Part shown: positions 1-64,000 of the stretch, one piece after another
Position numbering within the stretch: position 1 is the first letter of the stretch
Layout: each line of letters begins with the position of its first letter
Source: Candidatus Poribacteria bacterium
Lineage (GTDB): Bacteria; Poribacteria; WGA-4E; WGA-3G
Direction of reading: 5' to 3'
NCBI GenBank assembly: GCA_021295715.1
Contig: JAGWBV010000006.1
Span: 1-64,000 of the forward strand
DNA length: 64,000 nucleotides
Program-made: the position numbers and the translations under genes
The notes under the pieces: model-generated
Databases searched by the model: none
What the model saw: the letters and a program-made list of their open reading frames with translations, nothing else
What the model was told of the DNA's origin: nothing

Positions 1-60
1 AGAGAATGCTTGAAAAACTTTCTTTAGACGTTCAAAACTGGTTCGTAGCAACTTGGGTTA
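1..60. repeat. Right end of a family-D inverted-repeat element
   Basis: The 16-base end at 45-60 (GTAGCAACTTGGGTTA) is identical to the right terminus of the complete element at 13100-13265. The left part lies outside the window, so this is a partial copy. No gene is seen in 61-183. Confidence 0.6.
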
Positions 61-183
61 ATATATTATACATCAAGACTGCCAAAAATGACAAGTTTAA
101 GTGAACAGTCAATTAGGGTCATTTATGGTAGATTTTACAATTACTGAGTCTCTCTAAAGAGGCGAGATTATATGAAGTTTAAA

Positions 184-274
184 TAAATATTTCGGTAATT
201 CCACAATTATATCCGGTGCGGTTCAGAAACCGCACCTACCGAGGCTGGGAAATTAAATATTACCGAATTAAATT
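184..274. repeat. Family-C inverted-repeat element (about 90 bp)
   Basis: The element starts with AATATTTCGGTAATT and ends with the near-complementary AATATTACCGAATT. Its interior is a small palindromic module, GGTGCGGTT...AACCGCACC (214-241). A second copy at 58406-58525 has the same ends but a different, longer interior module. The inverted termini and lack of coding capacity make it MITE-like; no target duplication was established. The short reading frame crossing it (216-407) is not convincing as a gene. Confidence 0.65.
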
Positions 275-410
275 CTTAATTTTCATGAAACCTCGCCAGC
301 GGGGATGGAGTCTTTCGCTTCTATTGAGATGTCCACTTATTGGGTTTCCTAAGGTCGGTAGAAACCAAAACGGAATAGCCCTAAAATCGTATCAATTAGA
401 CATGTAGACA

Positions 411-438
411 TGCAGAATTTCAATAAATGTGGTATAAT
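411..438 (+). promoter_or_regulatory. Candidate extended -10 promoter for the DUF5916 gene
   Basis: TGGTATAAT (430-438) is a perfect TATAAT with the extended TGn. A weak -35-like TGCAGA lies 16 bases upstream. It sits about 50 bases before the start codon at 489. Sequence inference only. Confidence 0.4.
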
Positions 439-488
439 AGAAACAAGTTTAAGATAAACACAGGGAAGGGTTTCTTAATTTTGACACT

Positions 489-2729
489 ATGGACTATCTA
501 TGTAGATGCCTATCAATTCTACTTCTCCTTTGCCTGAGTGCTGGTGTGCATGCCGAAACCGAAGAACTACGGGTGGAGGCATCCCGCACCTACCAGAGCA
601 TCGAAATCGACGGAGAACTTTCAGAGTCTGATTGGCAGAAAGCAACGCCTATCCGTCAATTTACGCAATTTGAACCCGATGCAGGCGAACCGCTGACCGA
701 ATCCACAGAGGTTCGGATTCTTTACGATGACAGACACATCTATTTCGGTTTTGTCTGCAGTGAACCCGAACGCTCTAAGATTATTGCCAATAAGATGCGC
801 CGTGATGCGATGATGTGGGACCAAGACAACGTCTTTGTGCTGTTGGATACTTATAACGACCGGCGGAGTGGTTTCTTCTTCCGTGTCAATCCGTTGGGTG
901 CGCGGGAAGATGTCGCGCTCATGGACAGTGGCGACAGTCGAAATGAGAATTGGAATGCAGTCTGGGACGCTCGCGCAAAAATTAACGGCGATAATTGGAC
1001 GACAGAAATCGCGATTCCATTCAGTCAACTCCGGTTTAAAAAGGAAGATATACTGACATGGGGTCTGAACCTCGGACGCACCGTCCGAAAAAATCAGGAA
1101 GAAGGCACCTGGTCCCCCGTGCCAGCAGCGTATACGTTCCTGGCACGCTATCGGACGACGGACTTAGGGACGCTCACGGGTTTATCTGGGATCTCACAAC
1201 GCCGAAATATTGAGTTTCTGCCGTATCTTTTGCCTGGCGTTGCCCGGACAGAGGAAGAAGGGACAGTTGGCGTGCTCGATTTAGGGGCGGACATGAAGGT
1301 GAGCGTTACTTCAAATCTAACCGCCGATTTAACCGTCAACACAGATTTCGCACAGGTCGAGGCGGATCAGGAACAAGCGAATTTGACCCGGTTCAGCCTC
1401 TTTTTCCCAGAGAAACGTCAATTCTTTTTGGAAGGCGCGGGATTATTCGACTTTGGTATCCCACGGACGAGTTTCAATGCGCCGCCGCCGCTCTTACTTT
1501 TTTATAGCCGTCGCATCGGTATTGAAGAAGGACACGCTGTCCCGATTATGGCGGGCGGAAAGATTACCGGTAAAGTGGGCGGCTTCGGTGTAGGACTGTT
1601 GAATGTTCTCACGGATAAACATGCAGCGGAGGCTACGGAACATTTGGACGCGGTCGATGTTGATAGGACGAACTATTCAGTTTTGCGTATCAAGCGCGAT
1701 CTATTCACTGGGTCGAGTCTCGGTGTGATTGGAATTAATAAGCAAGGTCTCGATGCACACAACAGCGCGACTGGCGTTGATTTTATCTATCGTCCCACGG
1801 GCGAGATGAATTTCCGAGGTCTCTGGGCACGCACGTTTGAATCGCGCGAACTCAGCAGGCAAGCTCCATCGGGAAACAGTGCTTTACCAAGCGAAAATCC
1901 AAACGCGTTTTACCTCGGCGGCAATTGGCAGAGCGAAGTCGCACGAATAAACGCTTCTTATACGGACATCGGTGAGGATTTCAACCCGGAAGTCGGCTAT
2001 GTGTATCGCACAGGCAGCCGATGGTTTCGGGGCGAAATGCGAACCACGCCTTATCTCCACTGGAACGGGTTTCGTCGGTTGTGGGCTGGACCGGAGATTG
2101 ACATCATCCTGAATTCAGACAATGAACTGGAAACACGAACTTTTATCTGGAGCACGTGGCTTGAATTGGAAACGAACGGTTGGGGTGGTCTCCGAGTTTA
2201 CCGAAATTTCGAGAACCTCGTCGAGGATTTTGAGATTCGAGAAGGAATTATCATTCCGAGAGGCAAATACAGTTACAATAACTACAGCCTCATGCTCAAT
2301 GCTGAAGGCAAAGTCTTTAACGGACGTTTTGGGTTCAATGTTGGAGATTTCTATAACGGCACCCGACGCGGATTTGACCTCCGTCTCGATCTTCGGTTCG
2401 GTGGACGCTTCAGTTTGGAACCGAGATACGAGTTTAATCGCGTCACACTGCCACAACAGGGCGCGCCTGACCAAACAACATCTTTTGATACAAACGTCTT
2501 TGGTGGACGTGTTGTCTATTCGTTTTCCACTGATCTCTTTACCAAGATTTTCGTACAATGGAACAGTGATCGGAATCTGGTTACCACGAATTTCTTAGTC
2601 AATTACATCTACAGCCCTGGTAGTGATTTCTATTTTGTTTTCAATCAGACGTATGGGACAGACAGTATAACATCGGGATTGCTGGATACCACCTTGGTTG
2701 GCAAGGTAACCTATTGGTGGAATCCATAA
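489..2729 (+). CDS. DUF5916 outer-membrane protein with N-terminal CBM9-like domain
   Basis: Predicted exported protein of 746 residues. Residues 1-22 form a signal peptide ending near VHA. Residues about 35-215 match the CBM9-like fold that opens DUF5916 proteins (IDGELSESDW at 40-49, then a YFGFVCSEPE segment). The remainder is rich in alternating aromatic and polar strands, as expected for a C-terminal beta-barrel, and contains the family hallmark FFLEGAGLFDFG. The C-terminus ends in aromatic residues (TYWWNP), consistent with outer-membrane insertion. Such proteins occur in Bacteroidetes, Planctomycetes and related groups, often near peptidases or glycan genes, but their substrate is unknown. 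No strong Shine-Dalgarno is seen; an AGGG-rich stretch lies about 20 bases upstream. It appears monocistronic, 141 bases before the enolase-superfamily gene. The family call is secure; function is not. Confidence 0.85.
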   Translation: MDYLCRCLSILLLLCLSAGVHAETEELRVEASRTYQSIEIDGELSESDWQKATPIRQFTQFEPDAGEPLTESTEVRILYDDRHIYFGFVCSEPERSKIIANKMRRDAMMWDQDNVFVLLDTYNDRRSGFFFRVNPLGAREDVALMDSGDSRNENWNAVWDARAKINGDNWTTEIAIPFSQLRFKKEDILTWGLNLGRTVRKNQEEGTWSPVPAAYTFLARYRTTDLGTLTGLSGISQRRNIEFLPYLLPGVARTEEEGTVGVLDLGADMKVSVTSNLTADLTVNTDFAQVEADQEQANLTRFSLFFPEKRQFFLEGAGLFDFGIPRTSFNAPPPLLLFYSRRIGIEEGHAVPIMAGGKITGKVGGFGVGLLNVLTDKHAAEATEHLDAVDVDRTNYSVLRIKRDLFTGSSLGVIGINKQGLDAHNSATGVDFIYRPTGEMNFRGLWARTFESRELSRQAPSGNSALPSENPNAFYLGGNWQSEVARINASYTDIGEDFNPEVGYVYRTGSRWFRGEMRTTPYLHWNGFRRLWAGPEIDIILNSDNELETRTFIWSTWLELETNGWGGLRVYRNFENLVEDFEIREGIIIPRGKYSYNNYSLMLNAEGKVFNGRFGFNVGDFYNGTRRGFDLRLDLRFGGRFSLEPRYEFNRVTLPQQGAPDQTTSFDTNVFGGRVVYSFSTDLFTKIFVQWNSDRNLVTTNFLVNYIYSPGSDFYFVFNQTYGTDSITSGLLDTTLVGKVTYWWNP

Positions 2730-2737
2730 TGGCAGTC

Positions 2738-2800
2738 AGCAGTCAGCTATCAGCAGTCAGAAAGCTACAAGATTCGCAGCACTCGGCTACAGGAAGGTCG
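2738..2800. repeat. Family-F CAGTCAGC/CTATCAGC repeat, short copy
   Basis: Reiterated CAGTCAG and TATCAGC units directly after the DUF5916 stop. The same vocabulary recurs at 7948-8043 (inside a gene), 29487-29628, 47968-48105 and 60612-60680. Confidence 0.55.
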
Positions 2801-2847
2801 GAAGTATAGAAAAATGGAAGGGTGTCAAACCACAAAACCGCCTCAAC

Positions 2848-2870
2848 GAACCGCAAGGAAAGTTTAAAAA
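2848..2870 (+). promoter_or_regulatory. Repeat-derived ribosome-binding site before the start codon
   Basis: The string CCGCAAGGAAAGTTTAAAAA ends at the ATG of the enolase-superfamily gene. AAGGA is the Shine-Dalgarno. The same string, with minor changes, precedes the starts at 7588, 11023, 14671 and 58959, so this is the end of dispersed repeat family E. Confidence 0.65.
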
Positions 2871-3989
2871 ATGAAGATTGTTGATGTGAAAACGTATCTC
2901 GTTGATGTGCCGCCACCGCATTGGGGTGGAAGGCGTTGGATTTTCGTCAAACTGATAACCGATGACGGTATCGAAGGTGTAGGCGAATGTACCTATCATA
3001 CGCAATTGAACCATGTCGTCATCGAACTCATCAAAGACTGGGGAGAACGTTACCTAATTGGTGTAGACCCATTTCGGATTGAAAGGATCTGGTCTACCCT
3101 TTATGAGGGACCATGCGTGCGGCATTCAGGTCCGCTGACGAGTCCTGCGATGAGTGCGATTGAGATGGCGTGCTGGGACATCGTTGGAAAAGCACTGAAC
3201 CAACCGATTTACAATCTGTTGGGCGGTATGTTCCACGAGAAACTGCGCGCCTATTCATATTTGCTTCCATGGCGGCAGGGCGATTCTCCAGAAAAGACCG
3301 GGGAACTCGCGCTCTCTTACGTCGAAAAAGGATTTACCGCAGTCAAGTTCGATCCAGTCAATCCGAGCACTGCAGATAGATTGGAAACGCTCGACTACGC
3401 AGAAAGCGTCATCCGAGGAATTCGCGATGCTGTAGGCGATAGGTGCGATATTCTGATTGGCACGCATGGACAGTTCAACACAAACAGTGCAATCCGTTTC
3501 GCGAAACGCGTCGAGCCTTACGACCCGCTCTGGTTCGAGGAACCGCTACCGCCTGAAAATGTCAAGGAAATGGCACGCGTTGCACAATCAACGAGCATTC
3601 CGATTGCCACCGGAGAACGACTGTTGACGAAATACGAGTTCGTAGATCTACTGGAACAACAGGCGGCATCTATTCTGCAGATGGATTTGACAATCACAGG
3701 CGGCATCCTCGAAGCGAAGAAAATCGCGTCTATGGGCGAGGCGCATTATGCCCAGATCGCACCGCATCTGTATGGCGGTCCGATTGGGGGTGCTGCGAAT
3801 ATCCAGTTGGATGTCTGTAGCCCGAATTTCCTGATTCAGGAAGGTATCCATACATGGGACGGCTTCCATACTGATATCCTCAAGGAGCCGATACAGTGGG
3901 AAGATGGATACATTATTCCGTCAACAAAACCGGGACTCGGTGTTGAATTGAACGATACGGTTTTGGAGAAGCATTCTGTTGCTGTTTAA
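2871..3989 (+). CDS. Mandelate racemase/muconate lactonizing enzyme family protein (sugar-acid dehydratase-like)
   Basis: A 372-residue enolase-superfamily enzyme with the N-terminal capping domain (about 1-115) and the C-terminal TIM barrel. Visible barrel motifs are VKFDP (strand 2, general base region), WFEEPLP and TGERL (metal-binding glutamates), QMDLT and APHLYGGP (catalytic His). Family knowledge predicts Mg-dependent abstraction of the proton alpha to a carboxylate, most likely dehydration of an aldonic acid such as galactonate; substrate cannot be read from sequence. The strand-3 motif is IGTHGQF, where family members usually have D-x-H/N, so one metal ligand appears to be replaced by Gly. 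The start is fixed by the repeat-derived AAGGA 12 bases upstream. It stands alone between repeats. Confidence 0.85.
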   Translation: MKIVDVKTYLVDVPPPHWGGRRWIFVKLITDDGIEGVGECTYHTQLNHVVIELIKDWGERYLIGVDPFRIERIWSTLYEGPCVRHSGPLTSPAMSAIEMACWDIVGKALNQPIYNLLGGMFHEKLRAYSYLLPWRQGDSPEKTGELALSYVEKGFTAVKFDPVNPSTADRLETLDYAESVIRGIRDAVGDRCDILIGTHGQFNTNSAIRFAKRVEPYDPLWFEEPLPPENVKEMARVAQSTSIPIATGERLLTKYEFVDLLEQQAASILQMDLTITGGILEAKKIASMGEAHYAQIAPHLYGGPIGGAANIQLDVCSPNFLIQEGIHTWDGFHTDILKEPIQWEDGYIIPSTKPGLGVELNDTVLEKHSVAV

Positions 3990-4039
3990 AGCGTAGTGTT
4001 CTGTCCACTTTGAATTTTAGGGTTTGAAAGTAATACCTA

Positions 4040-4208
4040 ATACCATTTCTGATTGATGATTCCTCTTAAAAGAGTTATGCCCGGCGTCCCTTCCCAGTAA
4101 CGGGTGGGAACCCTGGTTAGGAAACCGTGAAGAAACACCCTATCAAAAACCCTACCGGATCCGGGTAGACGGTGAGGCTAATGCGATATAAACTTTTAGA
4201 GATGGTAT
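4040..4208. repeat. Family-A element with terminal inverted repeats
   Basis: Begins ATACCATTTCT and ends AGAGATGGTAT. A second copy is at 9799-9933. Both share the subterminal TGATTGATGATTCCTCTTAA on the left and AATGCGATATAAACTT on the right. The interior here is the long CGTCCCTTCCC...AACCCTGGTTAGG module, interrupted at 4132-4151 by the roughly 20-nt unit also seen elsewhere. No coding capacity. It fills most of the 292-base gap after the dehydratase gene. Confidence 0.7.
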
Positions 4209-4281
4209 AAGAAGTCGAATTATCTGAAGTATATCTGTCAAAATAGGTTAAAAGGATCAAGTAGAGTGGATCGAGGTATTT

Positions 4282-4506
4282 GTGATGTACTTAGTTTGTT
4301 ATTCATGTAAACACGGTTATCGCGTGCATCAAGATAGTATTGACTTTGTTGAGAAAAAAACCTGCTCAAATGGACATGTTCACGACATACAATGCCGGTG
4401 TGGCCGAAAGATATATGTCGTCCAACGCGTTGATTCAAGTCGTTGGAAATCTATTGATCGCAAAGTTCTTTGGAAATATCCGGACGAACGGACGCCGGGG
4501 AAGTAA
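4282..4506 (+). CDS. Small zinc-ribbon-like protein
   Basis: A 74-residue protein starting at GTG 4282 or, more probably, the adjoining ATG 4285. It has a CYSC pair near the N-terminus, then CSNGH and CRC, an arrangement of about five Cys plus His that could form one zinc ribbon. It ends 21 bases before the ABC transporter, which itself carries a zinc ribbon, so the two may be co-transcribed. I do not recognise the family. Reality is supported by the regular Cys/His spacing and position rather than by a strong ribosome site. Confidence 0.5.
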   Translation: MMYLVCYSCKHGYRVHQDSIDFVEKKTCSNGHVHDIQCRCGRKIYVVQRVDSSRWKSIDRKVLWKYPDERTPGK

Positions 4507-4527
4507 GTACGGGGGAACAAAGACGGA

Positions 4528-6849
4528 ATGGAAACTGCAGAAACACCCACGGGGACGCTTGACCCGATCCCCAGTTTAGTTAAAGAAACACTCGAAAAAT
4601 TAGACATTCGCCCTGAACAGATCCGATTCGCTGTGCAAAGTGATATAAGTTCAGCCGGTAGCTACGGCGAAGAATGGTTTGCGCTAACGGACGCTGCGAT
4701 CTTCACCGTAACAGGTGAGGGTGAGGTGCTTCACTATATCCCTTATAAGAGTGTGCTTGGCATTCGTGCCGAGATCGTCGTGGATGCGGGGATCTTGGTT
4801 CTGGAAACACAAGAAGGCACAGTTGATCTCATTCGGTACTCCAATGGTTACGCGGCAAAGTTCGGATTTGTCGCTCGATTCATCGGTGACGAAATTGAGT
4901 ACCGAGATGGCAAACGGGATGAAGCACCGATTTGGGACTACAAACCGGAGGAACAATTCTGTCAATCTTGTGGTTTACCGTTGCCAGATGAGTTTTCGCC
5001 TTGCCCGGCATGCACGAAAAAACACAAGGTGATGTTGCGGATTCTGTCCTACATACGTCCGTATCGTGGTCGGGCAATCCTTTTCATGCTCTTCGTGATT
5101 GCCGGCACACTTATCTCCTTAGCACCGCCGTATTTCTCTCGCATCCTGATTGACGATATCCTGATGCCGAGTGAGGTCGATACCGCTGCTGCGGAAGCCT
5201 CAAGAACATGGTTAGGCTCTCTTTTCCGCAACTTTGAGTCGGCGGCATTCGCCTTGTCGATTGCTGTAGGCACGCTATTAGCGATACAAATCATCCGTGA
5301 AATTTTCACAATTTTTCGGCTACGTTTGGGGGCTTGGTTGACGTTCCGCGTCGCGGCGAATATCCGAGCGCACGTCTATCAGCACTTGCACAACCTGTCT
5401 ATCCGATTCTTCGATAAACGGAAAACAGGAACGGTTATTTCGCACATCACAGAGGATAGTGAACGGCTTCAAGACTTCATGTTAGAGGGACTCTCGTTTC
5501 TCGCAGTAGAACTGTTGCTCTTCTTCGGGATCGGAGGGATGCTGTTCTGGATGAACTGGAAACTGGCGTGCTTCATCTTAATCCCGATCCCCATAATTGT
5601 CTTTGGGGCGGGTTGGTTCTGGAAGAAAGTGCGAAGTCTTTGGCACCGCGCGTGGCGCCGTCGCTCAAAATTGTTCGATGTCGTCAACGATTCGGTATCC
5701 GGCATTCGGGTCGTCCGTGCGTTCGGACAACAACGGAATGAAGTCAACAGGTTCGACGATGCGAACGTAGATGCCCGAGACTACGAAACCCACGCTGAGC
5801 TAATTTGGGCAACCTATTATCCACCGCTGATGTTCGCTGTCCAGTTAGGTTCCCTCATCGTTTGGTATGTCGGTGGTCTCAACATTATCGGTGGGACAAT
5901 GACGTTCGGTACCCTGATGGCTTTCCACGCCTATTTGATGATGTTCTACGAACCGTTGCGCTATATCAGCCCGCTGATTAACTGGGCTTCCCGCTCAATG
6001 ACGGCGGCGGAACGGCTTTTTGAAGTCATCGACTCACAACCGGAACAGTTAGACGATGGCAACCTCAAATCACTGCCGAAGATTACCGGAGAAGTCAAAT
6101 TCCACAACATGACGTTCGGTTACGATTCACATAAACCGGTGCTTCGGGACATCAATCTCCACGTGAAACCGGGCGAAATGATCGGACTCGTTGGGCATTC
6201 GGGTGCGGGGAAATCGACGCTCATCAATTTGATTTGTCGGTTCTATACGCCGGACTCTGGACGTTTAGAGGTCGATGGTGAGGACATCAAGGAGATTGAC
6301 CTGAAGGATCTGCGCCGACAGATTGGGGTCGTGTTACAAGAGCCGTATCTGTTCAGTGGAACTATCGCCGAGAACATCGCCTACGCCCATCCCGATGCGA
6401 CTATGGAGGATATTATCACAGCGGCGAAAGCGGCAAACGCTCATGAATTCATCGTCAAGTTCCCGGACGGCTACGATACGGAAGTCGGCGAACGCGGCGG
6501 ACGGCTGTCTGGCGGCGAACGACAGCGTATCTCCATCGCCCGGGCAATCTTGCACAACCCACGGATTCTGATTCTTGATGAAGCCACCTCATCCGTGGAT
6601 GTGGAAACTGAGAAGAAAATCCAACAAGCGATCGACAGGCTCGTGCAGAACCGGACGACGTTTGCGATTGCCCACCGACTTTCTACGCTCCGAAATGCCG
6701 ATCGGCTTTTCGTGATTGAAAAGGGCAAAGGCGTTGAGTGCGGTTCTCACGAGGAACTCATGGAACAAAAGGGTATCTACTACAAACTCGTAGAAACCCA
6801 ACGCGAAGCCGCTAATGTTCGCGCAGCAGCACAAGCAGTGGAGAGGTAA
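4528..6849 (+). CDS. ABC exporter with N-terminal PH-like domain and zinc ribbon (DUF1854-associated)
   Basis: A 773-residue half-transporter. Residues about 1-140 are a soluble beta-rich domain (ALTDAAIFTVTGEGEVLHY). Residues 145-162 form a CxxC-x10-CxxC zinc ribbon. Residues about 168-480 are the six-helix type-1 exporter membrane domain. The ATPase follows, with GHSGAGKST (Walker A), LSGGERQR (signature), ILILDEATS (Walker B) and AIAHRLST (H-loop). The gene ends 2 bases before the DUF1854 gene. In annotated genomes this two-gene pair is named cyanophycin-metabolism-associated, because it often lies near cyanophycin synthetase, but no cyanophycin gene is present here. It is an MsbA-like homodimeric exporter by architecture; the substrate is unknown. 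Confidence 0.85.
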   Translation: METAETPTGTLDPIPSLVKETLEKLDIRPEQIRFAVQSDISSAGSYGEEWFALTDAAIFTVTGEGEVLHYIPYKSVLGIRAEIVVDAGILVLETQEGTVDLIRYSNGYAAKFGFVARFIGDEIEYRDGKRDEAPIWDYKPEEQFCQSCGLPLPDEFSPCPACTKKHKVMLRILSYIRPYRGRAILFMLFVIAGTLISLAPPYFSRILIDDILMPSEVDTAAAEASRTWLGSLFRNFESAAFALSIAVGTLLAIQIIREIFTIFRLRLGAWLTFRVAANIRAHVYQHLHNLSIRFFDKRKTGTVISHITEDSERLQDFMLEGLSFLAVELLLFFGIGGMLFWMNWKLACFILIPIPIIVFGAGWFWKKVRSLWHRAWRRRSKLFDVVNDSVSGIRVVRAFGQQRNEVNRFDDANVDARDYETHAELIWATYYPPLMFAVQLGSLIVWYVGGLNIIGGTMTFGTLMAFHAYLMMFYEPLRYISPLINWASRSMTAAERLFEVIDSQPEQLDDGNLKSLPKITGEVKFHNMTFGYDSHKPVLRDINLHVKPGEMIGLVGHSGAGKSTLINLICRFYTPDSGRLEVDGEDIKEIDLKDLRRQIGVVLQEPYLFSGTIAENIAYAHPDATMEDIITAAKAANAHEFIVKFPDGYDTEVGERGGRLSGGERQRISIARAILHNPRILILDEATSSVDVETEKKIQQAIDRLVQNRTTFAIAHRLSTLRNADRLFVIEKGKGVECGSHEELMEQKGIYYKLVETQREAANVRAAAQAVER

Positions 6850-6851
6850 AC

Positions 6852-7436
6852 ATGTCAAACGAAAATACAGAGCGGAATCGCGAGCACAGCTCGCTCCTAC
6901 TTGCTGCGGCACCGACAGCGAAGCCAGAACCACCCGAATCAGATGACTTCACGCCGCGCTACTTGGATGCCTCTGAACTGACGTTCACGCGTTCTGAGGT
7001 GGGAACGGTGCGGCTTGAAATTCGGGATGAAGCCTGCTATCTGCGCGTAGTGGTGAGACGACTGATGCCCCTCAGCAATCCGGATAGTTATATCTCGCTT
7101 GCTGCGGATGAGGACACCGAAATTGGGATCCTCGTGAACCCATCGGAACTCACGGCGGAAAGCCTCAAAATCCTGCAGGAAGAGTTGGATAAACGATATT
7201 TCACGCCAACAATCCAGAAGGTGTATCGGGTGAAAGAGCAATTCGGTATCCATGAATGGGAGGTTGAAACGGAGCGGGGTCGTGTAACCTTCGCGGTGCG
7301 TGGGTTGAATCAGAACATCAAACAGGTGCCGCCTGCGCGACTTTTCGTGACAGATGTCCGAGGCAATCGATACGATATTCCGGATTACCGAACACTGGAT
7401 GCAGAGAGTTACCAGCAGATTCAGAGACACCTATAA
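6852..7436 (+). CDS. DUF1854 protein, partner of the ABC exporter
   Basis: A 194-residue soluble protein. The conserved DUF1854 part runs from about residue 40 (PRYLDASELTF) to 175 (FVTDVRGNRYDIPDYRTLD). The ATG lies 2 bases after the ABC gene stop, and GAGAGGTAA at the end of that gene is the ribosome site, so translation is coupled. Residues about 10-25 (REHSSLLLAAAP) are encoded by DNA identical, apart from one base, to an intergenic palindrome at 51749-51769. This N-terminal extension is therefore probably repeat-derived and dispensable. DUF1854 has no known activity; a role with the exporter is inferred from constant pairing. Confidence 0.8.
   Translation: MSNENTERNREHSSLLLAAAPTAKPEPPESDDFTPRYLDASELTFTRSEVGTVRLEIRDEACYLRVVVRRLMPLSNPDSYISLAADEDTEIGILVNPSELTAESLKILQEELDKRYFTPTIQKVYRVKEQFGIHEWEVETERGRVTFAVRGLNQNIKQVPPARLFVTDVRGNRYDIPDYRTLDAESYQQIQRHL
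6880..6900. repeat. Family-J palindrome inside the DUF1854 coding region
   Basis: GCGAGCACAGCTCGCTCCTA and the next base match GCGAGCAAAGCTCGCTCCTA plus one in the intergenic copy at 51749-51769 with one mismatch. A weaker copy is at 28022-28043. Confidence 0.5.
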
Positions 7437-7442
7437 GCAAAA

Positions 7443-7544
7443 TGTTGGGTTTCACTCGAAGTACCGACAATATAGGAGCATGAACGAAACACCAGTTTCT
7501 CTTGAGTTACCAGCGTTTTAGTCCTCCCCGTTCAACCCAACCTA
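7443..7544. repeat. Family-G element (TGTTGGGTTTCACTCG ... TTCAACCCAACCT)
   Basis: About 100 bp with inverted ends GTTGGGTT and AACCCAAC. A second copy of nearly the same length is at 53939-54041. No coding capacity. Confidence 0.6.
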
Positions 7545-7587
7545 TGGCGAAGTTCTCATTTTAATGAACCGCAAGGTAAACCAAAAA

Positions 7588-8937
7588 ATGAAACAGAGAC
7601 GTTTGCATGCAGTTATTGCTTCAATTGGGTTGCATCTACTCTTTGCCATAATTGCGGCGTTGCTGTTTTCAGGACAACCGGAACTGAACAAAGATACCTT
7701 TGAGGCAACAATCGTTACGCTGAATCCTGCAAGGACAGACGTAGAAATCCGACCGACCCGACGTGCCGTCTCGAACACACCACTTTTAAGAGAAACATCC
7801 ACGGTTCACACACCGACACAAACGTCTCAGATAAACCAACTTCCGAGAAACGAAACGGAGGTTGTGCGCCAAGTACCACCGTTGGACATCGAAACGGATA
7901 TGCTGAATCCGGTGGAACTTTCGGTAGCACCCACACTGCCGAATAGGCGTCAGCCGTCAGCCGTCAGCCGTCAGTTAAGAGGAGATTTGGTTAAATCAGA
8001 GTCCTCTTTAACTGATAACCGACAGCTGAAAACTGATAACTATTCAACAAGGAGCAGAGGAACAAACGCGTCGAAAACCGGACTCTCAGAATTTTTGGAT
8101 GGCTCCTTACCGACGAGTGGTTTGGGAGACGGGTTTGATACGGCGTTTCGGAACCTTGTGAAAATACCGAAGGAGAAATTGGGGGGTGTCCTTGAAGGCA
8201 CAGGAAGCGAGATTCGCGGGCATATTCGCTTAATCCGACTCAAACATTCGCTCTCGGATTGGTGGCAGGATCCGACGGCTATTCCTGCGCTCATCAAATG
8301 GTTGGAGGAACAGACCCCGATTCGGGCGGATATGGATTTCGCTGGCGGCGCGCTACGGATCACCGATCCCCAGATTATGGATGCCCCGCTCATCATCATG
8401 ACAGGACACGATAAAGACATCACTGTCGGGCGGGGGCTTGCGAAAGATGGTCCATTGCAGACAGGTTTCACACCAGAAGAACGCGCAGCACTTCGGAAAT
8501 ATATCGTTGAAAAGGGCGGAATGCTGTTTTTCGATGACTGCGGTTTCCATGGACTTTTCGCACACATTGTCGCCGACGAACTCAAACAAATTTTCCCAGA
8601 GTATCCGCTTGAAATTCTTCCGCACGAGCATGAGGTGTATAGCATCTATTACACTTTGCCGAAACCACCGATAGGCGGCGATGTGTTCTGGGGCAACGAA
8701 AACAACGCACAACCCACGCAGTTCCGTTTTCAGAAAGGGATTACTATCGATGATCGGTTGGCAGTGGTCTACAATCGCAAGGATTACCTGTGTGCGATGG
8801 AAACCGCAGAGATCGAGAGTCGCACGATGTTACGACTCCGACGCTCGACAGATGTCTATCGGTTTATGTCGAATCTGCTGATTTATGCACTGAAATATGG
8901 TGGGAATACGGATAGGACAGGATATAAGGATTTTTAA
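7588..8937 (+). CDS. DUF4159 protein with N-terminal membrane anchor and repeat-derived linker
   Basis: Start chosen at ATG 7588 (MKQRRLHAV), because CCGCAAGGTAA lies 7 bases upstream; the upstream in-frame ATG at 7564 would put that ribosome site inside the gene. A single membrane helix (about residues 7-27) opens the protein as in TonB-like proteins, followed by a Pro/Thr-rich periplasmic linker. Residues about 121-152 of the linker are encoded by a family-F palindromic repeat (7948-8043). The C-terminal 240 residues are DUF4159, a flavodoxin- or gatase-like fold (RLIRLKHSLSDWW, LIIMTGHDKDI, GGMLFFDDCGFHG). DUF4159 proteins are usually encoded beside MoxR ATPase and VWA-domain genes; neither is nearby. 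Function unknown. Confidence 0.8.
   Translation: MKQRRLHAVIASIGLHLLFAIIAALLFSGQPELNKDTFEATIVTLNPARTDVEIRPTRRAVSNTPLLRETSTVHTPTQTSQINQLPRNETEVVRQVPPLDIETDMLNPVELSVAPTLPNRRQPSAVSRQLRGDLVKSESSLTDNRQLKTDNYSTRSRGTNASKTGLSEFLDGSLPTSGLGDGFDTAFRNLVKIPKEKLGGVLEGTGSEIRGHIRLIRLKHSLSDWWQDPTAIPALIKWLEEQTPIRADMDFAGGALRITDPQIMDAPLIIMTGHDKDITVGRGLAKDGPLQTGFTPEERAALRKYIVEKGGMLFFDDCGFHGLFAHIVADELKQIFPEYPLEILPHEHEVYSIYYTLPKPPIGGDVFWGNENNAQPTQFRFQKGITIDDRLAVVYNRKDYLCAMETAEIESRTMLRLRRSTDVYRFMSNLLIYALKYGGNTDRTGYKDF
7948..8043. repeat. Family-F palindromic repeat inside the DUF4159 gene
   Basis: CGTCAGCCGTCAGCCGTCAG is followed by AGTTAAGAGGA and, 20 bases on, TCCTCTTTAACT, a near-perfect hairpin, then AACTGATAAC units. 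The same vocabulary occurs in intergenic copies. It keeps the frame open and adds about 32 residues (motif RQPSAVSRQ to TDNYSTRS). Confidence 0.7.
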
Positions 8938-9022
8938 TTTTAACTTGCGGAGGAAGAATGGGCATTCATATTTTGGAGCCACTTTCTCAAATCTACCTGC
9001 GCCGGTGTTGCAGGCTACTGCT
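8936..9022. repeat. Family-E repeat, degenerate copy
   Basis: AATTTTAACTTGCGGAGGAA after the DUF4159 stop, then CCTGCGCCGGTGTTGCAGGC, which can form a short hairpin. Both ends match the family-E copies at 14672-14803 and 59147-59401. No start codon follows its Shine-Dalgarno side here. Confidence 0.5.
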
Positions 9023-9070
9023 TGAGTTCTAACGAACATTTTTTACCGATAATCGATAACCATCTGCCGA

Positions 9071-9445
9071 TTAGAAACTACTGGCTATTGCTTCTGCAAG
9101 GTTTTTTGGGAACTCGAAGAGCGAATTCAGGTTCGTCCGAATTAGCATACGTCTGATGCCTCTATTGACGTTAACAAGTGAGGTGCGTCCGCCGCTCTGG
9201 CGGATTTGGGTGCTGGTCGTGATCAGGACCCCTAAGCCTGCACTATCCATGGTTTGTACACTAGCCATATTAAAAATCAGCGTTGGTACTCCACCTTGTG
9301 CCTCAAGCTGTTGAATATGTTCTTCAAGCATGGTTTTGAGGATCAGCGCATCTTGCCCGACAACTCTTCCCTTAATCTCTAAGACTGTGAAGTTTTTGGT
9401 TTGGATGTTAATTTGCATAAGTTTAGTCTGCCATTTCGATACCAA
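9071..9445 (-). CDS. STAS-domain anti-sigma factor antagonist-like protein
   Basis: A 124-residue single STAS domain. The segment MDSAGLGVLI carries the conserved Ser that is phosphorylated in SpoIIAA/RsbV-type antagonists. The sequence begins QINIQTKNFTVLEIKGRVV, the usual first strand, so the start is probably the ATG at 9418 rather than 9445; neither has a strong ribosome site. Family knowledge suggests a switch that binds an anti-sigma kinase when dephosphorylated. No RsbW-like kinase or PP2C phosphatase is in the window, so its partners are elsewhere. It is convergent with the DUF4159 gene and stands alone. Confidence 0.8.
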   Translation of the reverse strand: MVSKWQTKLMQINIQTKNFTVLEIKGRVVGQDALILKTMLEEHIQQLEAQGGVPTLIFNMASVQTMDSAGLGVLITTSTQIRQSGGRTSLVNVNRGIRRMLIRTNLNSLFEFPKNLAEAIASSF

Positions 9446-9550
9446 AGTTTAGACGATTTTAGTGCCAAGAAACAGAAAAACACGCATTCTGTCAGAGATT
9501 AAATCATAACAGATTTCCGATTTTATTTTAAGTGTCAAGATTTAGGGTCT

Positions 9551-9712
9551 TAGGGTGATTTAGTTTTCGGTTTCAAATTCATGGAGTTTGCAGACTATCT
9601 CGAAGATATTCTTGGAAAGCCGGTGGATGTGCTTACGGTAGGCGGGCTTCAAGGGATTCGGGTTCGACATATTGCCCAATCAATTAGGGAAAGTATTGTC
9701 TATGTCCAATAG
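9551..9712 (+). pseudogene. Remnant of an MNT-type nucleotidyltransferase (antitoxin C-terminus)
   Basis: The frame after a TAG at 9551 reads GDLVFGFKFMEFADYL, then GKPVDVLTVGGL, then IRESIVYVQ and a stop at 9710. This is the C-terminal part of a minimal nucleotidyltransferase, which typically ends with an ELLG-K-VDLVT segment and R..I..E..YV. The catalytic GSRARG and DxD part is absent, so the gene is 5'-truncated. No ribosome site precedes the internal ATG at 9581. Confidence 0.55.
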
Positions 9713-9795
9713 AACAGATATTGTCTGATCTTACCCCACAAATTGCAGAAATCTTAGGCAGTGACTCCACCCCAAATGAAGAAAATTTGAGTTAA
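9709..9795 (+). pseudogene. Possible remnant of a HEPN (HepT-like) toxin C-terminus
   Basis: Overlapping the MNT remnant stop, a second frame reads IEQILSDLTPQIAEILGSDS to a stop at 9793. This resembles the last helix of HEPN/DUF86 toxins, which follow MNT genes in MntA-HepT operons. Only about 28 codons remain, so identification is weak and rests on position plus a helical pattern. Confidence 0.3.
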
Positions 9796-9798
9796 ATA

Positions 9799-9933
9799 AT
9801 ACCAATTCTGATTGATGATTCCTCTTAAAAGGTCCTACTGTTTTGGGTTATGCCCGGTGCGGTTAGAAACCGCACCTACCGGGGTCTGGATGAACGTCGT
9901 GGTTAATGCGATATAAACTTATAGAAATGGTAT
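9799..9933. repeat. Family-A element, second copy
   Basis: Ends ATACCAATTCT and AGAAATGGTAT match 4040-4208. The interior is the short module GGTGCGGTTAGAAACCGCACC rather than the long one. It lies immediately upstream of the 3' end of the dipeptidase gene. Confidence 0.7.
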
Positions 9934-9940
9934 AAGTTTT

Positions 9941-11023
9941 CTAACCCCATGCGTCATGTAAGAACCGAAGCCAGTTGCCGTGCATGATGGCGGCGATGTC
10001 ATCAGCACTGTAGCCGCGAGCCTCCAACAAGCCTGTTAAGTTTTGCAAGTCAGCGATAGTATCCAAATCGCTGGGAGATTGTTCACGACCATAGCCACCA
10101 TCTAAATCCGTGCCGATAGCAGCATGACCGCTGTTGCCTGCTAACTGACAGATATAATCAATATGGTCAACGACGGTGCTCAAGGTCACCTTGTCGTGCG
10201 GAGTTTCACCAGTAACCCAGCCTGGGTGAAGCATCCATGCATCAAAAGCGGCACCGATGACCCCACCGCGCTCAAAAATCGCACGTAATTGTTCATCGCT
10301 GAACTGACGCTGATGCGGAACCAATGCGCGGCAGTTATTATGACTGGCAAGGACTAATCCGTTGTAGTGTTCCAACGCCTGCCAGAACGACTGATCGGAG
10401 CAGTGGGTGAGGTCGAGGATAACACCTAAACGTTCCATTTCAGCCAACAAAGGCGGACCGAGTTCAGTCAATCCGATCTCTGTGCCCGTTCCACCGGCGT
10501 AGCGTCCAGGACCGTAGTGCGTCAGTCCGATCAGACGCAAACCACCATCAACCCATACCTCTAACTGATCGGGTTGAAGAATCGGGTCTGCCCCCTCCAT
10601 ACTAATCACGAATCCCAAAGGCGGCGTTCCATCAGGGTCGCTTTTATCAGTCGTCTCGTCGTTTTCCCATGCCTGCCAGTCGGCGATATGGCTGTCCAAG
10701 TTTTCGTTGTTCGTGATGACACGGACGTGTCCTATTGCTTCTAAAGCGCGATAGTAAGCCAATTGCCCTTGGGCGACACCGCAGGCTTGAACAGGCGAAG
10801 CAAAATCGAAATGCGGGGCAGGTCTACCGGTGGAGCGGGCAAACAGGGTAACGAAACTCAGGGCAATGCGTCCGTGCCGCATCTCTGGAAGAGCCACGGT
10901 TCCTTGCCCCCTACGAGGCATTCCGGTTTCTTGGGTGCGAATCGTGTAGGCGGAATTCAGCAAGTCTCGGTTGCCTTGTAAAGCATTCATTGACAAATCG
11001 AGATGTGCATCAATAATAAGCAT
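9941..11023 (-). CDS. Membrane dipeptidase-like protein (peptidase family M19)
   Basis: A 360-residue zinc hydrolase of the renal dipeptidase family. Metal-binding elements seen are IDAHLDLS (HxD) at the N-terminus, GLTHYG, LTHCSDQSF, SHNNCRAL and GTDLDGGYG. Family members hydrolyse dipeptides, including those containing D-residues or dehydro residues. The protein has no signal peptide, so it is probably cytoplasmic, and its DLSMNALQGNRDL opening is close to other bacterial M19 proteins. Ribosome site AAGGAAAA 7 bases before ATG is the end of a family-E repeat. It is the last gene before a 500-base gap on its 3' side. Confidence 0.85.
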   Translation of the reverse strand: MLIIDAHLDLSMNALQGNRDLLNSAYTIRTQETGMPRRGQGTVALPEMRHGRIALSFVTLFARSTGRPAPHFDFASPVQACGVAQGQLAYYRALEAIGHVRVITNNENLDSHIADWQAWENDETTDKSDPDGTPPLGFVISMEGADPILQPDQLEVWVDGGLRLIGLTHYGPGRYAGGTGTEIGLTELGPPLLAEMERLGVILDLTHCSDQSFWQALEHYNGLVLASHNNCRALVPHQRQFSDEQLRAIFERGGVIGAAFDAWMLHPGWVTGETPHDKVTLSTVVDHIDYICQLAGNSGHAAIGTDLDGGYGREQSPSDLDTIADLQNLTGLLEARGYSADDIAAIMHGNWLRFLHDAWG

Positions 11024-11310
11024 TTTTAAATTTTCCTTGCGGTTCGGTCAGGTGAGTTTGATGGATGAGGCACCTCTCCGTAGATCCGCCTGCGTGTTTT
11101 TGCTTGGGGTTTTTGCTTGGGCGTTTCTGCGGATTTCTGCGTATTGTTGCAGGCTACACTTTATGATAAATCTCTAATTAAGTTTACATATCTTCTGTAG
11201 GAGCAATCTCTGAATCGCGACCCAACCCACTGACAATCGGGAATCGGGGTTCCCTCCTACCGAAAAATCTGCACGTAAGCGTAGCGGAGCACAGTCCAAG
11301 GGATCATAGA
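11024..11310. repeat. Intergenic region with family-E pieces and two copies of the short GCTTGGG unit
   Basis: The 287-base gap starts with the ribosome-site end of repeat E (TTTCCTTGCGG), contains two tandem TTTTTGCTTGGG units (11094-11127), a GTTGCAGGCT end (11152-11160), and a GGGAATCGGGGTTCCCTCC module at 11239-11257. No gene is seen. Confidence 0.55.
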
Positions 11311-12807
11311 TTAAAACTCTGGATACGCTGCGAAATGTGCTTGAGGTGTCCCGTTTCGGTAATCGCCGTCACAAGCATTGAGTAGCCATCCACTCAGTCG
11401 GGCAAGGAGGTCAGGATGATCTGCGGAAATGTCGTTTTCCTCGCGATAGTCGTGGGGGAGATGATACAATTGGAAACTGTCCGTGCTATTGATATACCGT
11501 AATTTCCAACCATCTGTCGTTACCAATGCGGGACCGAGTCGAGAGGCATATACAACCCATTCACGGTGTTGTTGAATATCGGGCTGTTCAAGCAAAGTCG
11601 GTAAGAACGATACGCCATCTTTGGGTTGGGGCAATTCCATCCCGATGAAGTCGGCGAGGGTTGGCATCAGGTCGTAATTTGTGAGCATGTGGTTGGACAC
11701 AGGGTCGGGTGCAATCCTTCCGGGCAAACGGACGATATAAGGGATTCGCGTGCCGCCTTCCCAGCTTGAAAATTTCAGACCACCCATCCCGTCGTTACCG
11801 TTGAACACATCGCCCCCTGTTTCCGAATAGAACTTCGTTGTAATTTCGTCGAAGGGTTCACCGTCCAAATTCTTCGTCCGACCAGAGGTTCGTCCCTCCT
11901 CCTTGGCATACACTTCGTGCCCATTATCGGAGCAGAAGATAATCATCGTGCGGTCGTCAATACCGAGACGTTCAAGCTCGTCCAAGATGATTCCTACGGT
12001 TTCATCGAGTTTTAGGATCATGGAAGCGTATTCTTTTTCAAACGTCGTCAATTCGGTAGACTGTTTCACCGCTGGATGGATGTCAGGAATGGCAATCGGT
12101 CCATGCGGTAACTGCGAAGGATGATAGAGGAAGAAAGGTTCGTCACGGTGGGTGCGAAGGAACTCAACAATTTTTTCGTTAAAGATGTCTTGAGAATATA
12201 CGGCTTTCCCCTGTCGATCCGCACGACGCGCAGCACTCTCATCGGATTCCCAGTCCAGATTCACCCCGCAGTTGGCATGCGTATTGCCTCGAATGTTCGT
12301 CACCTGTCCATCTTCAAAGAGGAAAGGCGGATAAAAGCCGTGGCAACGCGCATGGTCGTAGTAACCGTAGTGATACTGCCACCCGTGTCGACGGATACGT
12401 GCCCCTGTTGTAGCGAAACCCCACTCAAGTTTCCCGATCTGCCCCGTGGCGTAACCGGCTGCCTCAACAATCTGTGCCAAGAAGACATCATCGGGATCCG
12501 CTTGGAGTCCAGTTGTATGCACTAACTCTGTCACTTGACCCAGTGTTAGCTCACCAGCACTCAGCCTGTCATACACCCCGCCTTGGGTATAGGTCCATGT
12601 CCCGTCGTGGCAATCGTGGAGACCTGTCAGCATACTGGCACGGGAGGGGGCACAAAATGCGCAACCGTAGGCATGGTTGAATCGCATTCCCTCGTTTGCC
12701 AAACGGTCGATATTCGGTGTCTCGAAATGCCGCTGTCCATAGCAGCTCAGCATCCCGCGTCCGAGGTCGTCGCCATAGATGAGAATGAGATTCGGGTTAT
12801 GGGTCAT
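11311..12807 (-). CDS. Sulfatase, type I (formylglycine-dependent)
   Basis: A 498-residue alkaline-phosphatase-superfamily sulfatase. Residues 1-20 hold the first metal motif (LILIYGDDLGRG). CAPSRASML (about residues 53-61) is the C-x-P-S-R formylglycine signature with the catalytic Cys. Further motifs are FCSDNGHE and GGLKFSSWEGGTRIPYIVR. Such enzymes hydrolyse sulfate esters of polysaccharides, steroids or small molecules. No signal peptide is visible from this start, which is unusual because most polysaccharide sulfatases are exported; substrates may be small and intracellular. A formylglycine-generating enzyme is not in the window. It lies 27 bases after the DUF2283 gene, possibly in one transcript. 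Confidence 0.9.
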   Translation of the reverse strand: MTHNPNLILIYGDDLGRGMLSCYGQRHFETPNIDRLANEGMRFNHAYGCAFCAPSRASMLTGLHDCHDGTWTYTQGGVYDRLSAGELTLGQVTELVHTTGLQADPDDVFLAQIVEAAGYATGQIGKLEWGFATTGARIRRHGWQYHYGYYDHARCHGFYPPFLFEDGQVTNIRGNTHANCGVNLDWESDESAARRADRQGKAVYSQDIFNEKIVEFLRTHRDEPFFLYHPSQLPHGPIAIPDIHPAVKQSTELTTFEKEYASMILKLDETVGIILDELERLGIDDRTMIIFCSDNGHEVYAKEEGRTSGRTKNLDGEPFDEITTKFYSETGGDVFNGNDGMGGLKFSSWEGGTRIPYIVRLPGRIAPDPVSNHMLTNYDLMPTLADFIGMELPQPKDGVSFLPTLLEQPDIQQHREWVVYASRLGPALVTTDGWKLRYINSTDSFQLYHLPHDYREENDISADHPDLLARLSGWLLNACDGDYRNGTPQAHFAAYPEF

Positions 12808-12834
12808 AACTACGATACCAAACGATTTGAAAAG

Positions 12835-13065
12835 TCAAGTTTGTTCATGCAAAAGTGTTTGGGATTCTGGAGTTTCCACCTGTTCGTAAAACAAATCAGG
12901 TAGATTCGCGTGTAAGTCGGCGTGTTCAATAGTTATTGCGACGAGATTTCCGTTAGCATCCAGATCTATGTAGATATTTTCGTTGATTTCTTTTGTTTCA
13001 GCAACGGCATGCTCAGAAAACTCAATCAATGCTGTAGCCGTGTCATGAAAATACTTTACCTTCAT
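12835..13065 (-). CDS. DUF2283 family small protein
   Basis: A 76-residue protein. MKVKYFHDTATALIEFS and ENIYIDLDANGNLVAITIEH match the DUF2283 beta-rich pattern (Y-x-D-x-D-aliphatic, then IDLD..G..VGIEIL). These small proteins are frequent in cyanobacteria and often lie beside DUF4258 proteins in toxin-antitoxin-like pairs; no such partner is present. The last 20 residues (YEQVETPESQTLLHEQT) are less conserved. Function unknown. Confidence 0.75.
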   Translation of the reverse strand: MKVKYFHDTATALIEFSEHAVAETKEINENIYIDLDANGNLVAITIEHADLHANLPDLFYEQVETPESQTLLHEQT

Positions 13066-13099
13066 TGTGAACTACCCCGTTATCGCACAGAGAATATAC

Positions 13100-13265
13100 T
13101 AACCCAAGTTACTACTTTTCATTCACATAGCACTCCGCTGGAGTGCACGGACTTGACGACACGATTTTCTATAGACATGCCACCCCTACGGGGTGTGAAG
13201 AGATGCCTTTCCTTAAAAAATCTGTGTTTAGACACCCCAAACTTATTAGGTAGCAACTTGGGTTA
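13100..13265. repeat. Family-D element with 16-bp terminal inverted repeats, complete copy
   Basis: TAACCCAAGTTACTAC at the left end and GTAGCAACTTGGGTTA at the right end are inverted copies (one gap). The interior holds two perfect small palindromes, CACTCCGCTGGAGTG (13131-13145) and CACCCCTACGGGGTG (13181-13195). It has no coding capacity. Partial copies or palindrome pairs are at 1-60, 15690-15780, 48187-48275, 57866-58001 and 58146-58358. Confidence 0.75.
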
Positions 13266-13267
13266 TA

Positions 13268-14671
13268 CTATCCAAACTGAAATGCGCGCTGTCTGTAGAG
13301 ATGCTCAAACAGGTTCCCTTCATGCGGACTATCCCAAGAGATCTGATTCGTTGGGATCGCACCTAAATTCAGTCGATCAATGAGCGGTGTCGCTATGAGA
13401 CATCGCGTGAGTGCTGTATCTTCTGTGATCGCTGTGGCAACAAGTGTCGCGCCCATAGCCTCGACCAACTGCGCCGGTGGCACTTCTACAACACTCACAA
13501 ATGGGAACGGAAATTCTATGTTTGCTAATGGATGCTCTGCGTCCTCACACCAGATAACAGTCGGTCTGAGGAAGGTGCAGCCATCCAATTCGACGACGCG
13601 GTCGCCAGTCGTCAACTCCGTCGCACCGGGTTCTTTGAGGTGTTGGTCGATGAGCGATGAGATGCCGTGAGCAGACTTCGGATTCGCCCACGCGGCGATG
13701 CCTGCCTCTGGGTGATCCAAGGGTTTCGGTTCGATGCGTGCTAAACGTTCAGCCACTGCTTCGGCAATTTCTCGTCCATGCGCCGTTACCCATACACCAG
13801 AGGCGTTAATGCAGGATCTGCCACCGTTTTTAGCGACCGATTCCACGATGAGATCGAGGTAGTGTTCCCAATTGTTCTCTCCGTCTTCATGGATGATAAT
13901 CTTGCTGCGTCCGGGTCCGTGGATTTCGACACGAGGTGTGTTCACCCACGGTGCGACGGTTGAACCGCCACCGAAAAGCATAGCGCGTCCACATCGGACG
14001 AGGATTTCGTTGGCACCGGCGTAATCGGTCGGATAGAAACTGAACGCCTCTGCGGGAGCACCTGCAGCGATAAACGCTTGTGCAATTCGATAGGGAGTCC
14101 ACGGCTCCTCGCGTCCCGGCTTCAGCACGAGTGGCACTTTCAAAGGAATAGCAGGCACCCACAACGAATGCACACCCGGCGAATTGCTCGGTAACACGGC
14201 ACCCAACGAATCCGTTTCACAGACGTAACTCAACGTGTGCCCGTTTTGGGTTCCCCATCCATTGTCAAGGACCTCCAAATCAAGCCCACGGGTGAGTCCA
14301 TCCAAAACGGTATCTATGTTTTCCAAGACTCCTTGAATTTTGAATAGATTTTGTTCGCAGAGTGCTTCAGGCATACCGGTTGTCCCAGAGACCTGCTGGA
14401 TGTAGTCTATCGGGGATTGAACCGTTCCGTCAAGCGGCAACGTCTCCGTTGCGAAGAGACGCGCTGCCTTCTTGCATATAGAAAGTAATTCGGCGACAGA
14501 ACGTTGTCCGAGCACCTCTTTCTGGAGCGCGATGTCAACGAGGTCCTTGGCTATCAGCCCACGATTGGCTTGGCTCACCTCGACCAAAGGTTCACCCGTT
14601 TTGATATGTGGGACGCGAACGGTGTTCAGACTTCTGTAAGGACGTCCGGCACGCAGAATCGGAATATGCAT
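13268..14671 (-). CDS. Aldehyde dehydrogenase superfamily protein (acyl reductase-like)
   Basis: A 467-residue NAD(P)-dependent aldehyde dehydrogenase fold. GAVLPSNSPGVHSLW and VLKPGREEPWTPYRIA form the cofactor-binding region, LFGGGSTVA the glycine turn, and GGRSCINASGVW carries the catalytic Cys. The typical Glu-general-base segment ELGGK is absent; EIHGPGRSKIIIHED stands in its place. This resembles LuxC/acyl-CoA reductase-type members more than classical ALDHs. An acyl-adenylating LuxE-like gene lies 1.3 kb upstream on the same strand, so the two may reduce a carboxylate through an activated acyl to an aldehyde. Start chosen by AAGGTAAAATT, the end of repeat E, directly before ATG. Confidence 0.75.
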   Translation of the reverse strand: MHIPILRAGRPYRSLNTVRVPHIKTGEPLVEVSQANRGLIAKDLVDIALQKEVLGQRSVAELLSICKKAARLFATETLPLDGTVQSPIDYIQQVSGTTGMPEALCEQNLFKIQGVLENIDTVLDGLTRGLDLEVLDNGWGTQNGHTLSYVCETDSLGAVLPSNSPGVHSLWVPAIPLKVPLVLKPGREEPWTPYRIAQAFIAAGAPAEAFSFYPTDYAGANEILVRCGRAMLFGGGSTVAPWVNTPRVEIHGPGRSKIIIHEDGENNWEHYLDLIVESVAKNGGRSCINASGVWVTAHGREIAEAVAERLARIEPKPLDHPEAGIAAWANPKSAHGISSLIDQHLKEPGATELTTGDRVVELDGCTFLRPTVIWCEDAEHPLANIEFPFPFVSVVEVPPAQLVEAMGATLVATAITEDTALTRCLIATPLIDRLNLGAIPTNQISWDSPHEGNLFEHLYRQRAFQFG

Positions 14672-14803
14672 TTTTTAATTTTACCTTGCGGAGAAACAAC
14701 GTCCGTTTCAACTTTGACGGTCATTTCTTATATCTGAAGAAATACCCAAGCAATACGCAGAAATACCCTATCAAAAACACCCTGCGCCGTTGTTGCAGGC
14801 TGC
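14672..14803. repeat. Family-E repeat, full-length copy upstream of the aldehyde dehydrogenase
   Basis: From the gene side the order is AATTTTACCTTGCGGAGAAA, a spacer, CTTATATCTGAAGAAATACC, two 22-bp units (14739-14781), and the hairpin-forming CCTGCGCCGTTGTTGCAGG. Read from the minus strand it provides the 5'-UTR and AAGGTAA ribosome site of the gene at 14671. A near copy is at 36405-36520. Confidence 0.7.
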
Positions 14804-14883
14804 CGTCATCTAAGTTTTTGTTATGACAGCATACGGCACAGGCGAATAGACACATAGCTTACCCCTACATAAGAGGAGGTACA

Positions 14884-14928
14884 ATGGCACACACCTACTA
14901 CTTTATGTTGCGGCACAGCGGTGTGTAG
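14884..14928 (+). other. 14-codon reading frame with a strong ribosome site
   Basis: AAGAGGAGGTACA immediately precedes ATG and the frame MAHTYYFMLRHSGV, then TAG. The ribosome site is among the strongest in the window, but the frame ends just before the 3' end of a convergent gene. It may be the truncated 5' end of a lost gene or a leader peptide. No family recognised. Confidence 0.25.
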
Positions 14929-14930
14929 TT

Positions 14931-15632
14931 CTACGCTGTATGTGTAATCTTCGCCACCCACCCCGAGGAGGCATCGCAATAGAGGAAATCATCGCCGTAG
15001 ATGGACAATCCGTGCGGTTCGGGGTAACCTTCGGGGACCACAATCTTATCAATCGGCGTGCCGTCTTCCAGATCAAGTTTGACGATAGCCCTATCAGAAG
15101 TATGGGTTGACCAAAGTCCATCTGCTACGCGAACCATACCGTGTCCACGTCCATAAGGCAAGGGGAGCGTCTTTTGGACAGACCAGTCCGAAATTCTGAC
15201 TTTATGTGTGACCTGATTCTTGAGGGTTTGGACCCACAGATGCCCTTCATCGTAGTGGTCATATTCGATGCCGTGCGTGCCCCCACCATCGGGTATCGGA
15301 TAGCGTCCAAGGGTTTCGCCGGTAGCGGGGTCTACTTTGAAGACCTCACCTGTCTCGGCATCTGTATCTCGGACGGGACGCCAGCGTTCCCCAGATCCGT
15401 TTGCGGCTAACCAGAGTGCGCCGTCGCCATACGTCATGCCGCTTGTGTTCGAGGATTCACTCGGAATGTCGCGAATGAGTTTCGGCACGGTGTAGTCGAC
15501 GTCTGCTATGATTTCAACTAAAGAGACTCTATCGGTAATCTGATCAACGATCCATAAACCGTCGTCTGTGACCTGTAAACCGTTGGGCACCGAGTAAGGT
15601 GACCGGAAAGCTTTTTCAATTTGCGTTGGCAT
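14931..15632 (-). CDS. Vgb/SMP-30-like beta-propeller protein
   Basis: A 233-residue protein with repeated propeller strands (PNGLQVTDDGLWIVDQ, MTYGDGALWLAANGSG, GTHGIEYDHYDEGHLWV, GHGMVRVADGLWST, EPHGLSIYGDDFLYC). This spacing fits virginiamycin-lyase-like or NHL-like propellers, with about five blades, and is shorter than usual. No signal peptide, so cytoplasmic or released by an unknown route. AGAGGAG lies 7 bases before the ATG. It sits between the aldehyde dehydrogenase and acyl-adenylating genes on the same strand. A catalytic role is not evident. Confidence 0.65.
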   Translation of the reverse strand: MPTQIEKAFRSPYSVPNGLQVTDDGLWIVDQITDRVSLVEIIADVDYTVPKLIRDIPSESSNTSGMTYGDGALWLAANGSGERWRPVRDTDAETGEVFKVDPATGETLGRYPIPDGGGTHGIEYDHYDEGHLWVQTLKNQVTHKVRISDWSVQKTLPLPYGRGHGMVRVADGLWSTHTSDRAIVKLDLEDGTPIDKIVVPEGYPEPHGLSIYGDDFLYCDASSGWVAKITHTA

Positions 15633-15984
15633 TTTCAGACTCCTCTTTGGGTTGTGTTAGCATTCCTTGAACTATCGAAAAACGAAATCTATACACATGT
15701 CGCCCCTCTGGGGCTTGATTCTATTACTGCCAATGTTTTCTACACACATGCCGTCCCGCTGGGACTCAAGAAGTTTATTCGAGAGCGTTGTATTATAGAT
15801 AGATTTTGGGTTTAACCCTGCCTACAGCAAATGGGGTGAAAAATCAGATCCAGTTGTCATACGGGTTAATAGCCGCCAAAAAATATTTCCGCTTATCCAA
15901 AATTGCTATATCTATCTTTATGCGAATCCTCTCGTTTATTCTAATACAATATGGTTTAGAAAATTTTTATCAGATGTGAACAGG
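15633..15984. repeat. Intergenic region with two family-D palindromes
   Basis: The 352-base gap holds the palindromes CGCCCCTCTGGGGC (15701-15714) and GTCCCGCTGGGAC (15753-15765), each preceded by ACACATG, 50 bases apart. Beyond 15780 the DNA is AT-rich without recognisable gene or motif. Confidence 0.55.
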
Positions 15985-17058
15985 TTAATAGACACCTACA
16001 ACGACACTTTCTTGGAGTTCCGTGAGCAGACGGAGATTTTCAACGCCATCCCACGGGTATTCCGGGATTGGTTCGGCGCGTTCGGCTTCGTCCCGTTCCA
16101 GAAAACGGGGCATGAAAAATTCTTTCGTCAGGGTCGTGAGCATGACGCGTCCGGTTTCGCCGTAATCAACGAGTTCTTCTGGATTCTCTGGATTAACGAG
16201 TTCAATAACAGCACGCGGGTGCGGTGGATAATAGATAATAGCATAGTTATCCGTCGGATCGAAGGGTTTACAAGCGGCTAATCCCATCAGGGTGTTGCCG
16301 TAGGTCGGGATGAAGTCGATGCCGGGTACGAGTTCCTCGCGTGCGAAGCGATGGAATTGCGCGTCCATCTCGGTGCCGCCACAAAAGATACCTTTGATAC
16401 CCGCCTTCGGTAAAGAAATTTTCTCACATAACGCCTCTAACAGTTTCGGCGTGGTGAAGAGGCATTGAACGTTTTCATGGGCGCGCAGCACGTTGAGTGC
16501 TTGCGAAATAACGTGATTTTTATAAGCGTCCAATTCCTCATTCTTTCCGTAACGGACGAGTTGATTCACCCAACGCGGATCGAGATCTACATGGAAACAG
16601 ATACCACCACGATGCTGGGCGAGATGCTCAACAGCAAGTCGTAAACGTCTCGGTCCCGTCGGACCTAACATGAGCCAATCGCTACCGGGTGGAAACCCTT
16701 CATCGGAAAGCGATTCACTGAATATTTCATAATCAATGTGAAAATCACGAATACTGATTCTCGATTTCGGGACACCTGTCGAACCACCGGTTTCAAAGAC
16801 GTAAATCGGTTCATTGGCGTAAGCCTTAGGGACCCAGCGTCGGACCGGTCCACCGCGAAGCCATTCGTCCTCGAAATGTCCGAGGCACTTGAGGTCGGCA
16901 TAGCCTCCAATTTCTTTACGCGGGTCAAAATCGAGGTTCTTTGCGAACTCCAGCCAGAACGGGCATCCGGTTTTTGGACTGAAGTGCCATTTGACGATTT
17001 CTCGGACGTGTCCGTCGAGTGCTTTTCGGCTCTCATTAATTTTACGGGAAAGGTTCAT
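15985..17058 (-). CDS. Acyl-adenylating enzyme (LuxE / phenylacetate-CoA ligase-like)
   Basis: A 357-residue member of the ANL-like adenylate-forming group. FETGGSTGVPKSR (about residues 96-108) is the phosphate-binding loop, IFCGGTEMDA and PTYGNTLMG are the following core motifs, and VMLTTLTKEFFMPRFLERDEA the hinge region. The protein is shorter than CoA ligases (about 430 residues) and lacks most of the C-terminal subdomain, which matches LuxE-type acyl-protein synthetases and arylcarboxylate-activating enzymes. Paired with the LuxC-like reductase 1.3 kb downstream it could feed a carboxylate reduction. Substrate unknown. Ribosome site weak (AAGGG). Confidence 0.7.
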   Translation of the reverse strand: MNLSRKINESRKALDGHVREIVKWHFSPKTGCPFWLEFAKNLDFDPRKEIGGYADLKCLGHFEDEWLRGGPVRRWVPKAYANEPIYVFETGGSTGVPKSRISIRDFHIDYEIFSESLSDEGFPPGSDWLMLGPTGPRRLRLAVEHLAQHRGGICFHVDLDPRWVNQLVRYGKNEELDAYKNHVISQALNVLRAHENVQCLFTTPKLLEALCEKISLPKAGIKGIFCGGTEMDAQFHRFAREELVPGIDFIPTYGNTLMGLAACKPFDPTDNYAIIYYPPHPRAVIELVNPENPEELVDYGETGRVMLTTLTKEFFMPRFLERDEAERAEPIPEYPWDGVENLRLLTELQESVVVGVY

Positions 17059-17073
17059 TTGTATAAAAAGCCC

Positions 17074-17679
17074 TTATATTTTTTGTTTTACCATGCTGGC
17101 AAGGATGCCGAGGACTTTATCGCATTGTGCGATTTGATAGACTGCCATATCAATGTGGAGTTTTTTTTCTTCTAATTTGAGAAACCGCCAAAGCACACCT
17201 GTTGTAGTAGCCCCATAAACGCGTAGGATATCATTCCCTTTTTCGGCATTAAAGCGTTGGGCGGCGACCATCTCTGCTACACACTGTCCAAGCCCGACTT
17301 CCAGATTATCATTCTTTGCCTCAACAAAAACGATGACAGGTGCCTTGATCCCAAATTGGACTGGCGAGAGGCTTATCAAAAAATCACAGACCCCGGTCAA
17401 ACCGCTCTCGTCATCAACGTTGAAATCAATACCGGAAAAGAGACTGATGCGATGCTCCAACTGCTCTCGGAGCTCGACGAGGACATCAGCAACAATCATC
17501 TCTGACTTCGCTTTCTCTGTTCCGATAGCAGTGGCTAAAGGTATGTCTCGTGCCAACACTGCGGTGAGTAGTCCACTCGGAGCCATCGGTTCGCTACGCG
17601 CAAAAAGATTTGCGGTGTCAACCTCTTCCAAATCAAACGCTTCCCGTACTGTTTGTAGCGTAAAGTTGCTATAAACCAT
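17074..17679 (-). CDS. PD-(D/E)XK nuclease-like protein of unknown function
   Basis: A 201-residue protein. GVCDFLISLSP and VIVFVEAKNDNLEVGLGQC form the D...ExK core seen in PD-(D/E)XK folds, followed by Q at the usual position. Similar stand-alone proteins are common in cyanobacteria and other bacteria and are usually annotated hypothetical. The catalytic spacing D-x14-16-E-A-K is plausible for metal binding, but no DNA-modification partner gene is nearby. A 15-base gap separates it from the acyl-adenylating gene downstream. Confidence 0.55.
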   Translation of the reverse strand: MVYSNFTLQTVREAFDLEEVDTANLFARSEPMAPSGLLTAVLARDIPLATAIGTEKAKSEMIVADVLVELREQLEHRISLFSGIDFNVDDESGLTGVCDFLISLSPVQFGIKAPVIVFVEAKNDNLEVGLGQCVAEMVAAQRFNAEKGNDILRVYGATTTGVLWRFLKLEEKKLHIDMAVYQIAQCDKVLGILASMVKQKI

Positions 17680-17700
17680 GTGAAATACCTGTAAAAAAAC

Positions 17701-19137
17701 CTATTCTGAAATCGCAATCAGCATATTACGGGTAACGATGTAAAGCACACCGTTTTCAGCCACAGGTGTCGTATAGACAGCACTGCCCATGTTGGTTTCA
17801 AATAGTACCTGCTTTGTTTTCCCGGTTTTTAGAATCACAACATCGCCATCTTCATCGCCGAGGTAGATTTTCCCGTCCACAACATAAGGCGATCCCCAAA
17901 TTGCAGCGAAGGTGTCATGCGTCCAATAAGGGTCTCCTGTGTTCACATCTAAGCAGTAAAGGAATCCACTGAGATCCGAAATGTAGAGGAGCCCGTCAGC
18001 AATGGCTACAGTGGACATGGTGCGATTGAACTGTTCATCGCCGAAGTGCCAGATGCCAGCAGTGTCGGTAATATCACCGGTTTGTGAAGCGTCAATACAC
18101 CAGAGATGTCCCACGCCTTCACCGTGCTCCGGGTCCTGCCCAACAGCGACAAAGACTTTGTCATCATAGACGACAGGCGTTGAGATAATATTGTTGCGGG
18201 TGCCGCGTCCACCGAGTTCCCATTCAGAATCTTTTGGATTGCAATCAAACTTCCAAATAATGTCGCCGGTCTCTGGTTCAAAGGCATAAACCCAACCATC
18301 GCCGCCGGGGATGATAACCTGCGGGACACCCTTGATAACGCCGTAAGCGGGGTTCGACCACTGCCCGTGTAGTATATTTTCGCCGGGCGAGGCATCTTCC
18401 CAGACGAGTTCGCCGGTGTGTTTATTGAGTGCGATGAACGACGGCGCATCAGGTGAAGGGATATGGATATGCCCTTCATCAACGCCGTTGCTCGTTTCCA
18501 AGAAAAGGAGATCTCCGACAGCAAGCGGTGAACAGGTAGCGAGGTTATGCGGAAAAACATCCAACTCATCCATCATATCGTAGCTCCAGATGATGTCGGC
18601 ATCAATCTCGCTGGTTTCCGTTTCTTCAGTAAAGGGACCGTCGTTTTCACCATCAAGGAAGCCTTCAGTGTCAACACAGACGACTTCACACCGGTTGGAA
18701 ACATAGTAGAGTCGGTCGCCTTCAATAAACGGCGTGGAGCAGATACCCTGTAGGGGCCAGTCGTTAACACGTCCTGAAGTGAGTTTGGTATGGGTGGCTT
18801 GCCAGAGAAATTTACCATCGGATTCGTTAAACGCCATGAGATTTCCGCGGTCGCCGGTCAGTTTGGGATTGTAAAGTGCTTTGTTGTTTGTTCCGACAAA
18901 GACTTTGCCACCGATAACAAGAGGTCCCGCATAACTTTGGGAACCGAGTTCCGCTGTCCACTTAATACTTTCGCCGGTTTCCAGATCCCAACTTTCGGGA
19001 ATATTCATTTCATCGGATACCATGTTCCGGCTTAACGTGCCGCCCCACAATGCAATCTCTTTTTCTGCTGAAGTAACCGATACGGTAAAAATGAGTAGCA
19101 GTGCAAGATTTGCGATGTAGATAAATTGGGGTTTCAA
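17701..19137 (-). CDS. Exported PQQ-binding-like beta-propeller protein
   Basis: Start chosen at TTG 19137: AAAGGAG lies 8 bases upstream and the protein then opens with a normal signal peptide ([16 protein letters not shown]...TSA). An ATG at 19170 would bury the ribosome site in the gene. About 478 residues with repeated blades ending in W/Y-x-x-D/E ([51 protein letters not shown]). These eight-blade PQQ-like propellers without PQQ ligands often act as scaffold or structural proteins (BamB-like) or degraded dehydrogenases. It is the third gene of an operon whose first gene (21438) encodes a paralogous propeller. Confidence 0.8.
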
Positions 19138-19198
19138 TTGAATGACTCCTTTTGTTTCGTTGCAGTCCATATATTCGCGTGTGGTGTGGATTAAAAGT

Positions 19199-20122
19199 TT
19201 ACCACACTTTTAGATTGTCGTAATAGATGTCCGTCGCGGAGTAACCGTAGATACCGGGGCTTCCCTCGCGATTTGGTAGTGGGTCTTCAGCAGTAATTGT
19301 CCATTCTTCTGGTTCGGGTTCGCCAGTGCGCCATACCTTTCCCTGAATTACTGCCTTATCCTCCATAATCTCTACCTTCATTTTCATTGTATACCAGACA
19401 TCTGTCTCCCATGCGAAGTCGATTGTCTTCGCCATGCGTAAATCGGATGCCCATGAACGGATTTGCAAGCGTTGGTGTCTGCCCTGCATATCTAAGGTAT
19501 AGCGGTTGGCAATCAAGCCCAGGTCCGGCAGCCTGCGTTTATTTCTGGTTCCCATCAGATCCACTTGAATCTGATAATCCTTCATTGTTGAGGGACCGAG
19601 ATAGACGTTAGAGCGGTTTAAACCGCGTTGGACAGGTGTTTTGACTAAGACCTTATTGCCATCCTTTTCACGCACAAAGAATTTGCCGGTCGCGCCGATC
19701 CAGTGTGTGGGTATCTTTTCGAGTTCAATCGTCTCAAAATTCTCTGTCCACGGGAGCGATGGAATCACACGGATGCGAGCCGTCGCTTTCATATCACCGG
19801 ATTGAGCGGTCACCGTGCCTGCATGCGCTCCGGCACTTTTATCGGGTGTAAATGTGCCATCTTCAAATGTTCCAGTTAAACCGGTGTGTGCCCAGTCTAT
19901 AGCCCCGATTGCACTCGTCTGTTTTCCATCTGCATCGAAACCGATAACACTCAACGCAACGGGATCGCCTGATGTGAGTGTTTCTGCGGGGGTAAGCAGC
20001 AGCGAAACAGCGGGTGCAGGTGACGTCTTCACAGGTTCCGGTGCCATCTCTTTGCTGGCACAACCGGCAGTGAGGATACACACCATCAGGATAACGTAAA
20101 GTGGGATAAAATTTTTCATCAA
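19199..20122 (-). CDS. Lipoprotein with Ig-like and concanavalin-like domains
   Basis: A 307-residue lipoprotein: residues 1-21 end in the lipobox ILTAGC. Residues about 38-115 resemble an Ig-like (Big) domain with the phrase [17 protein letters not shown]. Residues about 120-307 are a beta-sandwich ([19 protein letters not shown]...VLVKTP, then [10 protein letters not shown]), like the LamG/3-keto-glycoside-hydrolase-type folds found beside PQQ propellers. Its ATG overlaps the TGA of the upstream propeller gene by 4 bases, so translation is coupled. The pairing of a propeller with this lipoprotein, in Poribacteria/Planctomycetes-like genomes, suggests a shared cell-surface complex, function unknown. 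Confidence 0.75.
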
Positions 20123-21438
20123 TCGTTCCTCCCGATACAGTAGAGGTGTTCCTCAGTCGTGAAATAGATGCGTCCGTCGGCAATAGCGGGTGAACCGAAG
20201 ATCTCGACGTAGTGTTCATCCGTTGCTCGGCTTATCTCCTGAGCACTTAGCAGTTCACATCCATCCTCACTGGGTTGAAGGATCGCAAATACGCCGTTGA
20301 CTTCCGCGACGTAGAGCTTACCATCTGCCCAGACAGGGGAACCTTTTCCGACTTTGCCGATGTTGTGTTCCCAGTAGACTTCACCGGTGTCAGCATTCAC
20401 AGCGTGAATATTCGCGGAGTTATCCACGACATAGAGGTGTCCGGCGTGAATTGTAGGGGACGCGTATCCAACATTAACCCCATCATATCGCCAGACTTCA
20501 TGGGTCTGTGTAACATCGCCTGTGCCGGTTGCGTCAATACAGACGACCCGTCCCATCGCGGTAGTATCCATATTCTCTTCGCTATGCGTCGCGTAGACTT
20601 TCGTGCCTGAAACGATGACGGACGTATTGATACCCCGCTGACTGAGTTTAAATCCCCAGACCATCTCTCCGGTGCTCTGTTTCATAGCGTAGATACCGCC
20701 ATCAGCATTGCCACCGATGATGAGTTGCTGACCGTTGATATTGGCAACGACGGGTGTGGAGTAAGTCGTGTCTAACGGTCTGCCGCCCGGCGTTGAAACC
20801 CAAATCAGTTCGCCAGTGTGTTTGTCGAAAGCAAAATAGCGGTGGCGTGTTGCGGCATGGTCGCCCCATCCTGAATTGAGATAACTAATCACGACGCGGT
20901 CGCCTGCGAGAATCGGGGTGTGAACGCGTCCTCCATAACCGGATATCCGTCCATACTCTTCTGTGAGCGAACGCGACCAGAGGATATTTCCATCTTTGTC
21001 GAAACAGAAGAAGAGTCCTTGGACCCCGTGTGCATAGATATTCCCGGTTTCTGGGTCACCAGCGAGACTCGTCCATCCGACCCGGTTGAAAGAGATGGTC
21101 GTATGAAAGACGTTGAATTGATAATTCCAGATGAGTTCGCCGGTTTCAGCATCGAAGCAGGCGATACGTTCCTGTTCGGTGATGTCTTTACCGACACGCC
21201 CGATGACGTAGACTCTGTCATTGAGAATGATCGGTGTAGAACGCCCTATGAATTCTGCCTTCCAGAGCAGGTTCTCACCTTCAGTTGACCAAGATGAGAT
21301 GAGTCCGGTTTCGGCAGAAGTGCCGTCCTGATTTGGTCCTCGCCATGTTGGCCAATCGCCAGCGATGGCGTGCATAGGAAGCGCAACCAAGGCAAAGCAA
21401 ATAAGTAGTTGACAAAGACTTGATTTCCAATGGTGCAA
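20119..21438 (-). CDS. Exported PQQ-binding-like beta-propeller protein, first gene of the operon
   Basis: A 439-residue paralogue of the 17701-19137 protein. Signal peptide of about 27 residues ending in AIAG, then DWPTWRGPNQDG, the standard N-terminal motif of this family. Blade repeats include AETGELIWNYQF, KHTGELIWVSTPGG and DTGEVYWEHNIGK. Blade-closing Trp-docking positions are well kept; no PQQ or Ca ligands were recognised. The ribosome site is GGAGG 11-15 bases before ATG. It starts the three-gene operon. Upstream to 21812 no gene is seen. Confidence 0.85.
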   Translation of the reverse strand: MHHWKSSLCQLLICFALVALPMHAIAGDWPTWRGPNQDGTSAETGLISSWSTEGENLLWKAEFIGRSTPIILNDRVYVIGRVGKDITEQERIACFDAETGELIWNYQFNVFHTTISFNRVGWTSLAGDPETGNIYAHGVQGLFFCFDKDGNILWSRSLTEEYGRISGYGGRVHTPILAGDRVVISYLNSGWGDHAATRHRYFAFDKHTGELIWVSTPGGRPLDTTYSTPVVANINGQQLIIGGNADGGIYAMKQSTGEMVWGFKLSQRGINTSVIVSGTKVYATHSEENMDTTAMGRVVCIDATGTGDVTQTHEVWRYDGVNVGYASPTIHAGHLYVVDNSANIHAVNADTGEVYWEHNIGKVGKGSPVWADGKLYVAEVNGVFAILQPSEDGCELLSAQEISRATDEHYVEIFGSPAIADGRIYFTTEEHLYCIGRND

Positions 21439-21812
21439 ACTTCTGTTCCTCCCGTGTATTTTACGTGTGTCTGTAACCTTATTAAGACGCTGAAAAATGT
21501 CTGAATGTTTAACTTGGTGTGTCAGTTAGAACACCTCATCGTACTGCGCTTATAAATTTGACAGCGCACCAGACGGTTTTGTTCTGCATATCTTCCGATA
21601 TATCATTATACTACATTTGGTGTTTTTGAGGAAAGATTTAAATTGAGGAGGGTTGTCAGCCAAATAGCCATCAGAAGACATCTCTGAAGGCAGATAGACT
21701 CAGGGTTTTGTAGGTAGGTCCAAAGGTCTAAAGGAAAGGATGCCCGGTGTGGTAGAGGGTGTCTGGATAGAGCCGTTTTCCAAGCCCACCAAATTTCTTG
21801 GGAACTCTGTGT
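21439..21812. other. Intergenic region, nothing recognised
   Basis: The 374-base gap between divergently placed transcription units' ends holds no convincing reading frame, palindrome or copy of the repeat families. It contains the promoter of the PQQ-propeller operon by position only. Confidence 0.4.
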
Positions 21813-22373
21813 TCATTTTTTCGGCAATACTGCCGCAATCTTGGCTTCAATATGTCGGGCAATGTCCCGGGCGAATTGCAGTTGATATTCCGAGTCTCCC
21901 CTTGTCATGACGTGAACCCCAACATTACTCTTGACGAAATAGATGTCAGTCATACCCTTTTCCCACTGTCTCTTGGGGATGAGGTGCCATGTGGCATCGC
22001 CAATGACATCCGTGGGATTCAGTTCGGATTGATAGTTCGCCGGGGCGGCAACGGTGTGTTCCCGAGGGTTCGCTCTCGCTTTTTTGGCAGTGTACGAAGT
22101 GTCAAATAGATAATATCGAACAACCAAGTGACCATCACTCCATTGCTGATCACACCCCACGAGAATAGATGATTCCTTTGGGAATCCCCCGAGGCGGTCA
22201 CTTTCCGTTAGCCGCATCATAGGAAGATCCTCCTGTACAAGGACAATGGGATCGAGTCTCATCACGCGATTGACATTAAAGAGAACCCCACATCCAAGTG
22301 TTGTCGTCACGAGCAGAAGAAAACTGATGATATTTAGCGAAGCATTGTCTCTTGAGAGAATCCGTATTTTCAT
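21813..22373 (-). CDS. Small lipoprotein, paralogue of the WD40 fusion's N-terminal domain
   Basis: Start set at ATG 22373 (MKIRILSRDN), which aligns with the start of the paralogue at 23768; the frame is open 7 codons further upstream but those codons overlap a remnant of another copy. About 186 residues. A signal with a lipobox-like TTTLGC precedes a domain that contains MRLDPIVLVQEDL, DIYFVKSNVGVHVMTRG and ARHIEAKIAAVLPKK. The paralogue fused to WD40 repeats has the same segments. I do not recognise the family; conserved MTDIYFVKSN segment is reminiscent of DUF6599-like proteins. Outer-surface or periplasmic location is inferred. Confidence 0.6.
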   Translation of the reverse strand: MKIRILSRDNASLNIISFLLLVTTTLGCGVLFNVNRVMRLDPIVLVQEDLPMMRLTESDRLGGFPKESSILVGCDQQWSDGHLVVRYYLFDTSYTAKKARANPREHTVAAPANYQSELNPTDVIGDATWHLIPKRQWEKGMTDIYFVKSNVGVHVMTRGDSEYQLQFARDIARHIEAKIAAVLPKK

Positions 22374-22440
22374 TTTTCTCCAATACTGACTCAATCTTTC
22401 GGGAAATGGATCTGGTCATGACGTGAGGGAAACTTAGACA
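22374..22440 (-). pseudogene. C-terminal remnant of a third lipoprotein copy
   Basis: The minus strand reads FPHVMTRSISRKIESVLEKN, then stop, overlapping the start of the gene at 22373. It corresponds to VHVMTR...IARHIEAKIAAVL in intact copies, with an internal deletion. The upstream part of this copy is gone. Confidence 0.55.
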
Positions 22441-22472
22441 TGACAACTCAATACTATAGGTGTGAGGCACTG

Positions 22473-23768
22473 TCATTTAACCAAGGATGTGTCCCATAGC
22501 AGAATTGCTGCCTCCACACTGTCCCCGACGACCCTTCCCACACTACTCCCGACAATCCTCTTGCCGTCGGGTGAAAAATCTACACTCGCAATACTCCCCT
22601 TATGCCCTCTGAGGATTTTCAAGAGGTTGCCCGTCTCGACATCCCATAACCAAACCGAACCGTCCACATTCCCACTGGCGAGCGTTTTACCGTCGGGCGA
22701 AAAACTCACACTCGTAACATAAATCTTATGCCCTTTGAGGGTTTTTAAAAGATTCCCCGTCTCGACATTCCATAAACGAACTGTATCGTCGAAACTTCCA
22801 CTAACGACTCTCTTGCGATCAGGGGAAAAACTCACACTCGCAATCCTGCCTTTATGCCCCTTGAGAGTTTTCAACAGGCTGCCCGTCTCGACATCCCATA
22901 AACGAACCGTCTTGCCCCAACCCCCGCTAACGATTTTTTTGCCGTCTGGAGAGAAACTCACACTCGCAACCGCATACGTATGCCCGGTAAGCATTTTCAA
23001 AAGATTCCCAGTGTCGGCATCCCATAAACGGACCGACTTGCCCGTATCTCTACCCCCGCTAACGATTTTCTTGCCATCTGGAGAGAAATTTACACTCTCA
23101 ATCGTATACGTTCTCTTGAACGTTTTCACAGGATCGACCGTCTTGACCTCCCATAAACGAACCGCCTTGTCCCTATCTTTACCTCCACTGATGACCGTTC
23201 TGCCGTCTTTGCGCAATACTGCCTCAATTTGGGCTTCAATCTTTCGGGCAGCGTCCCGAGCAAACTGCAGTCGATCCGACGGGTGCCCGTTTGTCCTGAT
23301 CCTAACGAGGAGATTGGATTTCACGAAATAGATGTCAGTAGGCCCCTTTTCCCACTCCTTCCAACCCGTGTGGATGCGGCGCCATGTCCCAGTTCCAATG
23401 ACATCCTCAGGATTCAGCTCGGGGTGAAAGTTCGGCATGGCAGCAAAGGTCCATATCCACTCGACCTCCGCCGCTTTTTTCGCAGTGGACGAGGAATTAA
23501 ATAACCAATATTGAACATTCAGTTGATATCCACGCTGCTCGAACCCTACGATAAGATGGAATTCCTTAGGCTCACTGATCCCGTAAGGATCGCGGATGCG
23601 CTCACTCTTTCTTAGTCCCATCCTGTGGAGATCCTCCTGTGCGAGGAGAACGGGATCGAGTCCGATGACGCGATTGACGAAAACCCTACACCCGATTGTT
23701 GTTATAAGCAGAAGAAAACCTATGAAGCCTACTGGTGCATTCCTGATTGAGAAAATCTGTGCTTTCAT
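22473..23768 (-). CDS. Lipoprotein domain fused to WD40 repeats
   Basis: A 431-residue protein. Residues 1-190 are the small lipoprotein domain (signal with TTIGC, LDPVLLAQEDL, TDIYFVKSNLLVRIRTNG, ARKIEAQIEAVL). Exactly where paralogues stop (AVLPKK or AVLEEK), this one continues with AVLRKDGRTVISGG and about six WD40 repeats (VSFSPDGKKIVSG, TVRLWDVETGSLLKTLKGH) to the C-terminus. The blades are highly similar, pointing to recent duplication. A seventh blade may be completed by the DGRTVISGGKDRDKAVRLWEV strand. WD40 propellers act as scaffolds; exported WD40 lipoproteins are uncommon. Its start overlaps the stop of an upstream remnant copy (ATGA). Confidence 0.75.
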   Translation of the reverse strand: MKAQIFSIRNAPVGFIGFLLLITTIGCRVFVNRVIGLDPVLLAQEDLHRMGLRKSERIRDPYGISEPKEFHLIVGFEQRGYQLNVQYWLFNSSSTAKKAAEVEWIWTFAAMPNFHPELNPEDVIGTGTWRRIHTGWKEWEKGPTDIYFVKSNLLVRIRTNGHPSDRLQFARDAARKIEAQIEAVLRKDGRTVISGGKDRDKAVRLWEVKTVDPVKTFKRTYTIESVNFSPDGKKIVSGGRDTGKSVRLWDADTGNLLKMLTGHTYAVASVSFSPDGKKIVSGGWGKTVRLWDVETGSLLKTLKGHKGRIASVSFSPDRKRVVSGSFDDTVRLWNVETGNLLKTLKGHKIYVTSVSFSPDGKTLASGNVDGSVWLWDVETGNLLKILRGHKGSIASVDFSPDGKRIVGSSVGRVVGDSVEAAILLWDTSLVK

Positions 23769-23905
23769 TTTTCCTCCAATACCGCCGCAATTTGGGCTTC
23801 AATCCTTCGGGCAACGTCTCGGGCGGCCTGCAGCTGATTTGACGAGCGGACTCCCATCATGATGTGAACTTGGACATTATTTTTCACGAAATAGATGTAT
23901 GTGAC
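23765..23905 (-). pseudogene. 5'-truncated lipoprotein copy upstream of the WD40 fusion
   Basis: The minus strand encodes VTYIYFVKNNVQVHIMMG and then ARDVARRIEAQIAAVLEEK, stop at 23765. It matches the C-terminal third of the two neighbouring copies. No start or N-terminal part remains; homology fades before 23910, where unrelated repeat-like DNA begins. Confidence 0.65.
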
Positions 23906-23944
23906 TATGGAATGTAGTACTTCATCGAGTTTGAATTTTAGGGA

Positions 23945-24022
23945 GGGTAGGTTCGTAGTCGTACGATTTATTACAATTCGGAAACCGGGAATGAATGGTT
24001 TCCTTACTACGAACTGGGTTTA
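23945..24022. repeat. Inverted-repeat segment at the edge of the decayed lipoprotein array
   Basis: GGTTCGTAGTCGTACG and TTACTACGAACTGGGTTT are imperfect inverted copies about 45 bases apart; the ends resemble family-D termini (GGTTCGTAGCAACTTGGGTT at the window start). Confidence 0.4.
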
Positions 24023-24025
24023 CAT

Positions 24026-24784
24026 TTAATCGGTATCTTTCTTAACGCGGACTAATGGAATTTGATGCGGAGAGGCGTCTTCATAATGTTCGGTTGACTT
24101 CTCATCGAAATGGTACAATCCCAACGTGTCGTTATCTGGAGTAAATGCCTTCGGAGGGGTGGCATACCTGCCTTGCCCATAACGAACAATAGAACTAATC
24201 CGCAACTCGTCAATATACATCCCAGAGGCAGGAACTGCTTTCAGTCCACTCCCCTTTAGAACGGGAATACCTCCGACAAGGAGAGGTTCGCTCGCAGATG
24301 CCAGATGACTCCCTGGTGCCAGCCCAGAAATCGAACCGCCACACCCGACAGTAGAACCGCCGTCAATTATTGCCATGTAATAGACCCACCGCCCGGTAGG
24401 TAACGTTCCTCATATCTTTCCGGATCCGCCCTCGACTCCCTTTGTCATGATGGCGGGACTGGCTTCGTATCCATCACCGACAATGGCACAGGTAAAGCGG
24501 CCTGTTTGACCTACCATGGAGAAGGCAGCATGGGATCCAGCCGCCAGCGATATGACCTCCTGAACGCTCGGAGGTTTGTCTATGTATACCCACGCTTCAA
24601 TCGTTAGGGGACCTGGATACTCAGGAAACCACGGTGACTCGGTCTGGACGAGTGGTAGTTTGGGATCCAGTTCAAGCCAACCACCGCCAGCAGGGGAGGG
24701 TTCGTCGGGCGCGGCAAAAAGTGTCACGGGCATCATCAAGATAATACTTATAAGTGCTAAAAGTGTCTCTCTAATAGATTTCAT
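24026..24784 (-). pseudogene. LamG-domain protein interrupted by one in-frame TGA
   Basis: Codons from ATG 24784 encode a signal peptide ending in LFAA and a LamG-like domain (LTIEAWVYIDKPPSVQE) up to GSGKI, then TGA (24410-24412). In the same frame the next codons read GTLPTGRWVYYMAIIDGG and continue to MYIDELRISSIVRYGQG and a stop at 24026. GTLPTGRWVYY is the usual LamG strand before the sugar-tongs-like loop, so the protein was continuous. A single CGA-to-TGA change explains it; no frameshift is needed. Total 252 codons. It may be a recent pseudogene, strain-level error, or read through. Ribosome site AAGGAGA 6 bases before ATG. Confidence 0.65.
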
Positions 24785-24809
24785 GAGATGTCTCCTTTAA
24801 AACTCATTC

Positions 24810-27800
24810 CTACAGTTCATTAAGTGGCAAACGGAGGACACCGCTGTGCCGCGTGCCGATGTAGAGTATGCCACGCCCCACAGCGAGGGCAGTTGCCTCA
24901 TCAGGAACCTCGGGTAAAATCTGAATCCATGTATCCGTCTTAGGATTTATCCGATATATGCCTTGATTGCACACACCGTAAATCCTATTACCGTCTACTG
25001 CTATCCGAGAGATAGGAATTCGGTTTCCCTCGGTATCCGTCAGAGCGTTCCAATTGATGCCATCGTGCGAATTCATAACGCCTTGATCCGTTAGGACATA
25101 GACGGTTGTCCGAGCAAAGACCATATCTTTGAAATACGCAAAGGTAAAGGGTAAGTTCGCAGTAATTTCTTTCCAATCGCCACCACTGTTAAGAGACTGA
25201 AATAGGGAACCATCCCGTTTACCGGCATAGACCATATTGTGCGAAGCCGCGAGTGTGAGACCTTTAGACGTATCAGTACCGTCAGCGCGTTCGGTGGAAT
25301 CTACAAGACCTGTATTGAACCACCGCTTTTCGCTTCGGTGCCATCTGAAGAGTTTCTGTCGGTACTCCATGAAGACAGTGTTACCAGCGATTGTAAACCC
25401 ACCATTCGTGAGTCGCTCTTCAACAATACGTGGCATATCTGCTTTTCGCTGACGACTCAATTCACTCACATTGCGAGGCGCGTTTTTAAATCTGTTCAGC
25501 CATTCAACTTCCAGTGTGTTCTCGGTAAAAACTGGCATCCGTCGGACAGGTTTTAGAACATCTCCATCAGATGAAAGATGAAAAACCTCAACCTTATCGG
25601 TTGTACTGTTGCTTACATAGAGTGAACCCTTGGTTTTTGCGATTTTCGCATGACTCAGTAAATCTGGAGCCGTCTGCTTTTTTTGAAGCATCCCTTTTTT
25701 CTTAATATCGTCACCGACATCTACTCGAATGGATGTCCAAGATTCTCCGAGATCCGTTGATTTGACGACCCCTTCAGGCGTGAGTGCATAGAGAACATTC
25801 TCAAGCATGAGTAACTTCTGAACATGAGAGTTTATCATTCCGGCAGAAAACGGGTGCCACGAGACCCCGGCATCCGTTGACCGTGCTATCCCAGAAATGT
25901 CGGACGTGTAAAAATTATTTTCGTCCAAAGCGACAACAGGGAAAATACTCTGACTCAACACATTTTTGCCAGCTTTTACATGCGTCCATGTGTCTCCACT
26001 ATCATTTGAACGCAGTAGCACACCAGTCCCCATCACTGTAAGTGTTTCGCCAATTGCAACCAACTGGATACCACTGAACATCTGGAGCCGAAAATCGTCA
26101 TCAGTTGGTGGTAACGCCATCCATAATCTGCCGTCTGTTCCTTTTCCTTCTATCGGTGAAAGGTCGTCCCAAGTATCACCGAAGTCGACTGAACGAAAAA
26201 TTCTCGGTGGAAACTTTAATATCTCAACCGAGTGATCAAGTTTATGGGATTCCTCAAATGAGTTGGCAGACCGTGTACAATCGGACCCTGCTATAACATA
26301 GAGTCTATTTTCAATGGCTACTAACGAATTAATAAATTGGGGACCGTAGACGGGTAACCTTTCCCAAACTCCTGTAGTAATGCGATAAAGCCCTCGGTTT
26401 GTTCCCACAAACACAGCGTTATCAAGTGTGACAGCGTCCGAAATTGATATGTCTGGCGAGCCGTTCCTCTTTGTAATATGGGCGTGCAGTTCCTGTATCA
26501 TCGGTATCCAACGCTTACCGGCATCATCAGATCGAAAGATATGTTTTTCAAAAACGAGGTAAAAGGTTTCATTGGTGATGAGTAATTCAAAAGCGCGTCC
26601 CTTTGGTCGAGTGCCAACAGAATTCCATGTTTTACCTTCATCGGTTGAGGTTAAGAGTTCATCAGGCGTCAAAATATAGAGGGTGTCATCCCATTCTGCC
26701 ATCGGCATCTGAAACTGACGCGTTGGACTGCTTTCACAGATAAGGGTCCAAGCGTTTGCGTTCTCTGTTAGTTGATAAATCCCTCTCGATGCAACAGCGT
26801 AAATTTTTCGCTTGGATGTGGTAAATAGACCTGCCCTTCCACCTGAAGTGCCTTCCGGTCCGTTCGTTAGGACCCACCGCGATTTTATTACGGGTGTTTC
26901 TTTCTGTTTAGACCGATCCGCAGCGATTTTCCGTGCATCTTCTCTTGGACCAATGTTCCCTTTATTTTTACTCAGCGTATCGGTATTTCCAAATTGATTT
27001 CTTACACCGAGTTTTTGCTTTGAAGCCCGGACAAGAGATGTATCAACAAGCTCAACAGTCATTTCTGACCTTGCATCGAAACTGTAAGGCTGCTGGAATC
27101 GGGCTAAGTCCTGCGTGCCACTTCCCATCAGCAATATCACGAAAATGGTAGTAGAGGTCGCTAATGCCCACGGCAGCCACGGCTTACTCCCCGTTGGGGC
27201 TGCAGGTTTGATGTGCGCAATTTCTCGTAGAACATTTTCGACCAACGATGCAAACAACTGGAAACCGCCTAAAACTTCACGAACCATGTGCTCCTGCTCT
27301 TTCAATCGCTTTCGAGCGCGATGGAGCCGACTTTTGACTGTATTCGGTGATACCCCCAAAAACTTGCTAATGTCTTCGCAGGTCATGTCCCCGAGATAAT
27401 GGAGCGTTACAACCGTGCGTTCACTCTCCGGCAACTTTTGGAGGAGACGTTTGACGACCTCACGGTGTCGCTCACTCACGACTTCTTCTTGTTGTTCAGC
27501 GTGATATTGCGCATACGCCAACTCCTCTAATTCATCTGGAGGCATTGCATCCAAAGACTCCATCGAAATCCGTTTCTTCTTCAACCAAGCGATACATCGG
27601 CGAGTGGCAATTACATACAGCCATCCGGCAAACCGATTTGGATTTTTCAGTGTTTGGAGTTTCTTGTAGACGTTAAGGAATATATCTTGCGTGATTTCTT
27701 CAGCGATATGGAAGTCGCCAATCTTTCGCCATACAAGCGCGTGGAGCGGCTTTTGGTATTTGCGCACAAGTGTGCTGAAAGCACGCTGGTCGCCCGCCAA

Positions 27801-27836
27801 GGTCCGTTGAATTAATTCAGTATCGCTGTTTTTCAT
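24810..27836 (-). CDS. ECF sigma factor fused to a membrane segment and a large beta-propeller
   Basis: A 1008-residue protein. Residues 1-185 are a complete ECF sigma-70 factor: region 2 (AFSTLVRKYQKPLHALV, ITQDIFLNVYKKL, RFAGWLYVIATR) and region 4 (LPESERTVVTLHYLGD, FLGVSPNTVKSRLHRARKRL). Residues about 219-238 (PWLPWALATSTTIFVILLMG) form one membrane helix. Residues about 310-1008 are a series of BNR/Ycf48/sortilin-like repeats with Trp-x-x-Ile and S-x-D-x-G-x-T/S-W signatures (RSVDFGDTWDDL, RSNDSGDTWTHV, KSTDLGESWTSI), i.e. about 10-12 blades. With the sigma domain cytoplasmic, the propeller would be outside. ECF factors with C-terminal extensions are known in Planctomycetes and related groups; a propeller sensor joined through a helix is rare. 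GGAGGTGACGC precedes ATG. Confidence 0.85.
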   Translation of the reverse strand: MKNSDTELIQRTLAGDQRAFSTLVRKYQKPLHALVWRKIGDFHIAEEITQDIFLNVYKKLQTLKNPNRFAGWLYVIATRRCIAWLKKKRISMESLDAMPPDELEELAYAQYHAEQQEEVVSERHREVVKRLLQKLPESERTVVTLHYLGDMTCEDISKFLGVSPNTVKSRLHRARKRLKEQEHMVREVLGGFQLFASLVENVLREIAHIKPAAPTGSKPWLPWALATSTTIFVILLMGSGTQDLARFQQPYSFDARSEMTVELVDTSLVRASKQKLGVRNQFGNTDTLSKNKGNIGPREDARKIAADRSKQKETPVIKSRWVLTNGPEGTSGGRAGLFTTSKRKIYAVASRGIYQLTENANAWTLICESSPTRQFQMPMAEWDDTLYILTPDELLTSTDEGKTWNSVGTRPKGRAFELLITNETFYLVFEKHIFRSDDAGKRWIPMIQELHAHITKRNGSPDISISDAVTLDNAVFVGTNRGLYRITTGVWERLPVYGPQFINSLVAIENRLYVIAGSDCTRSANSFEESHKLDHSVEILKFPPRIFRSVDFGDTWDDLSPIEGKGTDGRLWMALPPTDDDFRLQMFSGIQLVAIGETLTVMGTGVLLRSNDSGDTWTHVKAGKNVLSQSIFPVVALDENNFYTSDISGIARSTDAGVSWHPFSAGMINSHVQKLLMLENVLYALTPEGVVKSTDLGESWTSIRVDVGDDIKKKGMLQKKQTAPDLLSHAKIAKTKGSLYVSNSTTDKVEVFHLSSDGDVLKPVRRMPVFTENTLEVEWLNRFKNAPRNVSELSRQRKADMPRIVEERLTNGGFTIAGNTVFMEYRQKLFRWHRSEKRWFNTGLVDSTERADGTDTSKGLTLAASHNMVYAGKRDGSLFQSLNSGGDWKEITANLPFTFAYFKDMVFARTTVYVLTDQGVMNSHDGINWNALTDTEGNRIPISRIAVDGNRIYGVCNQGIYRINPKTDTWIQILPEVPDEATALAVGRGILYIGTRHSGVLRLPLNEL

Positions 27837-27840
27837 GCGT

Positions 27841-27925
27841 CACCTCCAAAAACATGTTGTCTCTCATAATATTAAGAGATGTGCTGCGGAGAGAAAGGTT
27901 GCATAAAATACAAGATTTGGGAAAA
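27841..27925 (-). promoter_or_regulatory. Conserved upstream region of the sigma-propeller gene
   Basis: Read on the minus strand: CTTGTATTTTATGCAACCTT about 70 bases before the start, then ACATGTTTTTGGAGGTGACG at the start. The paralogous gene at 33093 has CTTGCATTTTATGCAACCTT at the same distance and the same ribosome-site region. The GCAACC core resembles the -35 element of some ECF promoters, suggesting possible auto-regulation. Confidence 0.45.
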
Positions 27926-28076
27926 TTCTATATTAAAATGGGAAAATTTGAAAGGGGATGTATTAATAGTAGCAAAGCCTTTCAGGTTTCAATTTTGGGT
28001 TGCCGATGTTTGGGAAAACGTCGCGATCAGAGGTCGCTCCTACAGTTTGCAATATGAGGAAATTGAAAACTACAGG

Positions 28077-29480
28077 CTAAATCTCAATGCGTACAAATGC
28101 AAGGAACGCACCAGAGAGAAAAACAACGAAAAATAGCGTTAGCAACAACAAATCTACTGCTGCAGCATTGAAATCACGGCTAAGACTGAGCGTATCTTCA
28201 AACGTCGGAATTGATTCTGGGCTGATGGGCTTTTTCGACATACCCTCATACGTCCCAATGATATGGAGACTATCAGGATCTGCTCTATCCATATCCGAGA
28301 CAAATCCTCGGTATTCACGGGCGTAACGCTGCACGTTCTCCACAAATTGTTGGTGCCGTTCAAACCCAGTTCCAGCAAAAACCTCAAGAAGATGCTGGAC
28401 AAGTACGACCGGTGAGATGCGGGTGACAGAACGCGCCAGTTGAATTTGGACATGCTGTTGCGTTAAGTATTCTTGGCTCAAACGTTCCCGCTCCGTTACG
28501 TCTGTGATGACGTATTCACCCGCTAACTCCATTTTTTTCGCTGGATCCTCACGCGTGCCTTCCAAACGAGCGTCGTATTCACCTCTAAGTTCGTTTACAA
28601 GTTGTCTGGCGCGTTGGTCGAATTGATCATAAGTCATGGGTGTTGAAAATCCACTTGCAATGGAGGCAAGCGTGCTCGGCATAAAAACCACGAAGGTGAC
28701 CCACGTTAACAGAAGTATCACAAGACTCGCTGCACTGTGCCGCACACGTGACGACACCAACAAACCTAACGCAAGAAACAGACACAGGTACAGAATCGCA
28801 ATAAAAAAAATAATACCTAAACGGTTCCGCACCTCAACGCCAAGTTGCACATCGTTGGATGTGGAAATTACCAATAGATTCATTAACACCGCGAGCGTAA
28901 ACGGGACACTAATACTTACCAGTGCACCTAAAAATTTACCAATCAATACGGTATGTCGCGGGACCGAGTTCGCCAATGTCAAACGTAGTGTACCACGTTC
29001 GCGTTCGCCAGAAATCGAATCAAAGGTGAATAGGATCGCGATGAGACTCAAGACGTACCCGATCGCAAACTCCCAATCTATTTTGATAGTGTCCGGACGA
29101 ATATTTTTTGAACTGAGAGACGCAGGCATATAATCTAACTGCCAGAAGCCTGCTAAGCCATCGGTTGCCCAAGCGTAAAATCCGCCGTGGACATGATCTG
29201 ACAAAAACGCCTCACCTCCATCTGCACAGAAATGGAGAGATGACGGCTTTTTGTAAAGATAGCCGGGCCCTTCTTGCGCAATGTGATACAGATTCGTTCG
29301 AGATCTTAAGCGATTCAGGGATCCTGTGACGGCATCGTGATATTTTTGCATCCGCACCGGGTGTTCCTTGATATGCACAACAGCATTGGTCAGCATTAAG
29401 CCGAGAAACAATACTGTTGCCAGCGCAAACCGGAGGCTATTCAGATTGTCGTAAATTTCTCGTTTCGCAATATGCCACAT
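28077..29480 (-). CDS. ABC-2 type transporter permease (DUF3526-like)
   Basis: A 467-residue integral membrane protein. An N-terminal helix (about 13-35), a long periplasmic loop (36-140), then five helices (about 143-163, 190-210, 233-260, 265-285 and the last near 445-463). ISGERERGTLRLTLANSVPRHTVLIGKF is the coupling segment typical of ABC-2 permeases of the GldF/NosY kind. The permease at 29632-31167 has the same layout and the same AGERERGTLRL segment. No ATPase gene is adjacent, so it relies on one elsewhere. No clear ribosome site precedes its start; a family-F repeat fills the gap to the upstream permease. Confidence 0.8.
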   Translation of the reverse strand: MWHIAKREIYDNLNSLRFALATVLFLGLMLTNAVVHIKEHPVRMQKYHDAVTGSLNRLRSRTNLYHIAQEGPGYLYKKPSSLHFCADGGEAFLSDHVHGGFYAWATDGLAGFWQLDYMPASLSSKNIRPDTIKIDWEFAIGYVLSLIAILFTFDSISGERERGTLRLTLANSVPRHTVLIGKFLGALVSISVPFTLAVLMNLLVISTSNDVQLGVEVRNRLGIIFFIAILYLCLFLALGLLVSSRVRHSAASLVILLLTWVTFVVFMPSTLASIASGFSTPMTYDQFDQRARQLVNELRGEYDARLEGTREDPAKKMELAGEYVITDVTERERLSQEYLTQQHVQIQLARSVTRISPVVLVQHLLEVFAGTGFERHQQFVENVQRYAREYRGFVSDMDRADPDSLHIIGTYEGMSKKPISPESIPTFEDTLSLSRDFNAAAVDLLLLTLFFVVFLSGAFLAFVRIEI

Positions 29481-29486
29481 TTTATT

Positions 29487-29628
29487 ACTTGTCAGTTATC
29501 AGTACGGTGGCTGCGCCATCTTTCGGCTTTCAGTTAAGGGTTTGTGGCATTCAATACACTTACGACTGCCATAGGGATTAACTAAAAACTGAAGACCGAA
29601 AGCAAATGCAGTGAGAGTACTGACAACT
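29487..29628. repeat. Family-F palindromic repeat between the two permeases
   Basis: TGTCAGTTATCAGTA and GTACTGACAAC at the ends, and CTTTCGGCTTTCAGTT against AACTGAAGACCGAAAG inside, can pair into one long imperfect hairpin. Related to 7948-8043 and 47968-48105. Confidence 0.6.
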
Positions 29629-29631
29629 CTC

Positions 29632-31167
29632 CTACACTTCACTTTTGATAAAAATAAGAAATATTATTACGAACAGAATTATATTAAGCATGACCAGTAT
29701 ACAAACATCCGGCAACGCCCGTTTAGCGTTTGTGGTAACGTCAACCCTTTGAAAAGAAAACTGCGGCAAATGCTCCCAATCTACCGCGCCCTTATCAGCA
29801 GAAAACCATTGCTGCGCCCCGAAAGCGTTCTTATCGTAGTAATAATCAATCAAGGTCCGTCGGTGCCTTCGCGCCGCTTGAAAAAAATCTCTGAGTCCGC
29901 GCAAGTCTGTCCCTGCCCACGCTTGCGTTGCAGCGTTGTACATCCCGACTGGTGAGCCTCTCAAAAGGATGCGATCAACAATCGCTGGTTGAACGAAGAT
30001 AGTTTCGAGTGTCTGTTTTCGGACAAGCCACGCGCGTTCTGCGGTGTTGATGATCTGCGGTCCGAGGAAGCGATAATAATCCTGCGCGTGTGGTATCTGA
30101 GGTTTGGATGCTTCATGCAGTTTCTCAATGTTTGAAACAACGTGGTAGTCATACCTAAGTATTGAGGAATCTCTATGAAAATATTCGTAGTGGTAACCTG
30201 ATCCCCATATCTGGTTGAAATTCGGATCTTCTCCTACCATACCAAAGTGTGGATCTTCTCCTGGAAAGGCATCATTCGCAAGGAAGTGCTTTCGCTCTCT
30301 GTCGAATTCCTCCCACATCTGTTTAATTTCCTCGTAAGCGGATACCATACGTGTTTGAGAAGTCTGAGGAGGGTCAATCGTGGCAAGAACCGCGTTTGGA
30401 TACACCAACACCCAAAACCCCCAGATAAACATAGCAAGCATCAGCGCGGTACCGGTACTATGGGTTACTGCTGAAATTAGCATACCGATGAAGTAGAATA
30501 CCGACAGATAAACAATTGAACTCAAGATAATCCCACCGATACGGAGGAAATCACCAATACTCAGAGAAATGGCAGTGGATGTTGTCAGTAAAATCACCGC
30601 GAGGAGCAGACTCATCAGTAACGGAACAAGCAAGCAGAGTATCGCACTGATGTATTTCGCAAGCAGGATTTGACCGCGACTCACCGGATGCGTTACGACT
30701 AAACGTAATGTGCCGCGCTCGCGTTCCCCCGCAATCGCATCGTAGGCGAAAATAAGTGCTATTAGACTCAGAACGACCTCAAAAATAAAAACAATATCAA
30801 TCGAAGAGAAGAGGTTGAGAAGTGGGTTCGTCATTTTATACGTTCCAGCATCCCACAACGTCGGCACAAAACCGTGAGATATCCAAATTTCGTTTCCCAA
30901 CCGTTTATCCAACCCGACATTGAAAATACTCAACGGATTTGGTGGGCGGGCAACGTTCAATCTTCCGCCCGAATAGGTTTTTATTTCCCGCGATCGCTGA
31001 TGCTCTGTTTGGAGAGTGGTGTTGTAAGCTGCTAACCGTCGCTCATAATCCTTGATAAGCACGAAGGTATTGGCAACGACGAGCAACAACATAATGAGGA
31101 CGGCTACGGCAAAGCGGAACGTCATCAGGTTGTCGAGGAGTTCTCTGCGGATGAGCGTTGTTAACAT
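29632..31167 (-). CDS. ABC-2 type transporter permease, paralogue
   Basis: A 511-residue membrane protein with helix about 14-38, a periplasmic loop, and helices about 123-145, 180-205, 215-240, 248-270 and 488-508. AIAGERERGTLRLVVTHPVSRGQILLAKY is the ABC-2 coupling segment. The large loop between helices 5 and 6 (about 280-480) carries acidic and aromatic residues. AGAAGGAAG lies before ATG. The two permeases likely form one heterodimer and share an operon with the sigma-propeller gene downstream on the same strand; direction of transcription is from 31167 toward 24810. Confidence 0.8.
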   Translation of the reverse strand: MLTTLIRRELLDNLMTFRFAVAVLIMLLLVVANTFVLIKDYERRLAAYNTTLQTEHQRSREIKTYSGGRLNVARPPNPLSIFNVGLDKRLGNEIWISHGFVPTLWDAGTYKMTNPLLNLFSSIDIVFIFEVVLSLIALIFAYDAIAGERERGTLRLVVTHPVSRGQILLAKYISAILCLLVPLLMSLLLAVILLTTSTAISLSIGDFLRIGGIILSSIVYLSVFYFIGMLISAVTHSTGTALMLAMFIWGFWVLVYPNAVLATIDPPQTSQTRMVSAYEEIKQMWEEFDRERKHFLANDAFPGEDPHFGMVGEDPNFNQIWGSGYHYEYFHRDSSILRYDYHVVSNIEKLHEASKPQIPHAQDYYRFLGPQIINTAERAWLVRKQTLETIFVQPAIVDRILLRGSPVGMYNAATQAWAGTDLRGLRDFFQAARRHRRTLIDYYYDKNAFGAQQWFSADKGAVDWEHLPQFSFQRVDVTTNAKRALPDVCILVMLNIILFVIIFLIFIKSEV

Positions 31168-31264
31168 GAAGACTTCCTTCTATTAGGTCAAAACTTACGA
31201 AGTGGAATTTCAGATGTCCACATACTTTCAGATTTTACTATAATCCCCCGAATTATTGTTATCC

Positions 31265-31408
31265 TAACGTGAGTTCCATATTTGTAGCGTAAACTGTTAG
31301 TTTGCGCTTTATAGGACACAATCTAACAGATTATGCTACAAATACCAGCCGACTCTAAAAAATACAAGCGATACGTTTCGGACAACTTCATTTATGGAAC
31401 TCACATTA
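31265..31408. repeat. Family-I element with terminal inverted repeats
   Basis: TAACGTGAGTTCCATA at the left and TATGGAACTCACATTA at the right are inverted copies. Inside, GTAGCGTAAACTGTTAGTTTG and its inverted degenerate partner (CAATCTAACAGATTATGCTA) repeat the idea. Partial copies are at 43005-43080 and around 53759-54076. Lies between the permease and the 3' end of the sigma-TPR gene. Confidence 0.65.
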
Positions 31409-31410
31409 TG

Positions 31411-33093
31411 CTACTTCTGTCCAAGAACCTTCAAAAACTCTGGATCATCCTTTACATCCGAAAATTCGGGGGTCTCAAGGAAAGACGGGTAGTAACTATC
31501 CTGATAATTATAACCCCTAACCACATAAGCGTCCTGAGCGATCTTCAAATGGTGTAAAGTTTTCTCGCGATCCTTCTCAGAAGCCCAGATGCTCACAGCA
31601 AACTGGAAGTGGCTATATTCGGTGTAATTTCCCAAATCAATGGCGAGTTGTAGCAAACGTTTCCCCTCAGTATATCTCTTCGACCATACCAGACAACAAC
31701 CAACGTTGTGAGCAACACAATAACACTCGTAAAGATTTACAGGAAAACCTGCCTCCAGTTTTTTCAACTCTCCTTCAATAAATGTATTCGTTTCGGTATA
31801 GACTTGATCGAAACAATCCCAATCTTCCTTTTTGCTATACAACAGCAGTCGAATTTCTCTCACAGCCAACCAGAATTTAAAATAAGACCTCCAACCGGGT
31901 TTACCATAGGCACGTTCTAGCTTTTCTATTTCAAGAAGTGCTGCGTCTAATCGGTCGTTTCTTTGTAATATCGCTGCTCCTTTTTGGAGAAAATCACAAC
32001 GACTGTACTGACTCACTTCAGGAATTTCTAAGCGTTCAGATGTCTCATTATAAAGTTGAATCCAGTCATTAATACGACCTTCCGCTTTCCAAGATCCAGC
32101 AGTATTCTGATTGGCAATAATCCGCAACACATATTTTTCCGACTGCTTGCATGCCCAATGGTAAAGCCGCGTCTGTTCCTCAATAACTTCTCGATCTCTC
32201 CGCAGGAAAGCGAGGGTATTGACTAACCCTTGATGCGACCAATAACGCTCCGTATCATCCAGAGCGTCATTCATATACTTACGGAGTAAAGGTATCCGTT
32301 TTTCCATGCCGAGACTGCCCATATAGGGGTATATCTCATCAACAGCAAGATGCACCAACTCGGGTGTGATTTCCGCTTTAAGTGCATCTTCAATCTCGTT
32401 GTTGACTTCCGTAAGCATAACTTCCGCTGATGAAGGGTTAGATCTCATATGTTCTCTATATGCATGGAACTTACCACGAATATCTTCCAATTTAGCAGAC
32501 ATAATAAAATTTCCTTTGGAACCCTTCCAAATCTCGCGAATGGTAGATTTCTCCTTCTTCAACCTATTGCGGGCGCGGTGGAGCCGACTCTTGACTGTGT
32601 TCGGGGATACCCCCAAAAACTTGCTAATATCTTCGCAGGTCATGTTACTGAGATAGTGAAGCGTTACGACGGTGCGTTCACTCTCCGGCAACTTTTGAAG
32701 GAGATGTTTGACGACCTCGCGGTACTGTTCATTCGCGAATTCATCTTGTTGTTCCGCGCGGTATTGCGCATAAGCAAGTTCTTCTAATTCCTCTGGTGAC
32801 ATCGCATCTAACGATTTCATCGTCATCCGCTTCTTTTCAAACCAAGCGAAACACTGACGCGCGGCAATCACATAAAGCCATCTCACAAACGTACTTGGGT
32901 TTTTTAGCGTTTGGAGTCTTTCGTAAACTCTGAGGAATATATCTTGCGTAATCTCTTCAGCAATGTGGAAATCACCGACTTTCCGGCGCACGAAAGCGTG
33001 GACCGGTTTTTGGTATTTCCGCACGAGCGCACTGAAAGCAGATTCGTCACCCGCCAAGGTCCTTTCAATCAATTGCACATCGTCATTTTTCAT
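31411..33093 (-). CDS. ECF sigma factor fused to a TPR-like C-terminal domain
   Basis: Start set at ATG 33093 (MKNDDVQLIERTLAG), preceded by GGGGGTGG and aligned with the paralogue; the frame stays open 46 codons upstream but encodes an improbable hydrophobic leader. About 560 residues. Residues 1-185 are an ECF sigma factor closely similar to that at 27836 (YQKPVHAFVRRK, FLGVSPNTVKSRLHRARNRL). Residues about 198-560 are all-helical with TPR-like spacing (RCDFLQKGAAILQRNDRLDA, AHNVGCCLVWSKRYTEGKRL), no membrane helix. A good Shine-Dalgarno AAAGGAA and ATG occur at the junction (32502), so the TPR part may also be made alone. ECF factors with TPR extensions (ECF42-like) are known. Confidence 0.8.
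   Translation of the reverse strand: MKNDDVQLIERTLAGDESAFSALVRKYQKPVHAFVRRKVGDFHIAEEITQDIFLRVYERLQTLKNPSTFVRWLYVIAARQCFAWFEKKRMTMKSLDAMSPEELEELAYAQYRAEQQDEFANEQYREVVKHLLQKLPESERTVVTLHYLSNMTCEDISKFLGVSPNTVKSRLHRARNRLKKEKSTIREIWKGSKGNFIMSAKLEDIRGKFHAYREHMRSNPSSAEVMLTEVNNEIEDALKAEITPELVHLAVDEIYPYMGSLGMEKRIPLLRKYMNDALDDTERYWSHQGLVNTLAFLRRDREVIEEQTRLYHWACKQSEKYVLRIIANQNTAGSWKAEGRINDWIQLYNETSERLEIPEVSQYSRCDFLQKGAAILQRNDRLDAALLEIEKLERAYGKPGWRSYFKFWLAVREIRLLLYSKKEDWDCFDQVYTETNTFIEGELKKLEAGFPVNLYECYCVAHNVGCCLVWSKRYTEGKRLLQLAIDLGNYTEYSHFQFAVSIWASEKDREKTLHHLKIAQDAYVVRGYNYQDSYYPSFLETPEFSDVKDDPEFLKVLGQK
32500..32516 (-). promoter_or_regulatory. Internal ribosome site and start codon at the sigma/TPR junction
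   Basis: On the minus strand AAAGGAAATTTTATTATG precedes MSAKLEDIRGKFHAYREHMR in frame. Spacing is ideal, and it lies exactly between the sigma region 4 and the helical domain. Confidence 0.45.
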
Positions 33094-33185
33094 ACGCCAC
33101 CCCCAAAAACATATTATCTTCCAAAATGTTAAGATAGGAATCGACAGCAGAAAGGTTGCATAAAATGCAAGATTTAGGAAAAAAT
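33094..33185 (-). promoter_or_regulatory. Conserved upstream region of the sigma-TPR gene
   Basis: Minus strand: CTAAATCTTGCATTTTATGC and AACCTTTCTGC about 70 bases upstream, ATATGTTTTTGGGGGTGGCG before ATG. Same layout as 27841-27925. Conserved despite diverged C-terminal coding regions, so either recent duplication or selection as a promoter. Confidence 0.45.
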
Positions 33186-33231
33186 TCAACAATTCAAATT
33201 GGGAAAATTGAAAAGAAGTTGGGATCACCAC

Positions 33232-33464
33232 TTACCTTTATGGAAAACATCGCGAGCATAGGGCAGGCAATTGAGGAATACCCAACCAAAAACCCTAAGC
33301 AAACACTCGCTTCTATAAGAAGATGATGCCTATTTCTCGGATTTTATAGTAAAGCCCACAATTAAGTGTGCACTTGAGACTCAGTGCTGTTACAAACCGC
33401 ACCTACCGAGGGGAGGAAAGTGTCCATTTATTTTATTGATGAAAATTCGCGAGATTCGGCATCG
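33232..33464. repeat. Intergenic region with fragments of three repeat families
   Basis: Holds a short GAATACCCAACCAAAAACC unit (33276-33294), a family-H end ATTTTATAGTAAAG (33342-33355) and a piece of the GGTGCGG module (AAACCGCACCTACCGAGG, 33394-33411). No gene. Confidence 0.5.
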
Positions 33465-35594
33465 TCACCGGGATACAGTAATAGTTTTCCATGCGACTGC
33501 TGTGCGTCCTGCCATGTCAACCGTTGCGGCTCGGAGCCGGTAATCCCCAAGGCGATTAAGAGCAAAACGAATCTCCACCTCGGCTACCGATTCCGTTTGA
33601 TCGATGCGAATTTCGGAGTGTTCTCTGTTCAGAAAGCGGTAATCTTCCTCCGCTGGACCGAACAATTCCCAGAGCACTACCTCGTTATTGTAGAGACCGT
33701 TTTCGTCTGCACCCCGTGTGTAGTAAACGGAGGCGGATCCTTTGGTTACGGTAGCACAGGCGCGGACTTCGGGTGCGGCGTTGGTTTGCGGCATAGACAC
33801 ATCAACGGTTAAGTGTGGCGGATTCCCTGTTGGACGGGTTGGTATCCTCGCGCCTTCGTGCAGAGACACCTCACCACCTTCATGGACTTCAACCTGACCG
33901 TCCTCCCGAATACGGACGACTTCTCGATAGTCGGATAATTTGAGTCCTTCCAAATCCCAGATAAGGTCAAAGGCAACACCGAATCGAATGGCTCTTTCAA
34001 TCTCGGTAAAGAAGTTGCGCATCACGGTTCGGTATTTGATATTTTCTCTATTGCGCCTCTCCAAATTGAGTTCCCCCACTCCCCAAAGATTGCCCCTACC
34101 CATCTCAACATGTCCGAGATTGTAACCGGGCGGTAGGAGGATAACCGTTTCTGCTGCTTTGCGTAACGCATCAAGATTTCTATGCGGATGGCTCTCGACG
34201 TGGGCACTTAAATTTCGTGAGAGTGCGAGGACTTCACTGTAAGGCACACAGGCGAGTTGGTGGTTGTCCCAGTAGTGGAAATGCCGCGCCCCTAAGTCGT
34301 AAGCGTGTGTCTGGAGCCAAAAGGCATCGGCACGGTGGACCTGTCCATAGATACTCATGCCCCACCCCTTATCGGCCTGTCTGGCGGCACCTCGCAGAAA
34401 TCCGTAGAGGATACTTGCCAGATTTTTCGGGCTGTCAATCGGGATCTGGCAACCGTACGTCATATTCATTTCAGGGAGCGTTCGCATCGTCCCAACTCTA
34501 CCCGGTGGCTCAAAGACGATCGCAGCAGGAGATTCCGTGTTTCCCTCTGAGAGTTGATACCCTGCCGAACTGATAATGGTGTCCCACGTATATAGATTTT
34601 CCTGAAGAAATTGCATATCACCCAAATCTACGTCCGGGTGTGCTTCTAAGCCTTTGCATAACCGTGTAGGTGCACCATCGTACTTGGCGGTGTGGAAGTA
34701 GTCTTTGAAAGCCTCAAAAGCGAGTTGCGGTGTCACTGCTTTCCGAAAGTCAGCGTCTGCTTCCAACTTAGGGCGAAGCACATGGTCCCGTGTGCAAACA
34801 GCGGGTTCGTCCATAAAAAGAGCAGGACCGAGGTAATTGCTTCGGTATAAACACTCAGGATAGCCGAGCGTCGCCGCGTCGATTCCCCAATAAAAAATGT
34901 TGCGATTTTTGACCCATTCAACCTGTTCGGTATCAACGCGCACACAGTTGATACCCGCCGCAATCATCTCGTCGTAATCGGCTTCGGTCAGCAGTTTAAG
35001 CTCGTAATCAGACATGTCGTAGCGGCGCGTTTCGTCCACTTGTCTCGTGTTGCTGGGTGGTCCGATGAGGGCATCGGGACGGAGCGAAAGGAGTTCTGTA
35101 TCGGGAGGTGCATCAGGCTCGACTGAATTAGATATATGCCTAAGTCGATAGATGTGTCCGAGGTATTTTACTGTTTGTGGGAAAAGAGTATTTTGCTTCG
35201 TTTTGTCCGCAGGTTTCGGGAAAAGATATTGCCATGCACCGAGACTGGGCAGGACAGGTTTTCCAGTGAACCTATCTTGGAATTCCAAGGGAGTATCGTC
35301 CCCGATCTGCAAGATGTAGCGAGATGTAGTCGTGCGGGCTACTTTTAGCTCCCCAGACGGAACGCTTTCGCTGAGCAACCAGACAGCGAATTTTTCACCG
35401 GACACCTTCGTTGCCCGAAGACAGATCCACTGGGACGGCATCCCCGCTTTTTCCTCAATGGAACTGATCGCTACAGTCAACGTCTTCACAACGGTGTTCG
35501 ACAGCGGGTTTTCGCTTTCATATTGGTATGTCGCTATCTGTCCGGGTTCACCGAGTGGATACGACTTCTGTTCAGCAGTTTGATGTTTTTGCAT
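33465..35594 (-). CDS. Large glycoside-hydrolase-like protein, family not recognised
   Basis: A 709-residue soluble protein. Residues about 45-110 are beta-rich. Residues about 180-520 look like a TIM barrel (MIAAGINCVRVDTEQVEW, FYWGIDAAT, GPALFMDEPAV, LGARHFHYWDNH, with acidic residues at strand ends). The last 150 residues contain two beta-sandwich domains (HLTVDVSMPQTNAAPEVRA and EVEIRFALNRLGDYRLRA). MDEP is a candidate acid motif. No signal peptide. The start has GAGGTG 8 bases upstream and lies 9 bases after the stop of the PhyH gene, so the two are an operon. Function inferred only as carbohydrate-related. Confidence 0.5.
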   Translation of the reverse strand: MQKHQTAEQKSYPLGEPGQIATYQYESENPLSNTVVKTLTVAISSIEEKAGMPSQWICLRATKVSGEKFAVWLLSESVPSGELKVARTTTSRYILQIGDDTPLEFQDRFTGKPVLPSLGAWQYLFPKPADKTKQNTLFPQTVKYLGHIYRLRHISNSVEPDAPPDTELLSLRPDALIGPPSNTRQVDETRRYDMSDYELKLLTEADYDEMIAAGINCVRVDTEQVEWVKNRNIFYWGIDAATLGYPECLYRSNYLGPALFMDEPAVCTRDHVLRPKLEADADFRKAVTPQLAFEAFKDYFHTAKYDGAPTRLCKGLEAHPDVDLGDMQFLQENLYTWDTIISSAGYQLSEGNTESPAAIVFEPPGRVGTMRTLPEMNMTYGCQIPIDSPKNLASILYGFLRGAARQADKGWGMSIYGQVHRADAFWLQTHAYDLGARHFHYWDNHQLACVPYSEVLALSRNLSAHVESHPHRNLDALRKAAETVILLPPGYNLGHVEMGRGNLWGVGELNLERRNRENIKYRTVMRNFFTEIERAIRFGVAFDLIWDLEGLKLSDYREVVRIREDGQVEVHEGGEVSLHEGARIPTRPTGNPPHLTVDVSMPQTNAAPEVRACATVTKGSASVYYTRGADENGLYNNEVVLWELFGPAEEDYRFLNREHSEIRIDQTESVAEVEIRFALNRLGDYRLRAATVDMAGRTAVAWKTITVSR

Positions 35595-35603
35595 TGTAGC
35601 ACC

Positions 35604-36389
35604 TCAACCTGTTTCTAATTCACTTATGATACGTTCTACCACCCGTTTTCGTTGTCCCTGAATTGCGGGCTGTTCCAATTCATAGACTTCATCCGGAATC
35701 AGGTGTTTATGGCTCTCAATCGGAAGGGAATTGTGTGATGCCTTATCAATATAGCGGTTAAAAATAGTGTATCGGGGATAGGATTCTGTCCAGCGTCTTC
35801 CGCCGTGATAGAGTGCTTCTGTAAAAACGACACAATCGCCAGCGTTGACAGAGACGTTGATAACCGTAGGGGGTCCATCGTAGATTGAGAGATCATCGGG
35901 TGGATCAAAGTTGCGTTTATGGCTGCCGGGCAGACAGACGAAGCCTGTTCCGGGTGGCACATCCACCAAAGAAACAGCAGTGTTGAGGAAACCCGCACGG
36001 GGTCCTGAGGTGTCAACACTATAATCTTGACCGGCGGCATGGAAATGGATGTCATCGGAGGTTTTGTAATTCTTTGTCAATGCACAATCAACGAGACACG
36101 GAGCACCTCGCGTGAGGGCAATAACCACTCGCAGAATCTCTCGATTCAGCACAAGCCGTTGGAAGACGGGATCGCCGTATTGGATGTGATTAATCCAATG
36201 CGCAATCGTCGGGGAATGATCACCTGTTCGGGAGGTAGAGGTAAGCGGTGGTGGTAGTTCATCTAAAGACGTGTCGTGCCACTGATTGCCGAGGTCAATC
36301 ATTCGCTCAACATCTTCAAGCGGCACGACTTTTGGGAGGATAACGAATCCGTGGTGATCAAAGAACCATTTTTCGCGAGGCGTGAGCAT
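35604..36389 (-). CDS. Phytanoyl-CoA dioxygenase (PhyH) family protein with HxA metal motif
   Basis: A 261-residue Fe/2-oxoglutarate oxygenase fold. The N-terminal helices (FDHHGFVILPKVVPLEDVERM), core (FLNTAVSLVDVPPGTGFVCLPGSHKRNF) and distal metal His (EALYHGGRRW, followed by RYTIFNRY with the 2OG-binding Arg) are standard. The first metal motif reads DIHFHAAGQD, i.e. H-A-A where HxD is normal. Loss of Asp is the hallmark of Fe/2OG halogenases (HxA or HxG), but other PhyH proteins of Planctomycetes and relatives also lack it. Substrate not inferable. Operon with the glycosidase-like gene. CAAGGTATAATTAAT precedes ATG. Confidence 0.8.
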   Translation of the reverse strand: MLTPREKWFFDHHGFVILPKVVPLEDVERMIDLGNQWHDTSLDELPPPLTSTSRTGDHSPTIAHWINHIQYGDPVFQRLVLNREILRVVIALTRGAPCLVDCALTKNYKTSDDIHFHAAGQDYSVDTSGPRAGFLNTAVSLVDVPPGTGFVCLPGSHKRNFDPPDDLSIYDGPPTVINVSVNAGDCVVFTEALYHGGRRWTESYPRYTIFNRYIDKASHNSLPIESHKHLIPDEVYELEQPAIQGQRKRVVERIISELETG

Positions 36390-36404
36390 ATTAATTATAC
36401 CTTG

Positions 36405-36575
36405 TAGATTTTTAATTTTACCTTGCGGAGAAACAACGGACGTTTGGACTTTTAGGTGCGTTGCTTATATCTGAAGAAACACCCAAGCAATACGCAGAAA
36501 TGCCCAAGCAAAAACACCCCTCCACTACGTTATGGGCTACGGGTTTTCAATTTACCTTGTGGAGAGACAAGGTGC
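36405..36575. repeat. Family-E repeat plus a second short copy
   Basis: AATTTTACCTTGCGGAGAAA (36413-36435), ATCTGAAGAAACACCCAAGC with two 21-bp units (36476-36518), CTACGTTATGGGCTACGGGT, then a further CAATTTACCTTGTGGAGAGA end (36550-36570) without an adjacent gene. Close to the copy at 14672-14803 except that the CCTGCGCC...GCAGG hairpin is absent. Confidence 0.65.
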
Positions 36576-36620
36576 GTCTGAACTATAACAGATTTCGGCA
36601 TTCTACAGACGTTTTGTCCA

Positions 36621-37466
36621 TCATTTTAAGATTGTCTTGAGAGCCGCCCAGACGATGGGTAGCTTCTCAGCGACTTGAACGGATAACCCGATTTTCGATT
36701 CAAAATTTCGGGTTACTTCGGCTGCTGTGAGGGGTCGATCGTAAATGCGGACTTCATCAATGATACCGGGAAAAAATCGTTCAACCTTGCCGCGATTGTT
36801 CGCTGCACCGATATAGACCGGCTCCACAAACGGAATAAAGGTGTCAAGTTTCTTTACATCACCTTCAATAACTTCCTGTGGTTCACCGTCCATATAAATG
36901 GCTACCTCGGACTTACCCGCGTCCACAATTGCGAAGACGATGTGGTGCCATTTACCATCCGACAGTGCGAATTCAATCTCAACAGCGATGGCGTTGCACC
37001 CCGCTGCCGACTTCTGACGGACATAGTAGTGGACGATGTCCTCAGCAAGCGGGAATCCTGCTTTTGCACTCCGGTTGACATCGATTGCCCACGCCATATT
37101 GCATCCCTGATCGAGCACCTTGAAAAGCGTTGTCCAATCCTTTTTGAAATCGGTTTTAACCCACGCCTCAAAGGTAGATGTGGCGACCTGTTCCCCAAAA
37201 TTGCCGAGGTTCGTCAGGTTGACATAATCGTCGCTCCCGTCGAATTCAAGTGCTTCTCCGACGTGTCCACCGACGATCTTTGGCGCACCGACGATCGTGC
37301 CGTCATTCTCACCCCAGACATCCTTGACTGTGCCACCAGTAATGTCCTGCCGATCAAATGTCCAATAACTCACGAGTCCATCTGTCACTACCGGCTCTGT
37401 GTATCCGTTGGCAGAAAATATAACGATAAGTAACGTGGATATGAGGAAATAGGTTAGCCCTTTCAT
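36621..37466 (-). CDS. Exported LamG-domain protein
   Basis: Start set at ATG 37466 (MKGLTYFLISTLLIV), preceded by GGGAGAAAGCACT; the frame is open 13 codons further up. About 281 residues: signal peptide (about 23 residues, ending YTEP) then a LamG/concanavalin-like lectin domain with LVSYWTFDRQDITG, VKDVWGENDGTIVG, LEFDGSDDYVNL and GIIDEVRIYDRPLTAAEV. The C-terminus (IVWAALKTILK) is a short hydrophobic tail. Same architecture as 57035-57805. These small LamG proteins may bind glycans at the cell surface. Alone in its transcript. Confidence 0.8.
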   Translation of the reverse strand: MKGLTYFLISTLLIVIFSANGYTEPVVTDGLVSYWTFDRQDITGGTVKDVWGENDGTIVGAPKIVGGHVGEALEFDGSDDYVNLTNLGNFGEQVATSTFEAWVKTDFKKDWTTLFKVLDQGCNMAWAIDVNRSAKAGFPLAEDIVHYYVRQKSAAGCNAIAVEIEFALSDGKWHHIVFAIVDAGKSEVAIYMDGEPQEVIEGDVKKLDTFIPFVEPVYIGAANNRGKVERFFPGIIDEVRIYDRPLTAAEVTRNFESKIGLSVQVAEKLPIVWAALKTILK

Positions 37467-37723
37467 AGTGCTTTCTCCCTTGCGGAAGCGAGTGTATTTC
37501 CGCAACTATGGAAAATTCCTGGTGTGGTTTCGAGACTTCCAAAACATGCTTTCAAAATCGGTGCAGCAATTATAGCACCTCTGGCGATTTCCTACCAAAT
37601 TTATTCTGATTTTAATTCCACGCTTGCAAGTTATGCCGAAAACTGATAGAATGAATCTCATATCGTGTTGCAAACCACGTTGACTTTTAATAGCAAGTTA
37701 CGTGAAAGGGAAAGGAAAGAACT

Positions 37724-39397
37724 ATGCCGAAAATGACAGGTGCTAAATTTATCGCTGATACCGTCCACGGATATGGGATTACTCACGTTTTTTTTATGCC
37801 GTATATCGGACCACGGGCTTTAATGGAGATGGAAAGTCTTGGAATCAAACGGGTTCAGACGCACGGTGAGAAAGCAGCGGCGTATATGGCTGACGCTTAC
37901 GCCCGTGTGAATCGTGCTCCGAGCCTCTGTATGGCACAATCGGTCGGTGCCGTGAACCTTGCCGCGGGGCTACAAGATGCCTATCTCGCTTGCTCACCGG
38001 TGGTTGCGATTACCGGCAAAGAAAACCAAATCAATCAACAACGGCACGCCTATCAAGAGGTAGACCACGTCAACCCGTTTTCTGCTGTTACGAAATATAG
38101 CGCGTACGTCGCGACACCGGAGCAACTGCCTTTCTATCTACGTCAAGCCTTCCGTGCGGCGACGACAGGAACACCCGGACCTGCACATCTCGATTTTGAA
38201 GGCATCGCGGGATCATCGGTTATCGACCGAGACGGCGAATTTGAGGTAATCATTGAAGAATCATTTACCCAATTACCGCCGTTCCGACCGGAAGCAGAAG
38301 CAGAAAAGGTAACGGAAGCCCTGAGCCTCCTCTCCGATGCGAAACGTCCGATCATTGTCGCAGGGGGTGGTGTAACGGCTTCAGACGCACGCGCAGAACT
38401 TGTCGCATTGGCAGAGAAACTCTCGATTCCGGTCGCGACTTCTCTGAATGCAAAGGCGATGTTCCCGAGCGACCATCCGTTGGCGGTCGGGACTCCCGGT
38501 TCATACTCGCGAGCGTGTGCCAATCAAGCGGTATGCGAGGCAGATCTTGTCTTCTTCATTGGAAGCCATACCGGTGGACAGGTAACCAACGGATACAAAA
38601 TCCCGCCACAAGGCACACCGGTTATACAACTCGATATTAATCCAGATGAACTCGGACGGAACTATCCAATTCAGTTAGGGATGCAAGGAGATGTGCGGAA
38701 TACACTGCGCCGAATGCTTGACGCGTCAGAAGTTGCTGCGTCTCGGACTGAATGGGTTAGCCGCGTCCAAGAATTAGTGAAAAACTGGAAAGACAGTGTC
38801 AGCGATAAAGTGAACTCAGAACGGTTGCCAATGCTACCCGAACGACTTTGCCGTGAACTGACAGACTATCTCCCGTCAGACGCGATCCTTGTATCCGACA
38901 CAGGGCATTCAGGCATCTGGACGGGCACGATGATCGATTTCAAACATCCCGATCAGAGTTTCATCCGTTGCTCAGGTTCGTTGGGATGGGGACTCCCCGC
39001 GGCGATGGGTGCGAAGTGCGCGCAACCTGATAGACCCGTGATCTGTTTCACAGGCGACGGCGGTATCTGGTATCATATCGCGGAACTCGACACGGCGATG
39101 AAATCCGGGATTAATGCCGTCATCGTTGTGAACAATAACCACTCACTGAACCAAGAGCAGGGGGGTGTTGAGTCGGTTTACGGTGGACGGACAGCGGGTT
39201 CTGATGAACTCTGGCTGTTCCCAGAGGCGGACTTCGCGAAGATGGCAGAATCGATGGGGTGTTTAGGAATTACCGTCAACAAACCGAGTGAACTCGCTGG
39301 CGCGTTGGATCAGGCACTCGATTCGGGGAGACCGGCGGTTGTTGATGTGAAAACGCATGTGGAAGGGATTGCACCACGGACGTGGATGCCTTCGTAA
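37724..39397 (+). CDS. Thiamine-diphosphate-dependent enzyme (acetolactate synthase/oxalyl-CoA decarboxylase-like)
   Basis: A 557-residue ThDP enzyme with the Pyr, central and PP domains. HGEKAAAYMADAYAR carries the catalytic Glu that activates the cofactor; GTPGPAHLD, IIVAGGGVTASDAR and GTPGSYSRACANQAV mark the central domain; CFTGDGGIWYHIAEL to VVNNNHSLNQEQ is the ThDP/Mg motif (GDG-x25-NN). Family members include acetolactate synthase, benzoylformate decarboxylase and sulfopyruvate decarboxylase; the exact reaction cannot be told. GGAAAGGAAAG precedes the ATG. Alone between two repeat-bearing gaps. Confidence 0.85.
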   Translation: MPKMTGAKFIADTVHGYGITHVFFMPYIGPRALMEMESLGIKRVQTHGEKAAAYMADAYARVNRAPSLCMAQSVGAVNLAAGLQDAYLACSPVVAITGKENQINQQRHAYQEVDHVNPFSAVTKYSAYVATPEQLPFYLRQAFRAATTGTPGPAHLDFEGIAGSSVIDRDGEFEVIIEESFTQLPPFRPEAEAEKVTEALSLLSDAKRPIIVAGGGVTASDARAELVALAEKLSIPVATSLNAKAMFPSDHPLAVGTPGSYSRACANQAVCEADLVFFIGSHTGGQVTNGYKIPPQGTPVIQLDINPDELGRNYPIQLGMQGDVRNTLRRMLDASEVAASRTEWVSRVQELVKNWKDSVSDKVNSERLPMLPERLCRELTDYLPSDAILVSDTGHSGIWTGTMIDFKHPDQSFIRCSGSLGWGLPAAMGAKCAQPDRPVICFTGDGGIWYHIAELDTAMKSGINAVIVVNNNHSLNQEQGGVESVYGGRTAGSDELWLFPEADFAKMAESMGCLGITVNKPSELAGALDQALDSGRPAVVDVKTHVEGIAPRTWMPS

Positions 39398-39422
39398 CAG
39401 CAAATTGCGATGGTTGTGTTAG

Positions 39423-39472
39423 ACCGGTGCGGTGTTTTTGATAGGGTGTTTCCCCCAGGAAACCGCACCTAC
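39423..39472. repeat. GGTGCGG/CCGCACC palindrome carrying the short inserted unit
   Basis: GGTGCGGT and AACCGCACCTACC flank GTGTTTTTGATAGGGTGTTTC (39432-39452). In copies at 214-241, 9853-9881 and 49870-49895 the two arms face each other without this insert. Confidence 0.6.
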
Positions 39473-39597
39473 CAATAAGTCGTTTCCATGTGGTCGTGCG
39501 AGGAAGATGGTTTCGATCTATTCCCAAATTGAAGCCCCTCGCATAACCCACTTATCTCATAACAGTCCCACAGAAATGTTAGTTAGGAGGTGGATAT

Positions 39598-39978
39598 GTG
39601 AATTGCCCCTTCTGCCCACCAAAAGTCAATGACAATGCAATTCTACTTGAGAACGACTTGAGTCTCTTTATCGATCTCAAACAATCAATCCTGCAAGGCT
39701 CCGGGATCATCGTGCCAAAAGCGCATCGGCAATCAACGTTTGATCTTACCACAGAAGAAATTACTTCCACATTTTCACTTCTTACGGAGGTTAAAACATT
39801 GCTTGACACCGAATACAACCCTCAGGGCTACAATTTGGGTTGGAACTGCGGTGCGGTCGCTGGACAAACAGTATTCCACGCGCATTTGCATGTTATTCCG
39901 CGCTACGCGTCCGAACCTTATGTGGGTAAAGGAATTCGCTACTGGCTTAAACAAGAATCCAATCGACATAACAACTAA
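39598..39978 (+). CDS. HIT family nucleotide hydrolase
   Basis: A 126-residue histidine-triad protein. CPFCPP at the N-terminus is the zinc-binding CxxC seen in many HIT proteins, and HAHLHVIPR carries the catalytic His triad (H-x-H-x-H). GWNCGAVAGQTVFH is the usual preceding strand. HIT proteins hydrolyse nucleoside phosphoramidates or diadenosine polyphosphates. GTG start with TTAGGAGGTGGATAT just upstream, one of the strongest ribosome sites in the window. The C-terminus (KGIRYWLKQESN) resembles the diadenosine hydrolase group. Confidence 0.85.
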   Translation: MNCPFCPPKVNDNAILLENDLSLFIDLKQSILQGSGIIVPKAHRQSTFDLTTEEITSTFSLLTEVKTLLDTEYNPQGYNLGWNCGAVAGQTVFHAHLHVIPRYASEPYVGKGIRYWLKQESNRHNN

Positions 39979-40024
39979 CGAGTCGTCATTGTTGATGGCC
40001 AGAATCTCGTTAGGTATTTTAAGG

Positions 40025-40459
40025 TTAAGGGCAGGTATCTTTAGTGAGCATGCGTCGCGCATGTGCTTTTCGTGTATATACTTTGCCGCCAACTAACTGA
40101 CGATTCTTAAAGTCAGTAAACAAGTCGCTGTCGCCCTCGCGATAAGATACAAGCACTTTTACTCCTGATACTATAGCCAAGGCAATAATATGCTCGTCGT
40201 TTGATGCTATCTCGTTTTTCAGTTCATTGGCTTTTTCTTGCACATCTCGAGGAGACGCTATTTTGAGTTTACCTCTTTGCCTTAGTCGATTTCTCAGATT
40301 CTGCATTCCTCCGTTATCCCATTCCTCTTCCAATTTCTCTATATCAGAATAAGCGATTTTGCCATCTCTTTTCTCTAACCAGGTCCACACAGGTTCCATA
40401 TCTTCATCATCTGGCTTTTTGAATTTATGAAAAGTGTTCGTATCGACGATAATACACAT
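40025..40459 (-). CDS. PIN-like nuclease paired with an ATPase
   Basis: A 144-residue PIN-domain-like protein: IIVDTNTFHKF supplies the first Asp, DIEKLEEEWD an acidic helix, and SNDEHIIALAIVSGVKVLVSYREGDSDLF the third acidic region (D-E-H, then DSD). The fold pattern of VDTN, then ALA...VLVS-x-D-x-D, is typical of PIN ribonucleases. It starts 3 bases after the stop of the AAA ATPase gene, so the pair is translationally coupled. An ATPase with a dedicated nuclease suggests a defence or abortive-infection module; no antitoxin-like gene is seen. Confidence 0.7.
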   Translation of the reverse strand: MCIIVDTNTFHKFKKPDDEDMEPVWTWLEKRDGKIAYSDIEKLEEEWDNGGMQNLRNRLRQRGKLKIASPRDVQEKANELKNEIASNDEHIIALAIVSGVKVLVSYREGDSDLFTDFKNRQLVGGKVYTRKAHARRMLTKDTCP

Positions 40460-40462
40460 CGC

Positions 40463-41749
40463 TTAATCCTTAAACCCCAGGAGTCGCTTAGATTCTTTCA
40501 AGAAAAATTCGCCGTAATGTGGTGGTACTCCAACCATATTGGCCATCTTATCAAAACTAATATTATGCACCTTGACGATATTTCCCTTTGGTTCAAAGTA
40601 GATCAACGACACATCTTCGTGACGGAGGTTGCCTCTTATAATGTCAATACGGGCGCGGTCAATCATATAGTCACTGTGGGTTTCAATAATGAATGACCGG
40701 TTATCTTTATTAGCCAATTTCACTAATAAAGAGGAGAGTTCCGCCTGCGCGCGTGGATGCAAGTGGACTTCAGGTTGCTGTAATAAAGAAAAACTCATCT
40801 CATGTCTTGAAACATTAGGACTTAAAACCTGAACCAAAATTGGCAAAATTTGACTCACACCGTAACCGACATCGACGACATTAGCATTGGGCCCTCTCAC
40901 CTTGAATTTCAATTGGAATGGACCTCCCAAGGAACGACCGAAATTCTTTATCTCTATATTCTGAAACAAGCCAGAACTCTTGCCAAACTTGACTAATTGG
41001 GTTTTTAATGCCTCCCATTGCTTTTGCTGTGTTGCCTCTATTCGCATCAGCAACATAGGAATATCACTGCCTTCTGGATCGTTAAATTCTCGCGTCGGAT
41101 CATAAGTTCGTTTAGGACGTGAACGAATGGGAGATGTACTAAATACTGACAAGTCTCGAAAGATATCCCACGGGCTACCTTCAAATTTTTTAATTTTTTC
41201 TTTAAAATATTTTTTGAAAATTATTTCACGTTCAGATTCCTCTCTGAAAGGAGGAAAAAAGAAGTAAACGGAATACTCGTTCAATCTATCAGTATCACAA
41301 GCTATTATATATCGATTCTGTTCTTCATCAAACGAATCTAAACGCAACTCCCTACCCATTGCTTCCTCAGATCGAACAATAATTTTACCATCAACAAGTT
41401 TCATTATTATTGAATTAACAACAGGTTCTATTCCTGCCTTCTTCTCAACAAACTCCACTGTTATTTCAATATCTTTATTATTGTATTTAGAAGTAAACTC
41501 AAGCTTAAAGTTTTTTTCTTTTTTCTTACTATTTCTGACAATATCCTTGAAGGTTCCCATGGAATAAGGATATGAATTAAAATCTACACCATCACCTCGT
41601 AAATAATTTGCTAAGACATGGAAACACCCCAATGCTGTGGTTTTACCGGTGCTGTTCTCTCCGACTAAAAAAGTAAGGGGCCGAATCTCAAGCGTCTGCC
41701 GCTCGGCGAAACAGCGGACCCCTTCCATTGTGAATTGGGTAATGCGCAT
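40463..41749 (-). CDS. AAA ATPase (OLD-like, ABC-type) of a putative defence pair
   Basis: A 428-residue ABC-type ATPase. FLVGENSTGKTTALG (about residues 28-42) is Walker A, VGYGVSQILPIL the signature-like region, LQQPEVHLHPRAQAEL the Walker B with a QQPE rather than EQPE start, and FIIETHSDYMIDR the H-loop. The middle (about 55-220) is long, charged and AT-rich in its DNA. This is the AAA_15/AAA_21, OLD-like group found beside nucleases in several phage-defence systems. GGAG 8 bases before ATG. Base composition of its middle is more AT-rich than neighbours by eye, hinting at transfer. Its partner is the PIN-like protein. Confidence 0.8.
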   Translation of the reverse strand: MRITQFTMEGVRCFAERQTLEIRPLTFLVGENSTGKTTALGCFHVLANYLRGDGVDFNSYPYSMGTFKDIVRNSKKKEKNFKLEFTSKYNNKDIEITVEFVEKKAGIEPVVNSIIMKLVDGKIIVRSEEAMGRELRLDSFDEEQNRYIIACDTDRLNEYSVYFFFPPFREESEREIIFKKYFKEKIKKFEGSPWDIFRDLSVFSTSPIRSRPKRTYDPTREFNDPEGSDIPMLLMRIEATQQKQWEALKTQLVKFGKSSGLFQNIEIKNFGRSLGGPFQLKFKVRGPNANVVDVGYGVSQILPILVQVLSPNVSRHEMSFSLLQQPEVHLHPRAQAELSSLLVKLANKDNRSFIIETHSDYMIDRARIDIIRGNLRHEDVSLIYFEPKGNIVKVHNISFDKMANMVGVPPHYGEFFLKESKRLLGFKD

Positions 41750-41985
41750 ATTGTCATCTCCGGAATATTATTCTTTAATTTTGAGATATATTGATTTGCG
41801 ACTGTCTCAATATGTGCTGTCCATTATCGTAACATACCCAATGGTAAATATCAAGAGAAACCACATCATTCCCCAGAGCCATTCAGGTCCAGCAGCGGTG
41901 GCAGGGCTTCGCTTCTATTGAAATATAAACTTATTTTCAGGATTCACCATAAATGGTTCTGATATCCTTAGAGGTTCCCGTGGAC

Positions 41986-42495
41986 TCAGGAAAAGAAAAA
42001 AAGTAAAACAGTGGTTCCCAAAACCATTAAGTCAAGTATGCCTGCAACCCAAATTTTCTTCCACTCCTGTCTCCCGATTTTTTGCTTTAAAAAGAACAAG
42101 CGTCCGATCAACCAGAGGGAATAGAGCTGAAGTGGGACAAAAAATAAGCCGAGTAGCGCAGCATGCAATGCACGATTCGCCGTCGTCTCGCTGATTGATA
42201 AAGGTATTTCCACCGGACCTCCTTCAATCTTCGCAGCATCGGGGGACCCGCCTTCTGCGTCAGGCACCGCAACCGCTCGTTCGCGTCCTTTAAGAAGGGG
42301 GATGGCGCGTTCAGCATCGGTTTCAGCGACTTGCAATTTAATACCGCCTAACGCGTTGCTCAGGTGCCACGCGACCCCGACGGTAAATTCGTCTGCGAGG
42401 AAACTGGACACGTCGTTGGTTTCAAGTAGCCCCTTCGCCAGGTGCGCTTCAAAGGGCATGTCAAAAGTCGCCAATGTGACTAATTTTTCAGCCAT
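41986..42495 (-). CDS. DUF2007-like protein with two membrane helices
   Basis: Start set at ATG 42495 (MAEKLVTLATFDMPFEAH), where GGAGG lies 8 bases upstream; codons up to 42558 are open but have no site. 169 residues. Residues 1-70 match the DUF2007 putative signal-transducing fold (ATFDMPFEAHLAKGLLETND, DAERAIPLLKG). After a charged linker come two helices (about 107-130 and 150-168). Such proteins are unstudied. It follows the cupin gene on the same strand after about 80 bases. Confidence 0.7.
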   Translation of the reverse strand: MAEKLVTLATFDMPFEAHLAKGLLETNDVSSFLADEFTVGVAWHLSNALGGIKLQVAETDAERAIPLLKGRERAVAVPDAEGGSPDAAKIEGGPVEIPLSISETTANRALHAALLGLFFVPLQLYSLWLIGRLFFLKQKIGRQEWKKIWVAGILDLMVLGTTVLLFFFS

Positions 42496-42576
42496 CACTC
42501 TACCTCCAAGTATATTGCCTAACTGGTAAATTCTAACATAAACAATTCTTGTTCCCAAATATCGCTGTAAAAGAGG

Positions 42577-42996
42577 TTAGGAAGCGTCTTTGGATTCGCT
42601 AAAAACCTCCATGCCAGCGGAACCATCTGCGATCCGTCGAATCTGTTTCTCAAAACCGGGCGGTGAGAGCGTCCATGTGATCCAGAGCGGTTCATCACCC
42701 GTGTTGACAAATCGGTGTTCAACATTCGGTGGAAGATAGATGACGGTACCGGGTTTCAAATCGGCGACTTCATCACCGACAAACGCTTTTCCTTGTCCAC
42801 CATAGACGAAAATAATTTCTTCGGATTCGCTGTGGGAGTGGAGCGGAATTTCACTGTGCGGGTCAATTTCTTCCAATCCCATCGAGAAGTGTTCAGTGCC
42901 AACGGTATTCGGCTCAATGAGCGTGTACAATGTGCGCGGAGCCTCGTCTTCAATTCGGACGACTTCGGCATCCTCTTTGTGATAGATATGCTTCAT
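42577..42996 (-). CDS. Cupin-domain protein
   Basis: Start set at ATG 42996 (MKHIYHKEDAEVV), with AAGGAG 6 bases upstream. 139 residues with the two cupin motifs PLHSHSESEEIIFVYGG (metal-binding His and Glu) and PPNVEHRFVNTGDEPL. Single-domain cupins of this kind act as isomerases, dioxygenases or sugar-binding regulators; no specific activity can be named. C-terminal tail (GMEVFSESKDAS) is unstructured. Confidence 0.8.
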   Translation of the reverse strand: MKHIYHKEDAEVVRIEDEAPRTLYTLIEPNTVGTEHFSMGLEEIDPHSEIPLHSHSESEEIIFVYGGQGKAFVGDEVADLKPGTVIYLPPNVEHRFVNTGDEPLWITWTLSPPGFEKQIRRIADGSAGMEVFSESKDAS

Positions 42997-43079
42997 TTTT
43001 CTCCTTGTGGTATAGCGCAAACTAACAGTTTACGCTACAAGCCCCTGTTACGTACTACTTTTAATCGAACTCACGTTAT

Positions 43080-44471
43080 TTAGGCAAACCAATAGGAATA
43101 CAGGCTTGCATTCCTGATTTGAAACTGGAGTCGGACCTCTTTGCCGTTGAGTGCTTCCAGTGAACGGTCAAATTTAACTTCTGTATCCACCTGATCTCCG
43201 ACAACTCGCTGGGAGGTATAATCCTCCAGAGGTGTCCCTGTATCATCCGTGACCGAGACGATAACATAACCTTGACTCGCATTAACATTGAGGTGTAATT
43301 CTCCACCATTGAGCGTTAACGGTTTCGTCAACATGTACCCTTCATTTTCATCTGCATCGAGTGAAACGAACCCATCACGCCTTAACGTTGCCAAGCCGAG
43401 CATGGATGTGTGCTTACGTTCGACCTGCTTGAATTTCCTGCCGGTGTGCGGTCCGTTCACGCCCCCGTAATAGAAATAGATTTGATCGTCGCGTGTGATG
43501 AAATTCTGGGTGATTCTCACCATTCCGTCTTCCCAACTGCCCGCCTGTCCAAGCGAGAGGAACGTCTGGCGATCCAAGACGCGCTGATAGTTGATTCCAT
43601 CACGACTCATCGCGAGCGAGGTGTCAATCGTGCCATCCACCCCTTCGCGATAGACCCAAATCATACCGAGATAGATACCTTCATAGATATCAATGGGCAT
43701 ACCGTAAATCTGTGTGCCTTCTTCATCAACCTCGTCACATTCAAACACCCGTTTCGGTTCGCTGAAGTGAATCGCGTTGGGACTCTCAGCGCGAGCAGTC
43801 TTCCGTCCACCCGCTCCGAATCGTCCAAAGACAACGTATTTCTGTATTTTTGGGTCCCACACCAGGGACTGGGTGGTATCGCTATCAAGCGGGATAACGG
43901 GATTGGTCTCGCAGTTCGTCCAGTGAACGCCGTCCGGCGAAAAAGACATCCACATACCGTCTCCGTCCCCACGACCCCAGATCGTCCTTCCCTCGTGTTG
44001 AATGAAAGTATCAATCCCACCGTGTTCCCAATAAAAGCCTTTGTAACGACGGGCGGGATCTGTTTCGTGTTCGTCGTAGATGACAGCCATGCCCTCGCAG
44101 TTTGTTCGTCCAACGTCAACCAGATTGTTCTCGGTGCTTCCTTCAAAATCGACTTGGTTTAGGATCGGTTTCTCCCAATGCACACCATCGGTTGAGGTCG
44201 CATAGCCGAGGAGCGTTACATTGCCAAGGGCGTTCCGCTGACGGATTTTCACCATTCCATCGACGTAAGGTCCTGTGAGATACCACATCTTGAAGATCGA
44301 ATTCTCTGGATCGTAGAGGACTGTGCCGTAGAGGGATGCGACGCTCTCCCACGGATGTTCACCACGCAAAATCGGGTTATTGGGATGCCGTTGGGGTTGG
44401 TGCATCCGACGGTAAAGTCTTTCGATTCGGGTGACGTGGTGTAGGTCGAGGAACAGATAGCGAGGTTCCAT
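43080..44471 (-). CDS. Glycoside-hydrolase-like five-bladed beta-propeller protein
   Basis: A 463-residue protein of the GH32/43/130 fold type: GYATSTDGVHWEKPILN, YKGFYWEHGGIDTF, SFSPDGVHWTNCETNPVIPLD, SLAMSRDGINYQRV and YGGVNGPHTGRKF are propeller strands with repeated S-x-D-G-x-x-W motifs. It ends in a small beta-sandwich (DENEGYMLTKPLTLNGGEL...VEVRLQFQIRNASLYSYW). The paralogue at 49902-51422 has the same C-terminal design (VLTKPLVVEDSELRV). No signal peptide. Actual glycosidase residues are not identified. GGAG 7 bases before ATG. Confidence 0.7.
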   Translation of the reverse strand: MEPRYLFLDLHHVTRIERLYRRMHQPQRHPNNPILRGEHPWESVASLYGTVLYDPENSIFKMWYLTGPYVDGMVKIRQRNALGNVTLLGYATSTDGVHWEKPILNQVDFEGSTENNLVDVGRTNCEGMAVIYDEHETDPARRYKGFYWEHGGIDTFIQHEGRTIWGRGDGDGMWMSFSPDGVHWTNCETNPVIPLDSDTTQSLVWDPKIQKYVVFGRFGAGGRKTARAESPNAIHFSEPKRVFECDEVDEEGTQIYGMPIDIYEGIYLGMIWVYREGVDGTIDTSLAMSRDGINYQRVLDRQTFLSLGQAGSWEDGMVRITQNFITRDDQIYFYYGGVNGPHTGRKFKQVERKHTSMLGLATLRRDGFVSLDADENEGYMLTKPLTLNGGELHLNVNASQGYVIVSVTDDTGTPLEDYTSQRVVGDQVDTEVKFDRSLEALNGKEVRLQFQIRNASLYSYWFA

Positions 44472-44573
44472 GTGGAGGCTCCTTAGAAATTTCGTATCTT
44501 TCGTGGGAATATGTTACCAGAAATGTAAGGGCAGGTCAATTTTTTGTGGGTTTTAGAGGATTTACCCGCTCGA

Positions 44574-45713
44574 TTACAGCATGTGCAACTCTTCAAATAG
44601 AGCCAAGTGTTGACGGTAACCCGTCGGGAGCGATCGGATTTCCCGATACCCCTCAAAGAAAATCGTCTGTTCATCCTCGCTAAAATGGCGTGAAATCCTC
44701 TGAATATCTGAGAGATAATAACCGAACCCAAACTGGATGACATCAATTGGGCAGGGCTGCCCGTCAGAGACAATGATATTATGGGGTTCCAGATCCGAGT
44801 GAATCAACCCAAAAACATCCCGACCTTCCCCCTGTTCTGCGACAAACCGTGAGAAGCGCGAAGAAAGCGAGGAAAGTTTTGTGCGCTCCTCTGGCGAAGC
44901 GTCTATGTAATCATTTCTAAGAGCCTTTTCAATTTTCGAGGTAACCCAATCCATGTCGTATCGGGGACGGATAAACCAGTGTGGTAACTCCAATGTCTGG
45001 GACACAGAGTGCATGCGACCCACCACGGTCCCAAGACTCCGAATGAGTTCTGGCGTTTTTTCTGCGGTAGAGAGAGCGTGAAGTGTTTCACCGGGAATCC
45101 AATCGTATAGCGTCGTATAGCGTATAGGTAAGTCGTTTGGAGAGATACCTTGAATCATTTCCCCGTCTCGTCCAGACACAGGGAAAAGCGTCTTGATGTG
45201 CCCCTTGTTCCACAAAGCCTTTAACCAATAGATTTTAGATCGAATTCTATGGATAGAGGTCCCGGCTCGATGGATTCTCAATGTGAAACGAACGTCCTCC
45301 GTATCTACGAAAAATAACATATTCGCAGTATCAAATCCGATACCACTAATTCGGAATGAAACGTTGTCCAAATCATATAACATAACAGCGGCTTTTGCAT
45401 AACGCCAATCGGTGGTAAGATATTGTAAAATCTTATCGTTATAAACTATCAAAATGCCATTGTCACACGCATGTCGTGTCGATTCGGATATAAAGGTGCG
45501 TTGTTCATCATCAAGTGAATCTAAGAAACCGAGGATACTGGGATCAATATGTGGGTGCGGGTCAGAAATTGCTTCAAGCCAGTATTGTCTACATTTATCA
45601 TGACAATCGATTCGGTGGACGGGTAGGGAGGGATCTCGGTACCACTCAGGAGAATTTTCGATAGCGTATTCAACTTGTGTCTGACAAAATGGGCACGACA
45701 TTTTCTCCGCCAT
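44574..45713 (-). CDS. Zinc-finger aminoglycoside phosphotransferase-like kinase
   Basis: A 379-residue protein. Residues 1-45 hold CPFCQTQ and HRIDCHDKCRQYW (a likely zinc finger). Residues about 120-370 are a kinase of the APH/choline kinase type: VFGLIHSDLEPHNIIV is the catalytic Brenner motif (H-x-D-x4-N) and PIDVIQFGFGYYLSDI the metal-binding IDxxxxxxG segment. The N-lobe lacks an obvious Lys-Glu pair but includes LYDWIPGETLHAL. Substrates of such kinases are aminoglycosides, homoserine, choline or sugars. AGGAGGTATACCACC precedes ATG. The zinc-finger addition is unusual. Confidence 0.75.
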   Translation of the reverse strand: MAEKMSCPFCQTQVEYAIENSPEWYRDPSLPVHRIDCHDKCRQYWLEAISDPHPHIDPSILGFLDSLDDEQRTFISESTRHACDNGILIVYNDKILQYLTTDWRYAKAAVMLYDLDNVSFRISGIGFDTANMLFFVDTEDVRFTLRIHRAGTSIHRIRSKIYWLKALWNKGHIKTLFPVSGRDGEMIQGISPNDLPIRYTTLYDWIPGETLHALSTAEKTPELIRSLGTVVGRMHSVSQTLELPHWFIRPRYDMDWVTSKIEKALRNDYIDASPEERTKLSSLSSRFSRFVAEQGEGRDVFGLIHSDLEPHNIIVSDGQPCPIDVIQFGFGYYLSDIQRISRHFSEDEQTIFFEGYREIRSLPTGYRQHLALFEELHML

Positions 45714-45747
45714 GGTGGTATACCTCCTGTGCTAATTTTAGAGCGAA

Positions 45748-45792
45748 GAGTCGGGAATCGGGGTGTTTTTGCTTGGGTGTTTCCCCCTCCTA
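45748..45792. repeat. TCGGGAATCGGGG module with inserted short unit
   Basis: GTCGGGAATCGGG(G) is followed by GTGTTTTTGCTTGGGTGTTT and then CCCCCTCCTACAG. The same module without the unit is at 11235-11261. Confidence 0.55.
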
Positions 45793-45817
45793 CAGAAGAA
45801 GTATAGAATACCGATTT

Positions 45818-47092
45818 TCAGGACTTCTGATCAAATCGGGGTTCAGCCAATTGGAAGGTTAGCAAAAACCCTAATAACACGAGGACACCACACCCGATAA
45901 ATACGGGTTCAAAAGCGAATCGCTCGATTAACGTTCCGACCAAAGGAGAAACGAACAACGGAATTGCTTGGAAAAGACTCATCACACCGAGATACTGCGG
46001 ATGCTTTTCCTGTGGTGCAATCTCAAGGGTGTAGTTTGTGACGATGCGAGCGGATACCGGTGTAAACCCGATAAGGGCAAAGATAATCCAGTAAAACTGT
46101 ACCCCGGAAGGCATTCGACTGATGACGACTGCCAGTAATGGTGTAAACGCGCTGATTAATATCAGCAACCGCAACACAAATCGGTTACCTGATCTGTCCG
46201 CGATGTTGCCCATGATACCGGCACCGACAGCATTAGAGGCATTTTGTGCCACTATCAATGTAACGAAGCCAGAAGATGCGAGTCCTAATGTCCGCTTACC
46301 GAAAACTGCGTAGTGTGGAAAAAGGGGCCAGATGGAGTAAAACAACAGGATAACGATTGCAAATCGCCGAAAATTTCTGTCATACCGCAACGATAGGAGC
46401 GCATCGCCAAGAAATCTGAAAAAAGGAGCTGTGCCTTCTGGTTGTGAAGGAAGTTCCTTAAACCCAAAACTGATAAAAGCGGCAATAGCGAAGGCGACAC
46501 CCGTTGCCCCAAAGATCACTGCATAGTGTGAGGGACTCCCCGAAAGCCAACGCGGCATAAGGTAAACGGCAAGTCCGATCGAAAGTGAACAACCAATGAC
46601 GTTGGAATAGGCGAGGAGTCTGCCGCGTTTTTCGGGGCTGATGAGTTTCCCTTGCAACGTTCCGTTAGCCAGATGATTGCAACCGACCATGAGCCAGTGC
46701 ACGGTACATAGCAGAAGAAAAACAGCAATTATGACGTTTGCGGACCAACTTGTTAAACCTAATATCAGGGACAACACACACCAGGGAACAGTAAAACCGA
46801 ATCCTGTGAGAATAAAGAATCCTTGTTTTTTGGGCATCCGCGCGACGCGTTGTGCGACGAGAAACTGGGGTAGGCTCTGCCCGATGCGTAGAATGAGCGG
46901 TAGCAATCCTCGGATAGTTCCGGATGAGGTATAGATATCAATAAACGCGGGGATGACCACAGACTCGGCTTTGAACATCCAACCGAGACGCATCAAAATC
47001 TGGTTCAGAGCGAATACAATTAAATTGCGTTTTTCGGACGGATAGGATTCTTCCAAACGGACGTTCGTCTGCTCTGATGTGCTTTTATCCAT
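45818..47092 (-). CDS. MFS transporter
   Basis: A 424-residue 12-helix major facilitator protein. Residues 1-22 are a charged cytoplasmic tail. Conserved loop motifs are visible between helices 2-3 (AQRVARMPKKQGFF), a Gly-rich helix 5-6 (GCSLSIGLAVYLM) and GIMGNIADRSGNRF after the central loop. The substrate is not clear; no operon partner. AGGAC 5 bases before ATG. It is separated from the aldo/keto reductase by 56 bases on the same strand. Confidence 0.8.
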   Translation of the reverse strand: MDKSTSEQTNVRLEESYPSEKRNLIVFALNQILMRLGWMFKAESVVIPAFIDIYTSSGTIRGLLPLILRIGQSLPQFLVAQRVARMPKKQGFFILTGFGFTVPWCVLSLILGLTSWSANVIIAVFLLLCTVHWLMVGCNHLANGTLQGKLISPEKRGRLLAYSNVIGCSLSIGLAVYLMPRWLSGSPSHYAVIFGATGVAFAIAAFISFGFKELPSQPEGTAPFFRFLGDALLSLRYDRNFRRFAIVILLFYSIWPLFPHYAVFGKRTLGLASSGFVTLIVAQNASNAVGAGIMGNIADRSGNRFVLRLLILISAFTPLLAVVISRMPSGVQFYWIIFALIGFTPVSARIVTNYTLEIAPQEKHPQYLGVMSLFQAIPLFVSPLVGTLIERFAFEPVFIGCGVLVLLGFLLTFQLAEPRFDQKS

Positions 47093-47148
47093 TGAAAGTC
47101 CTATCCGTTGTTACCAAGTTCACTCGTTTCCTCATTTCAGTATTGGCG

Positions 47149-47964
47149 TTAAGTCAGTGCGCCTTCTTCGAACCGCTGCGCTCCGTATTTTTCCATATCT
47201 ATTCGCGCCTCTGATGCTAAGGTTTCTTGCTCGGAGAGTGCTTCTGCGATCCGCTGGAATCGATCAACATCTCTCAATCCCATAATCGTTAGGTTTACGC
47301 TCTTGTGGCTAAGCACGTAGCGATAGAATTGTTCTGGAGATGGCGCGTCTGAGTCTCCAAAAAGCCTGTCATTCCGCGAGGCATTCATGATAACAACACC
47401 CGTATTGTGTTTGTCGGCAGCGCGGAAAACGGTATCTTCTGGCGTTTTCATCGCACAATTGTACCAACAGAGGACGGTATCGAAAAATCCTGTGTCAACG
47501 GCATGTTGTATTTGGACCCAATCGTGTCCAGTAACGCCGATGAAGCGGATGAGTCCTTCATCTCGTGCCTTTTGCGCCATCTCCAATGCGCCTCCGGGTG
47601 CCAAGGCTTGGTCGCGTTCTGCTTTCGTGTTCAGGTGATGCAGTTGGTAGATGTCGATGTAATCAACACCAAGCTGCCGTAACGACGTTTCGAGTTCTGC
47701 CCGTGCCCCTTTTGCATCGCGCTGAGCGGTTTTCGTCGCAATAATCAACCGATCGCGTTGCCCTTTTATGGCGGCTCCGACAACTTTTTCGTCCTCACCA
47801 TCTCTGTATGCACGCGCCGTATCCATATAATTGACACCGGCATCAATTGCCTTGCGGTAACCGTCAGCGGATTCGCAATACGCGCCACCGATACCGAGTC
47901 GGGTAACCGTCAATCCCGTGCGACCTAAGACTGTTTTCGGAATCTCATAAGCCATGATGTTCAC
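47149..47964 (-). CDS. Aldo/keto reductase
   Basis: A 271-residue TIM-barrel oxidoreductase. The catalytic tetrad is visible as DTARAYRDGE (Asp, Tyr), IIATKTAQ (Lys) and DIYQLHHL (His). The protein is short and ends before the usual full C-terminal NADPH-binding loop, although GLRDVDRFQRIAE is present. These enzymes reduce carbonyls or interconvert sugars using NADPH. It starts at ATG 47964 or the ATG 9 bases inside (MAYEIPKTV). It precedes the MFS gene and may share its transcript. Confidence 0.85.
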   Translation of the reverse strand: MNIMAYEIPKTVLGRTGLTVTRLGIGGAYCESADGYRKAIDAGVNYMDTARAYRDGEDEKVVGAAIKGQRDRLIIATKTAQRDAKGARAELETSLRQLGVDYIDIYQLHHLNTKAERDQALAPGGALEMAQKARDEGLIRFIGVTGHDWVQIQHAVDTGFFDTVLCWYNCAMKTPEDTVFRAADKHNTGVVIMNASRNDRLFGDSDAPSPEQFYRYVLSHKSVNLTIMGLRDVDRFQRIAEALSEQETLASEARIDMEKYGAQRFEEGALT

Positions 47965-47967
47965 CTC

Positions 47968-48105
47968 TATGGCTATCAGCAGTCAGGGGTTTTTGCTTGG
48001 GTGTTTCCCCAGATTTTTTCAAAAATCCTTTCAGCAGTCAGTAGAAGAGATTATTGCTTAAGAACACCTCTTTGCTGATTGCTGATTGCTGATTGCTAAT
48101 TCACC
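47968..48105. repeat. Family-F repeat with inserted short unit
   Basis: CTATCAGCAGTCAGG, then the TTTTTGCTTGGGTGTTTCCC unit (47989-48008), then CAGCAGTCAGTAGAAGAGAT and TGCTGATTGCTGATTGCTGA; the latter two pair as a hairpin. The whole gap to 48297 has no gene. Confidence 0.6.
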
Positions 48106-48186
48106 CTCGAATGTTAGCAAGAGTATATGCTATTTCGATGTAAAAGTCAACCTTTTCTCAAAAGGGTGTGTAAATATTTCGTTGAA

Positions 48187-48275
48187 GTTTAATACAAATG
48201 TCACCCCTACGGGGTTTAGCTTTGGTAAGGAACGATATTTCTACAGAGATGTCACCCCTACGGGGTTGAAGAAAT
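48187..48275. repeat. Family-D palindrome pair
   Basis: CACCCCTACGGGG at 48202-48214 and again at 48253-48265, 51 bases apart, each preceded by ATGT. The same spacing as at 15701-15765 and 13131-13195. Confidence 0.6.
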
Positions 48276-48297
48276 AACTAAAACTTTATACACCCTC

Positions 48298-49818
48298 TCA
48301 AAATGCGGGTGCCATTTCCCATGCCTGAACGGATCGGAACCGTGCCTGTCCACCTCGACTCATCAATCTCACACCGGTGCTATCCGCTCGTGTCGGATAA
48401 ACCCGCTGTGTAATGCACTGCCTACCGTTGGCGAACACCTCAACTACGGACTTATCGACATAGATGCGGAGCTGAAGTGTTTCGCTACCCTTCAACGCGA
48501 ACGGTGCGCGCTGGGCATCAACAAACCGTTCCGACTCCGGCAATCTCGCAGTGCCACCGGCATCTCTGTAATGTGGATACCGGATGGCTTCGTTCAAGGT
48601 GGAACGACTTACCTCGATTTTCAATGTTCTCTCCGCCGGAACATAAAGAATCCCTGTTTGTTCGGCTTGATCGGGTGAGCAGAGCACTTGAACGCCGACC
48701 TCAGTCGCATCGTTGGGATCAATTTCGACATCCAACTCAAGACAATTCCCTTGGACATCTTCTAAGTCTAACGCATCAGCAGTCAGCGTGATATTTTCAC
48801 GTACTTTCGGGTTCATCCGCAGGCATTCCAGTTCGGGTACTGGTTCAATTCGCAAACTACCGTCGGTTGCGAGGGAAAGGATACGCGGTAGGGTCATCAC
48901 CCCTGACCAACCGGAGGCACGTTCCTGCTCAACCCCGCGGATCTCGCGAATCCAATCGAAAAAGATACGGCGACCTTGCGCGTCTAATAGCGAGCGCGCT
49001 CCACCAAGCAATCCACCCTCCCAACTCATCCGTCCGTAGCTTTCAGCATAATACCGTTCGTTTTCAAACCTACCGAGATAATACTGTGTGCCTTGCCAGT
49101 GGCTACAAAACAGTAACATGTGCTTATCGCCCAACGGATAAAAATCGGGGACAGCGCAATCCTCTTCGGCGTCTGTCCACTCGCGCCGAGATTGATAAAA
49201 GGAGCGTACAAATTCCCACTCCGCGAGGTCAGACGACTTAAACAGCGCAGTCCCGTCCCCAGTTTGTCCGGGTATCCTGTTCCCGATGAGTGCGTAATAG
49301 GTGTCGCCTTCCAACCACGCACACGGGTCAAACACAATATACTCACCGTGTCCTTTCTCACCGGGTGCGGGGACGGGAATTACTGGGTTGGCTGGATGCT
49401 TGTCCCACGTGATGAGCAGATCGTCATCGCTCGTTGCGATACATGTTCCGTCTGGAACCCCATGGTAAATGAATGTCGGAATACCTTCTCGACTCACGAG
49501 CGCACCACCGCTAAAGCAGCCGTTCCTGTCAGGTCCGTCGAGATCGGGCGTTAAAGCGATTGGGTGATGCACCCAATGCACGAGATCCACACTCGATGCG
49601 TGTCCCCATTGCATCCATTTCCAATAACCGCCTTCGGGATTGTGTTGATAGAAGATATGGTACCGTCCCTTCCAAAAGATCGAACCATTGACATCGTTCA
49701 TCCAACCGAATGGTGGGGTGAAGTGGTAACGTGGACGGTAAGAGTCGTCTGTATACACGGCATCAAGCACGCGTGTAGAATGGATGAGTGCTTCTGTTTT
49801 TTGGATGGTTGTGTTCAT
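48298..49818 (-). CDS. Glycoside hydrolase family 32 protein (invertase/levanase-like)
   Basis: Start set at ATG 49818 (MNTTIQKTEALIHST), as the upstream 29 codons overlap a repeat and the neighbouring gene's end. About 506 residues. GWMNDVNGSIFWKGRYH (nucleophile Asp) and YHIFYQHNPEGGYWKWMQW are typical GH32. The second motif reads VFDPCAW where RDP is typical, and EEDCAVPDFYPL where ECPD is typical, so the acid/base Glu is uncertain. The C-terminal beta-sandwich (LRIYVDKSVVEVFANG) is intact. GH32 enzymes hydrolyse sucrose and fructans. No signal peptide. Downstream of a propeller gene on the same strand; likely cytosolic. Confidence 0.85.
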   Translation of the reverse strand: MNTTIQKTEALIHSTRVLDAVYTDDSYRPRYHFTPPFGWMNDVNGSIFWKGRYHIFYQHNPEGGYWKWMQWGHASSVDLVHWVHHPIALTPDLDGPDRNGCFSGGALVSREGIPTFIYHGVPDGTCIATSDDDLLITWDKHPANPVIPVPAPGEKGHGEYIVFDPCAWLEGDTYYALIGNRIPGQTGDGTALFKSSDLAEWEFVRSFYQSRREWTDAEEDCAVPDFYPLGDKHMLLFCSHWQGTQYYLGRFENERYYAESYGRMSWEGGLLGGARSLLDAQGRRIFFDWIREIRGVEQERASGWSGVMTLPRILSLATDGSLRIEPVPELECLRMNPKVRENITLTADALDLEDVQGNCLELDVEIDPNDATEVGVQVLCSPDQAEQTGILYVPAERTLKIEVSRSTLNEAIRYPHYRDAGGTARLPESERFVDAQRAPFALKGSETLQLRIYVDKSVVEVFANGRQCITQRVYPTRADSTGVRLMSRGGQARFRSVQAWEMAPAF

Positions 49819-49869
49819 GGTTTTGTTGTTCCTTATGTAGTAGGACAAACTGTATGAAGACTTAGTCAG

Positions 49870-49895
49870 GTAGGTGCGGTTTCCGAACCGCACCA
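49870..49895. repeat. GGTGCGG...CCGCACC palindrome, simple form
   Basis: TAGGTGCGGTTTCCGAACCG and CACC: a hairpin of 9-10 bp arms, the uninterrupted form of the module at 39423-39472. Confidence 0.55.
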
Positions 49896-49901
49896 TAGGT
49901 G

Positions 49902-51422
49902 TCAATTTAGTAGGAATAAGTATGTTTTTGGTGTAAAACAGAAATACCTCTTGTATAATGTAGACAGGGAAAAGCGGAGACGCACGGTGCTGCCGCGAAG
50001 TTCAGCGAGGTCAGTTTTCTCCTTCCAGCGCACCGGTTCGTCAATACTGTCGACCATCGCGGGGATACTTTCGTCGAAGGTGTACCCTGGGAGAGGGCGT
50101 CCGTCATCAGCATTGAGAACTTCTACCTTAACCCTGCCACGCCATGAATCCACATTCACACGCAGTTCGCTATCTTCTACCACGAGAGGCTTGGTCAATA
50201 CCGAACCCCATTCAATACCCCCTTTGAGCGACACAAACCCATCGACGCGAAGCTTTGCGAGCGACATAGCAAGATTATCAAGGAATTTTCTGTTCATTAC
50301 GTCCACGAGCGACTGACTGCGATGCCGAGCACCGAGATAGTAGAACCATAGTTCATTGTTGCGTCTGATCGGACCGTTGACGACTGAGATCTGACCCGTA
50401 TCGTAGGTACTGCTATCCCCTACAGGAGATAATTCGATAAATGGTGTACGATTCCCGACCCGCTCCCAGTGTCGTAGATCCCGACTCGAAGCGAGTTCCA
50501 CCGACTTGCGACTGTCCACGTTTTCATAGAGCGGTGGATGCTTGCCCGTCCAGTGGTGCATCACAGGGAGTCCGAGATACAATCCTTCGTAGCGGAATAC
50601 AGGAAAATTATAAACATCGGTGCGCCATTCTTCAGGGCGGTTATAAATCGGGGTGAGATAATCGGGGTCCTCAATGAATTTTCGTATCCGTTCTTCCCCG
50701 TTCTCCTGATCGATCTGGTCGGCGTGGAAAATGAGTTCCAATCCGCTCCAGTTCTCAAAGTCCTCGCTGGTACTCAAACAGAAACTACGTCCGTAAGGCG
50801 ACCTACCATCAGGTCCAGCATGCTTAACGGTCGCGATAAACAACCCATTCGCCTCGTCATAACCGAAGTGCGCCTCGTCTGAACTTGGAACAAGTGGCAC
50901 ATCGAGATATGTCCAATGGAGGCAGTCTGGAGAGATTGCGGGTGTCAGTCCGCCGCCTTTTCCCCATCCCATCCCTTTGTAGCGACGTTGTTCGTCAGGG
51001 TCGTGGGGGTCGTAGATCGGTCCGAGTGGTACGCCTGTAGGTAAGATGTTGTTCTCTGTGCCAATTGCGGTTCCGCGCCATGTGCGGGCATCGTAATCGT
51101 GAAGTCCTAAAGACGGTTTCTCCCAGTTCACACCGTCTTCCGAGGTGGCATAGCAGATAAAACTTTTCCCGCCAATCGGGGCACCGGTCACGTCGAGCTT
51201 GACCTCTGGACTGTCTGCCTCTGAACTGGCGTAATAGAGCGTTTTGTAAATTGCTTCATCCGGGACCCACGCCGGGGTTGTCCACATCATAATACCGCAG
51301 TTCTCCCAGCGATGTTCAGCCCGAAGCACGACGTTCTTTTCAAATTTTTGTAGTGGGTGTAGTTTCCGGGCGAGGTTGTCGATTTCCTCAATGATATGGT
51401 CATCAATGAATAGGGATTTCAT
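49902..51422 (-). CDS. Glycoside-hydrolase-like five-bladed beta-propeller protein, second copy
   Basis: A 506-residue paralogue of the 43080-44471 protein. Propeller strands: FICYATSEDGVNWEKPSLG, YKGMGWGKGGGLTPAISPDC, SFCLSTSEDFENWSGL, ELASSRDLRHWERVG, WFYYLGARHRSQ. C-terminal sandwich has VSLKGGIEWGSVLTKPLVVED. It is followed by GH32 on the same strand, so it may work on the same fructan or glucan, but no specificity can be assigned. GAGGTGCC 6 bases before ATG. Its C-terminus (TPKTYLFLLN) is longer and odd compared with the paralogue's YSYWFA. Confidence 0.7.
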   Translation of the reverse strand: MKSLFIDDHIIEEIDNLARKLHPLQKFEKNVVLRAEHRWENCGIMMWTTPAWVPDEAIYKTLYYASSEADSPEVKLDVTGAPIGGKSFICYATSEDGVNWEKPSLGLHDYDARTWRGTAIGTENNILPTGVPLGPIYDPHDPDEQRRYKGMGWGKGGGLTPAISPDCLHWTYLDVPLVPSSDEAHFGYDEANGLFIATVKHAGPDGRSPYGRSFCLSTSEDFENWSGLELIFHADQIDQENGEERIRKFIEDPDYLTPIYNRPEEWRTDVYNFPVFRYEGLYLGLPVMHHWTGKHPPLYENVDSRKSVELASSRDLRHWERVGNRTPFIELSPVGDSSTYDTGQISVVNGPIRRNNELWFYYLGARHRSQSLVDVMNRKFLDNLAMSLAKLRVDGFVSLKGGIEWGSVLTKPLVVEDSELRVNVDSWRGRVKVEVLNADDGRPLPGYTFDESIPAMVDSIDEPVRWKEKTDLAELRGSTVRLRFSLSTLYKRYFCFTPKTYLFLLN

Positions 51423-51473
51423 TTTGGCACCTCGTGTCAGATGGCATCAGTTGAACAATCCACATGCTACGGT

Positions 51474-51591
51474 TATAGTAAAGTTTAGAATTAATTAGAC
51501 ATTCCAAAGAGGCGAGGTTTCAAACCTCGCCAGCGAAGGAGAGGTGTTTTTGGTTTTCCAAAGTGCTCTTTTATTTTTCGGTTTTACTATA
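51474..51591. repeat. Family-H element with TATAGTAAA/TTTACTATA termini
   Basis: TATAGTAAAGTTTAGAATTA at the left and TTCGGTTTTACTATAA at the right; interior hairpin GCGAGGTTTCAAACCTCGC. Fragments also at 31237-31252 and 33342-33355. Confidence 0.55.
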
Positions 51592-51657
51592 AAAGGCGGA
51601 AGGAAATATGGTGCAAGTCAAAATATAGTCCTATGAGGACGGTATGCTTATTTTTCG

Positions 51658-51702
51658 TCTGAATCGCGGATGACGCGGATGACACGGATTCCGCGGATTG
51701 CG
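51658..51702. repeat. Short periodic GCGGAT repeat
   Basis: GAATCGCGGATGACGCGGAT, then GACACGGATTCCGCGGATTG: degenerate units of 9-10 bases. A related AGGATT-based run is at 58051-58092. The rest of this 377-base gap has the family-J palindrome at 51749-51769 and no gene. Confidence 0.5.
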
Positions 51703-51748
51703 CTGTTGTTTGTCTTCCAAAGTCTCTAACTTGACATGGGCATGTGCA

Positions 51749-51769
51749 AGGGTCGCGAGCAAAGCTCGC
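51749..51769. repeat. Family-J palindrome (GCGAGC...GCTCGC)
   Basis: GCGAGCAAAGCTCGCTCCTA plus one base; the intergenic counterpart of the copy inside the DUF1854 gene. Confidence 0.55.
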
Positions 51770-51799
51770 TCCTACAGGGGGAGAAATGAATACCGCTGG

Positions 51800-52801
51800 C
51801 TATATCCAGCCGTCCTCAATCATCAAGGTCAACGGTGATTCCATCTCTTCAAGGGGTAGCTGAATCCGTCGGCGTTTCCGAGACGATTCATAAATCGCCA
51901 TGAGGAGTTCGTGCGTGGCGTATCCCTGATGACCGCTGGATCGGTGTTCCCGGTTCTCTTCAATGGCAACAATCATGTCCTGCACGGGGTTACTCTCTGG
52001 CGGAAGGTCGGGTGACACCCAAATACCACCCGATTCTGCGTTCCGAAAACGGAGCGGTAGTCCACCGGGGGCAGCGAGTTCGATCTCGCCTTCCGTTCCG
52101 TAGCAGTGGATATGGTGGTAACCGGGGGCAGTGTCGCTGCCCGATTCAATGATGCCACGAACGTTGTCCTCGAATTTGAAGTAACCGATCGCGAAATCCT
52201 CGGAATGCAGATCGTATTTGGTCGGGGTGTCAATACGTTCAATCTGACCGATCACCCAAGCGACGGGACGATCACCGTAGATAAATCGCATGAGATCAAC
52301 AGTGTGCGTGGCATTGTCCTTCAGGTCACCACCGCCACAAACGGCGTGAATGCGAAAGAGATCTCCGATCGTGCCGTCTGCAATCAGCTGCTTTGCACAG
52401 ACATACGGCGCATTAAACCGTAACTGGTGGTCAATCGCCAATTTCACGCCGTGCTGTGAACAGGTCTCAAGCATCTCCTGCGCCTGTCCGAGATTCTCTG
52501 CCATCGGTTTTTCCGAAAGAATCCCTTTCACACCGCGTTTTGCGGTTTCGATTGCGACCGGGGCATGCAGTATTGGACGGGTACATACGGAAACCAGATC
52601 AATATCTTCGGTTTCGAGCATCTCAATGTAATCGGTATACTGCTTTTCGACACCGTATTGTTCGCCGTAAGCTTTCAGTCCCTCTGGGTTAATATCCGCA
52701 ATCGCGGTCAGAGAAGCCCTCGGTTCGTTCACATACCATCCGGCGTGCATGTGAGAAATTCCACCGCATCCAATTATTGCGACGTTGTAGCTGCTATCCA
52801 T
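51800..52801 (-). CDS. Gfo/Idh/MocA family oxidoreductase
   Basis: A 333-residue NAD(P)-dependent dehydrogenase. AIIGCGGISHMHAGWY is the Rossmann GxGGxx motif, LSEKPMAENL carries the EKP dinucleotide/catalytic motif, and DLHSEDFAIGYFKFED continues into the C-terminal sheet domain. Members oxidise sugars or inositols, often myo-inositol or aldose derivatives. AAGGGG before ATG. Nearby: SDR on the same strand 61 bases upstream, so sugar catabolism is plausible for the two. Confidence 0.85.
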   Translation of the reverse strand: MDSSYNVAIIGCGGISHMHAGWYVNEPRASLTAIADINPEGLKAYGEQYGVEKQYTDYIEMLETEDIDLVSVCTRPILHAPVAIETAKRGVKGILSEKPMAENLGQAQEMLETCSQHGVKLAIDHQLRFNAPYVCAKQLIADGTIGDLFRIHAVCGGGDLKDNATHTVDLMRFIYGDRPVAWVIGQIERIDTPTKYDLHSEDFAIGYFKFEDNVRGIIESGSDTAPGYHHIHCYGTEGEIELAAPGGLPLRFRNAESGGIWVSPDLPPESNPVQDMIVAIEENREHRSSGHQGYATHELLMAIYESSRKRRRIQLPLEEMESPLTLMIEDGWI

Positions 52802-52862
52802 TGTGGTACCCCTTGTTCCTTTTTTGTTTCCGAATTATTGGTAAATCCTTAGGCACTATCCA

Positions 52863-53732
52863 TCAAGGTATCCGATGACCGCCTCCAACATAGAGCAACT
52901 GTCCCGTGAGCCAACGTGCTTGCTCAGAGCAGAGGAAAACTGTGACATCAGCGACATCTTCAGGTCTGCCAACCCTACCTAACGGTGTAGATTTTGCGAG
53001 TGCTTCCTCATCATCAGGTAGAATGTAGCCCGTCTGAATCGGTCCAGGTGCGATGACGTTCACCGTAATGCCGTATCTTCCCATTTCACATGCGGCAGAA
53101 TGACTATAGGATTCAATTGCGTACTTACTTGCGGCATAACTGACATTCAGCGGGTGGCAGCGCGCCGCATCCGTACTGGTATTCACAATGCGTCCGCAGT
53201 TGAGTCCATTTCTAAGATATTGTTTCAGATACGCTTGCATCATTAACGCATACGCTCGGGAATTAACAACAAAGTGGGCATCAATGTTTGCAGCGGTTGA
53301 GAGGAAAATGCCGCTTCCGTCTGTTGAAGTTTGCTCAGGATCAAATGTCTCCAAGATACAATGCGTGTGATTGTTAATCAATATGTCAACGGGACCGAGT
53401 TCTTTCTCGCATACATCAAAAAGTTTTGAGATGTTTGTTTCATCAGCAAGGTCTGCCTCTAAGACGGATATGGTCATACCAGCTTCTTCAAATCGGTTGA
53501 CCAGATGCGCAATAGGCTTTTGCTGCATGGCTCGGTAGAGGATATCACCACCGACCCCGGTCTCTTCGGCGCGCTTTAATTCTGCTTCGCTGTATTGACA
53601 TGGAGGACGAAAAAATGATGCAAAAACTTTCACGCCTTGGTTGCCTAACGCTAAAGCGGTTGCAGCACCGATGCCGTGATTGGCACCTGTAATAAGCGCG
53701 ACTTTTCCCGTTAAGTTCGGATCAATCATCAT
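52863..53732 (-). CDS. Short-chain dehydrogenase/reductase
   Basis: A 289-residue classical SDR. LITGANHGIGAATALAL is the TGxxxGxG cofactor motif, DILINNHTHCI the NNAG-like segment, NTSTDAARCHPLNVSYAASKYAIESYSH the Ser-Tyr-Lys catalytic triad, and VIAPGPIQTGYIL the active-site loop. There is an insert of about 40 residues after strand 2 (PPCQYSEAELKRAEETGVGGD), longer than usual. Likely NAD(P)-dependent sugar or alcohol oxidation. GTAGAGGCAG precedes ATG. Confidence 0.85.
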   Translation of the reverse strand: MMIDPNLTGKVALITGANHGIGAATALALGNQGVKVFASFFRPPCQYSEAELKRAEETGVGGDILYRAMQQKPIAHLVNRFEEAGMTISVLEADLADETNISKLFDVCEKELGPVDILINNHTHCILETFDPEQTSTDGSGIFLSTAANIDAHFVVNSRAYALMMQAYLKQYLRNGLNCGRIVNTSTDAARCHPLNVSYAASKYAIESYSHSAACEMGRYGITVNVIAPGPIQTGYILPDDEEALAKSTPLGRVGRPEDVADVTVFLCSEQARWLTGQLLYVGGGHRIP

Positions 53733-53758
53733 CTGCCTCTACATCAAAAAAATAGAAT

Positions 53759-54076
53759 TAACGTGAGTTTGATAATAAAACTGCCCTATAGATATAGGTG
53801 TTTGCTTGGGTATTTCCCAGGTTGAGCGGTAAATGATCAAAAGATCTTTTTTTCTCCAGAGATTTCCGCTTTTCAATCCCCTATTCCTACAGTTAATATA
53901 ATGAAACCCAACAAACCAAACATTGCTGGTGTAATAACACGTTGGGTTTCACTCGTGTTTTGGTGGTATTAGATTTTTCAATGAACTTGAAAGTCATTGG
54001 CTTTGTCCGATTGCTCAGTAACTTACCGTTCAACCCAACCTACAAGAATCCATTTCTTCTATCGGGCTCACGTTAT
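53759..54076. repeat. Family-I termini enclosing a nested family-G element
   Basis: TAACGTGAGTTTG at 53759 and GGGCTCACGTTAT at 54064-54076 are family-I ends. Within lie a TTTGCTTGGGTATTTC unit (53801-53816) and a complete family-G element (53939-54041). The gap 53733-54144 has no gene. Confidence 0.55.
53939..54041. repeat. Family-G element, second copy
   Basis: ACGTTGGGTTTCACTCG to GTTCAACCCAACCT; same ends as 7443-7544 with a different centre. Confidence 0.6.
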
Positions 54077-54144
54077 CTATAAGACACAAACTAAAAGTTT
54101 GTGCTACAATTCGGCTTTCTCGTTAAAATCCTATTGAAAAACCT

Positions 54145-54882
54145 TCAACCAGAAGTGGTATAATCGTGTTTATGTTTCAAAGAAGATAAAACATCATGTA
54201 AGTTTGAGATTAAGTAGTCTGGTTGTTCGTCTGCTGTCTTTGGTGTTAACACATCTGATTTTCGGTCAATGAAGACACTGGTCATGCCAGCGCGGTTGGC
54301 ACCAACGATGTCGTTTTCAACGGTATCACCGACAAACAGAGCCTCTTTCGGAGAAACACCAACACGCTCACAAGCGACTTGAAAAATTTCAACTCTCGGT
54401 TTTCTGACACCGATTTCACCGGAAATTGTAAGCGACTGGATCCGTTCACTGAGTCCAAGGTGTCGGACTTTAGAAAGTTGGCTGTCGGTGTGTTCATCGT
54501 GTGCACCGTTTGTAATGATGCCGATATGGTATGCACTTAATTCTTCAAGAACGGTGACATCGTCGTAAAGACGTAAACTTGTGAGGTAGCGTGAACAGAA
54601 AAAGCCGCTTAATCCTTCCATAACCTTATCTATGGGCAAACCTAACTCTTGAAATAAACACTGGAAGCGTGCGTCTCTCACATCTGCCATAGCGCATTTC
54701 CCAGCGTCAAGCTGCTTAAAGAGTTCCCGATGGACAGTTCTCCATGCCTCCGTAAAAGCTTCCTCCGAAACATCTGGATACTGCTCGCGTAAAAGTTGAA
54801 ACGTTTCTCTTTGTGCAATGCTCCATGCCGCGTCGGAGTCGCAGAGTGTGCCATCCAAATCAAAGAAGACTGCCTTAATCAT
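54145..54882 (-). CDS. HAD-superfamily phosphatase
   Basis: Start set at ATG 54882 (MIKAVFFDLDGTLCDSD), 11 bases after GGAGG; a GTG 12 bases upstream overlaps that site. 245 residues. Motif I FFDLDGTLCDSD, motif II SLTISGEIG, motif III GVRKPRVEIF with Lys, and motif IV FVGDTVENDIVGANRAG are complete. Cap insert (residues about 25-90) indicates the C1 cap class, such as phosphoglycolate or haloacid type. The last 8 bases of the upstream esterase gene overlap this start. Substrate unknown. Confidence 0.85.
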   Translation of the reverse strand: MIKAVFFDLDGTLCDSDAAWSIAQRETFQLLREQYPDVSEEAFTEAWRTVHRELFKQLDAGKCAMADVRDARFQCLFQELGLPIDKVMEGLSGFFCSRYLTSLRLYDDVTVLEELSAYHIGIITNGAHDEHTDSQLSKVRHLGLSERIQSLTISGEIGVRKPRVEIFQVACERVGVSPKEALFVGDTVENDIVGANRAGMTSVFIDRKSDVLTPKTADEQPDYLISNLHDVLSSLKHKHDYTTSG

Positions 54883-55789
54883 TTCCGCTGTCACCTCCCA
54901 GAAATTCGAGCAAAATTTCCTCGCTGATTGCCCACGCTGCGCCGTGTCCTTCGTTGATAACCTTATAGTGAATCACATCGCCGTTGAGATAACTGAAGAT
55001 TTCCAAGTTGCCATCAATCCTGCTGGGTCTGGACAACTTCTCTCCGTCGTACCTCATCTGCCTCGCCCAGAGAAAAATGGATTCCTCAGCGTCAACAAAG
55101 CCCAACTTCCCGTCCTTGGCAGGAATGTATTTTGAAGTACCACCGTGATAAGGGACCAGATCATCGGTAGTACCTGAAATATTCATCAGACGCTTGCCGG
55201 TCATCGGTATGGCAATAGCCTGATAATTGTTATCAGCACCTTTGGCTTTGAAATTCTTCCCGTCGTGTTGATAGACATTCAAGGGGCTGACTGCGCTCAC
55301 ATAATTCCGTAGGTTCGGTAGCTTACTTTCAATCGCCAACTGGTTCACCAAAGCGGCACCATTTGAATTCCCCATGACGCTGAAATTGTCCTTTTGAATG
55401 TTGTCATAAGTGGATAGTTTCTTAACGATCGCTTCGATGAATCCGAGATCGTCTGCTTTGGAATGCTCCGACATGATGTTCCAACCCGTCTTGTATCCGT
55501 TGGCAAACACCATGACGTATCTGCTTGCCATCGTCGTGTGCCGTCTCATGAATTCATCCATTGCTTTCTTCGCATTGCCACTATGCCCATGTAAAAAAAT
55601 GAAAACAGGAAACTTTTGCTGATTCGGACGTTCAGGAACACTGACATAATAGAGTCGCTTGAACGCTGTCTCCTGTGACCACGACTGCGTGATATAATAT
55701 GCTCCAGACTTTAATTGTTTTGCTGCCTCCACGAAAGAAGCGTCACCCACTGTCAAGACAGTGCTTAATATCAACATGAGGCTTTTCAC
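54875..55789 (-). CDS. Exported PHB depolymerase-like esterase
   Basis: Start set at GTG 55789 (MKSLMLILSTVLTV), with GGAG 8 bases upstream and a signal peptide ending near DASFVEA; the longer reading from 55861 gives no signal peptide. 304 residues with an alpha/beta-hydrolase triad: FPVFIFLHGHSG (oxyanion loop), GNSNGAALVNQL (nucleophile Ser), TTDDLVPYHGG (Asp) and INEGHGAAWA (His). Related enzymes hydrolyse polyhydroxybutyrate oligomers or feruloyl/acetyl esters of polysaccharides. Overlaps the HAD gene (stop TAA within ATGATTAA), so coupled translation. Confidence 0.75.
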   Translation of the reverse strand: MKSLMLILSTVLTVGDASFVEAAKQLKSGAYYITQSWSQETAFKRLYYVSVPERPNQQKFPVFIFLHGHSGNAKKAMDEFMRRHTTMASRYVMVFANGYKTGWNIMSEHSKADDLGFIEAIVKKLSTYDNIQKDNFSVMGNSNGAALVNQLAIESKLPNLRNYVSAVSPLNVYQHDGKNFKAKGADNNYQAIAIPMTGKRLMNISGTTDDLVPYHGGTSKYIPAKDGKLGFVDAEESIFLWARQMRYDGEKLSRPSRIDGNLEIFSYLNGDVIHYKVINEGHGAAWAISEEILLEFLGGDSGND

Positions 55790-55909
55790 TATATCTTCTC
55801 CAAGATCCCGAAAAATTGTAAAAAAGGGTTCACTAAGCGATGCGATCTCTACGCCATCCAAAAGATGTACACAAACCTAAGGAGCACCCACGTCCATGCA
55901 ACAGCGCAA

Positions 55910-56332
55910 CTACCTAAATATCCAGAATATGTAAACCAATCCAAGTACTGCCCAAATGCCTGCGGCTATTTTCATCACACGGCTTGTCCATCCTGCTTTT
56001 GTGAAGTGAAAAGCAATATGATTGAACAGTAACATCAATGCAACCACCAGATTGACGTTGAGGTAGTCGTTAGAACCAAAATTTCTCCACTTAAGCAATT
56101 GAAACACGTTGAAGGCAAGCAGGCAGAGAATAATCCCGAGCATGCCATATTTCCAGAAATAGTTTAGCCTAAACCTCCGGACAAGCCCCGTTTTTTCGGA
56201 TACCTTTTCAAAAGACTCCGGTAGGTCAGGGTTCGTTTCGCGAAGTGTCTGCTGGCGTTCTCGCAGCCTTTCAATTTTTCCCTCAAGTTGCTGCTTCTCA
56301 GCATCAGTTAACCGTCTCATAAAAGTTACCAC
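55910..56332 (-). CDS. Small membrane protein with coiled-coil N-terminus
   Basis: A 140-residue protein. Residues about 5-40 (DAEKQQLEGKIERLRERQQT) are charged and helical; helices follow at about 65-82, 93-113 and 118-138. The start is either 56332 or the ATG at 56320 (MRRLTDAEKQQLEG); the former overlaps the GNAT stop by 7 bases. No family recognised. It follows the GNAT gene on the same strand, so co-expression is likely. Confidence 0.55.
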   Translation of the reverse strand: MVTFMRRLTDAEKQQLEGKIERLRERQQTLRETNPDLPESFEKVSEKTGLVRRFRLNYFWKYGMLGIILCLLAFNVFQLLKWRNFGSNDYLNVNLVVALMLLFNHIAFHFTKAGWTSRVMKIAAGIWAVLGLVYIFWIFR

Positions 56333-56862
56333 TCTTTCGAGGATTTAAGAGGCATGACAAATGCTAAACATTTTTCATCACGTTCCATCGGCTCGACAGC
56401 AAATCCCATAGCGAGTTTGAGATGGTGGTTTTCGGGATGATTTTCACCGCTGACGGATCGCACTTGGTAACAGTCAAATAACTTCGCTTGCTGGATGGTA
56501 TATTCTTGAAGTGCGGTGCCGATACCGTGTCGACGGTATCCGTCTTTCACGCCAAACGCGAGGATCTTCGCCTCTTTTAGTGTTTTACCGTTTATCTGGA
56601 TAGGTGGATGGTCGCGGTCGTGGGGACCGATGTCCCACACCACAAACATGAGAAATCCGACGATGGTCTCATCCTGCTTTGCTGCCAGAAAATAGCGTGA
56701 AAACTGCTCAAAATACGGGTTAAATGCCCAGCCGTCTTGGTTTAAGTCCTTGACAAGCGTGACAAATTCCTGCCAATCCGAGTGATCGGCTGTGAGTTCT
56801 TCGATGGAAAAGTGTCGTTGCCTGTTCATCCACTCGCCCGTTTTCAAACCGGTTCTGTTCAA
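56326..56862 (-). CDS. GNAT family N-acetyltransferase
   Basis: A 178-residue acetyltransferase. FGVKDGYRRHGIGTALQEYT is the acetyl-CoA pyrophosphate loop (Q/R-x-x-G-x-G/A), and YQVRSVSGENHPENHHLKLAMGF the second conserved strand and helix. Start could be at the ATG at 56829 (MNRQRHFSIEEL); neither has a strong ribosome site. Substrate unknown; C-terminal overlap with the small membrane protein. Confidence 0.7.
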   Translation of the reverse strand: MNRTGLKTGEWMNRQRHFSIEELTADHSDWQEFVTLVKDLNQDGWAFNPYFEQFSRYFLAAKQDETIVGFLMFVVWDIGPHDRDHPPIQINGKTLKEAKILAFGVKDGYRRHGIGTALQEYTIQQAKLFDCYQVRSVSGENHPENHHLKLAMGFAVEPMERDEKCLAFVMPLKSSKEW

Positions 56863-56931
56863 TCTAACGCCAAGGTCATCAGTTTTAAGACATTATCGGA
56901 TTTTCCGCCTTTTTTAACGATCCGGTGTCCC

Positions 56932-56978
56932 TTCCCAGTAACGGGTGGGAGCCCTGGTTGGAAAACCGCACCTACCGG
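56932..56978. repeat. CGGTGTCCCTTCCC...CCGCACCTACCGG long module
   Basis: Same 47-base module as at 4080-4127 (interrupted there) and 58437-58492, with a central CCAGTAACGGGTGGGA hairpin. Confidence 0.6.
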
Positions 56979-57034
56979 ACCCTCTTACTGTTCAATCAAA
57001 CGCAGTTTTTAGGGGACAACCACAAGGGATGTCT

Positions 57035-57805
57035 CTACTGTGAAACCTTTATTGCTCCCCAAGTGAGTGCCAATTTCTGGGTCGGATCGACAGCAAGTCC
57101 TTCCGCTTCGAGATTGTTTTCAATCTCTTCTTGACTGAGACCGCGGTTGTAAAGGCGCAGTTCGTCAAGAATGCCGTGGTAGGGAAGTCCGTCCGATTTT
57201 CTGGCACCCATCCAGAAGTTTTCTCCGTTATGTTTGAGGACTCCCTCGAATTTTTTCTCATTATCTACTTCACCATTGACATAAATAATGGCTACAGAAC
57301 CATCGTAAACACCAGCGACATGATGCCATTTACCCACATCGGGCTGACCTACGCTGTGAAAGGGCCATGTTTCTAAGGCACCGTTCCAGAGATTAAAATC
57401 AACCCGAGTTTGGTCTGACCACGCAATTACATAAGAATTATTTCCTGATCTCGATATACCCGCGAAAATCGCCCAACCGGGTTTCTCAGGCTTTATCCAC
57501 ACCTCCAATGTAATCTGATCGCCAATGTCGGTTAAACTCTTATCTGCTCCACAATCTACATGCCCGCCACTAAACTTGAGTGCCTCACCCACTTTACCGT
57601 CAACGATCTCGACATTCCCATCCATAGTTCCATCGTTTGCACCGACAATGTCTTTAACCGTTTTCCCTGCGACCGAATCCTTATTGAACGACCAGTAACT
57701 TACCAACCCATCGGTAATCGCTTGACGCGCGTGTGTTATGCTTGCAGCCATTAAAACAGTCGCTGTAATGGCTATAACTAATATTTGTCTCAGAGTCCTG
57801 TTCAT
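57035..57805 (-). CDS. Exported LamG-domain protein, second intact copy
   Basis: A 256-residue protein: signal peptide of about 26 residues (ends THARQ) then a LamG domain with LVSYWSFNKDSVAGKTVK, ANDGTMDGNV, LKFSGGHVDCG, WHHVAGVYDGSVAIIYVNG and GILDELRLYNRGLSQEEI. C-terminus is a short TQKLALTWGAIKV segment, as in the 36621-37466 copy. GGAGGATCAAATC precedes ATG, a strong site. Single gene between repeats. Confidence 0.85.
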   Translation of the reverse strand: MNRTLRQILVIAITATVLMAASITHARQAITDGLVSYWSFNKDSVAGKTVKDIVGANDGTMDGNVEIVDGKVGEALKFSGGHVDCGADKSLTDIGDQITLEVWIKPEKPGWAIFAGISRSGNNSYVIAWSDQTRVDFNLWNGALETWPFHSVGQPDVGKWHHVAGVYDGSVAIIYVNGEVDNEKKFEGVLKHNGENFWMGARKSDGLPYHGILDELRLYNRGLSQEEIENNLEAEGLAVDPTQKLALTWGAIKVSQ

Positions 57806-58581
57806 GATTTGATCCTCCTATTTCGGCATATTGCGTGCATTTCGGCAAGATTAAGTCACCTTTTTATAGACATAGCACTCCGCTGGAGCGCGTGCATTTC
57901 AACACTTGGAACTCTATAGATATACTACTCCACTGGAGTAGGAAAATCGACTGACACCTCCCCTTGAACATAGAATACTCGTTAGGTAGCAACTTAGGTT
58001 AGGTACTAATGAAGATTAAGAATTTAATTGAGTAATGGGCGGTGTTAATTGTCTGAATCAGGATTTACAGGATTCAAGGATTTGCAGGATTATAGACCTT
58101 TCTCGATTAACAACTGTTTCTTATAGCATTACCGAAATATTTTAATGCAAGTAGACATAGCACCCCTACGGGGTGTGTTCGCTTGAATACGCCGTTTTCT
58201 ATTCTCACTGCGAAGCAATATCACCCGTACCGGGTGGGAGAGGTTTCTATAGACATACCCGCCTGTTCCCCTCTCAGTAAGGGGTGGGACCCCGAGTGAA
58301 GAAAGAGACTGAAATACCTCGTTGAACATCCAAAATTTGTTAGTAGCAATTTAGGTAAATCAAGTAATTTCATAGAGGTAACAGGTGCGGTTACATGAAG
58401 ATTAATAAAATATTTCGGTAATTCCATAACCATATCCGGCGTCCCTTCCCAGTAACGGGTGGGAACCCTGGTTAGGAAACCGCACCTACCAGTCTAGGGA
58501 AAATAAATATTACCGAATTAAATTCTGATACCTCATCAAACCGCGCCTACCAGTGAAATGCGTAAGTCTGATTCAATTGAC
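57806..58581. repeat. Repeat cluster: two family-D units, a periodic run, a family-C element
   Basis: Contains palindromes GCACTCCGCTGGAGCGC (57875-57891) and CTACTCCACTGGAGTAG (57924-57940) with a right terminus 57986-58001; a run of AGGATT units (58051-58092); palindromes CACCCCTACGGGGTG (58161-58175) and CACCCGTACCGGGTG (58222-58236) with a terminus at 58343-58358; and the family-C element below. No gene is seen in these 776 bases. Confidence 0.65.
58406..58525. repeat. Family-C element, second copy, long interior
   Basis: AAAATATTTCGGTAATTCCA at the left, AATATTACCGAATTAAATTC at the right. Interior is the long CGTCCCTTCCC module rather than the short GGTGCGG module of copy 184-274. Confidence 0.65.
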
Positions 58582-58959
58582 TTAACCATCGTATTCGACG
58601 ACGACATCATCACCGTCAATCTTGACGGGATATGTCGCTACCCGCAAGGTTTCATCAACGAGGCATTGTCCGGTGGCAATGTCAAACGTCCACTGATGCC
58701 ACGGACAGCGCAGGACCTCGCCTAAACCATCAACAGAGAGTGTCGCGCCTTCAATTGAAGGTGGTGCATCGGCGGCGAATCTACCGCTGAGTTCGCCTGT
58801 GCAGAGCGGTCCTCGCCGGTGCGGACAGATGTTACGAATGGCGTAAAATTTGCCATCAACATTAAAGACCCCAATGCCCGCCTTCCCGCGGAACGGGACG
58901 ATGATTTTGCGGTTCCCGGGTGGAATCTCTGATACTTTTCCAACAACAACACGTGCCAT
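58582..58959 (-). CDS. Rieske [2Fe-2S] ferredoxin-like protein
   Basis: A 125-residue single-domain Rieske protein. NICPHRRGPLCTG is C-x-H box 1 and LRCPWHQWTFDI the C-x-x-H box 2, the standard ligands, about 40 residues apart. It resembles NirD-type or dioxygenase ferredoxins. No oxygenase subunit is adjacent; the amidohydrolase and PhyH genes upstream are the nearest candidates for a shared role. Ribosome site AAGGTAAGATTAAAAT is the end of a family-E repeat. Confidence 0.85.
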   Translation of the reverse strand: MARVVVGKVSEIPPGNRKIIVPFRGKAGIGVFNVDGKFYAIRNICPHRRGPLCTGELSGRFAADAPPSIEGATLSVDGLGEVLRCPWHQWTFDIATGQCLVDETLRVATYPVKIDGDDVVVEYDG

Positions 58960-59146
58960 ATTTTAATCTTACCTTGCGGAGAAACAACTGATATTCTGTC
59001 TCAGGCGTGCTTTTCTTATCTCTGAAGAAATACTCAAGCAAAAACCCCTCCATTTCATTACGGGCTATCCGTTTTGAGGGTATGCTAAGAGAACACCTGC
59101 TTAAACGAAAACCTATCTATCGAATGCCGGCTGTCAATCATCATAT

Positions 59147-59401
59147 TTCTAACTTACCTTGTGGAGAAATGACAGCAACTTGAAACTTCAACTGCTTTCC
59201 TCATGAGTCGCCTGCGCCGTTGTTGCAGGTCTTCTAACTTACCTTGCGGAGAAATAACACGCAACTAAACTATCAACTGTTTTTCTCATGAGTCGCCTGC
59301 GCCGTTGTTGCAGGTCTTCTAACTTACCTTGCGGAGAAATAACAGGAGTTTGAAACTTCAACTGTTTTCCTCATGAGTCGCCTGCGCCGTTGTTGCAGGC
59401 T
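59147..59401. repeat. Tandem repeat, three units of 85 bp (family E)
   Basis: Each unit runs TTCTAACTTACCTTGYGGAG to the hairpin CCTGCGCCGTTGTTGCAGG. Units begin at 59147, 59232 and 59317, an exact 85-base period. The third ends within the amidohydrolase stop region and encodes its last residues. The gap 58960-59357 otherwise contains only another family-E copy next to the Rieske gene. Confidence 0.8.
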
Positions 59402-60599
59402 GCGAGTTCGGGATTGGACTCTGGGATCCATTGGTTTCTTCGACATCCAATCGAAGCATATCAAGGGCGTTTTGGGCGAAGATCCGACGGTGTAAGTCTT
59501 CTGAGAGTTTGGGGAAAACCGTTACTGGATCGTTCCAGTCGAAATGCGGGAAGTCTGAGCAGAATATTAGGGTTTCATCTGCGTGGAGCATTTCCAACAT
59601 CTGGTACATCTGTTCCGGTTTCTCAGGTTCGTGCATCGGCTGTGACCCGACTCGGATGTGTTCGCGGAAATACTCACTCGGTAGCCGCTTCAGCCATGGT
59701 GTCTGGTCGCGCAGTGCTTTCCAGTCGGTATCCAAATGCCACATTACCGGCACCGCCCACATCTGTTGTGCTTCAATGAGTGCGAACTTGAGGTTGGGAA
59801 ACTTCTCAAAGACACCTTCACAGATGAGAGATGTTGCGTGTGAACTGGCGACATAAGGTCTGCTCATCCGGGATTCCATGTAGTAGGTGGGATGCCCGAC
59901 CGGGGTTGGCGTGTTTCGGGTTGCCCCGCCGCCACCGCCGATATGTGACACAACTGGGAGTCCATGTTCTTCACACGCCTCCCATATAGGATGATAGAAG
60001 CGGTTGCCAAAGGGACGACTCGTTCCCATCGGCACCATAACAGCAGCAGTGTCCTTCCGGTCTGCGAGCCTGTTAATTTCTTCCACAGCTTGGGGTGGAT
60101 CGGAGGGTGAAACGAGGATAGCGTTGACAACGCGTTCGTCGCGATCAAGCCAATGCTCGATTGTCCAATCGTTAAAGGCGCGGCATAGCGCAGCTGCCCA
60201 GTCCGGGTCAGGTAGCCCAGAATACCCGTAGAATGGCGGCGGTCCAGTAAGCAGACCGACATCAATATTCCAGACATCGAGATGCTCATCTTGGAGGAAT
60301 TCCAATGTGAAGTTAAAATCTCTGGGGTCACCGCCGGAATTTTTCGGTGTCGATTCGATGGCTTCTTCGACTCTGCCTTTGAGGTCAACACGGTTGCTCC
60401 GAATCGGGATGTTCGGATACCCACCGAGATGTAGCCCTTGGTCGAGGAGATGCTCCTGATAGAATTTTGACAGATAAGGCAGCAGTTGCGTAGGGTGGCG
60501 AAAGTTGTGGTGAACATCACAATCGACGATAGCGATCCCGTCTTTGGGTTTCGCAGTCCAACCGGGTGCGGTAACAGGGGTTGATCCAATCTGACGCAT
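59358..60599 (-). CDS. Amidohydrolase family protein (ACMSD/decarboxylase-like)
   Basis: Start set at ATG 60599 (MRQIGSTPVTAPGW), with GAGGAGG 8 bases upstream. About 413 residues. GIAIVDCDVHHNF gives the first metal site (D-x-H), VVSHIGGGGG and LKFALIEAQQMW follow, and SDFPHFDWNDP gives the last Asp. This resembles the amidohydrolase_2 group (o-pyrocatechuate/ACMSD decarboxylases). The last 14 residues (SQPATTAQATHEEN) are encoded by the 85-bp repeat. Substrate may be an aromatic acid; unproven. It starts a divergently spaced group with the PhyH and aminotransferase genes upstream on the same strand. Confidence 0.8.
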   Translation of the reverse strand: MRQIGSTPVTAPGWTAKPKDGIAIVDCDVHHNFRHPTQLLPYLSKFYQEHLLDQGLHLGGYPNIPIRSNRVDLKGRVEEAIESTPKNSGGDPRDFNFTLEFLQDEHLDVWNIDVGLLTGPPPFYGYSGLPDPDWAAALCRAFNDWTIEHWLDRDERVVNAILVSPSDPPQAVEEINRLADRKDTAAVMVPMGTSRPFGNRFYHPIWEACEEHGLPVVSHIGGGGGATRNTPTPVGHPTYYMESRMSRPYVASSHATSLICEGVFEKFPNLKFALIEAQQMWAVPVMWHLDTDWKALRDQTPWLKRLPSEYFREHIRVGSQPMHEPEKPEQMYQMLEMLHADETLIFCSDFPHFDWNDPVTVFPKLSEDLHRRIFAQNALDMLRLDVEETNGSQSPIPNSQPATTAQATHEENS

Positions 60600-60611
60600 G
60601 CAAACGCCTCC

Positions 60612-60680
60612 TCTATTAGCCGTCAGCAATCAGCCGTCGGCGATCAGTAAGAATAGTTGTCGATTATCAGTGAGAGGGAT
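60612..60680. repeat. Family-F repeat, short copy
   Basis: CCGTCAGCAATCAGCCGTCG, then CGATCAG and GATTATCAGTGAG. Between the amidohydrolase and PhyH genes. Confidence 0.5.
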
Positions 60681-60724
60681 ATGATAAGCCTAACATCTCA
60701 GGACAGTCACAAGAACTGCCTCTA

Positions 60725-61612
60725 CTAATGACGGTAGGTTTCACCGATTAAGTTATTGGCAGCGCGGACGGGACGGAAAAGAGTTTGCCGTTTGGCAGGC
60801 ATTCCGGCTAACAATTTCGGGTGCGGATCCCAATCGTGCCATTTGCTATTGACGGTATTGTAACAACTGAAAATAGCGAGTCGGTCATTTTCTTCGTTCG
60901 TCCACGTGTGGGTGCTATGGGTCAATGCCTCCGTGAAAAAGAGGAGGGACCCAGCAGGACACTCATACGTATCCCAAATTAGAGAATCCTGGCTTCGGAT
61001 TGTGTCGGGTGCTGTGTAGACGGCTTTATGGCTCGCAGTAATAAACAGGGTGCCTCCCTGCCGATATTTGACAGGATTCAGTTCCCAGACGATGCGAGTT
61101 AACCCGCTATAGCCTCTGCCGGGGATACACCGATAGAGGTGCGAGTCGCCGGGGAAACGGAGCATCCCGTTTCCGTTGTGGGGTCCAAAGTTTCCATCGC
61201 CCACTGTCCGATAGAACAAACTACAGGATTCCATACGGAAGCCGTAGCATTCTTGGCTTGACAACGCTGGATGTGCGAGAAACTCGTTGAGAAAACCGAC
61301 GACATTCGGATGGTCAGCAAGGCGTTGCATGGGACCACCGAGCGGAGAGCGTTCATGCTCTGGAATCGACTCCGGTTCGTGGCGAAGTTTATATCCGAAC
61401 TCTTGCATCTCCGCGAGTTCATCACCTGACAGCACCCCCGGAACCAAAAGCCATCCGCGCATGTCAAAGAGGTATTTCTGTTCTTGTGTCGGTGCGACAA
61501 CAGGTGTGCCATCGGAGGTTGTTTCCGTGAGTTGTGCGTTATCAATGTCGAGTGCCGTTCCGAGGTTTTTATCAACAATAAACGGTTTGGTGTGATCCGT
61601 AACTTGTGCCAT
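60725..61612 (-). CDS. Phytanoyl-CoA dioxygenase (PhyH) family protein with HxG metal motif
   Basis: A 295-residue Fe/2-oxoglutarate oxygenase fold. FDMRGWLLVPGVLSGDELAE is the N-terminal helix, FRMESCSLFYRTVGDG and the motif GPHNGNGMLR the first metal region, VWELNPVKYRQGGTLFI the core strand, and ALTHSTHTWTNEENDRLAIFS the distal His and 2OG Arg. The metal motif is H-N-G, lacking the Asp of HxD, as in non-heme iron halogenases, but also as in many uncharacterised relatives. Located between the amidohydrolase and an aminotransferase on one strand. Confidence 0.8.
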   Translation of the reverse strand: MAQVTDHTKPFIVDKNLGTALDIDNAQLTETTSDGTPVVAPTQEQKYLFDMRGWLLVPGVLSGDELAEMQEFGYKLRHEPESIPEHERSPLGGPMQRLADHPNVVGFLNEFLAHPALSSQECYGFRMESCSLFYRTVGDGNFGPHNGNGMLRFPGDSHLYRCIPGRGYSGLTRIVWELNPVKYRQGGTLFITASHKAVYTAPDTIRSQDSLIWDTYECPAGSLLFFTEALTHSTHTWTNEENDRLAIFSCYNTVNSKWHDWDPHPKLLAGMPAKRQTLFRPVRAANNLIGETYRH

Positions 61613-61761
61613 TTTTTAAACTATTGCTCCTGGGCTGCCCTCCACTTCGTTTCGGGCAGGTTTTCGATGAAGTTGCGGTGTTTCCGAGGAATTGCAAGCG
61701 GCTTAAAGAAAGCGTAATTTACATCTCTGATCTCTACGATTATTCAGTAATCTTGTACTTC

Positions 61762-62967
61762 CTATGCGGCTTTGGCGCGTTTGAGAGCATCCTCAGAGAC
61801 GTTAAGTGTCTTCGCGACATCTTCATCGGTGTGCGACATGGACATGAACCAGATATGTCCTTCGGGCAGATATAAACCACCATCCAAAGTCGCCTCGTAG
61901 AAGGTTTCCTTAAACCGTTGTTGGCTTTCGTCATCACTGTCGGTACTCAAGCCGAAGTAGGGCATGGGTCCGATGCCACCGATGCGGGCGTTCTCAATAC
62001 CGAGACGTGCCGTCATCTCTCTGTAGCCATCCAGCAACTTCTGTCCTTGTTTCCACATAAAGGCGACACCGTCCTTCGCCTCGAGTTCCTCGATTGTGGC
62101 GATTGCGGCGGCGACGAGCGATACCTCGCCGTGGAAGGTTGCGGCTACCCAGACATCGCCAACTTCATTCATAATATCTTCTCTCCCGACGACGACAGCC
62201 GTGGCGAACCCATTCGCGAGTGCTTTTCCGAAAACGGACATATCGGGGGTGACCCCGAAGTACTCCTGAGCACCGCCCAAAGAATAGCGGAACCCAGTTT
62301 TGACCTCGTCAAAAATCATCAAAGCACCGTTTGCATTGACGAGTGCCTTTGCCTCTTCGAGATAACCGTCTTTCGGAAGGTCCTGTCCAGAAGGTTCCAT
62401 AATCAGACACGCGATCTCGTCAGGGTGTGCTTTAAAGAGGTCAGCAAGACCTTCGAGATCGTTGAAATCGACGCTGAGTGTAGCGGCAGCAGCACTTGAT
62501 AGATGTCCGCGGGCGTGGCTACACCAATCGTGCCAGCCGTGATAACCGGATCGAATGACCTTTTCTCTGCCGGTATATGCGCGAGCGAACTTAATCGCGC
62601 CGGTTGTTGCGTCCGATCCGCCAACAAAGTAAGCAACCCTATCCGCCGAAGGGATAATCTGAACCAACTTTTCAGCGAGTTCTACTTCAAGGGTATGTCC
62701 GAAATTATAAACATTCCCTCTTTCAACGAGATACTTTGTGACCGTATCAATCACAGTCGGATAGGCGTGCCCAAGGATCATAGGTCCAAATCCCATGAGG
62801 TAATCGATATAGTCGTTGCCATCGGCATCCCAGAAATGCGCGCCTTTCGCGCCTGCAATCATAACAGGGCTCGGTGGCTGGCTCTGTTTATGGGGTTGTC
62901 CACCGCCGACCAGCGCGGCTTTCGCTCGCTTTTGCCACGCGAGTGATTTTTCAAAACTTCGTCCCAT
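61762..62967 (-). CDS. Class III aminotransferase (glutamate-1-semialdehyde aminomutase-like)
   Basis: A 401-residue PLP enzyme. YFVGGSDATTGAIKFARAYTGR, SGYHGWHD and IFDEVKTGFRYSLGGAQEY are the canonical motifs, with the Schiff-base Lys in SVFGKALANGF. Compared with HemL (about 430 residues) it lacks the short N-terminal segment. Most bacterial relatives annotated this way act as transaminases on small amines or sugars rather than in tetrapyrrole synthesis. GGAGG 7 bases before ATG. Upstream end of the minus-strand group. Confidence 0.85.
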   Translation of the reverse strand: MGRSFEKSLAWQKRAKAALVGGGQPHKQSQPPSPVMIAGAKGAHFWDADGNDYIDYLMGFGPMILGHAYPTVIDTVTKYLVERGNVYNFGHTLEVELAEKLVQIIPSADRVAYFVGGSDATTGAIKFARAYTGREKVIRSGYHGWHDWCSHARGHLSSAAAATLSVDFNDLEGLADLFKAHPDEIACLIMEPSGQDLPKDGYLEEAKALVNANGALMIFDEVKTGFRYSLGGAQEYFGVTPDMSVFGKALANGFATAVVVGREDIMNEVGDVWVAATFHGEVSLVAAAIATIEELEAKDGVAFMWKQGQKLLDGYREMTARLGIENARIGGIGPMPYFGLSTDSDDESQQRFKETFYEATLDGGLYLPEGHIWFMSMSHTDEDVAKTLNVSEDALKRAKAA

Positions 62968-63156
62968 CCTGAAACCTCCAACGTTGGTATATTGTGCGTT
63001 AAAATCCGCTCTAATATAATGTATTTTAACATAAAAATGAATTTTGAGAGGAGAATTTCTTGAAAATTGTGAAAATCTATGGAATAATAGTGCTCAACTT
63101 ACAATTCTTGTAGATAGGGTCTCCACGGAGTCTCATAATAGAAAAAGGGGCGAAAA

Positions 63157-64000
63157 ATGGCAGCACACCTCTTGACAGACGCGCAGATGCGACATTTCAT
63201 CGTGAACGGTTATGTGACCGTCACCACCACATTATCTGCGCAATTCCACGATGCAATCTATGAAAAGACGGTAACGGTTTTTGACAAGGAAGGCAATCCG
63301 GGTAATAATATGATACCGCGGATACCAGAGATCCAGCAAATCCTTGACGATCCGAACGTGAGTGGTGCTCTGACAAGCCTACTTGGCGCTGACTACTACA
63401 AGCAGCCACACCGCCATCCGCACTACAATCCGCCGGGTAGCAGTGGGCAGGGGATGCACCAAGATGGCGGGAAACGCTGGTCTCACCATACCCGCAGGCT
63501 GTTGGTTTTCTATTACCCACAAGATACACCTATCGAACTCGGTCCAACGGGTGTGGTCCCGACGAGCCACTATTATAGCACACGTGAAGGCGCGGAAATC
63601 TCGCCGGAACAACCGATCGTTGGGAAAGCGGGAACGGTTGCTTTCGCAAACTACGACCTGTGGCACCGTGCCATGCCTAACAGCAGCGAGAAGAAACGTT
63701 ATATGATGAAGTTCCTCTATGCCCGGATGTCAGAACCACAGGAACCGACTTGGGCAAACAAGGAAACAGAGTGGGCAAACGGCATACCTATGGGACGTGC
63801 CGAACATCAGGAGATGTTCCGACACCTTTGGGACTGGCATCGAGGAATAGAAGATAGCGACCTGCGCGGGACATCAAACGGTGAATCACTGTCGGGTTTA
63901 ATCAGTTCTCTCAACAGCACATCGGAATCGACAGGATTGCAGGCGGCTTATGAAATGCCCCGATTCGGCGAGAAGGCAGTGCCTGCATTGGTTCGGTGCT
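63157..64000 (+). CDS. Phytanoyl-CoA dioxygenase family protein with C-terminal HEAT repeats, partial
   Basis: The gene runs off the window edge; 281 codons are visible. Start at ATG 63157 (MAAHLLTDAQMRHFIV), preceded by AAAAAGGGG. The oxygenase core has GQGMHQDGG (canonical H-x-D), ELGPTGVVPTSHYYS, and WHRAMPNSSEKKRYMMKF (distal His, 2OG Arg). After about residue 250 the frame turns to LQAAYEMPRFGEKAVPALVR, a HEAT-like helix pair, so a repeat solenoid likely follows. Unlike the two other PhyH proteins, it keeps the metal Asp. On the opposite strand from the neighbouring cluster. Confidence 0.75.
   Translation, partial: MAAHLLTDAQMRHFIVNGYVTVTTTLSAQFHDAIYEKTVTVFDKEGNPGNNMIPRIPEIQQILDDPNVSGALTSLLGADYYKQPHRHPHYNPPGSSGQGMHQDGGKRWSHHTRRLLVFYYPQDTPIELGPTGVVPTSHYYSTREGAEISPEQPIVGKAGTVAFANYDLWHRAMPNSSEKKRYMMKFLYARMSEPQEPTWANKETEWANGIPMGRAEHQEMFRHLWDWHRGIEDSDLRGTSNGESLSGLISSLNSTSESTGLQAAYEMPRFGEKAVPALVRC

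Follow-up and report, generated by a model that had tools for sequence, protein, structure and literature searches.

The 1008-residue protein encoded at 24810-27836 of the window (the whole 64,000-nucleotide stretch of Candidatus Poribacteria DNA analysed here) is probably a one-component transmembrane sigma receptor, a reading to which we give a probability of roughly 0.6. Its topology, with an extracytoplasmic function (ECF) sigma domain inside and a propeller outside, is predicted; sensing by the propeller, inhibition by tethering and release by proteolysis are inferred. In most bacteria, a separate anti-sigma protein conveys outside signals to ECF sigma factors. In this case sigma factor and receptor appear to be one and the same protein, present in dozens of versions per cell in which only the outside part is exchanged. 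With up to 56 copies, interchangeable outside parts and a common promoter, the family looks like a one-protein route from an outside signal to gene expression. Whether the Poribacteria hold a repertoire of such receptors (up to 56 per genome), consisting of single-chain transmembrane sigmas without any anti-sigma, in which one module has been recombined with unrelated sensors and is served by closely related ECF promoters, is in our judgement evenly balanced. If true, this would add a third general strategy to two-component systems and sigma/anti-sigma pairs. The family is natural material for asking by what means tethering on its own might silence a sigma factor, and whether near-identical sigmas with almost the same promoter are insulated or act together.

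Domain layout and predicted topology

The gene and the parts of its product are as follows.

24810-27836, minus strand: membrane-tethered ECF sigma factor gene, 1008 aa (open reading frame and translation, orthologues)
27282-27836, minus strand: ECF sigma factor domain, residues 1-185, with region 2 at 23-89 and region 4 at 126-178 (Pfam and NCBIfam matches, solved relatives)
27183-27281, minus strand: cytoplasmic linker, residues 186-218, conserved in the family, with no recognised zinc finger or other anti-sigma domain (alignments, Pfam scan)
27123-27182, minus strand: predicted single membrane helix, residues 219-238 (hydrophobicity, family comparison)
26943-27122, minus strand: conserved juxtamembrane segment, predicted to lie outside the membrane, residues 239-298 (family alignments and profile)
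24813-26879, minus strand: BNR/DUF6242/Sortilin-type propeller repeats, residues 320-1008, presumed sensor (Pfam)

The open reading frame is intact, with an ATG start and 1008 codons on the minus strand, and contains all three parts named in a preliminary description of this DNA, namely the sigma domain (1-185), the helix (about 219-238) and the propeller. Pfam matches cover residues 23-89 (Sigma70_r2, 46.6 bits against a cut-off of 24) and 126-178 (Sigma70_r4_2, 65.5 bits against 25.7), the NCBIfam model TIGR02937 gives 93.9 bits against 42.9, and the solved ECF factors SigW and RpoE align as sequence relatives to residues 4-181. No Pfam or NCBIfam domain besides sigma regions 2 and 4 was found in residues 1-185, regions 1 and 3 being absent, and by these sequence tests the protein is an ECF sigma factor. 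Propeller-type repeats are matched from residue 334 onwards by the Pfam models DUF6242 (52.7 bits, cut-off 29) and Sortilin-Vps10 (43.1 bits, cut-off 33), while the Ycf48 model PSII_BNR reaches 25.0 bits, just under its cut-off of 27. Judged by these matches, the repeats of the earlier label "BNR/Ycf48-like" are BNR-like and better named DUF6242/Sortilin-type than YCF48. An AlphaFold model made from an alignment of 2 sequences (pLDDT 32) was not used as evidence.

The check proposed with the preliminary description, whether orthologues keep sigma domain, helix and propeller, was run, and all three parts are kept, at 69-84% identity, in at least 14 species of one Candidatus Poribacteria genus. 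Two of these species have assemblies consisting of a single contig or of three. A full-length relative with 84% identity is found in a Candidatus Poribacteria genome, and a scan of genome contigs with the whole protein returned one orthologue and one unrelated propeller. Because full-length orthologues exist in other species, some of them in one-contig genomes, a sequencing join or chimera is ruled out.

The hydrophobic segment at residues 219-239 is borderline in this protein (Kyte-Doolittle 1.58, crude insertion score -0.4), and is clearly the top-scoring membrane-helix candidate along the whole chain. Across 95 family members the helix sits at a fixed position, with a mean hydrophobicity of 2.17 and values of at least 1.6 in 92 of them, and no member has a second strong hydrophobic segment; this constant position rules out a chance hydrophobic stretch. 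At the same site, 55 of the 57 chains extracted from the closed 6.7-Mb genome G005 exceed the helix threshold, the two below it being the G005 orthologue of the window gene and a near relative. The 25 residues preceding the helix carry a higher net charge than those after it in 88 of the 95 members (averages +1.1 versus -1.2). This bias, the requirement that a sigma factor be cytoplasmic, and the types of C-terminal domain found in the family (C-type lectin, CarboxypepD_reg, Reg_prop and LRR+GHL15 domains are usually found outside the cytoplasm) place the sigma domain inside and the propeller outside. This topology is well supported by prediction, and agrees with the earlier proposal of a membrane-spanning helix with the sigma side inside.

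The repeated module, its outer domains and its promoter

The conserved module comprises residues 1-298, including the sigma domain, the linker, the helix and about 60 juxtamembrane residues. In the genome from which the window comes, about 30 further proteins match the first 185-300 residues at 44-74% identity, and alignments of 20-21 of these members show that conservation extends past the sigma domain into the linker, the helix and about 60 residues beyond. The juxtamembrane segment, with the invariant residues F247, Q248, P250, Y251, A255, S257 and G283, is kept among paralogues whose outer domains are unrelated; residues 239-298 are a candidate cleavage or relay region. In an RsgI-type relay a self-cleaving periplasmic domain sits next to the helix; the segment conserved here occupies that place, and no relation to RsgI was found.

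Of 85 Poribacteria genomes, 69 contain this block according to a profile of residues 182-298 alone, with at least about 1,580 copies in total. Two genera of one family are rich in it (from 2 to at least 54 copies per genome); elsewhere it is rare (1-3 copies) or absent. Judged by search matches, the genome of origin has 23 copies of the block, G005 has 56 copies of the module, and within the genus the module copy number ranges from 2 to 56. Some of the genes in G005 form tandem arrays, one of 13 at 1,524,000-1,573,000 (about 48 kb) and one of 5 at 3,144,000-3,158,000 (L099-L102, L112), where certain neighbours have nearly identical sigma domains (the L101 pair and the L112 pair), pointing to recent duplication. 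Frames are open in nearly all family copies. One member, at L013:4268-7410 (contig C99 of the genome of origin), is split into a free 218-aa sigma reading frame and an overlapping 846-aa membrane-propeller reading frame, representing either a frameshift or a natural division into sigma and membrane partner. The module was not found on plasmids, a Planctomycetes plasmid ECF match being an ordinary sigma factor. No description of the family was found in the literature searched, which did not extend to the principal ECF classification article or to surveys of Planctomycetes.

The C-terminal parts of 94 proteins from three genomes fall into 14 groups unrelated by BLAST. Outer domains recognised by Pfam include BNR/DUF6242, WD40 (in about 15 of the 56 G005 members), LRR, LRR+GHL15, Kelch, AhpC/Redoxin (thioredoxin-like), CarboxypepD_reg, C-type lectin, Reg_prop propeller, PD40 and M16-like. 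In a tree of 93 sigma domains there are at least 27 switches of outer class, with 8 as the possible minimum, and the classes cluster more strongly than in shuffles (mean 43), suggesting that domain exchange is frequent but not free. Poribacteria are known as sponge symbionts, and the lectin, LRR, Kelch and propeller domains could be the parts that sense host matrix or glycans.

Promoter elements were predicted upstream of the window gene and of a second ECF gene in the window.

27895-27907, minus strand: -35 element of the predicted autoregulatory ECF promoter, TTTATGCAACCTT (upstream motif, orthologue footprint)
27872-27882, minus strand: -10 element of the same predicted promoter, ACATCTCTTAA, 12 nt past the -35 block (upstream motif, orthologue footprint)
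31411-33093, minus strand: paralogous ECF gene, sigma part 75% identical, with a soluble helical C-terminal extension (sequence comparison)
33127-33164, minus strand: predicted promoter of this paralogue, TTTATGCAACCTT-14-CTATCTTAACA, almost identical to the promoter of the window gene (upstream motif)

Family genes are preceded, usually 50-120 nt before the start, by a two-part ECF-type motif consisting of ATTATGCAMCCTT, a gap of 12-14 nt and GCGTCACTATA (in summary form TTATGCAMCC-N-CGTCACTATA). The upstream regions of 101 family genes (from the genome of origin, G005 and G070) were scored held-out, the matrix being built from one half and applied to the other, and 77 of them pass a threshold passed by 1% of shuffled sequences; the relatedness of duplicated upstream regions may inflate this count, and the outlying sequence has diverged. 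The strict form TTATGCAMC-N15-19-CGTCA has 25 matches in G000 and G005 and 0 control matches; of these 25, 20 are found 10-119 nt ahead of the start codon of such an ECF gene, a class that here includes the soluble relatives. In 11 orthologues of the window gene the -35 and -10 blocks are kept and the sequence further upstream has diverged. A promoter common to the family genes implies autoregulation, and autoregulation with possible cross-regulation would be its natural reading. The preliminary description is supported as to a conserved single-helix fusion, its predicted orientation and the lack of an anti-sigma zinc finger, and missed the dozens of paralogues with swapped sensors and the common promoter. 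The five strict matches that do not precede ECF genes (L143, L146, L159, L161 and L166) are candidate other targets, one lying 183 nt before a MoxR-type ATPase (judged by sequence) and one before a small secreted-looking protein.

The paralogue at 31411-33093 is separated from the window gene by two ABC-2 type permease genes, its start is better placed at the ATG at 33093 than at the GTG at 33231, and it has no membrane helix. The helix is also absent from L025, L027 and L028, whose sigma domains are similar, indicating that tethering is not needed for all sigma factors of this type. One of these soluble proteins (L027:5317-7026, contig C103 of the genome of origin) combines the same ECF domain with all three DNA polymerase III beta clamp domains; it has the family promoter type, and the same beginning is seen in L165 (G005).

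Comparison with known membrane-anchored systems

Membrane-anchored ECF fusions have precedents in ECF48, ECF52, ECF53 and IutY (PMC8999054), which the preliminary description missed. In SCO4117 (ECF52) from Streptomyces coelicolor, a single chain contains an ECF sigma domain, a membrane helix and an outside carbohydrate-binding module, with proteolytic release proposed and positive autoregulation suggested (PMC5826349); ECF48 and ECF53 are related to ECF52 and are likewise membrane-anchored (PMC8999054). The window protein shares with ECF52 the order of ECF sigma domain, membrane helix and outside domain in one chain (here by prediction). However, ECF52 has a zinc-finger (zf-HC2) anti-sigma domain before the helix, which is lacking in the window protein, and a proline-rich stretch and carbohydrate-binding module, in place of which the window protein has a BNR/DUF6242-type propeller. 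The juxtamembrane segment of ECF52 also differs from that of the Poribacteria family, and ECF52 is found only in Actinobacteria, with a single member in S. coelicolor, as against up to 56 paralogues with exchanged outer domains in Candidatus Poribacteria. In IutY from Pseudomonas putida (ECF243), the sigma is fused to a FecR-type anti-sigma and cut by Prc and RseP, its sigma end being active once released (PMC8999054). Here too sigma and membrane sensor form one chain, but IutY contains a fused membrane-bound anti-sigma of a cell-surface signalling system, and Pfam detects no FecR-type domain in the window protein.

The ECF57 and Gemmataceae ECF-WD40 proteins of Planctomycetes are similar in having an ECF domain followed by propeller repeats and in their lineage-specific expansion, and ECF paralogues of Tuwongella immobilis occur in membrane and SDS-soluble fractions (PMC8999054, PMC8567305). 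ECF57 is described with a pair of conserved cysteines that might connect sigma2 to sigma4, whereas the Poribacteria family is without the pair, C81 being nearly invariant and C153 not among the conserved columns. In the SigI-RsgI systems of Clostridium thermocellum, parallel membrane proteins combine a conserved juxtamembrane periplasmic domain with exchangeable outer sensors and act through a proteolytic cascade (PMC12203970). The pairing of one conserved membrane part with varied outer sensors for sigma control is common to both, while SigI-RsgI consists of a separate sigma and anti-sigma, with SigI being another type of sigma and RsgI present in nine copies, and the Poribacteria proteins are one chain. 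By the published descriptions of these groups, the window protein is not ECF52, IutY-type or two-cysteine ECF57; it may belong to a named or unnamed group of the published ECF classification. Membrane-anchored ECF fusions being already known, what appears new is a variant without a recognised anti-sigma and with many exchanged sensors.

Proposed mechanism, alternatives and the LamG-like neighbour

Pfam scans found no anti-sigma domain in the window protein or its neighbours, and the linker (186-218) contains no Cys. In the genome of origin, zf-HC2 is present in six genes, each adjoining a canonical ECF gene (contigs C93, C107, C47, C82, C11 and C9), and none lies beside a family member, which rules out a neighbouring zf-HC2 protein as the controller. 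The earlier phrase "without an anti-sigma" holds in that no anti-sigma zinc finger is present in the chain or in an adjoining gene.

In the proposed mechanism, a single helix would hold the cytoplasmic ECF sigma domain at the membrane, with the propeller outside, and in the resting state the tether would keep this domain off the RNA polymerase core or off its promoters. Signal reception by the propeller, perhaps involving the neighbouring secreted LamG protein (described below), would alter the conserved juxtamembrane segment and lead to regulated proteolysis, with a first cut outside followed by an RseP cut in the membrane. The freed sigma would then transcribe its own gene from the TATGCAACC-type promoter, together with its operon. 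The principle of the family would be one conserved sigma-membrane module paired with many exchangeable outer domains. An RseP-type M50 protease is present; M50 proteases are to our knowledge universal, and its presence therefore indicates feasibility only.

The juxtamembrane segment conserved in many paralogues could equally relay a conformational change, and no cleavage site was identified in the window protein. The same architecture would serve a sigma that stays tethered and uncleaved and works at the membrane through conformation or clustering on propeller binding, in the manner of ToxR or CadC. We consider this unlikely, since a sigma factor has to associate with core polymerase and depart together with it, and since, among the ECF fusions with a membrane helix that have been studied, proteolysis activates IutY (PMC8999054) and is the proposed trigger for SCO4117 (PMC5826349). 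The propeller might instead be an intracellular docking scaffold, with the hydrophobic segment uninserted or at the membrane surface and the repeats binding cytoplasmic partners, as the WD40 repeats of ECF57 might. The moderate hydrophobicity of the helix in the window copy (1.58), the many WD40 repeats in the family, the soluble relative in the same window, and the view of ECF57 and Gemmataceae ECF-WD40 proteins as protein-interaction devices all speak for such a scaffold. It is made rather improbable by the high hydrophobicity and fixed position of the segment in 92 of 95 members, the positive-inside bias, and the presence of C-type lectin, CarboxypepD_reg, Reg_prop and LRR+GHL15 domains, which are usually extracytoplasmic.

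Pronounced tandem clustering (in G005, 13 copies within about 48 kb), a copy number varying from 2 to 56 in the genus and the one split copy (L013) would also be expected if the family were a constitutive sink or a set of decaying duplicates, a by-product of tandem duplication in which most copies are only transcriptionally regulated or non-functional. Frames are nevertheless open nearly everywhere, promoters are kept in most copies, and orthologues of the window gene keep both protein and promoter across species, all of which makes this reading very improbable.

In the one-component receptor mechanism, the product of the adjoining gene may be a partner or target of the sigma protein.

24026-24784, minus strand: secreted LamG-like gene, in two open reading frames (24410-24784 and 24026-24376) split by one in-frame TGA (sequence comparison)

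This gene lies directly downstream of the window sigma gene, and the adjacency is kept beside orthologues; LamG paralogues with about 50% identity adjoin other family genes too, for example in G005 and G020. The in-frame TGA is found at the same codon in 15 of the 15 species with a close orthologue (window 24026-24784; L172-L186), and the gene could possibly be a selenoprotein gene, a readthrough gene or a split gene. The genus has selB (found in the genome of origin too), with a tRNA-Sec-like gene beside it. Against selenocysteine, LamG paralogues have R, V, T or K at the TGA codon, never Cys, and the hairpin that follows the TGA does not fold better than shuffled sequences do. Both halves of the gene are under purifying selection, with dN/dS of roughly 0.04-0.3 in the pairs tested.
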